This document shows positions 1-50,728 of a DNA stretch of 50,728 nucleotides, one piece after another (within the stretch, counting starts at the first letter, position 1; each line of letters begins with the position of its first letter). The stretch covers positions 1 to 50,728 of the forward strand of contig JAOLYB010000006.1 of NCBI GenBank assembly GCA_028343215.1, read 5' to 3'. The position numbers and the translations under genes were made by a program. The stretch comes from Candidatus Nitrosopelagicus sp. GTDB lineage: Archaea; Thermoproteota; Nitrososphaeria; Nitrososphaerales; Nitrosopumilaceae. The notes under the pieces were generated by a model. The model had not been told where the DNA came from and ran no database searches. It saw only the letters and a list, made by a program, of their open reading frames with translations.

Positions 1-1388
1 TTAATATTTTTTCAAAACCTTTCACATTATATCTATCAAAAAAATCTTATTCTTTTCTTAAATCAAAATATGAAAATCTCATTTGTAACCTGAATAACTT
101 ATGGCTTGACGAAAAATCAACAAATGAAATTATATTATTAGTTGAATTTAATTCAGGCTTATATGATGAATTAATTTCAAATTTATCAAAATCAAAAAGA
201 CAACTTGTTTTGTTAAATCGACGTAGACCTGCAGTTTTAAGTAAAAATTCTATTGACATTTTAAAATCTAATAATGTTAAAATTCTTAATTATGAAAAAT
301 TTTCAAATTCTAAAAGTAAGGAATTTACATCTGAAAAAAATCGCCTAACTGAAAATATTGATAAATTATGGCAAAGTGAGGAGTTATCTTCTTTGTTTTC
401 AATAAATGGAATTACTTTTTGGCCATTAGTTAAAGATAGACTAAAAAAAATTTATGATTATAGATTAGAAGATTATCTAAAATTTATTTTTCAATCTCAA
501 AAATTTTTAAAGAATTTAAATATAAAAAAAATAATTTGTTTAGGGGAATCTGGTGAGACAGAAAATATCTTACTTCAGAATATTGGTAACGATATAGAAT
601 CAATATTATTACAACATTCTTTTCTTCGTTATCATCCTGATCTAAAAAATTTACAATGGAGATATGAAGATCAAAATATGATTGAACTAAAATCTAAAAA
701 ATTTTTTGTGTGGGGAAATAATGATTTAAATTATTTTTCTGAACAATCATCAATTAAAAAAGAACAAATTTTTGTTTCTGGTAGTCCAAGACATGATAAA
801 TTCTTTAAATCAAAAAATTCTATAATTTCAAAAAATATTCTTATCACATTATCCCCCATATCTGAAAGAAGTGGATTAGGTGACGTAAACCTAGTTTTAA
901 GGTATAATCAATTTTTAACTAATATTATACAAAAATTGAAAAAAATTAATAATTCAAAAATCATTATTAAATTACATCCCGGTGAAAATCCACATAATTC
1001 AATTTTATTAGAACATCTTAGCAAAATTCCTGATATTGTAGTTTACCAAACAAAAAATTCTAAAGATTTGATTGTTGATTGTGAATTTTTGATAAATGTA
1101 TCACCGGAATTATATGATTCTTCAACAATAATGCTTGAAGCATTAATACTTCAGAAACCTGTTATCCAATTAATATTAGATGATGAAAGCCTGAATATTT
1201 CGCCACTACATTTGCCAATAATTCAAATTCATGAACTGGAAGATTTTGATGAAATTATTCAAAAATTACAAAATGAGGAATTTAAAAAATCGTTTATAGA
1301 ACAAATTCCTGCTGAATTAAAAAATTATCTATCATACCAAAATTCATCCAGTGCAAAAATTTTGGAATTAATCGATAATGACTCCTAA
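1..1388 (+). CDS. Glycosyltransferase-like surface carbohydrate protein (5' partial)
   Basis: The reading frame is open from the first bases of the window (first full codon at position 3), so the gene starts outside it; 461 residues are visible. The C-terminal half has a GT-B look: a G-S-P-R-H-D-K stretch, an I-I-I-K-L-H-P-G-E motif and then a P-E-L-Y-D-S-S-T-I-M-L-E-A segment, as in capsule-type transferases and UDP-GlcNAc epimerase-like folds, where this region binds the nucleotide. The substrate cannot be read. It leads into sugar-modifying genes on the same strand, so a role in surface glycan synthesis is inferred. The DNA is noticeably more A/T-rich than the housekeeping genes to the right. 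Confidence 0.6.
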   Translation, partial: NIFSKPFTLYLSKKSYSFLKSKYENLICNLNNLWLDEKSTNEIILLVEFNSGLYDELISNLSKSKRQLVLLNRRRPAVLSKNSIDILKSNNVKILNYEKFSNSKSKEFTSEKNRLTENIDKLWQSEELSSLFSINGITFWPLVKDRLKKIYDYRLEDYLKFIFQSQKFLKNLNIKKIICLGESGETENILLQNIGNDIESILLQHSFLRYHPDLKNLQWRYEDQNMIELKSKKFFVWGNNDLNYFSEQSSIKKEQIFVSGSPRHDKFFKSKNSIISKNILITLSPISERSGLGDVNLVLRYNQFLTNIIQKLKKINNSKIIIKLHPGENPHNSILLEHLSKIPDIVVYQTKNSKDLIVDCEFLINVSPELYDSSTIMLEALILQKPVIQLILDDESLNISPLHLPIIQIHELEDFDEIIQKLQNEEFKKSFIEQIPAELKNYLSYQNSSSAKILELIDNDS

Positions 1389-1442
1389 TTTACGAACATT
1401 TTGTTAATAATGTATAAAAAGCAATAATCAATTCTAAATTAT

Positions 1443-2585
1443 TTGAAAATTTGTAAAAATTGTATTCAACCTAATACACGTCCTGGTATATTTTTTGATG
1501 AAAATGGAGTTTGTGGTGCTTGTTTATGGTATCAAGAAAAAAATAAAATTAACTGGTCTGCACGTGAAGAAGAATTACATAAAATTGCTAAATGGGCAAA
1601 AGAAAATACAAAAAGCAACTATGATTGTGTGATTGGAGTAAGTGGGGGGAAAGACAGTACTAAACAAGCAATCACTGCAAGAGATAAACTCGGTTTACAT
1701 TGTCTTTTAGTAAACTTTCAACCTGAAGGAATTACAGAAATAGGTTCAAAAAATATTGAAAATTTAAAAAATCAAGGTTTTGATGTCATATCTGTTAGAC
1801 CAAATCCTAAAATAATGAAATTACTAATTAAGCATGATTTTTTCAAATGGCTTAATCCTGTTAAAGCGACAGAGTTTGCATTGTGGTCATCAACATACAT
1901 TATTTGTGATTCTTTTAATATTCCATTAATTATACAAGGGGAAAACCCTGGGTTAACATTGGGTGCTAGTCTAACAGGTGTAGGCACTGATTCAAACTGT
2001 CTAAATGCTGAAAAGTTGGAAACTCTATCTACCGGATGGAAAGATTATTTAGAAATTGATGGCGTTGAAGAAAAAGATCTTTTCTTACTTCATTATGATA
2101 GGAAGAGTTTAGAATCAAAAAATGTTAAAGGCATTTGGTTAAATTATTTTTTAAAAGAATGGTCAAATTTTGAATCTGCAAAATTTTCTGAGAAATTTGG
2201 TTTTGAATCCAGACCTCTAAATACTGATCCAAATTCAATAGGTACCTATGTCACTGAAGGTAGTAATCCTGGAACTTATTTCCAGCTAGATACTGATTTA
2301 ACGCAAGTAAATCAATTATTGAAATTTATTAAATTTGGTTTTGGTCAATGTATGGATCATGCATGTTATGATATTTTAGAAGGATTATTGAATAGAGAAG
2401 AAGCAATAGACTTAGTAAAAAAATATGATGGAAAATGTTCATCAGATTACATTGAAAAATTCTGCAATTACATTGGTATAACTACTGAAGAATTTTGGAC
2501 TACTGCTGAAAAGTTTAGAGGAAACATGTGGAAGAAAAATGATAACGGTGAGTGGAAAAATTCAGTTTGGGAACTTTTGAAGTAG
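1443..2585 (+). CDS. N-acetyl sugar amidotransferase (PseA/WbpG-like)
   Basis: A PP-loop ATP pyrophosphatase with the motif S-G-G-K-D-S at residues 67-72, preceded by a four-cysteine zinc-ribbon-like N-terminus (C4, C7, C24, C27). This arrangement and the 380-residue length match the N-acetyl sugar amidotransferase family, which converts a sugar carboxamide or acetamido group to an amidine using ammonia from glutamine, typically on nonulosonic acids or O-antigen sugars. The start is TTG at 1443, with a TATA-like box (tataaaa) near 1410, suggesting its own leaderless transcript. The exact sugar is not readable. The family call is firm. Confidence 0.85.
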   Translation: MKICKNCIQPNTRPGIFFDENGVCGACLWYQEKNKINWSAREEELHKIAKWAKENTKSNYDCVIGVSGGKDSTKQAITARDKLGLHCLLVNFQPEGITEIGSKNIENLKNQGFDVISVRPNPKIMKLLIKHDFFKWLNPVKATEFALWSSTYIICDSFNIPLIIQGENPGLTLGASLTGVGTDSNCLNAEKLETLSTGWKDYLEIDGVEEKDLFLLHYDRKSLESKNVKGIWLNYFLKEWSNFESAKFSEKFGFESRPLNTDPNSIGTYVTEGSNPGTYFQLDTDLTQVNQLLKFIKFGFGQCMDHACYDILEGLLNREEAIDLVKKYDGKCSSDYIEKFCNYIGITTEEFWTTAEKFRGNMWKKNDNGEWKNSVWELLK

Positions 2586-2632
2586 TATAATTTCCACTCA
2601 AAGTATAAATCAAATAAATTTTTGATATCAGT

Positions 2633-3034
2633 ATGGAATTGAAATCTGTTACTGAAGATGATGCAGAATTCTTATTTGAATTATTAAAACAGAGAGAAGG
2701 TAGAGTAAATATTTCTCATAAATCTACTCCTGATTGGGAAGAGCATTTACAATATGTAAAAAATCATGATTATCAATCGTGGGATATTATCTGGATTGAT
2801 GAAACTAGAGTTGGTAATATTTATCTCACAAAAAAAGATGAAATTGGAATTTTTATCGATAAAAATTTTCAATCAAAAGGACATGGGAGTGAAGCAATTG
2901 AACAATTTATGGAAAAAAATGGTAAGAAAAGATATTTAGCTAATATCAATCCTACAAATTATAAATCGATTCAATTTTTTGGCAAACATGGATTTCTACA
3001 CATACAAAATACATATCATAAAAAATTTGATTAA
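2633..3034 (+). CDS. GNAT-family N-acetyltransferase, possibly sugar-acting
   Basis: A 133-residue single-domain protein. The segment Q-S-K-G-H-G-S-E-A (about residues 83-91) is the acetyl-CoA pyrophosphate-binding loop of GNAT enzymes, followed by the usual N-P-T-N-Y-K-S-I-Q-F-F-G-K-H-G-F end motif. It sits between a sugar amidotransferase and a cytidylyltransferase, the position of PseH-type acetyltransferases in nonulosonic acid clusters, so an amino-sugar substrate is inferred rather than seen. A tataaat box about 33 bases before the ATG suggests a separate promoter. Confidence 0.75.
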   Translation: MELKSVTEDDAEFLFELLKQREGRVNISHKSTPDWEEHLQYVKNHDYQSWDIIWIDETRVGNIYLTKKDEIGIFIDKNFQSKGHGSEAIEQFMEKNGKKRYLANINPTNYKSIQFFGKHGFLHIQNTYHKKFD

Positions 3035-3059
3035 TATTAACAGCTAATTTGTTTTCTAT

Positions 3060-3800
3060 ATGAAAATTGGAATAATTGTACAAACTAGGATGGGTTCAAC
3101 AAGACTACCTGGAAAAGTATTGATGAAAGCTGATGAAACTAATCTGATGCTTGATTATTCTATTAATCAATTAAAACATTGTAAAAACTCTCATAAAATA
3201 ATAATTGCAACGAGTAGTCTAAAACGTGACGATCCAATTGAAAAACATTGTAAAAATTTGAATATAGATTACTTTAGGGGTGATGAGCAAGATGTACTTG
3301 ATAGACATTACCAGTGTGCTAAAAAATTCTCATTATCCCACATTGTAAGAATTCCTTCTGATAAACCATTGATAGATCCTCAAATCGTAGATTCAATAAT
3401 CGACTTTTTCAAAACAAATGATTTTGATTATGCGGCAAATTTTGAAATCACTCAAAAAAATAATTCTTCAATTTTTAATTCAACATATCCTTCTGGAACT
3501 GAAGTTGAAATATTTTCTTTTAATGCTTTAGAAAAGGCTTGGAAAAATGCAAAAACTTCTGATGAGAGAGAACACGTTACTCCATATTTGTATTTGAATC
3601 CTGAATCTTTTAAAATAAAACACATTCAACAATCTGAAAATCTTTCTCATTTTAGATGGTCACTTGATTATGAAAATGATATGTATCTAATTCGTGAAAT
3701 TATAAAGAGAATTTCTAATAGGCCAATTTTAACAAATGATATTATAAAATTATTAGATGATAATCCACAATTATATAAAATTAATAAAACTTCTAGTTAA
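3060..3800 (+). CDS. SpsF/NeuA-like cytidylyltransferase
   Basis: The N-terminus I-I-V-Q-T-R-M-G-S-T-R-L-P-G-K-V-L (residues 4-20) is the nucleotide-binding signature of the SpsF/acylneuraminate cytidylyltransferase group, and a D-K-P-L-I-D-P stretch near residue 100 supplies the metal-binding aspartates. These enzymes activate a sugar acid such as a sialic, pseudaminic or legionaminic acid with CTP before transfer. Length (246 aa) is normal for the family. Together with the upstream amidotransferase and acetyltransferase it points to an activated nonulosonic-like sugar for the cell surface; the precise sugar is inferred. Confidence 0.8.
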   Translation: MKIGIIVQTRMGSTRLPGKVLMKADETNLMLDYSINQLKHCKNSHKIIIATSSLKRDDPIEKHCKNLNIDYFRGDEQDVLDRHYQCAKKFSLSHIVRIPSDKPLIDPQIVDSIIDFFKTNDFDYAANFEITQKNNSSIFNSTYPSGTEVEIFSFNALEKAWKNAKTSDEREHVTPYLYLNPESFKIKHIQQSENLSHFRWSLDYENDMYLIREIIKRISNRPILTNDIIKLLDDNPQLYKINKTSS

Positions 3801-3838
3801 TACTAAGAATTAATTATACGATTTTCATACAAATTTCT

Positions 3839-4873
3839 ATGACTCTTAAAACTGTGGAATGGAAAAATAATTCCGTTATTATGATTGATCAAACTAAATT
3901 ACCTACTGTTCTTGAATATGTCACTTATACTGATTTTAATCAGGTTGCAGACGCAATTAGAACATTAGTTGTTCGTGGTGCCCCTGCAATTGGTGTTTCT
4001 GGTGCATTTGGACTTGCACTAGCATCACTACAAAGTGATGCTACTGAAAAAAATGATTTGATTTCATATATGGAGAACGCAAAACAAATTTTATTTGAAA
4101 CAAGACCTACGGCAGTAAATCTAGCATGGGGATTAGATAAAATCATGGAAGTTGCAAATAATGCAACTAATGCTGATGAATTAAGAATTAATGTTGTTGA
4201 GCATGCTAAAAAAATGGCCGAACAGGATATTCAAATTAATATGACAATGGGGAAAAATGGATCTGACTTATTTGACGATAATGATACTATTATGACACAT
4301 TGTAATGCAGGTGCACTTGCAACTGTTGGTTATGGAACCGCATTAGGTGTAATTCGTGCAACAAGGGACAGTGGAAAAAATATTAAAGTCATAGCTACTG
4401 AAACTCGTCCTATTCAACAAGGTTCAAGGTTAACTGCTTTTGAATTAAAACATGATGGAATTGATGTAAGTCTAATTCCTGATACGGCTGTTGGTTATTC
4501 TATGGCAAATGGTCTTGTAGACAAAATTGTTGTTGGTGCAGATAGAATTTTAAGAACTGGCCATGTTTATAATAAAATTGGAACATATCAGGTAGCAACC
4601 ATGGCAAACCAACACAACATTCCATTTTATGTTGCTGCTCCTATCTCAACATTTGATATGAAAAGTAATCCTGAAGATGTAGTAATTGAACAAAGAAAAG
4701 GATCTGAAGTCACTGGAATTGGTGACAAAAAAACTGCTCCTGATGACATCAATGTAATAAATCCTGCATTTGATATGACACCTCCTGAATTAATTACTGG
4801 AATAATTACCGAAAAAGGTGTTGCAAAAGCACCTTTTGAAGAATCCATCAAAAAATTATTCCAAGCTAATTAA
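3839..4873 (+). CDS. mtnA: S-methyl-5-thioribose-1-phosphate isomerase / eIF2B-like aldose isomerase
   Basis: A 344-residue member of the eIF2B/MtnA superfamily. Seen directly: R-G-A-P-A-I-G-V (46-53), T-R-P-T-A-V-N-L-A-W (88-97), the catalytic-Cys segment T-H-C-N-A-G-A with C155, and G-A-D-R-I with D235, the positions of the MtnA catalytic cysteine and aspartate. MtnA isomerises methylthioribose 1-phosphate to the ribulose form in methionine salvage. Archaeal relatives can instead act on ribose 1,5-bisphosphate in nucleotide salvage. The sequence looks closer to MtnA, but no other salvage gene is in the window, so the substrate stays open. Confidence 0.85.
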   Translation: MTLKTVEWKNNSVIMIDQTKLPTVLEYVTYTDFNQVADAIRTLVVRGAPAIGVSGAFGLALASLQSDATEKNDLISYMENAKQILFETRPTAVNLAWGLDKIMEVANNATNADELRINVVEHAKKMAEQDIQINMTMGKNGSDLFDDNDTIMTHCNAGALATVGYGTALGVIRATRDSGKNIKVIATETRPIQQGSRLTAFELKHDGIDVSLIPDTAVGYSMANGLVDKIVVGADRILRTGHVYNKIGTYQVATMANQHNIPFYVAAPISTFDMKSNPEDVVIEQRKGSEVTGIGDKKTAPDDINVINPAFDMTPPELITGIITEKGVAKAPFEESIKKLFQAN

Positions 4874-4909
4874 TAGAAAGTTTTTATTCATTTCATGTTA
4901 CTTTTTCTC

Positions 4910-5551
4910 ATGAGTGCCGTTAATGTAGAACATGTACGTGATTCACTGAAAAAATGTATGGATCCTGAAGTCCCATTAAGTATTGTAGATATGGGTTTGA
5001 TTTATGGAATTGACGTAACCGCAAATAATGATGTAAATATCAAAATGACTATGACAACTAAAGGTTGTCCATTACATGAAACAATGGTTGATGATGTTAA
5101 AAGATATGCAAAAAAAGTTTCTGGTGTAAACAACGTTGACGTAGAAATTGTTTGGGATCCTCCATGGACTATGGATAAAATGTCAGATGAAGCAAAGGCC
5201 ATGATGAAAACAATGGGATCTCAAAATACCCCTGCTCCAATCAACTATGAAACTGCTGTGCCACAAGGTGTTGGAAAGTTAGTCAAACAGGAAGATGGCT
5301 CTCTAGTTCTTGCAAATGAACATGAACAAGGATTTATGGTAAATCAAGCAATCATAGATTTTTGGAAATCATGTAATGGACAAAGAAAAGTTACAGAGTT
5401 GGTAGATCTATTTGCTCAACAAACTGGATTACAAAGAACACAAGTTGAAAAAGAAGTAATGCAATTATTAAAACAACTTCATGAAGGTGGACTATTAGTT
5501 ATTCCAAACCAAAATGATGCTCCAAATGTTGAATTCAAAAAATCAAACTAA
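4910..5551 (+). CDS. MIP18/SufT-like (DUF59) protein with C-terminal PqqD-like winged helix
   Basis: N-terminal DUF59/MIP18 domain: D-P-E-V-P-L-S-I-V-D-M-G-L-I-Y and the conserved cysteine in T-T-K-G-C-P-L, as in SufT/PaaD-like Fe-S assembly factors. The C-terminal third (about residues 140-210) reads like a PqqD/peptide-recognition winged helix: an N-Q-A-I-I-D-F-W core, then D-L-F-A-Q-Q-T-G and a final L-L-K-Q-L-H-E-G-G-L-L. Start chosen at ATG 4910 rather than ATG 4895 because a tttttatt box lies about 26 bases upstream, which fits a leaderless transcript. Likely role: metal-cluster maturation, possibly presenting a peptide client. Confidence 0.8.
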   Translation: MSAVNVEHVRDSLKKCMDPEVPLSIVDMGLIYGIDVTANNDVNIKMTMTTKGCPLHETMVDDVKRYAKKVSGVNNVDVEIVWDPPWTMDKMSDEAKAMMKTMGSQNTPAPINYETAVPQGVGKLVKQEDGSLVLANEHEQGFMVNQAIIDFWKSCNGQRKVTELVDLFAQQTGLQRTQVEKEVMQLLKQLHEGGLLVIPNQNDAPNVEFKKSN

Positions 5552-5787
5552 ATTTCTTTAATCTCTGTTATCTTTGCTAATACTGAATCCATCTTAACTA
5601 TTGCACGTTTTTCTTCCCAACCTAATGCAACATACCAATCACCTGCATCATCATCATACTTTGTTTCTAGTGTTTCAATTTTTTCAGATTCTATCTTGTA
5701 TTCTTTCAAAATTCCTGACATTGCAAGTGATATTGCATCTTTTTCTGTTTTTAATCGTCTATCCATTAAACCTATACCAGGACTCAT
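5548..5787 (-). CDS. Conserved small protein of unknown function
   Basis: A 79-residue acidic/basic mixed protein beginning M-S-P-G-I-G-L-M-D-R-R with no signal peptide or membrane segment. A D-D-D-A-G-D-W-Y-V-A-L-G-W-E-E-K-R-A segment looks like a beta-rich fold, and codon use fits this genome. Its stop codon overlaps the stop of the MIP18-like gene by four bases in a convergent arrangement. I do not recognise a family; it is called coding rather than the opposite-strand frame at 5601-5828, which is leucine/phenylalanine-rich and low-complexity. Confidence 0.65.
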   Translation of the reverse strand: MSPGIGLMDRRLKTEKDAISLAMSGILKEYKIESEKIETLETKYDDDAGDWYVALGWEEKRAIVKMDSVLAKITEIKEI

Positions 5788-5832
5788 ACTATGATTTGAA
5801 AATTATCTCTAATATACTTGATTATTAAAAAA

Positions 5833-5907
5833 AGGGCCCGATGGGATTCGAACCCATGGCCTGGTGGTCCGAAGCCACCCGCTCTATCCAGGCTGAGCTA
5901 CGGGTCC
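5833..5907 (-). tRNA. tRNA-Arg (anticodon TCG)
   Basis: Read on the minus strand it gives a full cloverleaf: acceptor ggacccg/cgggccc, D-stem gctc/gagc, anticodon stem ggtgg/ccacc with loop cttcgga (anticodon TCG, reading CGA), five-base variable loop and T-arm atggg-ttcgaat-cccat. No intron and no encoded CCA. The acceptor stem carries an A3-C70 mismatch; all other stems pair perfectly. Confidence 0.95.
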
Positions 5908-5949
5908 AAAAAAATAAGCATTTAACTGGTCTAAATATCTGTCTCAGTT

Positions 5950-7122
5950 ATGAAAATATCAAAAAAAGTCGCAGGAGTGGAATATGCAATTAGAGATATT
6001 GTTTCTGCAGCACGTGAAATAGAGATACAAGGAAAAACAGTTGATTATCTTAACATTGGTGATCCTGTGCAATCTGGATTTCAACCACCACAAAATGTTA
6101 AACAAGCTATGATTGATGCAATAAACAATGGAAATAATTTCTATACTCGTTCTGAAGGTTTAACTGAATTAACTGAAGCAATTGCAAAAAAAGAAAATGC
6201 AAAAGGTTTGTCCATACCCTCTGAAAATATTCTTGTAACTAATGGTGTTTCTGAAGGTTTGGATATGGTTGTCTCTTCTATAGTTGAAGAAGGTGATGAA
6301 GTATTACTCCCCGGTCCATATTATCCTCCATATGCTTCATACGTTAGATTACACGGAGGAATTCCAATTGAATTCTCAGTTGATTTGAATTCATCATCTC
6401 CTGATATCGATGACATCAAAAGTAAGATTACTCCAAAGACTGTTGCAATTTGTTTAATCAGTCCAAATAATCCTACTGGTTTAGTATTCAACGAAAATGC
6501 TTTAAGACAAATTGTTGATGTAGCAAATGAACATAATCTATACATTATTTGTGATGAAATTTATGACCAAATAGTTTTTGATGAAAAATTTACTGGAATT
6601 GGAAAAGTTGCTGGTGATTCTCCTGTGATAGTTCTAAATGGTTTTTCTAAAGTTCATTTAATGTCTGGATGGCGAATTGGATATATTGCATTTAACAATT
6701 CACCACAACTTGATAATCTTAGAGAAAATTTACCAAAACTTGCTAGAGTGAGAATCTCAACAAATCTTCCTGTACAATATGCTGCTCTGGAATCTTTAAC
6801 TGGTCCTCAAGAGTATATTCCAAAATTTGTATCTGAATTAAAAACACATAGAGATTATGTCATAAAACGACTAAATGAAATGAATGGTATCTCATGTTCT
6901 AACCCAAAGGGTGCATTTTATGCATTTCCAAAAATTGAACAAAATAAATTTAATTCTGATAAAGAATTTGTTCTAGAATTATTAAAACAAAAAGGTGTAC
7001 TCACAGTTCATGGTTCTGGTTTTGGTGAACAATATGGTAGTGGTCATTTTAGAATTGTCTATCTTCCAAAAATGGAAATATTGGAATCAGCTATGAACAA
7101 AATTGAGGATTTTGTTCGTTAA
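5950..7122 (+). CDS. Class I/II PLP-dependent aminotransferase (alanine/aspartate type)
   Basis: A 390-residue fold-type I aminotransferase. The PLP lysine is K234 in G-F-S-K-V-H-L-M-S-G-W-R-I-G; N-P-T-G (174-177), D-E-I-Y (202-205) and an arginine near the end (F-R-I-V-Y) complete the active site. The motif set resembles archaeal alanine or aspartate aminotransferases, which move an amino group between glutamate and a 2-oxo acid. It stands alone just downstream of a tRNA on the opposite strand and ends overlapping the convergent flavoprotein gene by four bases. Substrate preference cannot be decided from sequence. Confidence 0.9.
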   Translation: MKISKKVAGVEYAIRDIVSAAREIEIQGKTVDYLNIGDPVQSGFQPPQNVKQAMIDAINNGNNFYTRSEGLTELTEAIAKKENAKGLSIPSENILVTNGVSEGLDMVVSSIVEEGDEVLLPGPYYPPYASYVRLHGGIPIEFSVDLNSSSPDIDDIKSKITPKTVAICLISPNNPTGLVFNENALRQIVDVANEHNLYIICDEIYDQIVFDEKFTGIGKVAGDSPVIVLNGFSKVHLMSGWRIGYIAFNNSPQLDNLRENLPKLARVRISTNLPVQYAALESLTGPQEYIPKFVSELKTHRDYVIKRLNEMNGISCSNPKGAFYAFPKIEQNKFNSDKEFVLELLKQKGVLTVHGSGFGEQYGSGHFRIVYLPKMEILESAMNKIEDFVR

Positions 7123-7520
7123 TATTTCCAATTAGAAAATTCTTTAGGTAAAATTTCAATTATACAATCTGTATCTTCTAGTAATTCCTTAGCAGATTTA
7201 CTGTTTAACGATTTAAAATATCGTAACAGAATTTTCTTTGCAATCTTATTTACAATTATTTTTTCTTTTAATAATTTTGCAGTTCCTTTACCCATTACTC
7301 CAAAAATATTTGGTGCATTAACTCCGACATCAACACAAAAGCTAACTTTTTTATGAATTTTGATATTTTTTGCTTTTTGAGTTTTAGTATTTGTACCGAC
7401 ATAGATTTTCTTTGTACTATACAAATACCAAACAGGAACAATATGTGGGGAATTTTTCTCATCAATGGTTGCCAAATGAAGAATTTTTTCTTTTTTTAAA
7501 AATTCAGTTTGCTTTGACAT
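7119..7520 (-). CDS. Pyridoxamine 5'-phosphate oxidase-like flavin/F420-binding protein
   Basis: About 133 residues with the split-barrel pattern: L-A-T-I-D-E-K-N-S-P-H-I-V-P-V-W-Y near the start, then I-Y-V-G-T-N-T-K-T-Q-K-A-K-N-I, as in PNPOx/FDOR-type proteins that bind FMN or F420. Start set at ATG 7520 (M-S-K-Q-T-E-F-L) since the upstream extension lacks family similarity. It overlaps the preceding membrane-protein gene by 17 bases, so the two are probably co-transcribed. An F420-NADP reductase gene sits just beyond, which makes an F420 role attractive but unproven. Confidence 0.75.
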   Translation of the reverse strand: MSKQTEFLKKEKILHLATIDEKNSPHIVPVWYLYSTKKIYVGTNTKTQKAKNIKIHKKVSFCVDVGVNAPNIFGVMGKGTAKLLKEKIIVNKIAKKILLRYFKSLNSKSAKELLEDTDCIIEILPKEFSNWKY

Positions 7521-7740
7521 TTGGTTTTCTATACCCCCAACCAATTAAAATTAATCCAAAAGCAATCATTCCAACTGAAATTTTCTCATTACTGATGTCT
7601 GGTCCCAATAAAAAATCCAGTGCAAATTCAGGACTCCATAAAATCATATTTCTAACTAAAACAATTGATGCCATTATGATGAACAAGACTCCCATTGCAG
7701 AGAACCAATTTCTTCCTCTACGTGAATATTCACTACTCAT
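7504..7740 (-). CDS. Small two-helix membrane protein
   Basis: A 78-residue protein with two hydrophobic stretches (about residues 13-29 and 54-70) separated by a short loop containing W-S-P-E-F-A-L-D-F-L-L-G-P. The N-terminus is basic (S-R-R-G-R-N-W), favouring a cytoplasmic start. No recognised family. It is the first gene of a two-gene unit with the split-barrel protein, overlapping it by 17 bases. Confidence 0.7.
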   Translation of the reverse strand: MSSEYSRRGRNWFSAMGVLFIIMASIVLVRNMILWSPEFALDFLLGPDISNEKISVGMIAFGLILIGWGYRKPNVKAN

Positions 7741-7764
7741 GATAAAACATTGTTCTTAATTCTT

Positions 7765-8436
7765 TTAAATTATTTTAATTCCAGGATTTTTCATCTTGTT
7801 TCTTATCATTGCATTAAGTAACAATGGAGTTGACATCTCAACAAGATATGCTAATGCACCTGGTCCCAAATAAATTGGTCTCAAACCTTCAATTTCATTA
7901 ATTAATCCGTTTACTACTTCCACTGATTCTTTACTATCTCCTGCAACAAATATGTCATAATCCAATTTCAAAGTTGGATTAACTAGTTTTTTCTCAGAAA
8001 TTACATGAAATGCTGAAACAAGTTTTGATTTATCTTTCATATGTTTTTCAACTGTTTGATGTGAAAACGGTTTATTTTCTTTTATTGCAACACACTCAAA
8101 ACCTGTATCTGTTTTTGTCATAGGAACAATTGGTGATACAACAACACAGTCATCACTAATGTGAGGCAATAATTCTGAACAAATTGAATCAATATTCTCA
8201 TATGGAATTGATAAGACTAGAACATCTGATTCTTTAGCAACTGTTGTGTTATCTGTACCTGTAATATCTCCGTTAATTTTTTCATATGCTTCTTTAGTTA
8301 ATTGTGTATATTCTTGAGCTGATGTATTTGCACGTTCAGCATCTCTTGAACCGATCAAAACATTATGATCTTTACACCATCTGATTGCAAAACCTTTTCC
8401 CATTCCGCCAGTTCCACCAATAATTCCAACTTTCAT
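7765..8436 (-). CDS. npdG: NADPH-dependent F420 reductase
   Basis: The N-terminus I-I-G-G-T-G-G-M-G-K-G (residues 5-15) is the Rossmann dinucleotide loop of F420H2:NADP oxidoreductases, followed by the NADP-selecting I-G-S-R-D-A-E-R-A. Length (223 aa) and the C-terminal P-I-Y-L-G-P-G-A-L-A segment fit the family. The enzyme passes hydride between NADPH and the deazaflavin F420 in the cytoplasm. It lies divergently from a histidine phosphatase, with 57 bases between the start codons. Confidence 0.9.
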   Translation of the reverse strand: MKVGIIGGTGGMGKGFAIRWCKDHNVLIGSRDAERANTSAQEYTQLTKEAYEKINGDITGTDNTTVAKESDVLVLSIPYENIDSICSELLPHISDDCVVVSPIVPMTKTDTGFECVAIKENKPFSHQTVEKHMKDKSKLVSAFHVISEKKLVNPTLKLDYDIFVAGDSKESVEVVNGLINEIEGLRPIYLGPGALAYLVEMSTPLLLNAMIRNKMKNPGIKII

Positions 8437-8493
8437 GAATGCGCTCTGCCAATCTTATTATTATCTCTATTGAAGACAAATTCGTAATACAAC

Positions 8494-9111
8494 ATGATAA
8501 TCTTCCTTAGACATGGGCAAGCAGAAAATAATACTAAAAAAATTCTTGCAGGTAGAACTCCTGGAATTAATCTTACTGAAGAAGGAAAAAAACAGGCTGA
8601 ACAGGCTGGTGAGATGATTAAATCTCTTAACATCTCTGCAATTTACTCTAGTCCAATTGATAGAGCAATGCAAACTGCAGAAATTGTTGGAAAACATTGT
8701 GATGTAAAACCAATCTCAGATGATCGATTAATTGAATTGGATATGGGAAAGTTTACGATGGTCCCATATGATGAAATCTTTAAAAAACACGGTAACGTAT
8801 TCTTGAAATTCTATGAAGGCAGTTTAGAAATTAGTCATAATGGTGTTGAATCATTTTCAGAAGTCCAAAAAAGAGTTTTTGATATTGTGGACTTTGTCAA
8901 AAACAATCACAAAGGAGAAAATGTTGTACTAGTTACTCATATGGATCCAATAAAAGCAATGATCGGAAAAGTTCTCTCTTTAAAACCTGAGATTCTTTTT
9001 CAATTAATTGTCGCAAATGCTTCTCTCAATGTTTTCAAATATGACGATCAAAACTTTTACCTCTCTTCGATCAACTCTATGAACTCTTCACGTTTTCATG
9101 AGACTTTTTAA
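8494..9111 (+). CDS. Histidine phosphatase (phosphoglycerate mutase-like)
   Basis: The catalytic R-H-G is at residues 6-8 (F-L-R-H-G-Q-A-E-N-N), with the second arginine in S-S-P-I-D-R-A-M-Q-T-A-E, the acid residue in E-L-D-M-G and the second histidine in V-T-H-M-D. This is a complete branch-1 histidine phosphatase of 205 residues. It may be a sugar-phosphate, alpha-ribazole-phosphate or broad phosphatase; the genus makes cobalamin, so the ribazole role is possible, but the sequence does not decide. Confidence 0.85.
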   Translation: MIIFLRHGQAENNTKKILAGRTPGINLTEEGKKQAEQAGEMIKSLNISAIYSSPIDRAMQTAEIVGKHCDVKPISDDRLIELDMGKFTMVPYDEIFKKHGNVFLKFYEGSLEISHNGVESFSEVQKRVFDIVDFVKNNHKGENVVLVTHMDPIKAMIGKVLSLKPEILFQLIVANASLNVFKYDDQNFYLSSINSMNSSRFHETF

Positions 9112-9126
9112 CATAAATCCTCCAAA

Positions 9127-9137
9127 CTTTTAAATAG
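9127..9137 (+). promoter_or_regulatory. TATA box of the terminal oxidase operon
   Basis: A cttttaaatag element lies about 40 bases before the TTG start of the first oxidase gene and directly after the preceding gene. It is the only good TATA-like element before the operon, and spacing predicts a transcript start near 9155. Confidence 0.5.
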
Positions 9138-9170
9138 AAATTTTCGACCACGCGTAATTAACAGGTAAAA

Positions 9171-9434
9171 TTGAAAGGAATAATTGGTATAGGTGCAATG
9201 TTAGGGCTTTTAGTAATTCTTCCTTCCATTCAGTATGTTTTAGCAGCCGGTGATTCTGCTGGTGAATATCTTGATAGACGTGTAGTTATTTGGGGATTAT
9301 TTTATAGATTAATGATTGTCGCATTTACAGTAGGAACTGTAGTTTCTGGTCTTATAGTATGGCTAGTTTTGAGATTTAGAGAGTCAAATCCAAAAGCAAC
9401 ACCAACATCTTACGAGGCATCGGGTTCGTGGTAA
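9171..9434 (+). CDS. Cytochrome oxidase subunit II, N-terminal membrane part (split gene)
   Basis: An 87-residue membrane protein: a hydrophobic N-terminal helix ending A-L-A-A-G-D like a signal sequence, and a second helix (about 43-68, F-Y-R-L-M-I-V-A-F-T-V-G-T-V-V-S-G) followed by W-L-V-L-R-F-R-E-S-N-P-K-A, which is the first membrane hairpin arm of subunit II. It has no CuA ligands; these are in the next gene, one base downstream. Start is TTG at 9171. Together the two genes make one ordinary subunit II, so this is read as a split subunit and not a degraded gene. Confidence 0.75.
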   Translation: MKGIIGIGAMLGLLVILPSIQYVLAAGDSAGEYLDRRVVIWGLFYRLMIVAFTVGTVVSGLIVWLVLRFRESNPKATPTSYEASGSW

Positions 9435-9435
9435 A

Positions 9436-9867
9436 ATGAGCGGACACTCTACTTGGCCAGAATGGGTTTACGTTGGCGTTGTAATCGCATTACTTTGTTA
9501 TGTAGGTGCAGAAGCTTGGAATATTGAAAGAATTATTGAGCATGTTCCAGAAGATGCAGAAATTATCAAAGTTACTGGTCAACAATGGATATGGACCTTT
9601 GAACATGAAGATGGAACTAAAGAAATAGGAGAATTACATGTCGAAAAAGGAAAAGCGTACAAGTTTGAGATAACGTCGAAAGATGTTATACATTCATTTA
9701 ACATTCATGATTATGTTGTTTTGTTGGACGCAGTACCTGGAAGAGTTAACACGGTTTGGTTTTCACCAACAGATGTTGGAGAATTTGATATTCAATGTAG
9801 AGAATATTGTGGATTAATTCATTACAACATGCGTGGAACACTTATTGTGGAGGATAAAGGAGCCTGA
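9436..9867 (+). CDS. coxB: Cytochrome c oxidase subunit II, CuA domain
   Basis: One membrane helix (about 11-28) then the cupredoxin domain. The full CuA site is present: H86, C121, C125, H129 and M132 in the motif C-R-E-Y-C-G-L-I-H-Y-N-M, with E123 as the backbone ligand. G-Q-Q-W-I-W is the conserved aromatic electron-entry patch. The dinuclear centre takes electrons from a periplasmic donor, here most likely a cupredoxin since thaumarchaea lack c-type cytochromes, and passes them to subunit I, encoded six bases downstream. Confidence 0.93.
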   Translation: MSGHSTWPEWVYVGVVIALLCYVGAEAWNIERIIEHVPEDAEIIKVTGQQWIWTFEHEDGTKEIGELHVEKGKAYKFEITSKDVIHSFNIHDYVVLLDAVPGRVNTVWFSPTDVGEFDIQCREYCGLIHYNMRGTLIVEDKGA

Positions 9868-9873
9868 TTTGAT

Positions 9874-11400
9874 ATGGTATTAGAATTACAAAAACCAAGA
9901 CCAATTTGGCAAATTATGTTTTCAACGCATCATACTGATGTTGGTCTTCTTTACCTAATTACATCTCTAGCATTCATGTTCATGGGTGGAGCACTTGCTT
10001 TGTTACTTAGAGTTGAATTATTCAGTCCAGGTGTTCAAATAATCGCTGACTCTATGACATACAACAGAATCTTTACAGTTCATGGAACTACTCTGATTTT
10101 CTTATTCATCTTACCATCTGCATCTGCATTTGGAAATTATCTTGTCCCAATCATGGTTCGATTCAAAGACATGGCATATCCAAAATTAAATGCAGTAGCA
10201 TTTTGGATGATACCACCAGCAGGTGCACTAATCTGGTTAGGATTTGCAGACTTCACTTGGTATGCATATCCAACATATTCTGTAATCAGTGCACCAGGTC
10301 CTGCAGCAGACATGTGGATATTTGGACTGAAAATTTTAGGTGTGTCTTCAATACTTGGTTCAATTAACTTTGTAGTTACAATAATGAAATGTAAACATCC
10401 TGATTTACCATTAAGTAAAATGCCGCTATTAGCTTGGGCATATCTCACATCTTCATTAATCACTTTAGTTGCAGTTCCAACATTTGCAGCGGCGTTGTTG
10501 ATGTTACTTACAGATAGACTAGGTGCATCAGGATTTTTCAATCCTGCAATGGGTGGAGATCCAATTGCTTACCAACATTTGTTTTGGTTTACATTCCATC
10601 CAGAAGTATACATTTTGGTAATTCCTGCGATTGGTTTCATGTATGAAATATTCCCGCGTTTCTCAAGAAAACCAATTTTCAGTCATAGCTCTGGAGTAGC
10701 CGCATTTACTTTACTAACAATTGTAGGATTTGCATCATGGGCTCATCACATGTATGCAACCGGAATGTCATTTACAGAAAAGACTGTATTCATGGTTGGA
10801 ACTCTAGCAGCAGTTCCAGCATCTGCAATGCACACATTCAACTTCTTAGCCACCATGTGGGGTGGAAGAATCAAGTTTGCAACCCCAATTATGTGGGCTG
10901 TAGGCGGAATTGCACTCTTCTTCTCGGCTGGAGCAGGTGGTGTAGTAAACAGTGCAATGCCATTAGACTTTATCACTCACGACTCTTACTGGGTAGTTGG
11001 ACACTTCCACCTATTTGTAATGGGTACAATCCTCTTTGGCACAGTAGGATTCGTCTACTACTTCTTCCCATACGTAACTGGAAGAATGTACAGCGAGGTT
11101 TTGGGCAAAGTCCACTTTATCTTATCTTTCGTAGGAACCGTTCTTGTATTCTTTACTCAACACATCTTGGGACTCTTTGGAATGCCAAGAAGAATTTATG
11201 ATTATCCCCCAATTCCGGAATGGGTCCAAATGAACATAATAATTTCAATTGGCGCATTCATCATCGGTATCGGTATGGCAATCTTCCTTGTGAACTTAAT
11301 TTGGAGTTCGGCAAAAGGAAAACCAGCAGATATGGATGATCCATTTGGCTTAGGCGGAAAATATTACTTCCCATATCAGGCAAAGAACCCATCACATTAG
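9874..11400 (+). CDS. coxA: Haem-copper oxidase subunit I, A1-like
   Basis: A 508-residue polytopic protein with all redox ligands: low-spin haem H70 and H379, high-spin haem H377, CuB H242, H291, H292, and the cross-linking Y246 in F-H-P-E-V-Y. E244 in that motif is the D-channel glutamate of A1 enzymes. It reduces oxygen to water with proton pumping as the terminal step of respiration. C-ending codons are frequent, typical of a highly expressed gene. The downstream genes encode a cupredoxin and a CtaA-like haem A enzyme. Confidence 0.95.
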   Translation: MVLELQKPRPIWQIMFSTHHTDVGLLYLITSLAFMFMGGALALLLRVELFSPGVQIIADSMTYNRIFTVHGTTLIFLFILPSASAFGNYLVPIMVRFKDMAYPKLNAVAFWMIPPAGALIWLGFADFTWYAYPTYSVISAPGPAADMWIFGLKILGVSSILGSINFVVTIMKCKHPDLPLSKMPLLAWAYLTSSLITLVAVPTFAAALLMLLTDRLGASGFFNPAMGGDPIAYQHLFWFTFHPEVYILVIPAIGFMYEIFPRFSRKPIFSHSSGVAAFTLLTIVGFASWAHHMYATGMSFTEKTVFMVGTLAAVPASAMHTFNFLATMWGGRIKFATPIMWAVGGIALFFSAGAGGVVNSAMPLDFITHDSYWVVGHFHLFVMGTILFGTVGFVYYFFPYVTGRMYSEVLGKVHFILSFVGTVLVFFTQHILGLFGMPRRIYDYPPIPEWVQMNIIISIGAFIIGIGMAIFLVNLIWSSAKGKPADMDDPFGLGGKYYFPYQAKNPSH

Positions 11401-11409
11401 GATAACAAA

Positions 11410-12393
11410 ATGACACAAGAACAACAACAACACGATCCAATTTACAGAACAACACCTGAACGTACAACCAAGATGATGGTTATCATGTTGGGAATCTGTA
11501 TCGCAGGTGGTGGAATTTTCTTTGGAATGTGGGATTATTGGATTTCCATGCCTCCACCAGCAGGTCTCTTAACTGGAGATGTTGGAGATGATCATGGTGG
11601 TTCTGATAAAGGCTCAGGTTCAGTAGTTCTAACTGGAGTAGAAATCAATTCATCATTAGCATTTATTGAAAGTAGTGACTTTCGAGTTTTAGCGTTTAAT
11701 GCACTGCCCGGAGAAGAAGGTGCAAACCCAACTATCAATGCAAACGTTGGTGATAAAATCATCTTTGATATAGTAAATGATGGTAAATCTTTCCACGCAT
11801 TTGGTGTTACTTCAGATGAAGAAGGATTTGGAAATCTCTATCCAGGTTCTGAAGTTGCATCTATGAACGAACCTCTAAAACCTGGTGAAGGTGGAGTCTC
11901 AGAATTCATTCCAACCGAACCTGGTACATACTACTACATCTGTACAGTTCCAGGTCACAGAATGCAAGGAATGGTTGGCGAAATTATTGTAACTGGTGCA
12001 GGTGCCCCAGCAGCTGCAGCCCCACCAACTGGTGTATCTCATGACATAACATTTGACTTTGTAGAAAGTAGTGACTTTAGAACTCTAGCATTTGACGCAT
12101 TACCTGGAGAAGAAGGTAGCAATCCTGAAGTCCGTGTAAACTCTGGTGATGAAGTAACAATTACCACAAATAATGTAGGAAAATCTTTCCACGCATTTGG
12201 TGTTGTTTCAAACCCTGATGATTTCAATAGTATTATTTTTGATTCTGCTATTGCAGCAGCAACCAACCCTCTAAAACCTGGTGAATCTGGCTCGGTAACA
12301 TTCCTAGCAGGTGCACCTGGTACATACTACTACATCTGTACAGTTCCAGGACATGCATTACAAGGTATGCAAGGTTTATTCATTGTAGAGTAA
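11410..12393 (+). CDS. Membrane-anchored protein with two tandem cupredoxin domains
   Basis: After a cytoplasmic tail and one membrane helix (about 21-40), two type 1 copper domains follow. Ligands are H129, C178, H183, M188 in the first and H261, C310, H315, M320 in the second. The halves share S-S-D-F-R, L-P-G-E-E-G and Y-Y-Y-I-C-T-V-P-G-H almost unchanged, so they arose by internal duplication. An Ala/Pro linker (about 197-208) joins them. It is ten bases downstream of subunit I and probably delivers electrons to the oxidase on the outside of the membrane. Confidence 0.9.
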   Translation: MTQEQQQHDPIYRTTPERTTKMMVIMLGICIAGGGIFFGMWDYWISMPPPAGLLTGDVGDDHGGSDKGSGSVVLTGVEINSSLAFIESSDFRVLAFNALPGEEGANPTINANVGDKIIFDIVNDGKSFHAFGVTSDEEGFGNLYPGSEVASMNEPLKPGEGGVSEFIPTEPGTYYYICTVPGHRMQGMVGEIIVTGAGAPAAAAPPTGVSHDITFDFVESSDFRTLAFDALPGEEGSNPEVRVNSGDEVTITTNNVGKSFHAFGVVSNPDDFNSIIFDSAIAAATNPLKPGESGSVTFLAGAPGTYYYICTVPGHALQGMQGLFIVE

Positions 12394-12394
12394 T

Positions 12395-12838
12395 TTGATT
12401 CTAAAATATCTCGCATTAACATCTCTTGTAATTTTATACTCACTCATGTTTGTTGGTGGGTACATTTCTGCAGCAGGACTAGGTCTGACATGTCCTGAAT
12501 GGCCATTATGTCCTAATGGTGTAATGCCAAATGATGAATATTTCATTGAATGGATTCATAGAACAGTTGCAGCAACAACAGGTCTCTTAATTTTAGCAAC
12601 CACAATTGGTGTTTGGATAAATAAGAATGCAGGAAGAAAAGTCAAGTTTACAAGTGGATTTGCAAGCGCTCTAGTAGTCACTCAAATCACACTTGGCGCT
12701 CTTGTAATTGATACTCAATTGCATGCAGTACTAGTTGCAGTTCATCTAGGTATTGGAATACTGCTATTTGCAATGACTCTACTCACTGTATTATTTGTAT
12801 TTAGACTTGGAAAGCAAGTAATAGAAACTAAAATTTAG
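12395..12838 (+). CDS. ctaA: Half-size CtaA/Cox15-like haem A synthase
   Basis: A 147-residue, four-helix membrane protein. Bacterial CtaA has eight helices from two related halves; this is one half. Key residues are visible: H55 in E-W-I-H-R-T, H110 and H117 in the second helix pair, and the extracytoplasmic cysteine pair C33/C39 in T-C-P-E-W-P-L-C. The protein would work as a dimer. It follows the cupredoxin gene by one base, starting with TTG, and would supply the oxidase with modified haem. Ends 11 bases inside the convergent next gene. Confidence 0.85.
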   Translation: MILKYLALTSLVILYSLMFVGGYISAAGLGLTCPEWPLCPNGVMPNDEYFIEWIHRTVAATTGLLILATTIGVWINKNAGRKVKFTSGFASALVVTQITLGALVIDTQLHAVLVAVHLGIGILLFAMTLLTVLFVFRLGKQVIETKI

Positions 12839-13355
12839 ATCGTTTTTTTAGTATTCTAGGAAAATAAACAATACCTACAACTCCTCCAAAAATTAATCCA
12901 CCTGCAGCAATTGCTCCTATGAAAACATAACCAAATGGTGATTGTGTGCTTATGTTGAATGTAAATGTCAAAACTCCTCCGTCTTCTGCAACATCATACA
13001 AGTCTATACGAAATATATGATTTCCTGACTCTTCAAAGAAAAAATCTTTTTCCATATGTCCGCTATCATAAGATTCTGGTCTCCATGTGATTATTTGCTC
13101 ATCATTGTAAAAAATTCTGTTTCCCATCATAAATCGATCAACCTCTTGACCATCTTGATCTGTTACCCTGATCAAAATTTGTGATCTCTCACCAATTTGT
13201 GGAAATTCTGGTTGGGTTGCGATCTGAACTCGATAATCACCTAATGTTTGTTCAGATGAATTAAACAATGAATGTCCATATGCATCAGTTGTTGCTGTGA
13301 TCGACACAAAAAGTAATGGTAAAATAAAAAGGATCCTTAAACTTTCATTCATCAT
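12828..13355 (-). CDS. Secreted/anchored CopC- or YtkA-like Ig-fold protein
   Basis: A signal peptide (basic start, hydrophobic core to about residue 22, then A-Y-G-H-S) leads to a beta-rich domain with Q-P-E-F-P-Q-I-G-E-R-S-Q-I-L-I-R-V-T-D-Q-D-G and a C-terminal membrane helix followed by a basic tail. The pattern resembles CopC/YtkA domains that help metal insertion outside the membrane. The start at ATG 13355 is supported by a ggagga sequence nine bases upstream, unusual here and decisive. Facing the oxidase operon, it may aid copper loading; that is inference. Confidence 0.6.
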   Translation of the reverse strand: MMNESLRILFILPLLFVSITATTDAYGHSLFNSSEQTLGDYRVQIATQPEFPQIGERSQILIRVTDQDGQEVDRFMMGNRIFYNDEQIITWRPESYDSGHMEKDFFFEESGNHIFRIDLYDVAEDGGVLTFTFNISTQSPFGYVFIGAIAAGGLIFGGVVGIVYFPRILKKRSKF

Positions 13356-13371
13356 AATTGATTGTCCTCCG

Positions 13372-13377
13372 ATCAAT
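13372..13377 (-). promoter_or_regulatory. Shine-Dalgarno site of the CopC/YtkA-like gene
   Basis: On the minus strand ggagga sits nine bases before ATG 13355. It decides the start over the longer reading frame. Most genes in this window lack such a site. Confidence 0.6.
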
Positions 13378-13445
13378 ATATTGTAAATCAAAAACTTTGT
13401 TGAAAATCGTGTAAAGCTTTAAATGCTCTCTGAAAAGAGTCACAA

Positions 13446-14048
13446 ATGTTGACTGTAGTTAAGAAATCAATCGACATCAAAGCACCAGTAGACACTGTGT
13501 TTACCTATTTTGCAAGACCAGAACACGTTTCTGATCAAATGTCTGAAAAAGGCGTTGGCATGACTGTCATTCCTATGGATATTAAAGCAGGAATGGGTGT
13601 AGGAACAACATTCAGAGTAATTGGTGACTTTAGCGGAAAAAGACTAGAATGGGATTGTGAAACAACCGAATTTGTTAGAGGTGAAAAAATCTCTGCAAAA
13701 CAAATTAAAGGTAAATTCAAGAGATGGGAAATTACAACCGAATTCAAAGAACTCTCTGATAATCTTACAAATGTTAGCATGACTGTTGACTATGAAATGC
13801 CACTAGGTCCACTAGGCAATATTTTAGACAAAGTAAAATTTGCAAAATCTGCTGAAAATGGACTTGAAACAGCACTTTTCAAAGTAAGAGGTCTCTTAGA
13901 AGGAAATGGTTCAATTCCGGTTTACATCACATTAGATGCATACCAAAAACTCCTAGCAGAAAAGAAAAAGATGAACAATGTTCCAGTTTCAACTGTACTT
14001 ACTGCAATTCTTGAGAAGTTCGAACAAGAACCAGAACTCAAAAACTAA
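13446..14048 (+). CDS. SRPBCC/CoxG-like START-fold protein
   Basis: Residues 1-145 show the SRPBCC layout: V-V-K-K-S-I-D-I-K-A-P-V-D-T-V-F-T-Y-F-A-R-P-E-H at the start, then G-V-G-T-T-F-R-V and a W-E-I-T-T-E-F-K-E strand, as in polyketide cyclase/CoxG-like lipid- or ligand-binding proteins. A charged C-terminal tail of about 50 residues is not part of the fold. A tttaaatg box about 28 bases upstream gives a near-leaderless transcript. It is separate from, but close to, the oxidase operon; the ligand is unknown. Confidence 0.75.
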   Translation: MLTVVKKSIDIKAPVDTVFTYFARPEHVSDQMSEKGVGMTVIPMDIKAGMGVGTTFRVIGDFSGKRLEWDCETTEFVRGEKISAKQIKGKFKRWEITTEFKELSDNLTNVSMTVDYEMPLGPLGNILDKVKFAKSAENGLETALFKVRGLLEGNGSIPVYITLDAYQKLLAEKKKMNNVPVSTVLTAILEKFEQEPELKN

Positions 14049-14059
14049 TCATATCCCAA

Positions 14060-14070
14060 GTTTAAATAAT
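14060..14070 (+). promoter_or_regulatory. TATA box of the tRNA-Lys gene
   Basis: The element gtttaaataat lies about 27-37 bases before the first base of the tRNA, the spacing expected for archaeal transcription. Confidence 0.5.
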
Positions 14071-14096
14071 AACATCATTTTTTCATATCTTTGTGT

Positions 14097-14170
14097 GGGT
14101 CTATGGCGCAGCCAGGTAGCGCACCGGACTCTTAATCCGGTTGTCGTGGGTTCGAATCCCACTAGACCCG
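14097..14170 (+). tRNA. tRNA-Lys (anticodon CTT)
   Basis: Acceptor gggtcta/tagaccc, anticodon stem ccgga/tccgg with loop ctcttaa (anticodon CTT) and T-arm gtggg-ttcgaat-cccac all pair. Discriminator G, no intron, no encoded CCA. The convergent methyltransferase gene ends on the very next base. Confidence 0.96.
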
Positions 14171-14728
14171 CTATTGTAATTTCCGCAATAAAGTAAATCT
14201 AACTTGTTCAGGTTCTATCTCTTCATGCATGTTGACATTGCTTACAACTTTTACTTTGTAATTCAACCATCTCTTTAGCATGTTTCTAAATTTCATTTCA
14301 TCATTTATCACATCTTCAGTTTCTCCAAATAATTCACAATTTACAATATATTTTTTGGCTACACGAAACATCTCACTAACACCCTTATCCAGCGTATCGT
14401 CATCAAGATAATTCAATAACTTATGTGTAAAAATAAAATCAACTGATGCATCTTCAAAAGGTAATTTTGTAATATTTTCTTTGTGAAATTTCCCGCTAGG
14501 GATATTTTTTCTAGCTAATTCTAATGCATGTTCATTCAAATCAACTCCATGTATCTCAAACGAATCATCAAATTTTCTCAAATCAACTCCTGTTCCACAA
14601 CCAATTTCTAAAATACTTGTACAATGTAATGATCTTGCAAGATCTGTTAAAAATTTTGTAAATTCTTCATTGTTACGTGATTCATTTTCATCAGCATATT
14701 TGTTCCAAAATTCTTTATCATAATTCAA
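14171..14728 (-). CDS. SAM-dependent methyltransferase (class I)
   Basis: The SAM-binding motif I L-E-I-G-C-G-T-G-V-D-L (about residues 41-51) and the acidic motif II G-V-D-L-N-E-H-A are intact, followed by L-P-F-E-D-A-S-V-D-F-I-F-T. The 185-residue form and the W-N-K-Y-A-D-E-N start resemble methylases associated with pseudaminic acid loci, though the substrate is not readable. The stop codon abuts the tRNA-Lys gene. Confidence 0.8.
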   Translation of the reverse strand: MNYDKEFWNKYADENESRNNEEFTKFLTDLARSLHCTSILEIGCGTGVDLRKFDDSFEIHGVDLNEHALELARKNIPSGKFHKENITKLPFEDASVDFIFTHKLLNYLDDDTLDKGVSEMFRVAKKYIVNCELFGETEDVINDEMKFRNMLKRWLNYKVKVVSNVNMHEEIEPEQVRFTLLRKLQ

Positions 14729-14734
14729 TTTATT

Positions 14735-14905
14735 TCACTTTCCATGAGAACATTTGCATGAAATCAACTTTGTATCAAATGTACATTCATGTGGTCCTTC
14801 AGATTTTGCATTAACTGGCATTTCTTTCATACATTCTTCATGTCTACCTTTTTTACAAAACCAACATATCTCGGATATCTCATCTGATACTGAGCAATCT
14901 TCCAT
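14735..14905 (-). CDS. Cys/His-rich microprotein, probable zinc binder
   Basis: A 56-residue frame found by reading the gap between the methyltransferase and the aminotransferase. It has C4, a C-W-F-C pair (C14, C17), H22, C25, H39, C41, then C50, C52 and H54, an arrangement too regular for chance in AT-rich DNA. Start ATG 14905 and stop TGA at 14735. It ends six bases before the methyltransferase start, so the two may form one unit. Function unknown; metal binding is inferred from the Cys/His pattern. Confidence 0.7.
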   Translation of the reverse strand: MEDCSVSDEISEICWFCKKGRHEECMKEMPVNAKSEGPHECTFDTKLISCKCSHGK

Positions 14906-14937
14906 ATGTTCTGTAAACTTTTAAGATATATCTAATT

Positions 14938-15852
14938 TTAGATGAATTTTAACCATGAGCGGAATTTCTTATTTTCACCCATTACTGTATCCATGAATAA
15001 TTCTTGTAATTCTTTTGTAAATTCACCAATTTTTCCATTTCCAATTTTTGTCTTATTTACGCGAGTAACTGACTTTACTTCTGCAGCAGTTCCTGTCATA
15101 AAAATTTCATCAGCTTTCAGAAGATCATTAATTTTTAGATTTTTTTCAACAACTTTATTTTTCTTTGATTTGAGAAGTTTTATTGCTGAATCTCTTGTTA
15201 TTCCATCTAGTATGTCTGCATCCAATGGCGGTGTAGTAATTTTTCCATTTTTAACTACAAAAATATTTTCTGCACTTCCTTCTGCAACGTATCCTTTGTT
15301 GTTAAGCATGATTGCTTCATCATATCCTGCGTTTAGTGCCTCCATTCTAGCCAATGCAGCATTTGAATAATTTGCTGCAGATTTTGCTTGCATAGGTTGT
15401 GATTTTGAATCAATTCTTATCCATTTTGAAATTTTACATTTTGCACCTGAATATTTTCCTGCCTTTGATTCTCCCATTTTCCATTCCCAACATGAAATGG
15501 AAACATCAACTTTGTTATTTGTTGGAGTAAGTCCCATTGTTCCATATCCATAATATGCTAATGGTCTGATGTAACATTGTTTCAGTTTATTTGCTTTTAC
15601 CGTTTTTATTATTCCGTCATTAATTTTTTTATTTGAATATGGCATTTTCATAGAATACATTTTTGCAGAATTAAAAAATCTGTCAACATGTTCTGGTAAT
15701 CGAAAAATTGCTGAACCCTCTGGGGTATCATAACATCTAATCCCTTCAAATATTGAAGTTGAATAGTGTAATGCATGTGTTAAAACATGTACTTTGGCAT
15801 TTTTGAAAGGAACTAATTTTCCATTCATCCAAATCTTGCCTGTTTCTTTCAT
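14938..15852 (-). CDS. ilvE: Branched-chain amino acid aminotransferase
   Basis: A fold-type IV PLP enzyme. H-A-L-H-Y-S-T-S-I-F-E-G-I-R-C-Y is the class IV signature near the N-terminus, the central K-S-A-A-N-Y-S-N-A-A-L-A-R-M-E-A segment carries the usual substrate-contact residues, and G-T-A-A-E-V gives the phosphate loop. It transfers the amino group in the last step of valine, leucine and isoleucine synthesis. ATG 15852 is preferred to TTG 15861 (three residues longer). Its upstream side faces an unusual GC-rich microgene. Confidence 0.93.
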   Translation of the reverse strand: MKETGKIWMNGKLVPFKNAKVHVLTHALHYSTSIFEGIRCYDTPEGSAIFRLPEHVDRFFNSAKMYSMKMPYSNKKINDGIIKTVKANKLKQCYIRPLAYYGYGTMGLTPTNNKVDVSISCWEWKMGESKAGKYSGAKCKISKWIRIDSKSQPMQAKSAANYSNAALARMEALNAGYDEAIMLNNKGYVAEGSAENIFVVKNGKITTPPLDADILDGITRDSAIKLLKSKKNKVVEKNLKINDLLKADEIFMTGTAAEVKSVTRVNKTKIGNGKIGEFTKELQELFMDTVMGENKKFRSWLKFI

Positions 15853-15912
15853 ATCGGGCAAAACTCATCTCGTAATTTAAACAATCACGCCTGAATCCCT
15901 ATACTATACATA

Positions 15913-15948
15913 GATCATATTAAATAATCTTCATGATCTAATATGATC
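15913..15948. repeat. Perfect 10-bp inverted repeat over a promoter and start codon
   Basis: Arms gatcatatta (15913-15922) and taatatgatc (15939-15948) are exact reverse complements with a 16-base spacer that contains another gatc. The left arm overlaps the attaaataat TATA-like element and the right arm overlaps the ATG of the microgene at 15943. With a leaderless transcript most of it is not in the RNA, so an operator is more likely than an RNA hairpin. Confidence 0.6.
15917..15929 (+). promoter_or_regulatory. TATA-like element of the microgene
   Basis: catattaaataat lies about 20-26 bases before ATG 15943, the correct distance for a transcript starting at or next to the start codon. Confidence 0.5.
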
Positions 15949-16035
15949 AAGCGTGTTTTGGGTAACGCCGGACTGATTCTAGAAGATGGTCCAAGAACAA
16001 ACCCACCTTGGCACTACTGGTCACACGACCTTTAG
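15943..16035 (+). CDS. 30-residue GC-rich microprotein or dual-function small RNA
   Basis: The frame from ATG 15943 to TAG 16033-16035 encodes a basic start (M-I-K-R-V-L-G-N-A-G), then an aromatic, His-rich end (N-P-P-W-H-Y-W-S-H-D-L). Hand count gives about 52% G+C for 15951-16030, against roughly a third around it, and codons end often in C (AAC, GCC, CAC, TAC, GAC), like the highly expressed oxidase genes. It has its own TATA-like box at leaderless distance. The 3' part also folds (16008-16041), so a non-coding RNA is a real alternative. No known family recognised. Confidence 0.5.
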   Translation: MIKRVLGNAGLILEDGPRTNPPWHYWSHDL

Positions 16036-16041
16036 CGCCAA
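16008..16041 (+). ncRNA. Imperfect hairpin at the 3' end of the microgene
   Basis: ttggc (16008-16012) pairs with gccaa (16037-16041), then an A-C mismatch, cta with tag, a two-base internal loop each side, and ggtc with gacc around an acac loop. The stop codon lies inside it. It is followed by actggtttt, so it may end or protect the transcript. Confidence 0.4.
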
Positions 16042-16048
16042 ACTGGTT

Positions 16049-17464
16049 TTAAATAAATTTAATCTTTAATCTTTCAGAATGTATTGATTCAATTGCTTTT
16101 GCAACACTATCTTCTACATCTTCTATAACGATAATAATTCTGGAAGTTTCCTCTTGTGCATCCATGTTTAAGATATTTAATCCTGCATCGCCTATTTTAG
16201 AACTAGCCTTTGATGCAATTTGTTGTACTCTCCACATTTCGTCACCGATCAATGTAACTACACCTCTTTCATATGCAACTGTTGCAAGTGCGTCGAAACT
16301 TAGAATGTATTTTTCATTTCTTTTGACATAATCTCCATCTAAAAATAAAATTCGACTAAATTCAATTCCATCTTTTGTAAATGGTGATAAGACAATAAAT
16401 TCACTATATCTCTTGTCTTTCTCTAATGATACAAGTAAGTCCCTAATCATTTCTGATTCTATTCGTAAGATTGCACAATTTTTCTTACCCGTTACAATCT
16501 TCAATGGATGACCACTTTTATCATCTGGTTTTCTTTGAATTTTTGTAATCATTTCAGGTGATTTCATATTTGTAATTGTAAGTGGTATTTCTACTCCATT
16601 TTCAAGAATTTCTTTAATTGCAATAGGATCTACAATTTTCATACCAAACATTCCTGCTAATCTAGCTTCATTGTATGATAATTCATTGACTCGTTCAAGA
16701 TCATTTTTGACAATTTTTGGATCTGCAGAAACAACAGAGCTGTCTTTTTCAAGATCTATAACTGTATCATATTTTTTATGAAATAAAATTCCTAAATCTG
16801 CTGCAGTTCTGTCTGAACCGCCCCTTTCATATGTTGTAATAATTCCATCTTTTGTTTTTCCAATAAAACCTCCAACACATATTACATCGTTTTCATCTAG
16901 AATTTGTTCCAGTTTACCCATTCTTGAAACTGATTCTGAGAAAAGAAAATTTGTTGATTCAATATTATTGTCTGTAATTATCGGCCAATCCTCAAGTGAA
17001 ATTGTATCTGATTTAATTTCATTATTCTTTAAAATTAAATTTAAAACGTGTGACATTAAGACTTCTCCAGAAAATGCTAGTGCTTTTGAACGAATTTCAT
17101 CTAAAAACTCTTTTTTGGATGATGCTAGATCAATCGCATCTTTTGAATTCTTCAAAAATCCGTCAATTGTTTCCTTACCTAACTTTTTAGATTCACCACT
17201 TAGATATTCCAAAATTTTTGAATATGATTTTTCAATTGTTGAAAAATCAAAACTATTTCCATTTACTACATTACTTCCTATACCTAACACTACATCTGTA
17301 AGTGATTTTTTTTTACCATCTACAATTGTGAGTGGTGCGGAACAAACTACGACTAGTTTACCATTTTTTTGAATTTCTTTAATTCTTTTAATGATTTGAG
17401 GTATTCCCTCCCCATCAATTCCTATTGCACTTCCTCCAAATTTTGCAATTGTTAGTTTACTCAT
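16049..17464 (-). CDS. lysC: Aspartate kinase with C-terminal ACT domains
   Basis: The N-terminal kinase domain begins I-A-K-F-G-G-S-A-I-G (the usual K-F-G-G-T/S start) and contains Y-E-R-G-G-S-D-R-T-A-A-D (residues ~214-225) for substrate binding. Two ACT-type regulatory modules follow (about 315-470), ending in A-G-L-N-I-L-N-M-D-A. It phosphorylates aspartate, entering threonine, methionine and lysine/homoserine synthesis, with feedback by amino acids binding the ACT pair. Co-directional with the upstream MurG-like gene, 26 bases apart. Confidence 0.93.
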   Translation of the reverse strand: MSKLTIAKFGGSAIGIDGEGIPQIIKRIKEIQKNGKLVVVCSAPLTIVDGKKKSLTDVVLGIGSNVVNGNSFDFSTIEKSYSKILEYLSGESKKLGKETIDGFLKNSKDAIDLASSKKEFLDEIRSKALAFSGEVLMSHVLNLILKNNEIKSDTISLEDWPIITDNNIESTNFLFSESVSRMGKLEQILDENDVICVGGFIGKTKDGIITTYERGGSDRTAADLGILFHKKYDTVIDLEKDSSVVSADPKIVKNDLERVNELSYNEARLAGMFGMKIVDPIAIKEILENGVEIPLTITNMKSPEMITKIQRKPDDKSGHPLKIVTGKKNCAILRIESEMIRDLLVSLEKDKRYSEFIVLSPFTKDGIEFSRILFLDGDYVKRNEKYILSFDALATVAYERGVVTLIGDEMWRVQQIASKASSKIGDAGLNILNMDAQEETSRIIIVIEDVEDSVAKAIESIHSERLKIKFI

Positions 17465-17490
17465 GATTAATTCAAAATATTATTACAGTA

Positions 17491-18525
17491 TTAATCGTTA
17501 TTTTTATTTAAAAGAATTTTTGAAATTTCCATGCCTGCCAAACTAACTCCATTTTGTTGCTGTTCATTTCTATTTACGTTAAGTTTTTCTCTAATGAGAT
17601 TTTCCAAATTAAAAATATCTTCAAAATTAAATCCCATTTCTCTGGCATTATCTTCTTGTTCAAAATGATCTTTTATCGGTATAAAAATTCCTGGTGTTCC
17701 ATACACAACTGATTCATCAATTGTAGATTTTCCTGCAAGAGAAATTACTAGATCAGATGCAAAGATTACTTCATGAAGATTTTCTACAAATCCTAAATTT
17801 CTTAAACTATTTCCAAATTCTTCTTTAATTTTTGGCCCCGCAACTAATACTAATTCAACATCTGATTGAATTTTTTTTACTGCATCAATTGTTTGTTTAA
17901 TTAAAAATATTCCTGCATCTGTACCTCCCACACTAAGAACAATTGTTTTCTTTTTAAAATCTAAACTATTTCTAATTTCGTCACGATTTTTTTCTATTTT
18001 TCTTACAATTGGACCTGTCCGTACTATGTTATTTTTATTTTCTCCTAGCTCTGGAATTATAACTCTGTTAGATTTGTTCAACATTTCCTGCATTGTTTTA
18101 TTCATCTTTTTTTCAACCATTCCACCAAATCCACTAGTAAATTTTGTTTCAAGTATATCTGTGATGATTATATTTGAAATTCCTTTTTCTTGTGCTATTG
18201 CTATTGATGCAAAATCCTCATCACTAATAATCAAATTTGGTTTTTCGTCATTAATGATCTGATTTGAAATTTCTTTACATTTTTTATAATATTTGTAGTA
18301 ATCCCAAAGCCATCTCAACGATTTTTCTAATTTTCCATTCTGCACCTCAAATTTTGGGGGTGAATAAACATCATATACTTGAACATTATTTTTTTGAAAA
18401 AATTCAATGGCTGAACTACCAGAATAAATTTTACAAGATTCTAGTTTCAATTCATTAATTATGGCTAGATCTCTTGTTGCATGTCCTAATCCTATTGGAC
18501 TACAAAAAAACACAATTTCTGTCAT
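17491..18525 (-). CDS. MurG-like GT-B glycosyltransferase
   Basis: The start F-F-C-S-P-I-G-L-G-H-A-T-R-D is the glycine-rich acceptor loop of MurG/UDP-GlcNAc-type transferases, and the C-terminal half has S-V-G-G-T-D-A-G and L-V-I-S-L-A-G-K-S-T-I-D-E, the sugar-nucleotide site. About 344 residues from ATG 18525; the eight-residue longer TTG form adds only N/H-rich sequence. Archaea of this group have an S-layer and glycolipids, so protein or lipid glycosylation is likely; donor and acceptor are unknown. Precedes aspartate kinase. Confidence 0.75.
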   Translation of the reverse strand: MTEIVFFCSPIGLGHATRDLAIINELKLESCKIYSGSSAIEFFQKNNVQVYDVYSPPKFEVQNGKLEKSLRWLWDYYKYYKKCKEISNQIINDEKPNLIISDEDFASIAIAQEKGISNIIITDILETKFTSGFGGMVEKKMNKTMQEMLNKSNRVIIPELGENKNNIVRTGPIVRKIEKNRDEIRNSLDFKKKTIVLSVGGTDAGIFLIKQTIDAVKKIQSDVELVLVAGPKIKEEFGNSLRNLGFVENLHEVIFASDLVISLAGKSTIDESVVYGTPGIFIPIKDHFEQEDNAREMGFNFEDIFNLENLIREKLNVNRNEQQQNGVSLAGMEISKILLNKNND

Positions 18526-18550
18526 ATTATGATTATTTTTTCTTGTCAAA

Positions 18551-18560
18551 GATTTAAATG
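18551..18560 (+). promoter_or_regulatory. TATA box of the tRNA-Val gene
   Basis: gatttaaatg lies about 25-34 bases before the mature tRNA 5' end, with normal archaeal spacing. Confidence 0.45.
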
Positions 18561-18584
18561 GATTTTAACGAAGAACTTTTTGGC

Positions 18585-18659
18585 GGGCTCGTAGTCTAGC
18601 TCGGTTATGACGTCGCCTTTACATGGCGAAGATCCGGTGTTCAAATCACCGCGGGCCCA
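18585..18659 (+). tRNA. tRNA-Val (anticodon TAC)
   Basis: Acceptor gggctcg/cgggccc (one G-T pair), anticodon stem tcgcc/ggcga with loop tttacat (anticodon TAC) and T-arm cggtg-ttcaaat-caccg. Discriminator A; no intron, no encoded CCA. Confidence 0.96.
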
Positions 18660-18700
18660 CTACCGAATATTTTTTAATTCGTTAAAATTACAAAAAATAC

Positions 18701-18952
18701 ATGTCAGATCTTTCTATGAATGATAAAATGACTCTAGTTCAATATTCCATTGAAAAATATGAAAATGAGGAGGAATTAATCTCAAAACTTTCTTCTGTAT
18801 TACCTGAAAAAGATATCCAAAGAAGTTTGGATACTTTGATAGGAACTCAGAAAGTTAGAAGAATAGGTCCTGAAATAATTCAAAATAATACCAGTCATAC
18901 TGAGTTACCAGAGTTGCCAGATAATGTTAAAGAACTATTAGATAAAATTTAA
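18701..18952 (+). CDS. Small helical protein of unknown function
   Basis: An 83-residue, highly charged protein with no membrane segment. The first 60 residues (L-V-Q-Y-S-I-E-K-Y ... D-I-Q-R-S-L-D-T-L-I-G-T-Q-K-V-R-R-I-G) look like a winged-helix-style helix-turn-strand region; the end is E-L-P-E-L-P-D-N-V-K-E-L-L-D-K-I. It follows tRNA-Val and is convergent with the radical SAM gene, two bases apart. Either ATG 18701 or ATG 18716 could be used. Function unknown. Confidence 0.6.
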   Translation: MSDLSMNDKMTLVQYSIEKYENEEELISKLSSVLPEKDIQRSLDTLIGTQKVRRIGPEIIQNNTSHTELPELPDNVKELLDKI

Positions 18953-18954
18953 TT

Positions 18955-19836
18955 CTAAAATCCTCTTAATCCTTCAGGTCTTACATTTTCAGGATGTTTA
19001 TTTAACCAACCAATTTTTTCAAGCATCTCATCTTTGTCTTGAGGAAATGTTCCTGCAATATTATATGCATTTGAACCATGATTTGCACGAAAAACTATTT
19101 GATTTTCTGCATTAATATTGGAAACAAGTAATTCTAATTCTTCTAGTGATTCATTATCATCTATTTTGACAAATTCGCCTCCCCATTTTGTAATGAATTC
19201 ATCTTTAATTCCATTTTCTAAATACAATGTTAATGCCCCAACAAAATCTGGCTTAGATGCACTGATTACTTTGCCAGTTTCTATTGCATTTTCTTTTGAA
19301 TATTTTTTTCCTCCTAATCCTAAAATAACCATACATGATAGTTTGAATCCAACATCTTTAGCTTTATTGCATGCTTTGATGATAGTTTTTGATGTTGCAC
19401 CTTTTGTTACTTTTCTAAGTACTATGTCTGAACCACTTTCTATTCCAAGATATAACATATTCAATCCTGCATCATGTAATTCTTGTAAATCTTCAGGAGT
19501 TTTTTTCAACAGATTCATTGGCATTGCATAACATGAAATTCTTTCGATTGAAGAAAATTTTTCTCGGATATATTTGAGAATTTTTACCATATATTCTGTT
19601 GATAAATTAATTGCATCACCGTCTGCCAAAAACACTCTTTGTGTATCTGGCATAATTTTTGCCATCATATCAATTTCTCCTTTCACTTCATCCCATGTTC
19701 TTTCAGAATATTCTTTTGATCTATACATATCACAAAATGAACATTGATTAAATGAACAGCCTAATGTCACCTGAAAAATTAATGAATTTGCTTCTGATGG
19801 TGGTCTGTAAAGTGGTGCATCGTAATTCAACATCAT
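18955..19836 (-). CDS. Radical SAM protein with C-X4-C-X2-C cluster motif
   Basis: A 293-residue TIM-barrel type radical SAM enzyme. The 4Fe-4S ligands are C27, C32 and C35 (L-G-C-S-F-N-Q-C-S-F-C-D-M-Y), giving four rather than the canonical three residues between the first two cysteines. Downstream are F-L-A-D-G-D-A and M-L-Y-L-G-I-E-S-G-S-D, the SAM ribose and GGE-like regions seen in Elp3/YgiQ-like proteins. Substrate unknown. It is divergent from Bud32, with 36 bases between the start codons. Confidence 0.85.
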   Translation of the reverse strand: MMLNYDAPLYRPPSEANSLIFQVTLGCSFNQCSFCDMYRSKEYSERTWDEVKGEIDMMAKIMPDTQRVFLADGDAINLSTEYMVKILKYIREKFSSIERISCYAMPMNLLKKTPEDLQELHDAGLNMLYLGIESGSDIVLRKVTKGATSKTIIKACNKAKDVGFKLSCMVILGLGGKKYSKENAIETGKVISASKPDFVGALTLYLENGIKDEFITKWGGEFVKIDDNESLEELELLVSNINAENQIVFRANHGSNAYNIAGTFPQDKDEMLEKIGWLNKHPENVRPEGLRGF

Positions 19837-19872
19837 TATATCTATTAATTACAAGAATTGGTTATAATCTTA

Positions 19873-20493
19873 ATGAAGATCCTTAAAAAAGGAGCCGAGG
19901 CTGATGTGTACCTTTCCTCATGGAATGGAAAAAAATCAGTATTGAAAATTAGAAAAGAGAAAAAATATAGAAATCCATCACTTGATATTAGAATTAGAAA
20001 ACAAAGGACAATTAGAGAAGCACAGCTACTATCTGATGTAAAATCTTTTGGTATTTCAACACCGTTAATTCATTTTGTAGATTACAAAAAATTCTCAATA
20101 TACATGCAATATGTGAATGGAAAATTAATTCGTGATATGGATGAAAAATCTATTCCTAAAACATGCTTACAAATAGGAAAAATTGTTGGCAAACTTCATA
20201 CAAATGGTGTAATGCATGGTGATCTTACAACTTCAAATTTCATACTTACTAAAAAAAATCTATTTCTTATTGATTTTGGATTAGCAAATAGAACTGAAAA
20301 ACCTGATGATCATGCAGTTGATCTACGCTTGTTTAAAGAAATATTGAATAGCGCTCATGCTAATGTGATGGAAAAATCTTGGAAAAATTTTATCTCTGGA
20401 TATGAAAATTCTGTTGGTAAAAAACGATGCAAGAAAATTCTTGAATTAGTTGCTGTAATTGAAAGTCGAGGTAGATATGCGACAGTCGTCTGA
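19873..20493 (+). CDS. bud32: Bud32 (KEOPS complex kinase/ATPase)
   Basis: A compact RIO-like kinase: K-K-G-A-E-A-D-V-Y near the start, catalytic H-G-D-L-T-T-S-N-F, metal motif D-F-G-L-A and the C-terminal basic E-S-R-G-R-Y-A-T-V-V. Bud32 is the ATPase of KEOPS, which with Kae1 adds the threonylcarbamoyl group to A37 of ANN-decoding tRNAs. ATG 19873 is preferred over the upstream codon, giving M-K-I-L-K-K-G. The rdgB gene starts 17 bases before its stop, so the two are translationally linked; Kae1 is not in the window. Confidence 0.93.
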   Translation: MKILKKGAEADVYLSSWNGKKSVLKIRKEKKYRNPSLDIRIRKQRTIREAQLLSDVKSFGISTPLIHFVDYKKFSIYMQYVNGKLIRDMDEKSIPKTCLQIGKIVGKLHTNGVMHGDLTTSNFILTKKNLFLIDFGLANRTEKPDDHAVDLRLFKEILNSAHANVMEKSWKNFISGYENSVGKKRCKKILELVAVIESRGRYATVV

Positions 20494-21052
20494 ATTATTT
20501 TTTGTATCATCAAATAATCATAAATTCACAGAAGCACAAAGAATTCTATCTAATTTAGGATTAGAGATTAGTCTGTTTAAAACAACACTTGAAGAAATTC
20601 AGTCTAATTCTCTTAGTGAAATCGCAAAACGAAAAGCATTGGATGCATATTCTAAAGTTCAAAAACCTGTAATTATTGAAGATGATGGTCTCTTCATTGA
20701 TTCACTTGACGGGTTTCCTGGTCCATACTCATCTTATGTTTATGACACAATTGGGAATAAAGGAATCATGAGTTTATTAGAAAAAATTGAATTAAGAACT
20801 GCAAAATTTGTAGCAATTATTGCTTATTGTAACGGAGATGATGATGTTCAATTGTTTGAATCTAGTATACTTGGAAAAATTTCACTATCCATTGAAGACG
20901 GTGGTTGGGGTTATGATCCAATATTTATTCCTGATGGAGAATCAAAAACATACGCAAATGTTTCTGATAAAGATAAATTTTCTCATCGTTCTGCATCTCT
21001 AAAAAAATTCTCAGATTGGTTCATGCATACGCAGTTAGATAGCGGTCTGTAA
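20477..21052 (+). CDS. rdgB: XTP/dITP diphosphatase (Ham1/RdgB)
   Basis: House-cleaning nucleotide pyrophosphatase: F-V-S-S-N-N-H-K-F at the start (the S-N-N-x-K purine site), E-D-D-G-L-F-I-D-S-L-D-G-F-P-G-P-Y-S, then G-G-W-G-Y-D-P-I-F and F-S-H-R near the end. It removes deaminated purine triphosphates from the pool. ATG 20477 gives M-R-Q-S-S-E-L-F; overlap with bud32 is 17 bases. The 3' end overlaps the convergent TYW1 gene by 32 bases, all coding on both strands. Confidence 0.93.
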   Translation: MRQSSELFFVSSNNHKFTEAQRILSNLGLEISLFKTTLEEIQSNSLSEIAKRKALDAYSKVQKPVIIEDDGLFIDSLDGFPGPYSSYVYDTIGNKGIMSLLEKIELRTAKFVAIIAYCNGDDDVQLFESSILGKISLSIEDGGWGYDPIFIPDGESKTYANVSDKDKFSHRSASLKKFSDWFMHTQLDSGL

Positions 21053-22040
21053 ATCTTTTTTTGTTTTGTAACACTACTATTTTTGATATTTCACTTTCAT
21101 CCATTATATCAAATCTATCTGATTTATCTGCTATTTGTTCTGAAAACTTTCTCACATCATTCATTTCAACCATATTTTCATATTCTAAACGATTAGTTGA
21201 ACGTCCAATATGCATATAGGATTTTAACTCTACAAAATGTGCATTTGATTTTTCAAATATTGATTTAAAACCAGATATCATTTTTTTAGAATCATTCCAA
21301 TTTCTGATTAACGTAACGCGTAGTACTGTTCTTGTATCTAAATCTGCAAGCATCTCTAAAGTTTTGTTCCATCTTTCCCATGAGTCATCATACTTGGGTC
21401 TGTTAATCTTAAGAAATGTATCATAATCTGATGCATTTGTTGAAAGATAAAGTTGAGTTGGTAATGCATTCTCATCTGCAAGTCTCTGAATCATTTCTGG
21501 TTCCTGACCATTTGTTACTAGGAATATTGATTTTGTGGCCTCCAACGATTTTAGATATTTTATCAAATCAGGTAATTTTGGATACATAGTTGGTTCACCA
21601 GATAGTGATATTGCATAGTGACTAGGAGTAAGTGATTCTTCAATTTTTTGTTTATCTTGACTAGGATCTCCAAAATGCCCTACGATTAGTTTTCTTCGTT
21701 CCTCCATTAATTTTGTCATAATGTCTTTTGGTTCGGCAACTTTTTCTTCATCCATTTTCAATGAATCATAAAATTCCATTGGTCTCCAACAATACACACA
21801 TCTATTTTCACAATGCATTCCTGCAGGGGAAAATTCCATGCATCTATGTGTGCTTATTCCATAAAATTTATGTTTATAGCAACTACCTTCATTTCTAAAT
21901 GATTTTTTTGTCCAATGACATATCTCGACAGTTGAATGATCAGCCACACCATATTTTGCTTTTTTTAATTGTTGAGAAATATTTGGTTTAATCTGTATTA
22001 ATTGTTCATCTTTATCTACAATTTCGCCTGAACAACTCAT
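21021..22040 (-). CDS. taw1: 4-demethylwyosine synthase (TYW1-like radical SAM)
   Basis: Cluster ligands C77, C81 and C84 in H-C-E-N-R-C-V-Y-C-W-R-P-M, preceded by a second cysteine set (C41, C54, C67) with C-H-W-T-K-K-S, where TYW1 has its extra 4Fe-4S site. S-L-S-G-E-P-T-M-Y-P is the SAM-contact segment. The enzyme fuses pyruvate-derived carbons onto N1-methylguanosine-37 of tRNA-Phe to begin wyosine synthesis. 339 residues, the archaeal length without flavodoxin domain. Confidence 0.93.
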   Translation of the reverse strand: MSCSGEIVDKDEQLIQIKPNISQQLKKAKYGVADHSTVEICHWTKKSFRNEGSCYKHKFYGISTHRCMEFSPAGMHCENRCVYCWRPMEFYDSLKMDEEKVAEPKDIMTKLMEERRKLIVGHFGDPSQDKQKIEESLTPSHYAISLSGEPTMYPKLPDLIKYLKSLEATKSIFLVTNGQEPEMIQRLADENALPTQLYLSTNASDYDTFLKINRPKYDDSWERWNKTLEMLADLDTRTVLRVTLIRNWNDSKKMISGFKSIFEKSNAHFVELKSYMHIGRSTNRLEYENMVEMNDVRKFSEQIADKSDRFDIMDESEISKIVVLQNKKRFTDRYLTAYA

Positions 22041-22133
22041 GAGATTATTTTATAATTGTTTTACTTAAGTTATACATTTTTTAATTAACGATTTACTACT
22101 GAAACTTTATTTTGATCTCCACTTTATACGATC

Positions 22134-23072
22134 ATGAAAAAAAACCTAGTGATTTTTTCATTATTTCCTCTTCTATTTTTTGCAAATTCTGGACATGCTT
22201 ATTCTGAAACTACAACATTATCTCCAGATGGTGGAATGGAAATACAAATTATTTATCCTGATTCTGTATTGATTGATAGAATATTTTCCATTTCATTTTT
22301 GATACAAAATAATGGTTGGGAAAGTAAACAAGATATTATTCTGAAACTAACAAATCCTGATGATGCATTTGTACCAGTAACACAAGAAAATATACAAATT
22401 GATGAATTGACATCGTCTAGCTCATTTGGTACTACGATTGATTATATTGTTCATGAAAATGCTACTGAAGGAACACATTTCATCAATATTGATTATTCCC
22501 AAATACTATTGAGCAATAATGTTGATCCAATGCCTCTAACTGAAATGAATTTTGCAATACCAATTGAGGTGCAAAACAGACCTCAAATAATTATAGAAAC
22601 CATAACTCCTGAATCTATATTTACAGAATCAGAATTTTCAATACAAGCTACCATAACTTCACAAGATATTGATCTTGAAAATATCACTCTGGAAATAATT
22701 GCACCTGACATTGAATTCAGAGGTGATACTTTTTACAAATTATCATCATTGGAAAAACAAACTCCTTATACAATTTCTGCAGAATTAATTACTCCTGTTG
22801 AAAATGTTACAACAGAATATACAATTCCTGTTAAAGTTGTATTAACATATACTGATGATCTAGGAGAGACTAATACTTCCACACAATCAATGCCTCTATT
22901 ATTGAGACCAAAAACATTCATGGAATTAACAAATGATGGTGGAATTTGGATTGGAGATTTCTTTATTGCACCTTATGTGAGTATAGGTACTATAGTTGGT
23001 ATTCCTGCAGGTGCTATACTGTCTCTAATTATTCGTCGTTCACAAAATAAAAAGAAAGAATCTTCTGAATAA
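22134..23072 (+). CDS. Secreted, membrane-anchored Ig-like protein
   Basis: A lysine-rich signal peptide (M-K-K-N then a hydrophobic run to about residue 22), two beta-rich modules with the I-D-R-I-F-S-I-S-F-L-I-Q-N-N-G-W pattern of CARDB-like domains and a C-terminal helix (about 276-298) with basic tail K-K-K-E. It is anchored on the outside by that helix. No enzymatic motif, so probably a surface or adhesion/assembly protein. It faces the taw1 gene divergently and precedes the CorA-like gene by about 45 bases. Confidence 0.6.
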   Translation: MKKNLVIFSLFPLLFFANSGHAYSETTTLSPDGGMEIQIIYPDSVLIDRIFSISFLIQNNGWESKQDIILKLTNPDDAFVPVTQENIQIDELTSSSSFGTTIDYIVHENATEGTHFINIDYSQILLSNNVDPMPLTEMNFAIPIEVQNRPQIIIETITPESIFTESEFSIQATITSQDIDLENITLEIIAPDIEFRGDTFYKLSSLEKQTPYTISAELITPVENVTTEYTIPVKVVLTYTDDLGETNTSTQSMPLLLRPKTFMELTNDGGIWIGDFFIAPYVSIGTIVGIPAGAILSLIIRRSQNKKKESSE

Positions 23073-23117
23073 TATACAGAAAAAAAAGTGTATATACATG
23101 AAAAAAGTGTTTTTGCC

Positions 23118-24161
23118 ATGCTAAAGACAGTAAGTATTGCAGGAATTGAGGAGCAAGGAGTTCCATTCAAAAAAGAAAGTACCAGTTTAGATGAAGCAAC
23201 ACAACATGTTTCTATTGGTAATTTAACTTGGATCGAATGTGTAGTTGATGATATAGCTAGTGAAACTCCAAAAATTCTTGAGAAATTAAATATCAATATG
23301 GATTCTAGTACATTACTTTCTGGTTATCTAACTGAATATGAAGACGTTGGTGACACTCTGGGAATCATGGTTCCTTTCATCTTTACTGGTGAAAATAGAA
23401 CACAAACTTCACCATGTTTAATTTTCATAAAAAAGGATCTAATTGTTACAATACATGATGACTATGGTGGAAAAATTACAAAATTATATAATTATTCTAG
23501 CTCTCTAATGAGAAAGCTCCCACAAACTCCAGAGAATTGGGCTGATAGACAAACAATGCTACTCTTTAGATTACTTGATGAGGTTAGTGAAACAAATTTC
23601 TCTGCTCTTAGAACAATAATAGAGCGTGCAGAACAAATTGAAATTGATCTTGCAGGTTCTCGTCAGATACATCGAGATTTGTCTACTGAACTATCTAATA
23701 TGAAAAGATCACTTTTGTCTTTTCTTAATGCTGTTTGGGCAACTCATGACACTGTAAGAAATCTAAAGTATGGTGATCCTGATATGTTAACTGACGATGA
23801 TGATATATTAGAAAAATTCGAAGTTGTTCTTGCAACTCTAGATAGACAAATTCAGATGGCAGAAAATGTAATGGAAATTATTTCTACCGGCATTACTGTA
23901 ATTCAAACAGAATCTACAAATCAATTAACCAAATTGATAGTTTGGTTAACTGTAGCCGCTACTGCTGTTCTAGTACCTAATACACTTGCAACTATATTTG
24001 GAATTCCAGATCTTGAATTTTCTTACGTATGGGTAATTCCTGTATTAATATTTGCTACAGCTCTTTCATCAATTATCACATTTAGATGGACTAAGCAATA
24101 TAGAATTTTACCATTTGGTTCGTCAAAACTGAAACGCATAAAGCGAAAATTCAAAAAATAG
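23118..24161 (+). CDS. CorA-family transporter lacking the GMN motif
   Basis: Long N-terminal cytoplasmic part with a helical stalk, then two membrane helices at the end (about 285-340) and a basic tail K-R-I-K-R-K-F-K-K, the layout of CorA magnesium channels. The loop after the first helix reads A-T-I-F-G-I-P-D-L-E, where classic CorA has G-M-N, so selectivity may differ. Start placed at ATG 23118 rather than GTG 23088, based on M-L-K-T-V-S-I-A-G. Metal or efflux direction cannot be inferred. Confidence 0.8.
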   Translation: MLKTVSIAGIEEQGVPFKKESTSLDEATQHVSIGNLTWIECVVDDIASETPKILEKLNINMDSSTLLSGYLTEYEDVGDTLGIMVPFIFTGENRTQTSPCLIFIKKDLIVTIHDDYGGKITKLYNYSSSLMRKLPQTPENWADRQTMLLFRLLDEVSETNFSALRTIIERAEQIEIDLAGSRQIHRDLSTELSNMKRSLLSFLNAVWATHDTVRNLKYGDPDMLTDDDDILEKFEVVLATLDRQIQMAENVMEIISTGITVIQTESTNQLTKLIVWLTVAATAVLVPNTLATIFGIPDLEFSYVWVIPVLIFATALSSIITFRWTKQYRILPFGSSKLKRIKRKFKK

Positions 24162-24220
24162 TCGCAATTAACACATGTGAGCTATAAGATTAATACAACA
24201 AAAAAAATTAGTTTCTTTGT

Positions 24221-24293
24221 GGCCTCTGTCGTCCAATGGCTAGGATAGGGGATTGTGGATCCCCGGATGGGTGTTCGATTCCCCCCAGAGGCC
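24221..24293 (+). tRNA. tRNA-His (anticodon GTG)
   Basis: Acceptor gcctctg/cagaggc with an encoded extra G(-1) at 24221 facing C73, the identity element for histidine. Anticodon stem gggga/tcccc with loop ttgtgga (GTG). The T-stem gggtg/ccccc has one T-C mismatch and the variable loop is only four bases. Intronless, no CCA. Confidence 0.95.
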
Positions 24294-24302
24294 CCTTAAT
24301 TT

Positions 24303-24650
24303 TTAAAATATTCCAAATTTGCTTGATTCCATTTCTTCTTTTAAAGCAAATTTTATTTTCACATCTTTTCCATCCATTTTTTCAGACAATAATGAAATGA
24401 ATTTTTTATCTAATCCTTTTCCTTTGTATTTGTTAAATTCATCTCCCATCATATCTGCGAGTTTAATGACCATCTCTCTGTTCACAGAAGCTACAAAGAA
24501 GTGCCAACCAAATGCAAACTCAGAGTCAGTTATCAAGAAATCTTCTTGGCCGTGAACCATTTCTTCCATTCTGCCTAGTACTCTTTTGATTTCCTTACTA
24601 GTTTTATCATATTCTGTTGCAGAAACATTGATGTTTATTCTCTCTTCCAT
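24303..24650 (-). CDS. Conserved small cytoplasmic protein, unknown function
   Basis: A 115-residue alpha/beta protein with no signal or membrane segment; a W-H-F-F-V-A-S-V-N-R-E-M core and lysine-rich end. It ends ten bases from tRNA-His and lies 38 bases downstream of the methyltransferase on the same strand, likely one transcript with the Rieske/UPF0147 genes. I do not recognise a family. Confidence 0.6.
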   Translation of the reverse strand: MEERININVSATEYDKTSKEIKRVLGRMEEMVHGQEDFLITDSEFAFGWHFFVASVNREMVIKLADMMGDEFNKYKGKGLDKKFISLLSEKMDGKDVKIKFALKEEMESSKFGIF

Positions 24651-24688
24651 ACTATTGGTTGATTTTTGGAAATAAAAGGTTGACTTGA

Positions 24689-25450
24689 TTATTTTAACAA
24701 GTGCTCAACTTCAATTCCAAAATATTCCTTAAGAATTGCAATGTATGATTTGATTGAAACTGGTATTTCTTCTCCGCAGGCAACTCCAAGATTCTTTGCA
24801 TTTATCCAAATTGTTAATGCTTGAATTATAACAAGAAATCTATCATTTTCTGGATTATCTCGACCTATTGACTTTGTGTATCGTTCTGCATATTCCCATG
24901 CAGTTACAAATCCAATACATTCTGTATCAAATACTGCCATCAATTGCTTTTTCAAATCATCTGTTTCATTAAATGGAGTTTCATTCATGATGTATGGAAA
25001 ATCAACTTTTTGTGGTAAACATCCTGGTAATGGAGCCCAAATTGTAATTATTCTAACATTACTTTTTAATTTTTTAAATTTCTCAATTAAATCTTCTAAA
25101 ATTTCTGCATCCATAAACCAACATAAAATTACATCTGCATCATTAAACTCTGCTTTACGTACATCTTGTTCAATTACTTTGATATTGGAAATATTTTTTT
25201 CACCAATCATTTTCTTTGCGGCAGTAATCATTTTCTCTGAATTATCTATTCCAATAGCATTTTTCACATTAAATTCTTGTCTTGCAATTGCAAGACTTGT
25301 TCCATCCCCACATCCTAGGTGATAGAATGTATCATTTTTTTCTAAATTTGTAAATCTGAAAATTTCTCTTATTGTATCTGGAGGAATTTGAATTTCTTCA
25401 CCTGATATGATAGATTTTGGTAATGTAGACAGATATTCTTCAATTTTCAT
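24689..25450 (-). CDS. SAM-dependent methyltransferase-fold protein
   Basis: Motif I is F-Y-H-L-G-C-G-D-G-T-S-L-A-I-A, followed by I-G-I-D-N-S-E-K-M-I and D-V-I-L-C-W-F-M-D, a complete Rossmann SAM site around residues 40-115. The roughly 100-residue C-terminal helical part carries no known motif, and the substrate is unknown. Third in an apparent operon after the Rieske and UPF0147 genes, 25 bases apart. Confidence 0.75.
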   Translation of the reverse strand: MKIEEYLSTLPKSIISGEEIQIPPDTIREIFRFTNLEKNDTFYHLGCGDGTSLAIARQEFNVKNAIGIDNSEKMITAAKKMIGEKNISNIKVIEQDVRKAEFNDADVILCWFMDAEILEDLIEKFKKLKSNVRIITIWAPLPGCLPQKVDFPYIMNETPFNETDDLKKQLMAVFDTECIGFVTAWEYAERYTKSIGRDNPENDRFLVIIQALTIWINAKNLGVACGEEIPVSIKSYIAILKEYFGIEVEHLLK

Positions 25451-25475
25451 TGTACTGCTAAAGTTTTAAGGGAAT

Positions 25476-25739
25476 TTATTCTCTTATGCTCTCTAAAACT
25501 GATACTGCTTGCCATAATGTGGTTCTCACAAATGAGGGTACATTTGGGTCTTGTGTGATATCATCTAAACTACTAATTGCATTGGCTGCTCTTACTGATA
25601 TTGAATATTCTTCTGTCTGTAACTCTATAATCAAGTCTGAAATTGTTTTCTTGAAATTTTTTGGTGTAGAATGGCTAGTTGCTAGTTGATTGAGTGTTTG
25701 AATTGCACTCTCCATTGCTTGTTTATTTTCTTCGCTCAT
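25476..25739 (-). CDS. UPF0147 family protein
   Basis: An 87-residue all-helical protein with the conserved pattern L-N-Q-L-A-T-S-H-S-T-P-K-N-F-K-K and A-I-S-S-L-D-D-I-T-Q-D-P-N-V-P-S-F-V-R-T-T-L-W of archaeal UPF0147. The family is widespread in archaea without a known role. It begins three bases after the Rieske gene, so co-expression is likely. Confidence 0.85.
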   Translation of the reverse strand: MSEENKQAMESAIQTLNQLATSHSTPKNFKKTISDLIIELQTEEYSISVRAANAISSLDDITQDPNVPSFVRTTLWQAVSVLESIRE

Positions 25740-25742
25740 CTC

Positions 25743-26051
25743 TCAAATCTCTATGAATACATCTTCTGATTCTATTACCACTGTATATGACTTTAAATCG
25801 TTAATTTTTGCAGGAAATTTTTCCATTTTACCTGTCTCGCAATTAAATTCCGCTGCATGCCATCCGCACGTAACTGTTGAATTTTCTAATTTTCCTTCTG
25901 ATAAACTTGCACCTGAGTGTGTACATGTATCATCACATGCAAAATAATTTCCATTTACATTTGCAATTAGAATCTCTTTACTATCTACAGAAACTTTTTT
26001 CATTTTTCCAGATTCTAACTCTGATGATTTACACGCAATTATTCGTCCCAT
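25743..26051 (-). CDS. Rieske-type [2Fe-2S] ferredoxin
   Basis: A 102-residue soluble Rieske domain. The ligand boxes are C43-T-H45-S-G-A-S-L and C62-G-W-H65-A-A-E-F, both C-x-H and C-x2-H, without the S-S bridge cysteines of bc1 complex subunits, so it is a ferredoxin-type carrier, as used for oxygenases or other redox partners. First gene of a four-gene unit on the minus strand. Confidence 0.92.
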   Translation of the reverse strand: MGRIIACKSSELESGKMKKVSVDSKEILIANVNGNYFACDDTCTHSGASLSEGKLENSTVTCGWHAAEFNCETGKMEKFPAKINDLKSYTVVIESEDVFIEI

Positions 26052-26093
26052 GAACTAAATCGATTTTATATTCTTAATAATTTTTCTTATTTT

Positions 26094-26903
26094 ATGGATA
26101 ATCCTCCTCGACTAGCTCAAATTTCTGATAAAAAAGATGTCTTGAATTTTTGCAAAAACACATTCTCATGGGGTGATTACATACATGAGGTATGGGACAA
26201 TTGGATTACTGAAGGAAATCTAATTGTCGTTGAAAATGAAGAAATTCCTATTTCCATGGCACATGCTGGATTTTATCCTATGGAAAAAATGATTTGGATT
26301 GAAGGAATTCGTGTGAGTGAAGATTTTAGAAAAAAAGGCATAGCAGAAAAAATGATTAATCATTTTGAAATAAATGCAAAGTCACAAGAATTTGAAATAT
26401 CTAGAATGCTCATTGCATCTGAAAATATTCCTTCTCTTACCTTGGCTAAAAAACTTGGATATGAAATAATTTCCCAATGGAATTACTATTCTTTAGAATC
26501 TAAACAAATTTCTCCACAGAATATTGATATGTCCAATTCATGTTTGGATGAATGTAAAGAACTAGATACACAAAATCATCATTTTGTTGAATCTTGGAGA
26601 TGGATTCCATTAACTAATGAACGAATAAACAAATTAAACTCTGAAAATAAAATATTCTGCCAAAAAATTAATAACAAAACAATCGCTTTAGGTATAATCA
26701 CTGAGTCTGAATCATTTGAAAATACAATAATTTTAGAAATTCTTTCTGGCATCGAACCTGAAAATATGATAAAATTTGTACAAAATCTTGCATATGAAAA
26801 AAATTATTCAAAGATTAGAATACTAACTGAGCTTGAATCATTACCACAAATCAAAAATCTAGAAAATAAATTTCCATTTTATTTAATGCAGAAAAAACTC
26901 TAA
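26094..26903 (+). CDS. GNAT-family N-acetyltransferase
   Basis: 269 residues, twice the basic GNAT size: the first half is the catalytic domain, with W-I-E-G-I-R-V-S-E-D-F-R-K-K-G-I-A-E-K-M-I-N-H-F carrying the acetyl-CoA loop; the second half is a weaker, GNAT-like accessory region. Substrate unknown; close relatives acetylate protein N-termini, antibiotics or small amines. Its last four bases overlap the end of the convergent FAH-family gene. Confidence 0.8.
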   Translation: MDNPPRLAQISDKKDVLNFCKNTFSWGDYIHEVWDNWITEGNLIVVENEEIPISMAHAGFYPMEKMIWIEGIRVSEDFRKKGIAEKMINHFEINAKSQEFEISRMLIASENIPSLTLAKKLGYEIISQWNYYSLESKQISPQNIDMSNSCLDECKELDTQNHHFVESWRWIPLTNERINKLNSENKIFCQKINNKTIALGIITESESFENTIILEILSGIEPENMIKFVQNLAYEKNYSKIRILTELESLPQIKNLENKFPFYLMQKKL

Positions 26904-27763
26904 TCTACAAATTTGACTGTATTTGTAATTGAGCCCAACTTTTCTATTTCCATCTCTATCAAATCCCCATCTTTTAGATATGAAATATTTGGATTGTTTA
27001 ATGCAACTCCTGCAGCAGTTCCGGTAGAAATTATATCTCCTGGTTCTAGTGTCATGGATTTACTTAGTATGGATATTATTGATGGAATTTTTATGAACAT
27101 ATTTGATGTTGTAGAATTTTGTCTAATAGTTCCATTAACTTTTGTTAAAAGTTTGAGATTTTGAGGATCATCAATCTCATCTTTTGTTGTAATCCATGGA
27201 CCACATGGAGCAAACGTATCAAATGACTTTGCTCTTGTAAATTGTTTATCCATGGCTTGAATGTCTCTTGCTGATACATCATTTAGTATCATATATCCAA
27301 AAATTTTATCCATTGCCTCTTCTTCAGAAATATTCTTACATTTTTTTCCGATTATTAAGGCAAGTTCTACTTCATAATCTAACTCTTTGACAAAATTTGG
27401 ACAAACTATCTCTGAATTTGTTCCATTAAGCGCGGTTCTTGGTTTGTTTACAATTGCTGGTTCCTTAGGAGGTGTCAATTTTTGTTCTTCTGCATGATCT
27501 TTGTAATTAAATGCCAAGCAAATTATTTTGTTAGGATTAGGAATTGGTGCCAGAACATCAAATTCTGATAATTCATGTTTAAACTCAATTTCGCTAATCT
27601 TTGGTAAAATTTCTTCAAACCAACCATCAAACAAAAAATCTCTAACATTCATTGGAATTGGTATTCCAGTTGATTGGGTAATGTCATCTTTTGTGGCAAT
27701 TTTTCCATCTTTAACTAGTCCAAAAGTCTCTTTACCTGATTTTACTACTCTTGCAATTTTCAT
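26900..27763 (-). CDS. Fumarylacetoacetate hydrolase family enzyme
   Basis: 287 residues with the FAH C-terminal fold: D-Y-E-V-E-L-A-L-I-I-G-K-K-C (metal-binding glutamates), D-V-S-A-R-D-I-Q-A-M-D-K-Q-F-T-R-A-K-S-F-D and G-D-I-I-S-T-G-T-A-A-G-V. Such enzymes cleave C-C bonds of, or decarboxylate, diketo acids (acylpyruvate hydrolase, oxaloacetate decarboxylase, HpcE-like). Six bases downstream of gltX, so likely part of the nikR-gltX unit. Substrate undetermined. Confidence 0.88.
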   Translation of the reverse strand: MKIARVVKSGKETFGLVKDGKIATKDDITQSTGIPIPMNVRDFLFDGWFEEILPKISEIEFKHELSEFDVLAPIPNPNKIICLAFNYKDHAEEQKLTPPKEPAIVNKPRTALNGTNSEIVCPNFVKELDYEVELALIIGKKCKNISEEEAMDKIFGYMILNDVSARDIQAMDKQFTRAKSFDTFAPCGPWITTKDEIDDPQNLKLLTKVNGTIRQNSTTSNMFIKIPSIISILSKSMTLEPGDIISTGTAAGVALNNPNISYLKDGDLIEMEIEKLGSITNTVKFVD

Positions 27764-27769
27764 TTTTTC

Positions 27770-29485
27770 TCACTTGTGTGTAAATATGACTTGGTGTGTT
27801 GATTCTTTTCTACAATAACCAAATCTTATGAATTGGATTTCATCACCGTCTTTTAACTCTAAGTACGCCTGTTCCACAAAACCTTCTACTTCTTTTAGAC
27901 TATCATCATTAAATTTCTCACCAAAAAATAACTGATCAGGAACTATAATTTTGATTTTTATTGGTTCTCCTGCAACCCATTGTATTTTTTTTTCAATATT
28001 TTCAGCATTTTCTGAAATAAATTCTGCAGTAAGTTCTGAACTATCTGTAATCTTCACAATTCCAATTCCTAAGAGTCTAATAGATTCTCCATTCTTCAAA
28101 TCTTTTGCATCCTCACCTTCAATCATCACTGAATCATCAACAATGACAGTTCGTTTTCCTAACTCAACTGTAGGGTGATTTGGTAAATGAAATTCACTTG
28201 ATGGAAGATTCGTAATTTTCAGTTCCTTTGGATTTCGAACCATGTGAAGTCTAACACTCTCAGAATCAATGATTTTCTTGTTAAACGCCTCTAGCGTTGC
28301 AAATGGTGAAACAGTATCATTTTTTGTTAAACCCAAAGATAAGACAAATTTCTTTACCGCTTCTGGTCTGATTCCTCTTCTTCGTAATCCCTCAAGAGTT
28401 GGTAATCTTGGGTCGTCATACCATGGAACCTTACCGTTTTCAATTAACGGTTTTAATGCACTCTTTGATACCGGCATTCCCTCCAAATCTAATCTGCCAA
28501 AAAAGATGAACTCAGATTTTTCCATTCCTAATTTATCTAAAATTGTATGATGGAGCTCTTTTCTTAATTCAAACTCCTTTGACCTCATGGCATGTGAAAC
28601 ATTGCTTATACTGTCAAAAATTATGCCTGCAAAATCATATGTTGGCCAAACTTTGTATTTTTGTTCCTGTCTTGCATGTCTTTTTGTGTTAATTCTGAAT
28701 AGTGCAGGATCTCGCATAGTTGTATTTCCAGATTGCATATTTCCTCTAAATCGCAATAATGCCTGTCCTTCTTTGAAGCCTTTTTCATCAAACATCTTGT
28801 GCCATAGTTTTTCATTTTCTTCTAAACTTTGTTTCGTACACCTACATTCAATCATTTCCCGTCTATCTTTACTAATACTATCTTGACTACATGTACAAAC
28901 ATACGCATCATTTGATTTTATAATTTGATCTGCTTTTTTGTAAAGTACATCTAAACTATCTGAAACATATTCTACATTATCATATTTTATTCCCAACCAA
29001 TCCATTCCAACTTTAATTGCAGCATAATATTCTAATCGTTCAGTTCCTGGATTTGTATCTTCAAACCTTAAGATCATTTTTCCACCGTGCATCTTTGCAT
29101 ATTCTTCACTGATTACTGCAGCCTTTGCATGACCTATGTGTGGATAACCATTTGGTGCAGGAGGAAATCTTGTAATGATCTCTTTTCCTTCTATATTTTT
29201 TAAAGCTGGCAAAAGACTTTCTTTTTGTGGTTTTTCTTTTTTTATCTCTAATAACTCTGGATATTTTTCTTGTATTTCCTTTTGCTGTTCTTCAAGTGGA
29301 ATTTGATTTATTTCTGAAACAATTTCAGTAATTATTGGTGATATCTCTTTTGCTTTTTGTCTTAGCTCTGGTACATTTCCCATTATTTTTGCAAGAATTG
29401 TTTTATCTCTTGTTTGACCTTCATGTTCTGCAGCATTTTGTAATGCAAATTTTCTAATCTCATCTTTTATTTCTTCGTCATTCAT
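27770..29485 (-). CDS. gltX: Glutamyl-tRNA synthetase, archaeal type
   Basis: 571 residues, the GlnRS-like architecture of archaeal GluRS. F-P-P-A-P-N-G-Y-P-H-I-G-H is the HIGH motif, and G-M-P-V-S-K-S-A-L-K fills the KMSKS position. The N-terminal 100-residue extension precedes the catalytic core, and a beta-barrel anticodon-binding domain ends the protein. It charges tRNA-Glu (and in archaea of this type also tRNA-Gln, later amidated). The gene starts one base after the regulator stop. Confidence 0.95.
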   Translation of the reverse strand: MNDEEIKDEIRKFALQNAAEHEGQTRDKTILAKIMGNVPELRQKAKEISPIITEIVSEINQIPLEEQQKEIQEKYPELLEIKKEKPQKESLLPALKNIEGKEIITRFPPAPNGYPHIGHAKAAVISEEYAKMHGGKMILRFEDTNPGTERLEYYAAIKVGMDWLGIKYDNVEYVSDSLDVLYKKADQIIKSNDAYVCTCSQDSISKDRREMIECRCTKQSLEENEKLWHKMFDEKGFKEGQALLRFRGNMQSGNTTMRDPALFRINTKRHARQEQKYKVWPTYDFAGIIFDSISNVSHAMRSKEFELRKELHHTILDKLGMEKSEFIFFGRLDLEGMPVSKSALKPLIENGKVPWYDDPRLPTLEGLRRRGIRPEAVKKFVLSLGLTKNDTVSPFATLEAFNKKIIDSESVRLHMVRNPKELKITNLPSSEFHLPNHPTVELGKRTVIVDDSVMIEGEDAKDLKNGESIRLLGIGIVKITDSSELTAEFISENAENIEKKIQWVAGEPIKIKIIVPDQLFFGEKFNDDSLKEVEGFVEQAYLELKDGDEIQFIRFGYCRKESTHQVIFTHK

Positions 29486-29486
29486 T

Positions 29487-29870
29487 TTATAATGTCACTA
29501 ACTTTACGGTATCCATTTTTTTGTTAGTCTGAAAATCTTTTGTTATATCCGTAACCAAGTTTGCTTCTCCTTTTAACATGAAAAGTTCCATGCATTTGTC
29601 ACCTTCAATCTTACTGTGTAAATGTGTCGTGATGAGGTCTTCGTAGGAATGTTTGATTCCGGTTACCTGATTGTCATATTCGTCATTATGGACAACTAAC
29701 AAAATGGCGTTGACATTTCCTGAAAGATCTTCTTTTTGTTTTTCTTCTGAAACAAAGCTTCGAATTCCTGCTCTAATTGCATCTGACCTACCTGAAAATC
29801 CAAGACTCTTTTGCAAATTATCAATCTGTTTTAGAATCTCATCATTTAATGAAATGGAGACAATTGGCAT
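29487..29870 (-). CDS. NikR-like ribbon-helix-helix metal regulator
   Basis: The N-terminus V-S-I-S-L-N-D-E-I-L-K-Q-I-D-N-L ... S-R-S-D-A-I-R-A-G-I is a CopG/NikR ribbon-helix-helix DNA-binding domain, and the rest is ACT-like with H-S-Y-E-D-L-I-T-T-H-L-H-S-K-I-E-G-D-K-C (counting from ATG 29894: H82, H91, H93, C101), similar to the square-planar NikR nickel site but with changed spacing. Start chosen at ATG 29870 (M-P-I-V-S-I-S). It is divergent from a metal ABC import operon, the most likely target. Metal identity is not certain. Confidence 0.85.
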   Translation of the reverse strand: MPIVSISLNDEILKQIDNLQKSLGFSGRSDAIRAGIRSFVSEEKQKEDLSGNVNAILLVVHNDEYDNQVTGIKHSYEDLITTHLHSKIEGDKCMELFMLKGEANLVTDITKDFQTNKKMDTVKLVTL

Positions 29871-29902
29871 ATGCTCGTTGTTATTAAGAAACATAAAAAT
29901 AT

Positions 29903-29915
29903 TAACAAATTGTTA
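29903..29915. promoter_or_regulatory. Perfect 13-bp dyad between the regulator and import operon
   Basis: taacaa-a-ttgtta is a perfect inverted repeat with a one-base centre. It sits 33-45 bases upstream of the regulator start and about 50 bases before the probable import-operon transcript start. Flanking attaac copies occur at 29901 and 29915. A ribbon-helix-helix or other dimeric regulator site is plausible. Confidence 0.45.
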
Positions 29916-29930
29916 TTAACTTTTTACACA

Positions 29931-29940
29931 TTTATTAATA
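29931..29940 (+). promoter_or_regulatory. TATA-like box of the metal import operon
   Basis: tttattaata lies about 22-30 bases before the GGG that begins the folded leader, placing the transcript start near 29960-29962. Confidence 0.45.
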
Positions 29941-29961
29941 AGATTTTTTGCTTTATTTTAT

Positions 29962-30035
29962 GGGAAACAGGGTAAGTCTGCACGAAAGCAACCGCATGCT
30001 TCAGTCGTACATTCAATCTTGCCTTGTTTTCACCC
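29962..30035 (+). ncRNA. Structured 5' leader of the metal import operon, candidate regulatory RNA
   Basis: A GC-rich island (about 49% G+C by hand count over 29961-30040). Outer helix: 29965-29976 (aaacagggtaag) with 30018-30029 (cttgccttgttt), 12 pairs including two G-T; ggg 29962-29964 may add to ccc 30033-30035. Middle helix: tgcacga (29979-29985) with tcgtaca (30005-30011), one mismatch. Inner hairpin: aagca/tgctt around a six-base accgca loop, with a three-base bulge cag. It ends 14 bases before the substrate-binding protein start. Not a riboswitch class I recognise. Confidence 0.55.
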
Positions 30036-30048
30036 GGGTTGATTATCT

Positions 30049-31446
30049 ATGAATAAGAATTCATCAATTGCTATCGTAGCTGGTGTTGCTATTGCAATAG
30101 CTGTAATTGGGTCTGTTTTTGCGTTTAGTGGAATTTCAAATGACTCCGCACCTATGGATACACCTGTAACTGCACCACAAGAAGAAAAAATATCTATCAT
30201 TACATCATTTTATCCATACCATGAGTTTACAAAAAATGTAGCCGGTGACTTTGCTGATGTTAAACAATTTATGCCATCTGGAGTTGAAGCTCATGATTGG
30301 GAACCACGAGCCCAAGAGATTCAGTCTTTGAAAGATGCTGACGTTTTTGTATACAATGGATTAGGAATGGAACCTTATCTTGAAAATATAATTGAATCAG
30401 GAGAGTTTGACAATATTTTATTTGTTAAAGCGTCTGACGGCGTTGAACTATTAAAATTTGAAGATGACCATGATGATCACGATGAACATGCAAAAGATGA
30501 TGACCATGATGATCACGATGAACATGCAAAAGATGATGACCATGATGATCACGATGAACATGCAAAAGATGATGACCATGATGATTCTCATGCTGAAGAA
30601 TTCCATGAAGAAATTGCACTAGTAATTGAAGAATTTGAAGAAGGACATATGACTGAATCACAATCTATTGAAGCTATAGAAGAAATACTTCATGAACATG
30701 AAGGTGACGGACATGAACATGGAGCACGTATAATTGAAGACATTGAGCATGTGTTACATGAAATTGAAGATGGTCACATTACAGGTCCAGAAGGTTTAGA
30801 AGAAATTCACCACTTAGTTTCTGGTGAAGATGTACATGACGAACATGCAAAAGATGATGACCATGATGATCACGATGAACATGAAGAAGGAGGACACGAT
30901 GGACATGATCATGATTATGAATTTGATCCACACATTTGGTTAGATCCAATTTTAGTAAAACAACAAGTTAATGTTATCCGCGATGGATTGATTCAAGCAG
31001 ATCCTGAAAACAAAGAGCACTATGAAGAGAATGCTCGTATTTACAATAATAAAATGGATGCATTAGATATGAAAATAGGCACTGCTTTATCCTCATGTCA
31101 GAAAGACACAATTGTTCCATATCATAATGCGTTTACCTATCTTGGAGAAAGATATGACATACATATTATATCTCTAGGTGGAATGGCACCTGATGCAGAA
31201 GCCTCAGCTGCTGAAATTGCTGAATTTGTAGATTTTGTTAAGGATAATGACATCAAGGTAATCTTTTCAGAAGACTTAGTTGATCCAAGACTTGCAGAGG
31301 TAATTGCTGATGAAGCAAATGCTCAAGTCATGTTATTCAGCCCACTTGAAGCATTGAGTCAAGAAGAGGCAAGATCAAACGTATCTTACATCGATAAGAT
31401 GGAAGAAAATCTCGACTCTCTAAAGGTGGCTCTTGAATGTCAATAA
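30049..31446 (+). CDS. znuA: Zinc/manganese-type ABC substrate-binding lipoprotein-like protein, His-rich
   Basis: A cluster A-I binding protein of 465 residues. An N-terminal hydrophobic segment anchors or exports it; H58 and H82 (G-V-E-A-H-D-W-E-P) and the D-P-H-I-W-L-D-P motif hold the metal. A His/Asp/Glu-rich insert (about 140-300) carries three copies of a 12-residue unit ending D-E-H-A-K, a fourth in variant form, and an extra E/H helix region. The final residues are L-E-C-Q. It begins immediately after the folded leader and overlaps the next small gene by ten bases. Zinc is likely, nickel or manganese possible. Confidence 0.9.
   Translation: MNKNSSIAIVAGVAIAIAVIGSVFAFSGISNDSAPMDTPVTAPQEEKISIITSFYPYHEFTKNVAGDFADVKQFMPSGVEAHDWEPRAQEIQSLKDADVFVYNGLGMEPYLENIIESGEFDNILFVKASDGVELLKFEDDHDDHDEHAKDDDHDDHDEHAKDDDHDDHDEHAKDDDHDDSHAEEFHEEIALVIEEFEEGHMTESQSIEAIEEILHEHEGDGHEHGARIIEDIEHVLHEIEDGHITGPEGLEEIHHLVSGEDVHDEHAKDDDHDDHDEHEEGGHDGHDHDYEFDPHIWLDPILVKQQVNVIRDGLIQADPENKEHYEENARIYNNKMDALDMKIGTALSSCQKDTIVPYHNAFTYLGERYDIHIISLGGMAPDAEASAAEIAEFVDFVKDNDIKVIFSEDLVDPRLAEVIADEANAQVMLFSPLEALSQEEARSNVSYIDKMEENLDSLKVALECQ
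30463..30582 (+). repeat. In-frame 36-base tandem repeats in the znuA-like gene
   Basis: Three near-perfect copies (the first three bases shorter) and a partial fourth, each coding for D-D-D-H-D-D-H-D-E-H-A-K. A further related copy is at 30832-30885. Near-identity at DNA level suggests recent expansion by slippage or unequal recombination. Confidence 0.9.
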
Positions 31447-31655
31447 AACAATGTAAGACTGACCCTTCAAGTACTAAAGAAAGTGCTGATGCAGGAGTAA
31501 ATGAGATTCAAATTGAAATAAATGATTCATCTTCAAGTCATAACAATAATTTTGCAATCTCACTAAAGTCAAAAAATGTAGATGTTGATAAACTACTTCC
31601 TATGGCAAAACAGTGGATAAAGGAACATAAAGAAAAGGCCTGGCAAGGCGTCTGA
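31437..31655 (+). CDS. Small soluble protein inside the metal import operon
   Basis: A 72-residue protein from ATG 31437, overlapping the substrate-binding gene by ten bases. Composition is Ser/Asn-rich in the middle (S-S-S-S-H-N-N-N) with a basic C-terminal helix ending W-I-K-E-H-K-E-K-A-W. One cysteine (C6) near the N-terminus. No family recognised. Overlap and strand say it is translated with the operon. Confidence 0.65.
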   Translation: MSIKQCKTDPSSTKESADAGVNEIQIEINDSSSSHNNNFAISLKSKNVDVDKLLPMAKQWIKEHKEKAWQGV

Positions 31656-31659
31656 CCAT

Positions 31660-31809
31660 ATGGTTATAATGGTTGATAATTCTCAAGTAATGCAAATGTT
31701 AGTAGATAAAATTGAAGAGATAGAAATAAGACTTCATAATTTAGAAAAATTTGCAATTAATTATGGTAATAATACCTGGCACTCTAAAGGTGATACTGAA
31801 TGTCAGTAA
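31660..31809 (+). CDS. 49-residue protein upstream of the ATPase gene
   Basis: Found in the gap between the 72-residue gene and the ABC ATPase. From ATG 31660 (or ATG 31669) it encodes a coiled-coil-like helix (M-Q-M-L-V-D-K-I-E-E-I-E-I-R-L-H-N-L-E-K) and ends G-D-T-E-C-Q, overlapping the ATPase start by ten bases, just as znuA ends L-E-C-Q over the previous junction. Function unknown; translational coupling with the ATPase is likely. Confidence 0.6.
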   Translation: MVIMVDNSQVMQMLVDKIEEIEIRLHNLEKFAINYGNNTWHSKGDTECQ

Positions 31810-32606
31810 CTAATGTACTTGATGTAAAAGATCTTACAGTAAATTATGATAATCTTCCTGCAGTGGATAACATCAGTTTTGATGTAAAACAAGGTGATTG
31901 TTTAGGAATTATTGGACCTAATGGTGCTGGCAAGACTACATTATTCAGAGCAATCTTAGGATTACAACCATATTCTGGCAACATCAAATTATTTGGATAT
32001 GAAGATTCAAAGTATGATTCAATTGTTCCACTAATTGGTTATGTACCACAAAAAGTAACATTCGAACCAAATTTCCCTGCAACTGTTTATGATGTTGTCT
32101 CAATGGGATTAATTTCTGACAAACGTATAGTACAGGGAGTAAAACTAATTCAACAATGTGATTGTTGCTGGAACAGAATATACCAATCAATAGAAAAGAA
32201 CGATGATAAAATAACTCAAGCTCTACATACTGTAGGATTAGAATCTCTCAGGAATAGAAGAATCGGTGAACTTTCAGGAGGAGAATTGCAACGTGTCTTC
32301 ATTGCAAAAGCCTTAGTAAAAGATCCTTTGTTGTTGATTCTAGACGAACCTGTTGCTAGTGTTGACGTTGAATCACAAACAAAATTCTATAATGTAATTA
32401 AAACAATCAATGAACAAAATAACATAACTGTAATCTGGTCTTCACACGACCTCGATGCAATTTCAAAATATGCAAACAGAGTTGCATGCATGAACAAGAA
32501 AATCTTTTTCCATGGAGAAAAAGAAAAATTCTTTTCAGACAAAGAACTTCTTAAAATGTACACTGAATCATCAATGCAAATGCACATGCATGATCATGAG
32601 CATTAA
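31800..32606 (+). CDS. znuC: Metal ABC transporter ATP-binding protein
   Basis: Walker A G-P-N-G-A-G-K-T at 39-46, Q-loop V-P-Q-K (82-85), signature L-S-G-G-E at 158-162 and Walker B L-L-I-L-D-E-P (178-184). Two unusual features: a cysteine cluster C120-D-C122-C123 in the helical domain and a His-rich C-terminus M-Q-M-H-M-H-D-H-E-H, both plausible metal-sensing or -storage sites. It powers the permease encoded 16 bases downstream. Confidence 0.93.
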   Translation: MSVTNVLDVKDLTVNYDNLPAVDNISFDVKQGDCLGIIGPNGAGKTTLFRAILGLQPYSGNIKLFGYEDSKYDSIVPLIGYVPQKVTFEPNFPATVYDVVSMGLISDKRIVQGVKLIQQCDCCWNRIYQSIEKNDDKITQALHTVGLESLRNRRIGELSGGELQRVFIAKALVKDPLLLILDEPVASVDVESQTKFYNVIKTINEQNNITVIWSSHDLDAISKYANRVACMNKKIFFHGEKEKFFSDKELLKMYTESSMQMHMHDHEH

Positions 32607-32622
32607 TGAATAGGATGAAAAA

Positions 32623-33477
32623 ATGATTCTCGAAGCTCTCTCTTATGGATTTATGCAAAAAGCACTGATTGCAGGTATTGCAGTTGGTTTGATTTGTTCA
32701 TTTATGGGAACCTTTCTAGTGCTACGACGTTATTCTTTATTTGGTGATGGGATTGCGCATGTTGCATTTGGCGGTATCTCGGTTGGTTTATTCTTAGGAG
32801 TTTTTCCATTATGGACCGCGTTTATCGTATCAATATTTGGTGGATTAGGACTCCAAAAATTAAGACAAAGTACCAAAATATCTGGTGATTCGGCAGTTGC
32901 TGTAGTCTTGGTTTCTGGACTAGCCGTAGGTGTGATTCTGGTGAGTTCTTCTGGTGGATTTTCAGTAGATCTCTTTAGCTTTTTGTTTGGAAGTATTCTT
33001 TTGATAAGTCAGGAAGATACTATAATGATTCTTGCTCTTAGTGCAGGAATCATTGCCACACTAACCATTATGCAAAAACAATTTCTTCATCTAACATTCA
33101 ACGAAGAACAAGCTAAACTTGCAGGTATGAGAACAACTTTGTTAAACTATGCTTTTGTTGTTCTTGCATCTATTACAGTTGTAACTTCTATGAGGCTAGT
33201 TGGAATACTGTTAATCTCTGCACTTATCGTGATTCCAAATATTACCGCAATGCAGTTTGGTAAGGGATTTAAAAAAACAGTTTTCATATCAATGAGTATT
33301 TCAGTTATCTCTGTAGTTAGTGGAATACTTCTATCTTATTCACTCAACGTTGCACCATCAGGAACTATAGTTGTTATAGCAGTTGGAATTCTAATAGGTA
33401 CTCTTCTTTTAAAATCTACAGGCATACTGGGAAAAATTGACATTAAGAATCCATCAAAATTAACACATAACAGCTAG
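32623..33477 (+). CDS. znuB: Metal ABC transporter permease
   Basis: A 284-residue polytopic protein of the ABC-3 family: F-L-V-L-R-R-Y-S-L-F-G-D-G-I-A-H-V-A-F near the start, several hydrophobic segments, and M-R-L-V-G-I-L-L-I-S-A-L-I-V-I-P in the middle, the hallmark of ZnuB/MntB-type permeases. It forms the channel with the ATPase and the His-rich binding protein. Followed by the TPR gene after 12 bases. Confidence 0.93.
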   Translation: MILEALSYGFMQKALIAGIAVGLICSFMGTFLVLRRYSLFGDGIAHVAFGGISVGLFLGVFPLWTAFIVSIFGGLGLQKLRQSTKISGDSAVAVVLVSGLAVGVILVSSSGGFSVDLFSFLFGSILLISQEDTIMILALSAGIIATLTIMQKQFLHLTFNEEQAKLAGMRTTLLNYAFVVLASITVVTSMRLVGILLISALIVIPNITAMQFGKGFKKTVFISMSISVISVVSGILLSYSLNVAPSGTIVVIAVGILIGTLLLKSTGILGKIDIKNPSKLTHNS

Positions 33478-33489
33478 GATGGAACTGAT

Positions 33490-34554
33490 TTGAAGGATTC
33501 ACTTTTAGATCTTGCAATGAAAAATTTTGAGAATGAAAATTTTACAAAAGCAATACAACAGTTTGAAAAGATTCTAAAATTAGATCCTGAAAATTCTGAA
33601 GCAATAATTAACAAATCATCGTGTCTTGCAGAGATTGGAAAATATGATGAGTCTATAGATCAACTAGAAATTTTTCTTAAGAAAAATCCAAATGATTTTG
33701 ATGCATTATACAATAAAGCAACAACTCTCTATGACATGGATCGACATGAGGAAGCATTAGTTACATTTGACATTGCATTGAAAATAAATCCAAAAAGTTC
33801 TAAAGCACTTTGTAACAAGGCAAATGTCCTTGTTGCATTAGGAAGACATGATGATGCATTATCTGTGTATAATCGTGCCTTACAAATAGACCCGAAAGAT
33901 ATTGAAATTCTAAATAATGTTGGTATTGTGTATGCAGGACAAAAACAACATAAAAAGGCAATAAAATACTTTGAGTCTGCTATTGACAAGAAAAAAGATG
34001 ATACTGATTCACTAAGTAATCTTGGTAATTCTTTGTTAGAAATTGAAAATTACAAGTTAGCATACGAGTGTTTTAGACAAGTAGTCAAATTAGATCCAAC
34101 AGACTTTGATGCAACTTTTCGTCTAGGTATTACCTGTAACAATTTGAAGATGCCCGCCAAAGCATTAATCTATTTTAACAAACTACTTAGTCGTGATAAA
34201 AACAATGTTGATGTACTAATCAACAAAGGATACTCATTACATCTTATGGGGAAATATGGACGTGCTATACTTTGTTACAAACAAGTTTTAAAACAAGATC
34301 CAGATGAGATTAATGCAATATACTACATGTCTAAATCAACTGCAAGACAAAATGATGCAAAACAAACATGTGAGCTGATTTCTAAACTATTGAAGCTACA
34401 ATTCATCAATGACCTTGACCATGACCATGACCATGACCATGACCATGACCATGACCATAAACAGGTACACTTGATAGAAAAAATTCAAAAAGATTCTGAC
34501 TTTAAACGGATGAGAACAAATGCTAATTTCTTGTTCCTGTTGAAACATAACTAG
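33490..34554 (+). CDS. TPR-repeat protein with a (Asp-His)7 tail region
   Basis: 354 residues with about eight to nine tetratricopeptide repeats (repeated A-L-x-x-Y-x-x-A-L-x-I/L-D-P pattern, for example A-L-K-I-N-P and A-L-Q-I-D-P), then at about 310-324 a run of seven Asp-His pairs and a short end. No signal peptide, so cytoplasmic. It starts with TTG 33490, 12 bases after the permease stop, and is probably the last gene of the metal import operon. Inferred role: protein-interaction scaffold with metal-binding tail, a candidate chaperone or sensor. Confidence 0.85.
   Translation: MKDSLLDLAMKNFENENFTKAIQQFEKILKLDPENSEAIINKSSCLAEIGKYDESIDQLEIFLKKNPNDFDALYNKATTLYDMDRHEEALVTFDIALKINPKSSKALCNKANVLVALGRHDDALSVYNRALQIDPKDIEILNNVGIVYAGQKQHKKAIKYFESAIDKKKDDTDSLSNLGNSLLEIENYKLAYECFRQVVKLDPTDFDATFRLGITCNNLKMPAKALIYFNKLLSRDKNNVDVLINKGYSLHLMGKYGRAILCYKQVLKQDPDEINAIYYMSKSTARQNDAKQTCELISKLLKLQFINDLDHDHDHDHDHDHDHKQVHLIEKIQKDSDFKRMRTNANFLFLLKHN
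34417..34458 (+). repeat. Seven tandem gaccat hexamers
   Basis: Exact six-base units giving the Asp-His run in the TPR protein; slippage-prone and probably length-variable between strains. Confidence 0.95.
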
Positions 34555-34632
34555 AATTCAAAAAATTCCCTCCTATTTTCTAATCACGTCTACTGAAATT
34601 GTTAAAACAGCTGGTTTTTCATCTAAAACAGT

Positions 34633-34866
34633 ATGATAAAGACTCCTTGTCCATTATGTGATAAACAAATGGATGAACACAAAAAAACTCAAATTGAAAA
34701 ATGTTTATGGACATTTGTCCGAGAAGCAAGGAATCCAGTTGCATTTGCTGCTATTAATTCAAGAACATGTCCTGAATGTGAAAAAAAGATGTTAGATCAT
34801 AACCCTTCTCAAGTAAATGAATGTGTGAAACAATTCATACTTGATGTTGAAAGTTTAGAAATCTAA
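34633..34866 (+). CDS. Twin C2HC zinc-knuckle protein
   Basis: 77 residues containing the same motif twice with identical spacing: C6-x2-C9-x6-H16-x7-C24 and C46-x2-C49-x6-H56-x7-C64, a 40-residue period. Each would bind one zinc. It looks like a duplicated zinc knuckle from an RNA/protein-binding family, but I do not recognise one. It lies 78 bases after the metal import operon on the same strand, convergent with the GGPP synthase gene (four bases away). Confidence 0.75.
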   Translation: MIKTPCPLCDKQMDEHKKTQIEKCLWTFVREARNPVAFAAINSRTCPECEKKMLDHNPSQVNECVKQFILDVESLEI

Positions 34867-34870
34867 TTCA

Positions 34871-35869
34871 TTAGATGCTTCTTTTTACAACAAAATCTAA
34901 AAGACTAACCATTTCTTTTTTATCATTTCCTGAATAACTATCAAGTGATTTTGTTGCCTTTGTAGCATACTGTAACGCTTTTTTACGAACTTCTTCCTCA
35001 ATTCCTAAAGAACGAATTGTATTGACCGCAGTTTGTACATCTTTTTTTGCAGCGTTTGATTTACCAAAAACTTTTAGAATTTTCTTCTTGTCATTTCCTC
35101 TTGCTTTTCTAATTGCTAAAAGAATTGGAAGTGATTTCTTACCTTCTCTAATGTCATTTCCTACCGGTTTTTTTGTTACTTTACTATCTCCCATAATTCC
35201 AATTAAATCATCTGTTATTTGAAAAGCAATTCCAAGATTTCGTCCAAATGTTGATAGATTCTTTACATCTTTTTCTTTTCTTTTTGCACAAATTGCACCC
35301 ATTGCACAAGATACCTCAAAAAGCACTGCAGTTTTTTTCTCAATCATCTTGATGTATTCCTTTTCAGTTGGAATTCTTTTATTTTCTGCAAGTTTCACAT
35401 CATCTACTTGTCCTTCACAAATCTCTACACATGCTTTTGATAGTTTAGTAACTAATTGCGTAGTATGATTTGGAGAAAGTTTTGATTTTGATGAGATTGT
35501 ATGATATGCTTTAGAGTATAGAACGTCTCCCGCTAAAATTGCTAGCGGCATATCAAATTTATTGTGAGTAGTTGGAACACCATGTCTCATTTCGTCATTA
35601 TCCATAATGTCGTCATGTACTAGTGTAAAATTATGAATCATCTCTACCGAACTTGCAGCAGCAATTGCATCTGCTTGTTTTCCCCCTAAAACCTTACAGC
35701 TTTTCAAGACCAGATATGGTCGTAATCTTTTACCACCATGGATTATGAGATGTGCAGCTGCATCGTACAGTTGTTTAGGATCTCCAGTCAATTCTTTTTT
35801 CAGGAATTTGTTTACAAATACAGCATTCTTCTTTATTGATTCTGATGGATTCAATTTACCAATCTCCAA
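34871..35869 (-). CDS. idsA: Geranylgeranyl-type polyprenyl diphosphate synthase
   Basis: 332 residues. First Asp-rich motif H-D-D-I-M-D (D86, D87, D90) and the second in F-Q-I-T-D-D-L-I-G; H-G-G-K-R-L-R-P-Y at 44-52 contacts the isopentenyl pyrophosphate. Small residues before the first motif favour a C20 or longer product, giving the ether-lipid precursor. Last gene of the rpoN-eno-rpsB-mvk-ipk-idi unit, overlapping idi by 19 bases. Confidence 0.93.
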   Translation of the reverse strand: MEIGKLNPSESIKKNAVFVNKFLKKELTGDPKQLYDAAAHLIIHGGKRLRPYLVLKSCKVLGGKQADAIAAASSVEMIHNFTLVHDDIMDNDEMRHGVPTTHNKFDMPLAILAGDVLYSKAYHTISSKSKLSPNHTTQLVTKLSKACVEICEGQVDDVKLAENKRIPTEKEYIKMIEKKTAVLFEVSCAMGAICAKRKEKDVKNLSTFGRNLGIAFQITDDLIGIMGDSKVTKKPVGNDIREGKKSLPILLAIRKARGNDKKKILKVFGKSNAAKKDVQTAVNTIRSLGIEEEVRKKALQYATKATKSLDSYSGNDKKEMVSLLDFVVKRSI

Positions 35870-36489
35870 TTATTCTCAGGTATGTAATGTTTAATTGCTT
35901 TTTCATAATTTTGCATTAATTCATCTTTTGTCCAATTAGAAATCATTGAAGAAAATTTCTCTTTTGTTTCTGATTCACATTCTGCAAGATAGTATAATGC
36001 AATGACCATCCATGGGCAATAGATGTCTACGTTATTTTCGAGTTCTTGTTTTAATTCCTCAGGTGAAATCCATTTTATTGCAGAAATTTCATCTTTGATT
36101 AATGATGATTCTTCAAAATCATCAACAACACCCAACAGTGTTCCACAAACCTCATTTTCTGAACCTACATTTTTGTATGGAACATGATATTCAAACTTGT
36201 TAACATAATTCATTTTACATGTAATTCCAATTTCTTCAGGCATTCTACGTTCTGCAGATGATACGTATGTCTCTCCTTCTCTGGGATGACTTGCAACCGT
36301 TCCGTCCCAATCTCCAGGCCACAGCATTTTTGAATCACTTCTTTTTGTTAGTAGTAATTTTCCGTCTTTGTTAAAAATTAATGCAGTAAATGCTCTGTGA
36401 AGTTTTCCATCTGGTAAATGACATTTTACCTTCTCTTCTTTTCCAATGGGATTGTCATTCCCATCAACTAAAATTACAAACTCATCCAT
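35851..36489 (-). CDS. idi: Isopentenyl-diphosphate isomerase type 1-like Nudix protein
   Basis: 212 residues, IDI-1/Nudix-like: H24 and H31 metal ligands, the W-P-G-D-W-D-G-T-V-A-S-H-P segment and a Nudix-like R-R-M-P-E-E-I-G, then D-E-I-S and C-P-W-M-V at the C-terminal. The residue where type 1 enzymes carry the catalytic cysteine (V-C-x-H-P) is alanine (A66), so either chemistry is altered or it acts as another Nudix enzyme. Position between isopentenyl phosphate kinase and the prenyl synthase supports an isoprenoid role. Confidence 0.8.
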   Translation of the reverse strand: MDEFVILVDGNDNPIGKEEKVKCHLPDGKLHRAFTALIFNKDGKLLLTKRSDSKMLWPGDWDGTVASHPREGETYVSSAERRMPEEIGITCKMNYVNKFEYHVPYKNVGSENEVCGTLLGVVDDFEESSLIKDEISAIKWISPEELKQELENNVDIYCPWMVIALYYLAECESETKEKFSSMISNWTKDELMQNYEKAIKHYIPENNWRLVN

Positions 36490-36491
36490 GA

Positions 36492-37232
36492 TTATTTCCT
36501 AAAATAGGTCCCTTCAAATCTCTTTCCTGAAACTGCATCCGTAATTCTTTTTGGTTTATTACCATTTACAAAAAATATTTTCAACCCTGCCTTTGCCATG
36601 TTATTTGCTTCCGTAATTTTTCTAGTCATTCCTCCAGTTACATCCATCTTATTATTTTTAATTTCTGGTTTTTCTTTTTTGAAATCATGAATCAATTTCT
36701 TTGTTTTCAAATCTGAATAAACTCCATCTACGTCAAGTACAAAAAGTGAAAGTCTTGGTTTTAGAATCTTTCCAATTGTAGTCATTATTACATCTCCTGA
36801 TAAAATGTATGATTTTTTCTGACCAAACCATAACGCATCACCGAAAGTTATAGGTGTCAATCCTGATTTTGAAATATCATTTATTGTTAGGATTTTACTC
36901 TTGATTGCTTTATTTCCATTCATAAAATCTGTTGGTGGTAAACAGTAAGAATTGATTCTATTTTTTACCGCACTATCTAAAATTATTTTATTTAATTCAA
37001 CCATTGAGTTTTTAACAATTGCAACTCCTTTTGGACTTGTTTTTGCAGGTTTAGTATGCATGTCATATTTTACAGACCAATAATGTCCGTATGAACCTCC
37101 TCCATGTACAATTATTACTGGTTCTTTGATTTTTCCAATTTCTTTTAAAATTTTATCTATGGTTTTTCTTCTTGGTGAAAGTGGTTTTTGCTTATTTGTT
37201 ATAATGGAGCCTCCAAGTTTGATTAATATCAT
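36492..37232 (-). CDS. ipk: Isopentenyl phosphate kinase
   Basis: 246-residue amino acid kinase fold: I-K-L-G-G-S-I-I-T-N-K at the start, V-H-G-G-G-S-Y-G-H (the catalytic histidine that marks IPK) and D-V-T-G-G-M near the end. It phosphorylates isopentenyl phosphate to the diphosphate in the archaeal variant mevalonate pathway. Three bases upstream of idi and 15 after mvk. Confidence 0.95.
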   Translation of the reverse strand: MILIKLGGSIITNKQKPLSPRRKTIDKILKEIGKIKEPVIIVHGGGSYGHYWSVKYDMHTKPAKTSPKGVAIVKNSMVELNKIILDSAVKNRINSYCLPPTDFMNGNKAIKSKILTINDISKSGLTPITFGDALWFGQKKSYILSGDVIMTTIGKILKPRLSLFVLDVDGVYSDLKTKKLIHDFKKEKPEIKNNKMDVTGGMTRKITEANNMAKAGLKIFFVNGNKPKRITDAVSGKRFEGTYFRK

Positions 37233-37247
37233 ATTTCTACATCAGTC

Positions 37248-38195
37248 CTAGGTGTTAAAAACCTGCATTCCTGTATTTTGTATTGATACTTGGTGAGTTT
37301 GATATTTTGTTGTATTCACATATTCTGAAAGATCATTATCTTTTTCTGTTAATGCTATGATGCATCCTCCATCACCTGCTCCTGTAATTTTTGCACCAAA
37401 TGTTATTTTTTCAATTTCTTTTGTTATTGATAATAATGTGTCATTAGAAACTCCAATTTGTTCTAAGTACATTTGATTCTGTGCCATACATTTTCCGATA
37501 GTTTGCAAATCATTATTTTTTATACTATCAAGTGCTTTTGTGATTAATCGTTCTTCTTCTGAACACAATTCTGAAAATATATTACTATTTTCATCTTTGA
37601 ATTTTTTTACTTGTGCAACTACCTTGTCTGTTGCATGAACTTGCTCTGAATCAATTATTAAGAAATTTAATTTATTTTCTATATTAATTTTTGAAAATCC
37701 CTTTTCTTTTTGATACTCAATTATTCCTCCATGTACTGAAACTGTACAATCTGCTCCAGATGAATTTGGAAATATTGTTTTTTCTGCCTGAATAGATAAT
37801 TCTAGTATCTCTTTTTCATCTGATTTATCAAATAAATTTAAAATTGATGCTGCGGCTGCAACACAACATGCAGATGAGGAACCCAATCCTGCACCAATTG
37901 GAATATCTGATTCAATTTTTATGCTAATTCCTTTATCGAAATTATTTTTTAATATTACTTGTTTTGCAATATAAAAAAATGGTCTAAATTTTTTTTCAAC
38001 TCCATCTACATCTTGATCTTTTTGTATTGATGTTTGTCCTAATGATGATGAGATTAGGATATTTTTTGTATTTGTTTTCTCAGATGTTACTATTGCATAT
38101 TTATCAATGGCACCAAGAATTGCTCTATTTCCATGAACCACAAAATGTTCTCCAAAAAGAATTATTTTTCCAGGTGCTTTAGATATTGAAGTCAA
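37248..38195 (-). CDS. mvk: Mevalonate kinase
   Basis: GHMP kinase of 315 residues: A-P-G-K-I-I-L-F-G-E-H-F-V-V-H near the start, P-I-G-A-G-L-G-S-S-S-A-C-C as the ATP loop, and G-A-K-I-T-G-A-G-D-G-G-C near the end. Produces 5-phosphomevalonate, the first committed phosphorylation in isoprenoid synthesis. The gene follows rpsB by 22 bases. Confidence 0.95.
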   Translation of the reverse strand: MTSISKAPGKIILFGEHFVVHGNRAILGAIDKYAIVTSEKTNTKNILISSSLGQTSIQKDQDVDGVEKKFRPFFYIAKQVILKNNFDKGISIKIESDIPIGAGLGSSSACCVAAAASILNLFDKSDEKEILELSIQAEKTIFPNSSGADCTVSVHGGIIEYQKEKGFSKINIENKLNFLIIDSEQVHATDKVVAQVKKFKDENSNIFSELCSEEERLITKALDSIKNNDLQTIGKCMAQNQMYLEQIGVSNDTLLSITKEIEKITFGAKITGAGDGGCIIALTEKDNDLSEYVNTTKYQTHQVSIQNTGMQVFNT

Positions 38196-38217
38196 ATAGT
38201 TATTTTGAAGAAAACTT

Positions 38218-38835
38218 CTATAATTCTTCTTCTATTTTTGTCTCAAAGTCATCAATCTCATATTTCATGTCTTGATCCTCTTTGAGTTCACCTTTTTGAA
38301 TTAGAATTTCTCTTGCTAATAGCCAGTATATCGTTGCTAGTGCTTTACGTCCTCTATTATTTCCAGGAATTATCAAATCCAAGTTTGATGTGATGTTATT
38401 TGTATTTGAAATTCCGATAACTGGTATACCTGCATTTGTTGCCTCGATAATTGCCTGTCCATCCACTTCTGGATCTGAAACTATGATTAATTGAGGTTCT
38501 ATGAAATATGGTAATGTTGGATTTGTTAATGTTCCTGGCATGAATCTTCTAAGCATTTGTGTTGCTCCTGTTAATTCAACAAATTTCTCAATTGGAGTTG
38601 TTGCATATTCTTTTCCAGAACATACGATTACTTTTTTCATATCGAATCTTGTTGCAAATTTAGCTGCACTTTTGATTTTGGCTAATGTGATATCGATATC
38701 TATCATGTAAAGTCCCTCAGGACTTGCTGATGTGATAAATGGACGCATTGATTTAGTCTTCATGTCGGTTCCAACACGAATACCTGTTGCTAGAACTTTC
38801 TTCTTTAGATCAGTAATCTCTGTTTGTTGGCTCAT
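38218..38835 (-). CDS. rpsB: 30S ribosomal protein uS2
   Basis: 205 residues with the archaeal S2 features: T-G-I-R-V-G-T-D-M-K-T-K-S-M, R-R-F-M-P-G-T-L-T-N-P, and P-V-I-G-I-S-N-T-N. Acidic C-terminus. Co-transcribed with enolase and RpoN as in many archaea. Confidence 0.96.
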   Translation of the reverse strand: MSQQTEITDLKKKVLATGIRVGTDMKTKSMRPFITSASPEGLYMIDIDITLAKIKSAAKFATRFDMKKVIVCSGKEYATTPIEKFVELTGATQMLRRFMPGTLTNPTLPYFIEPQLIIVSDPEVDGQAIIEATNAGIPVIGISNTNNITSNLDLIIPGNNRGRKALATIYWLLAREILIQKGELKEDQDMKYEIDDFETKIEEEL

Positions 38836-38843
38836 TGCGATTT

Positions 38844-40082
38844 TTAAAAGTCAATCATGCCATGTATTAAATCATGCTCTGAAATACGAATCAATTCGTT
38901 CACTTTTTCTACTCTTTCTCCTCCAACGATTCCCACTTTGAGTAGTTTTGAACCAGTTCCAATTCCAATGTGTGAAATATGTGAATCACTAGATTCTCCT
39001 GAGCGGTGTGATGTGATTAATTTAATATTATTTTCTTTGGCTACCTTGGCAAATTCTAATGCATCGTATAAGCTTCCTGCCTGATTTACCTTTAGAATTG
39101 CAGCATTACACGATTTTACCTCTATTGCTTTTGCAAGAATTTTATTATTTGTTACAGTTAGATCATCTCCTGTAATCATTGAGTTAGGGAATTTTTTTGT
39201 TATTTCTGCCATGTCATCAAATGCTTCTTCGTGTACAGCATCTTCTGCATAAATCAATTTGTAATTTTCTATAATCTTTGATGCAAACTCAATTTGTTCT
39301 CCTGAATCATTTTCAAAACCTGCACGATCATAAACATATTTTTTCTTTTCTTCATTCCATTGTGTTGATGATGCAAAATCAACTCCTAATCCAACTTCTT
39401 TTCCAAGTGTAAATCCTAAATTCTCAATTGCATTAACTGAGATGTCTAGTGCTTCTTCATTATTGAATTTTGGTGCCCATCCTCCTTCATCTCCACGTCC
39501 ATTTGTAAAAGTTGGATCATTTTTAAGAATTAATTTTTTTAATTCTTTATGTACTTGAAGATTGGTATCAATTGATTCTCGAACAGTTTTTGCACCTATC
39601 GATGCAACTAAAATTTCTTGAATATCTGGAGTACCTGGTCCTGCATGTGCGCCACCACCTAGTATATTTCCTAATGGAAATGGAAATTTTAAATCAGATT
39701 TCCCACTGATCATCTGAAAAAATTGTTTATTTTCAACTTTTGCTGCTGATTCTGTTGCTGCAATTGTTATTGCAAATGCACATGCTCCACCAATCTTTGC
39801 ATAATTATCTGTCTCATCTATAGAATGAATTACATCATGTACTTGTTTTAGATCACTTGAATCAATTCCAATAAATTTATCTGAATTATGATTTAGAAGT
39901 GATAAACTTTCTTCTGGGCTGTTATTAGGAAAACTAACTGCTTCAAATTTACCTACACTGGCACCCGATGGTGCACAAACTCTACCAAGAAATTTTCCAT
40001 CAGTTGTAATATCCACTTCAATTGTTTTACTACCTCGACTGTTATACAGAACTCTACCAGAAATTGAGGTAATCTTTGACAA
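38844..40082 (-). CDS. eno: Enolase
   Basis: 412 residues: S-R-G-S-K-T-I-E-V at the start, N-I-L-G-G-G-A-H-A-G-P-G, the metal aspartate in G-D-D-L-T-V-T-N and the S-H-R-S-G-E-S-S-D-S signature loop. Interconverts 2-phosphoglycerate and phosphoenolpyruvate, here for gluconeogenesis in an autotroph. Eight bases before rpsB, one after rpoN. Confidence 0.97.
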   Translation of the reverse strand: MSKITSISGRVLYNSRGSKTIEVDITTDGKFLGRVCAPSGASVGKFEAVSFPNNSPEESLSLLNHNSDKFIGIDSSDLKQVHDVIHSIDETDNYAKIGGACAFAITIAATESAAKVENKQFFQMISGKSDLKFPFPLGNILGGGAHAGPGTPDIQEILVASIGAKTVRESIDTNLQVHKELKKLILKNDPTFTNGRGDEGGWAPKFNNEEALDISVNAIENLGFTLGKEVGLGVDFASSTQWNEEKKKYVYDRAGFENDSGEQIEFASKIIENYKLIYAEDAVHEEAFDDMAEITKKFPNSMITGDDLTVTNNKILAKAIEVKSCNAAILKVNQAGSLYDALEFAKVAKENNIKLITSHRSGESSDSHISHIGIGTGSKLLKVGIVGGERVEKVNELIRISEHDLIHGMIDF

Positions 40083-40083
40083 T

Positions 40084-40320
40084 TTATTCTAGTTCGCTTT
40101 GCACTTCTTGATTTCTCTTATGCATTGCTTCATAAAATGGAATAACTTGTTGAATAGTTTCAACTGTTGTTAATAGCATACGTCTACAGCAATATCGTTC
40201 CATACCTAAATCATCAAGAACTTTCTTTGGATCCTCGCCGGTCTTGATTCTATTCTGATAATCTGAATATTTATTGGCGATTAATTTTCCGCATGTAAAA
40301 CATCTTACAGGTACTAACAC
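40084..40320 (-). CDS. rpoN: RNA polymerase subunit N
   Basis: [10 protein letters not shown] at the start and Y-C-C-R-R-M further on form the zinc site C-x2-C ... C-C of the archaeal RpoN/Rpb10 subunit. GTG at 40320 is the better start (M-L-V-P-V-R-C), making 78 residues, rather than the longer frame to 40335. First gene of the seven-gene operon. Confidence 0.93.
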
Positions 40321-40371
40321 ACTTGAAAAAATCAATCAAGGATTATAAAAACCCTACAAGGATTTTTCTAT

Positions 40372-40456
40372 GCGGGTATCGCCCAGCCTGGTCAAAGGCG
40401 CTAGCTTGAGGGGTTAGTCTCTTAGGAGTTCGTGGGTTCGAATCCCACTACCCGCA
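40372..40456 (+). tRNA. tRNA-Leu (anticodon GAG)
   Basis: Acceptor gcgggta/tacccgc, D-stem gccc/ggcg, anticodon stem ctagc/gttag with loop ttgaggg (GAG) and a long variable arm, as in class II tRNAs. T-arm gtggg-ttcgaat-cccac. Discriminator A; no CCA, no intron. It diverges from rpoN with only about 50 bases between, which must hold both promoters. Confidence 0.96.
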
Positions 40457-40459
40457 TGA

Positions 40460-41077
40460 TTATTTTTTTGAGTTTTTTTGTATATTTTTGATAAATTCTT
40501 GTCTTCTGATCTCTTCGGTAAGAACTAGTCTTGTATCTTCAACCAACATTCTATTTACATCTAATTTCCTTCTAGATTCTTTAACGATCTTATCATATGT
40601 TGCAAATGGATACAAAATTAAATACAACTCTTCCATAATTCCAAAATAATTTTCAGCATTTTTTGAATTACCTATTCTAATTTGATCAATCACCTGTCTC
40701 TTCAATTCTCCAATACAGTCAAGCAAACCAAGTATGTATGACTCACCTGATACCTTGATTGATTTGTAAGATGGAATCTGTTTACCTTCGATTATTGATA
40801 ATAATGCAATCGCCTCAACCAATTCTTGTTCTGGTGTTAAGATATATCTGCCAAGATCTCCAGTTGCTTTTTGTTTTAATTTCGCAAGAAGAAATTTTGC
40901 CTTTTTGATTTTTAGTTTCGCTGAACCTAAGTCATTTTTATGAATTGCAATTATTGCTTGACTACAATTTATTATAACCTCCCGATTATTTTTTATTAAA
41001 AACTCTCTAGATGAGTTTGTTTTTTCTAATTCTTTAGAAATTTGTGGCAGTGAAATTTTTACATTTTTTAATCCCAT
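40460..41077 (-). CDS. Archaeal translin-family protein
   Basis: About 205 all-helical residues. The segments S-G-E-S-Y-I-L-G-L-L-D-C-I-G-E-L-K-R-Q-V-I-D and D-V-N-R-M-L-V-E-D-T-R match the translin/TRAX core. Eukaryotic translin with TRAX forms an RNase; archaeal members bind nucleic acid, with roles poorly known. ATG 41077 is preferred over ATG 41095. Ends three bases from tRNA-Leu. Confidence 0.85.
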   Translation of the reverse strand: MGLKNVKISLPQISKELEKTNSSREFLIKNNREVIINCSQAIIAIHKNDLGSAKLKIKKAKFLLAKLKQKATGDLGRYILTPEQELVEAIALLSIIEGKQIPSYKSIKVSGESYILGLLDCIGELKRQVIDQIRIGNSKNAENYFGIMEELYLILYPFATYDKIVKESRRKLDVNRMLVEDTRLVLTEEIRRQEFIKNIQKNSKK

Positions 41078-41150
41078 AGAATCAAAAATTATCATTCTTA
41101 GTTAAAGGCGTTTGCAAAACCTCTTTATTGAAACCATTTTGAGTTGTTCT

Positions 41151-41900
41151 GTGGAAATAACTGTAGATCAAATGTATCAAATTGAAAACAAAGGTCATGA
41201 AATGGGATTTTTAAAAAAATTTATGATGGAAAATGCAGGAGCTTCAGCAGTCAGAAGATTACTAGTAAAATTTGGAAATTTAGAAGAAAAAATAATTTTA
41301 GTTTTTGCTGGACTAGGAAATAATGGTGGTGATGCTTTAGTTATGGCTAGACATTTAGCTGGACATGGTGCAAGAGTAAAAGTTATTCTTCTAGGTTGTC
41401 CTGAAAATATCAAAACTGAAGAGAGTAAATGGAATTGGTCAATCTTAGAAAAAATGAAATCTGTAGACATAATGTCTCTTACAGAATTTGAAACAGATCT
41501 AAAAGGTTTTGTTGATGACATGGCTGCAGATGGACCATTACCATCTGATCATGATGAATTTGGAGATTACTTACAAGTGGTTGAACATGAACCTCACATC
41601 ATCATTGATGGGATTCTAGGTACTGGAATTACTGGTGAAATAAGAGAACCTTTTGCAACCGCCATTAATAGATTCAATAATTTAAAAAAAATTGATCCAG
41701 AGATTTTGACATTTGCAGTTGATGTTCCATCTGGATTAAATCCTCAAACAGGCGAAACTGCTAACATCTATACAAAATGTGATATGACTGTAACTTTTCA
41801 TAAAATGAAACAAGGAATTCCAAAGAGAAAAGATTTGACTGGGGAATTATTTGTTGAAAAAATAGGAATTCCGCCTGAAGCGGAGATAGATGTTTTGTGA
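41151..41900 (+). CDS. nnrE: NAD(P)H-hydrate epimerase (YjeF N-terminal type)
   Basis: Standalone YjeF_N domain: Q-M-Y-Q-I-E-N-K-G, then G-L-G-N-N-G-G-D-A-L-V-M-A-R-H-L and D-G-I-L-G-T-G-I-T-G-E and D-V-P-S-G-L-N-P. It repairs hydrated NADH/NADPH epimers; the usual dehydratase partner is not fused. Start set at GTG 41151, with a tttatt box about 27 bases upstream; the longer TTG frame from 41112 adds nonconserved sequence. Overlaps the next gene by four bases. Confidence 0.88.
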   Translation: MEITVDQMYQIENKGHEMGFLKKFMMENAGASAVRRLLVKFGNLEEKIILVFAGLGNNGGDALVMARHLAGHGARVKVILLGCPENIKTEESKWNWSILEKMKSVDIMSLTEFETDLKGFVDDMAADGPLPSDHDEFGDYLQVVEHEPHIIIDGILGTGITGEIREPFATAINRFNNLKKIDPEILTFAVDVPSGLNPQTGETANIYTKCDMTVTFHKMKQGIPKRKDLTGELFVEKIGIPPEAEIDVL

Positions 41901-42508
41901 TAGTTCATCAAATTCCTGTAGGCCCAATGCAAAATTTTTCTTATATTGTTGAAGATGAATCCACACATGAAGCAATTGTTATTGATCCATCTTGGGATTT
42001 AGACAAAATTATTTCTATAGTTGATGAACAAAATCTTCAACCAAAATATATTGTAAATACACATTGGCATGATGATCATACACGAGGAAATGAGGAATTA
42101 GCAAAGATGTTGAGTGTAAAAATTGTACAACATGAAAAATCAACTTTACAAAATGACATGACTGTAAAAAATGGTGATTCGATCAAATTTGGATGCTCCG
42201 AACTAGTTGTGTATCATACACCTGGTCATTCTAAAGATAGCATTTGTCTTGTAGGTGATGGAAAAATCTTTTCAGGTGATACTTTATTTGTTGGAAATTG
42301 TGGAAGAATTGATCTTCCTGGAGGTAGTGCAAATGAACTTTATCACAGCTTATTTGATGTACTTCACACATTGGATGATAATCTCGTATTATATCCTGGT
42401 CATGATTATGGCATGGCTGCAACATCTACTATTGGAAATGAAAAAACTACAAATCCTGTAATGCAAAAGATGAATGAAGATTCTTTTGTAGATAGAATGG
42501 GTGGATAA
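41897..42508 (+). CDS. Metallo-beta-lactamase-fold hydrolase (glyoxalase II-like)
   Basis: 203 residues with metal motif T-H-W-H-D-D-H-T-R-G-N, H-T-P-G-H-S, G-D-T-L-F and Y-P-G-H-D, the full dinuclear site of glyoxalase II-like enzymes. Start GTG 41897 overlaps the epimerase stop by four bases, and the end overlaps the CobT-like start by eight. Thioester hydrolysis is the likely chemistry; substrate unknown. Confidence 0.88.
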   Translation: MIVHQIPVGPMQNFSYIVEDESTHEAIVIDPSWDLDKIISIVDEQNLQPKYIVNTHWHDDHTRGNEELAKMLSVKIVQHEKSTLQNDMTVKNGDSIKFGCSELVVYHTPGHSKDSICLVGDGKIFSGDTLFVGNCGRIDLPGGSANELYHSLFDVLHTLDDNLVLYPGHDYGMAATSTIGNEKTTNPVMQKMNEDSFVDRMGG

Positions 42509-43565
42509 TGTGTCAATTACATGCCACGGAGACGTGGACAATGCAAAAAAAATTATTCAAGATCTTTCAAAAAAACGGTTTACTTTTGGTCTAGTTTCAT
42601 CATATAGCGAAACTTGTGAAATTCCTGGAATTACTATTGCAGGAGCTGATAAGGAATTTCTGAAATTTACTGCACCTGCAGATTCTGAATATATTGAATA
42701 TGGAAAATGCATCTGCATACCTGGAATTCCTATATCTCCTGATGGAAAACCTACTCCTGCATTATTAACACGTGTTTCATTAAATTCTGCAAAAATTCCA
42801 CATTTTGTTGTAAACGCTGGAAATAAAGTTGCTCCATCCTTATGTTACTTTGACGCTGATATACTTCCAGGAAAAAATATTTCTGAATCTCCTGCAATGT
42901 CTATTCAACAAGTAAAATCTGCAATTGAATATGGAAAAAAACTCGGTAAAATTATGTCACAAAACACTGATTGCCTTGTTATTGGTGAGTGTATTCCTGG
43001 TGGTACTACTACTGCACTTGCAGTTTTGAGAGCATTTGAATTGGAATGTAATGTTAGTTCTAGTATGCAGAATAATCCTTTAGATCTAAAAAACAAAATT
43101 GTTCTTGATGCACTAAAACGTAAAAAATCTAATGATCCATTAGAAATAATTGCTAATTTTGGTGATCCTATGATGCCAGTTTGCGCAGGTATGTTGTCAT
43201 CTGCATCAGAAAATTGTCATGTTATCTTAGCAGGTGGAACACAAATGCTTGCTGTACTACAACTTACAAAACATATTGGTTACAATAAAAAAAATTCTGC
43301 AATTGGATGTACTTCATATATTGTTGATGATTCTCAAGCAAAATTTCTTGAAACCTTACATCAAATTGATAATATTGCTGTCCTATCATGTGATCCTTGT
43401 TTACATAACTCTCAACATTTTGGATTCCGTTCTTATGCAGACGGTTTTGTAAAGGAAGGTGCAGGAGCTGGCGGTGCCATAATTGCATCTTTACTAAAAA
43501 CAGAAACTTCCATAGAACAATTATTTTCTTTGTTTGAGCAAGAATACAAAAGAATCTCTACTTGA
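42501..43565 (+). CDS. CobT-like phosphoribosyltransferase (UPF0284 family)
   Basis: 354 residues resembling the archaeal UPF0284 (TIGR00303) branch of nicotinate-nucleotide-dimethylbenzimidazole phosphoribosyltransferase. Seen: G-E-C-I-P-G-G-T-T-T-A-L-A-V and G-F-V-K-E-G-A-G-A-G-G-A. Activates the lower ligand of cobalamin or a related nucleotide; ammonia-oxidising archaea make cobalamin. Start GTG 42501 (GTG 42510 possible). Last gene of the nnrE-MBL unit, overlapping the convergent glmS by eight bases. Confidence 0.8.
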   Translation: MDNVSITCHGDVDNAKKIIQDLSKKRFTFGLVSSYSETCEIPGITIAGADKEFLKFTAPADSEYIEYGKCICIPGIPISPDGKPTPALLTRVSLNSAKIPHFVVNAGNKVAPSLCYFDADILPGKNISESPAMSIQQVKSAIEYGKKLGKIMSQNTDCLVIGECIPGGTTTALAVLRAFELECNVSSSMQNNPLDLKNKIVLDALKRKKSNDPLEIIANFGDPMMPVCAGMLSSASENCHVILAGGTQMLAVLQLTKHIGYNKKNSAIGCTSYIVDDSQAKFLETLHQIDNIAVLSCDPCLHNSQHFGFRSYADGFVKEGAGAGGAIIASLLKTETSIEQLFSLFEQEYKRIST

Positions 43566-45315
43566 CAGTAACTGATTTTGCTAAATTTCTAGGATAGTCT
43601 GGATCTGTATCTTTTTCCAAAGCTGAATAGTATGTTAGTAATTGTATTGGAATGATCTCTGAAATTGGATATAGAATTTCATTAATTTTTGGGATTTTTA
43701 TCCAATAATCATAAACGTCACTTTCAATATCTGAGACTCCGATAATCTTTGCTCCACGAGCTTTAATCTCTCGCGCACTTGTTAGTGTGTCAGTATATGT
43801 TGAATCCTTTGGATTAATGACAATTACAAAAACGTCTGTATCCATTAATGCAAGAGGCCCATGTTTTAATTCTCCACCTGGTATTCCTTCTGCATGAATG
43901 TATGTCAATTCTTTTAATTTTAATGCTGATTCTATTGCAATTGGATAGTTTATTCCTCTACCCAAAATATAAACATCTGATACCTCTTTCAATTCTTTTG
44001 CAATTTCTTGAATTTTAACTGGATTTTCTAGAATTTCTGAAATTGATTTTGAAAACTCTTCAAAATTTATTGTAATATTTTGATTTAATTTCTGTACGAT
44101 TTTGTATAATACTAGTAGTTGTGCAGTAAAGCTCTTTGTTGCAGCAACTCCAATTTCTGGTCCACAATTCATTCCTAATACAACATCTCCTTTACGTGTA
44201 AGTGATGATGTTAGCAAATTAACAATAGAAATAATTTTACAGTTACTTTTTTTTGCAATTCTTACTGCTTCTAAAACATCAGCACTTTCTCCACTTTGAG
44301 ATATTGCAATTAAAACTGAATCTTCTTCAATTGTTTCTGGTGCAAATTGAAGCTCACTTGCTATAATAGGTTCTGATTTTATCTTTACATATTTTGATAA
44401 GATTTGTTTTGCAATTAATGCTGAATTGTAACTAGTTCCACTTCCGGTAATGTAGATATTTTTTGCATTTTTTATGTATTTGACTGCTTCTTCTATGCCT
44501 TCTACTGTTCTTTCTCCTGCTTTAAAGATCAGTTCTGGTTGTTCATAAATTTCTTTTAATGTGAAATGTGCATAATCACCTTTGTATGCATCTCCAAACT
44601 CTTTTGAAACTTTTGTTATTTCATGTTTAACTTTTTCACCATTAAAATCTAATATTTCAAATTCTTTATTCTCTAAAATTACAAAATTTCCACTTTTCAT
44701 GTATATTGCATTATCTGTATATTCGATGAATCCTAATACATCGCTTGATAAGAAAATATTTTCTTGTCCGACTCCAATTATTAATGGTTCATGAAATCTG
44801 GCTGCTGCCAGTTGACCATTTTCAAACATCGCTACAAATGCGTAATGACCTTTTATCTCTGAAACCGTTTTCATGATTGTATCTTTTACATTTTTTGTAG
44901 ATTCATAATTTTTTTGAAGTAAGTTTGCAATTATTTCACTATCCGTCTCACTTTTGAAATTATATCCGTCATCCTCTAATTGTTTTTTCAATTCTTCAAA
45001 ATTTTCTATTATTCCATTATGCACTATTGCAATTTTTCCAGAATTACTTGGATGTGGGTGTGCATTAAGATCTGTAACTTTTCCATGAGTGGCCCATCTA
45101 GTATGACCTATGCCTATTTTGCCTGGCAATGTGTCTAGTTGAAATTTAGAATTTACCTCGGTCACTTTACCGATTCCTTTTTTTAATTCAATATGATTTT
45201 CTGATTCTGTTGCAACTCCTACGCTATCATATCCTCTATACTCCATTCTTTTCAATCCCTTTACAATAATTGGAGCTGCAATTTCATTTCCAGAAAAGCC
45301 GATAATTGAACACAT
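43558..45315 (-). CDS. glmS: Glutamine-fructose-6-phosphate aminotransferase
   Basis: 585 residues. The N-terminal nucleophile C2 in M-C-S-I-I-G-F-S-G, then G-H-T-R-W-A-T-H-G, belong to the glutaminase domain; the C-terminal SIS domains show T-G-S-G-T-S-Y-N-S-A and S-Q-S-G-E-S-A-D. Gives glucosamine 6-phosphate for surface glycans and UDP-GlcNAc. Lies 47 bases downstream of rpsD on the same strand. Confidence 0.96.
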   Translation of the reverse strand: MCSIIGFSGNEIAAPIIVKGLKRMEYRGYDSVGVATESENHIELKKGIGKVTEVNSKFQLDTLPGKIGIGHTRWATHGKVTDLNAHPHPSNSGKIAIVHNGIIENFEELKKQLEDDGYNFKSETDSEIIANLLQKNYESTKNVKDTIMKTVSEIKGHYAFVAMFENGQLAAARFHEPLIIGVGQENIFLSSDVLGFIEYTDNAIYMKSGNFVILENKEFEILDFNGEKVKHEITKVSKEFGDAYKGDYAHFTLKEIYEQPELIFKAGERTVEGIEEAVKYIKNAKNIYITGSGTSYNSALIAKQILSKYVKIKSEPIIASELQFAPETIEEDSVLIAISQSGESADVLEAVRIAKKSNCKIISIVNLLTSSLTRKGDVVLGMNCGPEIGVAATKSFTAQLLVLYKIVQKLNQNITINFEEFSKSISEILENPVKIQEIAKELKEVSDVYILGRGINYPIAIESALKLKELTYIHAEGIPGGELKHGPLALMDTDVFVIVINPKDSTYTDTLTSAREIKARGAKIIGVSDIESDVYDYWIKIPKINEILYPISEIIPIQLLTYYSALEKDTDPDYPRNLAKSVTVK

Positions 45316-45362
45316 TAGATTATGTTTGAAAATAGGGGTATTTACTACTAATGATACTTTGA

Positions 45363-46007
45363 TTAGTCTTTTTTAGAATCTTCTTTTGCTTCAGCAACAG
45401 GTTCTTCTTTTGCTTCAGCAACAGGTTCTTCTTTTGCTTCAGCAACAGGTTCTGCAGGAATTTCTATATTTTCTGTCTCAGGACTTCCTAAATCTGATGT
45501 TACTTCTGGTTCTGATAAGATCTTATTAAAAATTGATTCAGGTGTTAATTTGATGCTATCTTCTTCTTCAACTTTAACCACATATGATGGTCTATTGATA
45601 ATTCTATCTCCAATTAAAATATGTCCGTGCGATATTGCTTGTCTTGCTTGGTATGGTGTCTTAAAGAAAAACTTCTTGAAAACAATTGTCTGTAATCTCC
45701 TTGCCAATAAATTTTCAATTTCTAAGTTTAGAACATCGTCTAATGTTGCAGTTTTCTCTACAAGTCCTATACGTGATAATGAATGCATTAAAATTGGTTC
45801 TTCCTTTTCTCTAACTTCTTGTCTTACTGCAAGTAATGAACGTGCTTGATGTCTTAATCTTGATAATTCTGTTCTTGATTTCCAAAGTTCTCTTTTTGTT
45901 TTTAATCCAAAAGTACCTACAGTCTTCAATTCTTCCATCTTTAATTCAAAATTAAATGGTCTTTTTGGTTTCTTCCAAACTCTTCTGAAATTTTTAGTAT
46001 CTCCCAT
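45363..46007 (-). CDS. rpsD: 30S ribosomal protein uS4
   Basis: 214 residues: the S4 core with L-A-R-R-L-Q-T-I-V, Q-A-R-Q-A-I-S-H-G-H-I-L-I-G-D (S4 RNA-binding domain) and R-P-S-Y-V-V-K. The last about 35 residues are a non-ribosomal tail with V-A-E-A-K-E-E-P repeated three times, encoded by a perfect 24-base triplication. Follows rpsM by seven bases. Confidence 0.95.
   Translation of the reverse strand: MGDTKNFRRVWKKPKRPFNFELKMEELKTVGTFGLKTKRELWKSRTELSRLRHQARSLLAVRQEVREKEEPILMHSLSRIGLVEKTATLDDVLNLEIENLLARRLQTIVFKKFFFKTPYQARQAISHGHILIGDRIINRPSYVVKVEEEDSIKLTPESIFNKILSEPEVTSDLGSPETENIEIPAEPVAEAKEEPVAEAKEEPVAEAKEDSKKD
45379..45450 (-). repeat. Three perfect 24-base tandem repeats in the rpsD tail
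   Basis: 45379-45402, 45403-45426 and 45427-45450 are identical, coding for an acidic Ala/Glu/Lys eight-residue unit. Perfect identity implies very recent duplication. Confidence 0.95.
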
Positions 46008-46014
46008 ATCTCAT

Positions 46015-46611
46015 CTACTCCTTTTTCTCTGCTGCTGCTGGTTTTGCATCTGCTGCTGGTTTTGCATCTGCTGCTGGTGCTGCACCATCTGCTGCTGGTG
46101 CTACTTCTCCTTCTACTGCAGCTCCTCCACCTGCTGGTGCTCCTGCTCCTCCTTTTGGTAGAACTTTACCACCTTTTGCAACTCCGACTGCACCACCTTT
46201 ACGGCCTGTACATCTAGTACGTTGACCTCTAACTTTTAATCCATACATGTGTCTGTAACCTCTCCAACTGAAAAGATTCTTTTCTCTTTCTATATCATTT
46301 CTAATGTTAAATGCAATATCTGATGTGACAAAATGCAAATCATCACCTGTTAGAATATCTTGTCTTCTATTCAAAAACCAGGTTGGGAAATCTGCTGCTT
46401 TAGGATTTTCTATAATTTTTTCAATTGAAGATATTTGTTCAGTAGTAAGATTACCGATTTTTTGGTGAGGAGAAATTTTTAAAACTTGAAGCATCGAATT
46501 TGCGAACATATACCCAATTCCTTTGATCTGACTTAAACCAATTAGCATATTCAATTCACCATGAATATCATTTCCCAATATTCTTACCAGATTTTCGTAT
46601 TGTTCGCTCAA
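46015..46611 (-). CDS. rpsM: 30S ribosomal protein uS13
   Basis: 198 residues. The core has [25 protein letters not shown] and a basic [10 protein letters not shown] segment. The final about 50 residues are a glycine/alanine/proline low-complexity extension ([13 protein letters not shown]), not found in bacterial S13. First of a two-gene ribosomal unit, divergent from the 46719 gene. Confidence 0.95.
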
Positions 46612-46718
46612 GTAGCAAGATTTTCTATAGCCCCATTAAAAACCATGCTCTATTTTGTGCCTATTTTTGAATAATTCTAATCGAATGGTATTATAACTCA
46701 AAATGATGAAATTGTATC

Positions 46719-47033
46719 ATGAATGAATCTGATGAACATACTCAGAAAATTTTAGATGCTGTTTTTGATGAAAATATATCTGAGATCTTGGCTGAAATGG
46801 AAACATCCCCAAAAAAGTGTGAATTCTTGACTGAAAAATTCCAGATTACTCCTAATGACTTGGATGAAAAATTATCTTTTCTTATACAACATGAATTTGT
46901 TGGAAAGATCGGATCTGATTCTCATGCTGAATATTCTGTTGATTCCAAAAAATTAGCAAACTTAATGGAAACTGCACATAATTTCGAAAATGTTGATGCA
47001 GGTTTGGCAAAGATGGATGGGTATCTTAACTAA
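46719..47033 (+). CDS. Small winged-helix-like protein
   Basis: 104 residues, acidic, no signal. The central C-E-F-L-T-E-K-F-Q-I-T-P-N-D-L-D-E-K-L-S-F-L-I-Q-H-E-F-V-G-K-I looks like a winged-helix DNA-binding segment (helix-turn-helix with beta wing). Hypothetical transcription-related protein; function unknown. Divergent from rpsM, convergent with the Ig-like gene. Confidence 0.65.
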   Translation: MNESDEHTQKILDAVFDENISEILAEMETSPKKCEFLTEKFQITPNDLDEKLSFLIQHEFVGKIGSDSHAEYSVDSKKLANLMETAHNFENVDAGLAKMDGYLN

Positions 47034-47532
47034 ATTTATTTTTTCTCTGTCTAATTATCATAAATCCTATTACTGCAACTCCAATCATTCCTAATACAAT
47101 AACAATGAAACCTGCAATTGAAATTGTAACTCCTGTTGAATCTGGTAAATGACCAATTCCTCCAACTAATGGTATCTCTTCTGATTCTGCAGTGCTGATA
47201 ATTAGTGTGTAAGTTCCTGCTTCATCAATTTCAAAATTATCTTCAAATGAGTTTCTATTGATTGATACATCTCTAATCTCATCTTGAGATGGATCTATGA
47301 CACTAGCTGAAATGTCATATTCTTTTCCTTCTATGGTCTGAACTGCATAAACACCTTGTGTGTTGATGTCTGGATCTAATTCTGCTTTAATTTCTAATTG
47401 GGTTAGTGAATTAATTTTTCCTTCTTCTATAACTAAATCACCTGTAATCGTTTGTGAACCATAAATCAGTAACATTGCTCCAATTGCTATCATAATTCCA
47501 ACAATTACCAAATATTTTGTCAAATTTGACAT
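47026..47532 (-). CDS. Membrane-anchored extracytoplasmic protein
   Basis: 168 residues: N-terminal hydrophobic helix (about 7-24), beta-rich outer domain and C-terminal helix (about 135-160) followed by basic R-Q-R-K-N-K. Both ends in the membrane or signal-anchor plus anchor. Resembles small thaumarchaeal Ig-like surface proteins, with no enzyme motif. Its 5' end faces the multicopper oxidase across 117 bases. Confidence 0.6.
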   Translation of the reverse strand: MSNLTKYLVIVGIMIAIGAMLLIYGSQTITGDLVIEEGKINSLTQLEIKAELDPDINTQGVYAVQTIEGKEYDISASVIDPSQDEIRDVSINRNSFEDNFEIDEAGTYTLIISTAESEEIPLVGGIGHLPDSTGVTISIAGFIVIVLGMIGVAVIGFMIIRQRKNKFS

Positions 47533-47584
47533 GAATGATTTTTACTTTTCATGGATAAATCTGTATTTGTCATGACTACAAAAT

Positions 47585-47617
47585 TTAGTTATGGCTAAAA
47601 AAGTTAGCCTAGGCTAA
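47585..47617. promoter_or_regulatory. Tandem palindromic operator before the multicopper oxidase
   Basis: ttagcctaggctaa (47604-47617) is a perfect 14-bp palindrome, and ttagttatggctaa (47585-47598) is a second copy with the same ttag...ggctaa frame, centres 19 bases apart. They end one base before the TATA box at 47618-47632. The sequence resembles DtxR/IdeR/MntR family boxes, though no experiment is known here. Confidence 0.65.
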
Positions 47618-47632
47618 ATTTTATATATATAC
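47618..47632 (+). promoter_or_regulatory. TATA box of the multicopper oxidase gene
   Basis: attttatatatatac lies about 20-30 bases before ATG 47650, giving a leaderless transcript. Confidence 0.6.
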
Positions 47633-47649
47633 TGAATTGTAACTGAAAT

Positions 47650-48717
47650 ATGCAAAGTACAATCCAATCTGCTAAAATGTTCTATATTCTCATATCCATA
47701 GTAGCTGTTTCAAGTTTGTATTTTGTAGTACCTAGTGTAATAATTGCCGAAGAAACTCCTACAACTTTTCTTACTCATACAGGGTTGGTTATACAAACAA
47801 CTGGTGATGTAATTGATCCTATTGGATATGATGGTGAAGCCTTAGATTTTGATCCTGATAAATTTATGAAAGAATTTGATTATGGCGAAGTCACTGTTTT
47901 AGATGATGGAACCGTTCTTCGTGAATATTACATCACCGCAAGAGATGATCAAATCATGGAAGTATCTCCTGGTGTATTTTACAATGTGTGGACATTCAAT
48001 GATTCGGTACCTGGACCAACTATTCGTGCAACAGAAGGAGACTTGGTAAGAATTCATTTCACAAATGAAGGTTCAAAACCCCATAGTTTACATTTCCACG
48101 GAATTCACAAAGCCGAGATGGATGGTGTATTTGAAAGCATAGGAACTGGTGGTAAATTCACTTATGAATTCTATGCAGAACCTGTAGGTTTACACCTTTA
48201 TCATTGTCATGTTCATCCGGTTGAGGAGCATATCAATCATGGTCTTTATGGTGCCTATATTGTAGATCCAAAAGAACCTCGTGAACCTGCTGATGAATTT
48301 GTATTTGTTTTGAACGGTTTTGATACTGATTTTGATAGTGAAAATAATTTCTATGCTGCAAACACAATTCCATTTTATTACCAACATCATCCAATTGAAA
48401 TTAATGCCAATCAAAACATACGTGCATACGTTGTAAATATTTTAGAGTTTGATGCAGTAAATAATTTCCATCTTCATGGCACACTATTTCATCATTATCC
48501 TGCAGGTACTGACACTGTACCATCTGGATATAATGATATGCTAACAATGTCTCAAGGTGATAGGCAAATTCTTGAATTTAATTATAAATATCCTGGATTG
48601 TACATGTTCCATGCACATAACACAGAATTTTCAGAAAAAGGTTGGGTCAGTTCATTTCTTGTAAAAGAAAATACTGGTAATTTTGATACACAAATAGAGT
48701 ATGATGACATCATCTAA
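47650..48717 (+). CDS. Two-domain multicopper oxidase
   Basis: A secreted 355-residue protein (signal anchor about 10-32). Four copper-binding HxH sites are present: H148-F-H150-G, H185-C186-H187, H274-L-H276-G and H321-A-H323, so a trinuclear centre between subunits is expected. The type 1 copper has H145, C186 and H194; the axial position (GLYG, L199) is leucine where methionine is usual. AOA carry similar oxidases beside ZIP transporters. Oxidation of Cu(I), Fe(II) or Mn(II) is possible. Overlaps the ZIP gene by 17 bases and lies behind the tandem operator. Confidence 0.9.
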   Translation: MQSTIQSAKMFYILISIVAVSSLYFVVPSVIIAEETPTTFLTHTGLVIQTTGDVIDPIGYDGEALDFDPDKFMKEFDYGEVTVLDDGTVLREYYITARDDQIMEVSPGVFYNVWTFNDSVPGPTIRATEGDLVRIHFTNEGSKPHSLHFHGIHKAEMDGVFESIGTGGKFTYEFYAEPVGLHLYHCHVHPVEEHINHGLYGAYIVDPKEPREPADEFVFVLNGFDTDFDSENNFYAANTIPFYYQHHPIEINANQNIRAYVVNILEFDAVNNFHLHGTLFHHYPAGTDTVPSGYNDMLTMSQGDRQILEFNYKYPGLYMFHAHNTEFSEKGWVSSFLVKENTGNFDTQIEYDDII

Positions 48718-49867
48718 ACCTGTACTTGCAATTAGTGCTATTGCGCCAATTGTGTTGTTAATTATTATGATTGTATTTCTCTTAGGTCCTGCATCGTCTT
48801 TTTTACAATTTGGTGTTGTACTTCCTGAAGTATCAATTGAAAAAATTGAATTTGTTGAAAATGAAATACAAGCCACTGTAAGAAACACTGGCCCAATTGA
48901 TGTGGATGTTGTATTAGCAGATGTAAATGATCGTATTCAACCTGCAGCGATAGAACCTGATACTTCATTAAAACGGTTTGAAACTGCACTTGTAAGAATT
49001 CCTTTTGATTGGAATGAAGGTCAACCATATGAAATTGGGGTCACAATTAGTGATGGTACAAGGTTTGCTAAGGGAATTGACGCAGCGTTTCCTGCACTAG
49101 AGCCAAACGTAGACTTGTTTGTATTTTTAGGAACGATTGGATTTTTGATAGGCGTAGTCCCAATAATGATTGGTCTTTTGTGGTATCCATTTATCAAGAA
49201 ATTAGGGAAAAATACGTTTAACTTCTTTTTGGCATTCACTATGGGACTTTTAGTATTTCTCGGAATTGACGCAGTAATTGAGGCTACTGAAATATCTGAG
49301 AATCATCTTTCATCAATTTTTAATGGTGAACTTCTAATTGCAACCGTAGTAATTTTATCATTTTTGGCTTTGTATGGAATAGGTAAACAATTAACCAAAA
49401 AAATAGAATTTTCAAAATTATCTCAAGGATTAGCAATATCTCTAATGATTGCTATTGGTATTGGATTTCATAATCTAGGTGAGGGATTGGCTGTAGGTGC
49501 TGCTATTGCACTTGGAGAAGTTGCTCTTAGTACATTTTTGATTATTGGATTTGCTACTCATAATACAACTGAAGGATTAGCAATTGCTGCTCCATTAACT
49601 AAATCAAAAGCCAAAATATTCAAAATGATTGGTCTTGGACTTATTGCTGGGGTCCCTGCAATTTTTGGCTGTTGGGTTGGCGGTTTCTCATTTTCACCTT
49701 TATTCACTTTGATTTTTCTCGCAATTGGAGCGGGAGCAATTTTCCAAGTCGTATTGTCAATTTTCCAATATATGAAAGAGAAATCTGATTTATTATCAAA
49801 TACTTCACTATTTGCAGGAATATCTGCAGGGCTGATTGTCATGTATTTGACTAGCGTAATAATATAA
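48701..49867 (+). CDS. ZIP-family metal transporter with outer domain
   Basis: 388 residues. After a first membrane helix (about 8-29) comes a beta-rich outer domain of about 100 residues, then several helices with the ZIP motifs H-N-L-G-E-G-L-A-V-G-A-A and H-N-T-T-E-G-L-A-I-A, the binuclear metal site. Typical ZIPs lack the outer domain, which may dock the oxidase. Overlap with the multicopper oxidase (17 bases) makes joint expression certain or nearly so. Fe or Zn uptake is likely. Confidence 0.88.
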   Translation: MMTSSKPVLAISAIAPIVLLIIMIVFLLGPASSFLQFGVVLPEVSIEKIEFVENEIQATVRNTGPIDVDVVLADVNDRIQPAAIEPDTSLKRFETALVRIPFDWNEGQPYEIGVTISDGTRFAKGIDAAFPALEPNVDLFVFLGTIGFLIGVVPIMIGLLWYPFIKKLGKNTFNFFLAFTMGLLVFLGIDAVIEATEISENHLSSIFNGELLIATVVILSFLALYGIGKQLTKKIEFSKLSQGLAISLMIAIGIGFHNLGEGLAVGAAIALGEVALSTFLIIGFATHNTTEGLAIAAPLTKSKAKIFKMIGLGLIAGVPAIFGCWVGGFSFSPLFTLIFLAIGAGAIFQVVLSIFQYMKEKSDLLSNTSLFAGISAGLIVMYLTSVII

Positions 49868-50005
49868 TCGACAAATTATGCTACATATTGTCCAAAATAC
49901 AATACATTCTAACGTCAAATCCATCTTTATGAATAAAAATTATCTAGTTTTTGTCAAATTTTTTATCTATAATTAATAAATACCACTTTACAACAGAAAT
50001 TCTAA

Positions 50006-50728
50006 ATGAAGATAGTCATATCGGGTGCCGTTTTATTATTGATGTTATCAATCATCTCATTTGGAATGCCAACTTTTGCAAATGCACAATCTAATGAATT
50101 TCCACTAACTGTATCCACTGATTATCCTGGGTATGCAGAAAATAGTGAAATTATAATTTCTGGCAAAGTTAAAGAATCATCTTTATCTGAATATACCACT
50201 CCTGTTACCTTGATGGTTGTATCTCCTGATGGTAATATAGTAAAAATTGATCAATTAGCTCTTAATTCAAATAATGAATTTTCTACAACACTTGTTGCTG
50301 GCGGTCCACTTTGGAAAGCTGGCGGTGATTATACTGTAAAAGCAAATTATGGTGCACAAAAAGCCGAAACCACTTTCAATTATGCAGGCGGTAGTGGCTC
50401 AACTGCTCCGCCACCTCCACCACCTGAACCAACACCTGTGCCTGAACCAGTTATTGAAGAACCAGTTGCAATTATTGAAGAACCAGTTGCAATTATTGAA
50501 CCAGAACCAGAACCAGAACCAGAACCACAAGCACTATGTGGTGAGGGAACTGTAATGAAAGATGGTAAATGTGTTGCAGAACAAAAAGAAGGTGGCGGAT
50601 GTTTAATCGCAACAGCAGCATTTGGTTCTGAAATGGCACCACAAGTTCAATTCCTAAGAGAAATTAGAGATAACACCGTAATGACAACACAATCCGGTAC
50701 GGCATTCATGACAGGATTCAACCAATTC
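50006..50728 (+). CDS. Surface protein with Pro/Glu repeats and CFI-box (3' partial)
   Basis: Open from ATG 50006 to the window edge, 241 residues visible. Signal peptide (M-K-I-V-I-S then hydrophobic core to about residue 27, ending A-N-A). One Ig-like domain with P-L-T-V-S-T-D-Y-P-G-Y. A Pro/Glu-rich linker (E-P-V-A-I-I-E repeats, then E-P pairs), then C-L-I-A-T-A-A-F-G-S-E-M-A-P-Q-V-Q-F-L-R, the CFI-box seen at C-termini of thaumarchaeal exported proteins. A membrane helix should follow beyond the edge. Confidence 0.8.
   Translation, partial: MKIVISGAVLLLMLSIISFGMPTFANAQSNEFPLTVSTDYPGYAENSEIIISGKVKESSLSEYTTPVTLMVVSPDGNIVKIDQLALNSNNEFSTTLVAGGPLWKAGGDYTVKANYGAQKAETTFNYAGGSGSTAPPPPPPEPTPVPEPVIEEPVAIIEEPVAIIEPEPEPEPEPQALCGEGTVMKDGKCVAEQKEGGGCLIATAAFGSEMAPQVQFLREIRDNTVMTTQSGTAFMTGFNQF
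50440..50528 (+). repeat. Pro/Glu-coding low-complexity repeats
   Basis: Two copies of an 18-base gaaccagttgcaattatt unit preceded by a variant, then several gaacca hexamers. Encodes a spacer between the outer domain and the CFI-box. Confidence 0.8.

Follow-up and report, generated by a model that had tools for sequence, protein, structure and literature searches.

The window analysed here is a 50,728-nucleotide stretch of DNA from Candidatus Nitrosopelagicus, an abundant open-ocean genus. To our knowledge, regulatory RNAs are almost undescribed in ammonia-oxidising archaea. Positions 29960-30048 of the window hold a leader that sits between a NikR-type operator with its TATA box and a znuA-type importer operon, with a NikR-like regulator encoded divergently on the other side (Table 1). 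Tandem His/Asp-rich repeats (DDHDDHDEHAK) lie within znuA at 30460-30620 and 30825-30905, and their number is apparently variable between near-identical genomes (465 aa in G000, 453 aa in G078). Between znuA and znuC (31437-31809, plus strand) are two small ORFs of 72 and 49 aa, the first of which has no Pfam or NCBIfam match.

Table 1. Features at the nikR-znu locus (positions in the window; P1, outer stem of the leader).
Feature	Position	Strand	Evidence
NikR-like regulator (ribbon-helix-helix + NikR_C), divergent from importer operon	29487..29894	-	Pfam PF08753 8e-14, PF01402
Likely NikR-type operator GTTATTAA-N15-TTAATAA; shares bases with the leader's TATA box	29912..29941	.	exact-pattern matches among congeners
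TATA-box-like TTTATTAATAA	29931..29941	+	gene start 28-30 bases downstream in leader-lacking congeners and second locus
ATG at the predicted +1; candidate leaderless start of 30-codon ORF (29960-30052)	29960..29962	+	+29 from TATA
Outer stem P1, 5' strand	29962..29976	+	fold; pair counts over 10 sequences
GUYUGY, conserved; 5' half of alternative inner hairpin	29976..29981	+	alignment; pair counts
CAACCRCAUGCUUC, conserved block (RCAUGC = 3' half of alternative inner hairpin)	29989..30002	+	alignment
Outer stem P1, 3' strand (CUURCC core, then U-rich)	30018..30035	+	fold; pair counts
Shine-Dalgarno-like GGGUUGAUUAUC before znuA	30036..30047	+	UGAUUAU invariance; 16S-tail duplex
ABC importer metal-binding protein, znuA type, with His-rich insert	30049..31446	+	Pfam ZnuA 4e-72
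znuC-type ATPase	31800..32606	+	Pfam ABC_tran 4.5e-31
znuB-type permease	32623..33477	+	Pfam ABC-3 4e-67

The regulator has both domains expected of NikR, and its closest PDB match is E. coli NikR (1q5v, 5e-12); it scores below the NCBIfam NikR cut-offs. Of the four-ligand nickel site of E. coli NikR (H76, H87, H89, C95), three ligands (H, H and C) are kept, and the complete site is absent from the window's protein. A Lys replaces the fourth ligand, His89, within an HLHSK motif that stands in place of LHVH, and this Lys recurs in all family relatives that we read. Since the fourth ligand is a Lys and the NCBIfam scores fall short, it is uncertain which metal this regulator responds to; judging by these residues, the protein may sense a different one.

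The operator over the TATA box is likely the site of this adjacent NikR-like protein. The TATA box lies in its right half, and the GTTATTAA-N15-TTAATAAC arrangement differs from the known E. coli NikR box. Of the 31 genomes of the genus, 24 contain one to three exact matches to the pattern, most of which fall between nikR and the znu genes or at a single second locus next to a feoB-like gene. The copy of operator and promoter at that second locus (G000:C1:51838-51867; L091 about 2339-2368, minus strand) has under its control a leaderless 80-aa ORF adjoining the feoB-like GTPase/transporter gene, an arrangement that recurs in several congeners. In three other cases, nikR and the leader with its importer operon lie ~4.4 kb apart (L094 in G064, L093 in G090 and L100 in G153); in G064 the stretch holds a feoB-like module, with copies of the promoter kept at both ends.

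The geometry of this promoter bears directly on where the message begins. In 11 leader-lacking congeners and at the second locus, the gene starts 28-30 bases after the start of TTTATTAATA, the spacing of a leaderless message; each of the 11 leaders has an ATG at offset +29 from this box. Together, these two spacings predict that the transcript begins at about 29960 and includes the hairpin. From promoter geometry, the start very likely falls at about 29958-29961, with the whole hairpin within the message, in agreement with the initial annotation, which had placed the leader near the transcript start and had named a start after 30030 as grounds for abandoning it. A marine dRNA-seq study covers Thaumarchaeota contigs (PMC5069720).

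The leader folds as had been proposed by inspection: the minimum-free-energy structure of the window sequence (ViennaRNA) contains the same helices in the same nesting. An outer helix of 12 pairs joins 29965-29976 (AAACAGGGUAAG) to 30018-30029 (CUUGCCUUGUUU), includes the two G-U pairs that had been pointed out (29970/30024 and 29973/30021), and is extended by three further pairs (29962-29964 with 30033-30035). Inside it lie a middle helix (UG.ACGA with UCGU.CA) and an inner hairpin (AAGCA/UGCUU, loop ACCGCA). Compared with shuffled sequences, the fold energy reaches z -2.3 for 29940-30070 (3/200 shuffles) and z -2.2 for the leader alone (p 0.02), and ten distinct leaders all fold below their own shuffles (z -0.9 to -3.1). 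Fold energy by itself is unremarkable; it is conservation that lifts the hairpin beyond chance.

By DNA search, 11 of the 31 genomes of the genus have the leader, in a single copy each and always between a nikR-type promoter and a znuA-type gene, with both position and sequence blocks conserved as in homologues of a structured 5' leader. A covariance model recovered the same 11 genomes, one copy apiece (E 1e-19 to 2e-27), with no further match in the genus at E below 0.009 and nothing convincing outside it among 250 family and 400 class genomes. Weak model matches in four genomes (24.8-30.4 bits), including a further site in congener G019, were without the core block or gap-filled; the two whose surrounding genes we examined, in L113 and L116, fell inside protein-coding ORFs, and we took all four as chance. 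DNA-pattern matches in Streptococcus, Eubacterium, Phycisphaerae and two IMG/VR contigs were not matched by the covariance model, and the one in the viral contig that we inspected lay inside an ORF. Phage records held no DNA resembling the leader, and on this ground, together with the single copy per genome, we rejected a mobile element. Rfam gave no match at the gathering threshold or at E up to 5, and our literature search turned up no description of this leader. The leader is evolutionarily conserved, previously uncatalogued and, in the collections searched, confined to part of one genus.

Within that genus its presence is patchy, requiring three changes on a NikR+GltX tree. Of the 20 congeners without the leader, some are incomplete genomes and at least five keep a znuA-type gene at the same promoter, so the leader is dispensable. 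These close relatives with and without the leader before the same kind of gene form a natural comparison. The downstream gene is of the window's znuA type in ten genomes; in G102, a different SBP (~47% identical) follows the leader (L092, about 3994-5220), and an SBP of this type stands at the same promoter without a leader in G036. The G102 SBP suggests that the promoter plus leader and the importer operon are swapped as modules. Urease does not track the leader, since G019, G084 and G153 carry the leader with no urease match, G084 and G153 being incomplete genomes.

Conservation of pairing is clearest in the outer stem, which is present in 10 of 10 distinct sequences and is 92% paired over them, as against 35-58% when the whole structure is slid along the alignment. 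An RNAalifold model of 17 pairs is kept at 93%, again versus 35-58% when slid. Compensatory changes are few (C-G/U-G/U-A and C-G/U-A): two-sided changes appear in the outer stem at alignment columns 12/76 and 17/71, the latter reading C-G, U-G and U-A across lineages yet broken in three. The covariation score was equalled by 4/500 shuffles. Because there are only about five independent lineages, covariation support for the outer stem is modest and lies below an R-scape-type requirement. The initial annotation had looked to conserved pairing and covariation among homologous leaders for its helices, and 82% of its 26 pairs are kept on the alignment. The outer stem bears out the first expectation and lends modest support to the second; the middle and inner helices are without covariation support and break uncompensated in half of the lineages. 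Breaks in several lineages fall at columns 13/75 and 14/74 of the stem and in the inner hairpin as first drawn. An alternative inner hairpin, GUYUGY with RCAUGC, is 94% paired and has one pair with a two-sided change.

The two main types of leader, A and B, pair the 3' strand with different 5' registers. L007, L008, L009 and L011 allow a further perfect helix of 8-9 bp, between the 3' strand CUUGCCAU and AUGGCAAG at the very start of the leader (p 0.009-0.05 against shuffles). As the 3' strand can pair with this 5'-terminal segment too, the outer stem is found in every lineage but with its register slipped between types.

At the level of sequence, conserved blocks alternate with variable ones along the alignment. 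When L001, L003 or L004 is compared with L005 or L006, all of group A, none of the 73 core positions of the leader has changed, against 11-21% of those in the flanks (p 0.001 to 9e-7) and 17-21% (about 19%) of znuA four-fold sites between group A species. Recent exchange of the leader among species could account for part of this near-identity. Leaders of type A and type B are 28-39% different, so it is blocks rather than the whole leader that are conserved. Constraint of this strength opposes neutrality, and hence the notion that the leader is a non-functional insertion, for which patchy presence among congeners would speak. The same patchiness and the inverted repeat GGCAAG/CTTGCC would suit a DNA element such as a second operator, but some 45-55 bp separate the half-sites, whose spacing and register vary, and the G-U and compensatory pairs fit RNA. 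We regard a DNA element or a functionless insertion as very improbable.

A 30-codon frame runs from the ATG at 29960 to a TGA overlapping the ATG of znuA (30049), just as had been described, and raises the question of whether a peptide rather than an RNA is conserved. The frame is open in every leader and ends on the znuA start (ATGA or ATGANTAA), and its AUG is at a translatable position, the predicted +1, in 11 of 11. It might therefore be a leaderless small gene, a first cistron acting as leader peptide or through translational coupling, with the hairpin secondary; the Shine-Dalgarno sequence on znuA would be in keeping with this, as in overlapping gene pairs of archaea the distal cistron often has such a sequence while the first gene is leaderless (PMC7531240). 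Against a small gene, 27-50% of shuffles would leave the frame open by chance, and indels in L008, L009 and L010 (three of ten leaders) cause the core to be read in another frame. Substitutions between L001 and L007 are distributed 9/13/8 by codon position; 2 of the changed codons are synonymous and 18 non-synonymous, and group A has no synonymous change at all. Since indels shift the frame and substitutions are not biased to third positions, the peptide is not conserved. Neither the counts by codon position nor the shifts of frame reveal purifying selection on it, and we rejected a conserved peptide in the frame of the 5' AUG. Third-position bias in an alternative frame (p 0.004, three taxa) was a post hoc observation, made among many subsets of taxa, that fades to 0.044 with a fourth taxon and 0.34 over all; a start codon for that frame is missing from group A, L007 and L011. 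The preference of the initial annotation for RNA over peptide is thereby upheld, and we consider a small gene unlikely. The ATG at 29960 still deserves attention, as it coincides with the predicted +1 in every leader and could serve for leaderless initiation.

The leader ends in a second potential entry point for ribosomes. The heptamer UGAUUAU is invariant across the 11 leaders, and the last 25 nt of the leaders form a duplex with the 16S tail GGAUCACCUCCU, taken from the genus' own 16S genes, of -6.6 to -11.0 kcal/mol, compared with -4.3 +/- 2.0 for shuffled sequences. By this predicted pairing, the 3' end is the Shine-Dalgarno sequence of znuA, which explains its conservation. A helix of UGCUUC..UC with GGAGUGA, which would sequester the Shine-Dalgarno sequence, looked conserved but was no stronger than in shuffled segments (p 0.27-0.93 for the UGCUUC block as switching partner). 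The window sequence contains no terminator-like stem, and neither form of expression platform, terminator or masking helix, was found in the leader.

These results weigh on the idea, raised by the initial annotation, that the leader is a riboswitch sensing a metal or metabolite directly. Its location 5' of a metal importer, the conserved and unpaired-looking block inside the stem, and its retention before two different SBP types are all in line with such a role. On the other side, an Rfam match is absent even at a permissive threshold, an obvious switching partner and a terminator-like stem are missing, and metal control is already provided for by the NikR-like regulator and its likely operator. 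We therefore hold a direct sensor to be quite improbable.

In the model, every leader has its stem either over the 5' AUG or right beside it, beginning no more than 4 nt from the predicted 5' end. The AUG is inside the stem in L007-L011 (probability unpaired 0.02 or less); the stem starts directly after it in L001, L003, L005 and L006 and partly within it in L004, and the AUG of group A leaders is for the most part left unpaired. A stem at the extreme 5' end, an AUG that is paired in group B and L010, and a Shine-Dalgarno sequence provided downstream could also describe a passive hairpin that stabilises or insulates the mRNA, with no sensing, and is kept because its promoter would otherwise yield a leaderless message. 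Such a hairpin leaves the CAACCRCAUGCUUC block and the 73 invariant group A positions unexplained, and we think it distinctly unlikely.

We favour a lineage-specific, cis-acting structured 5' leader that would control translation of the znu-type importer under a NikR-type promoter, and assign this reading a probability of roughly 0.45. The leader probably tunes the protein output of znuA, a translational role that we infer from its architecture. In the mechanism that we propose, transcription would start at about 29960 from the promoter whose TATA box lies in the NikR-type operator, and the first ~76 nt would form the long hairpin, its stem starting at the AUG within 4 nt of the 5' end. This hairpin would govern the mode of ribosome entry. 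As the stem contains or abuts the 5'-terminal AUG, the folded hairpin should disfavour leaderless entry there, and znuA would be initiated from its own Shine-Dalgarno sequence. Were the hairpin melted, ribosomes could start at the 5' AUG, translate the 30 codons across the leader and terminate on the znuA start codon, leading to coupled initiation of znuA. The conserved CAACCRCAUGCUUC segment, for which pairing gives no full structural explanation, is from its conservation likely the best candidate for a contact site, at which a tuning factor (protein, ion or metabolite) might act. A stronger version, in which the 5'-end hairpin toggles between leaderless AUG initiation and Shine-Dalgarno-driven initiation of znuA in answer to a metal, metabolite or protein, strikes us as a long shot; if true, it would be a form of control specific to organisms with both modes of initiation. 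Other messages with this promoter look leaderless in Nitrosopelagicus.

Several known systems resemble parts of this arrangement. The metal riboswitches in Rfam (yybP-ykoY Mn2+, NiCo and M-box) are likewise structured leaders upstream of metal-related genes, but the znuA leader is archaeal and restricted to one genus, and it matches none of their covariance models. The L7Ae k-turn leader of archaeal l7ae mRNA, which acts on translation through a bound protein (PMC5539422), is also a structured archaeal 5' leader, before a different gene; by eye, the znuA leader shows no recognisable k-turn (facing G-A/A-G pairs). With the overlapping archaeal cistrons described previously (PMC7531240), it shares an AUG at the predicted +1, a stop over the next ATG and a Shine-Dalgarno sequence before the distal gene, whereas here it is the RNA that is conserved and not the peptide of the upstream frame. 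Finally, NikR-controlled metal uptake promoters have the same divergent NikR-like gene and a shared palindromic site over the promoter. That likeness is at the level of transcription and not of the leader, and a leader on a metal importer would add an RNA layer above the protein metal regulator.
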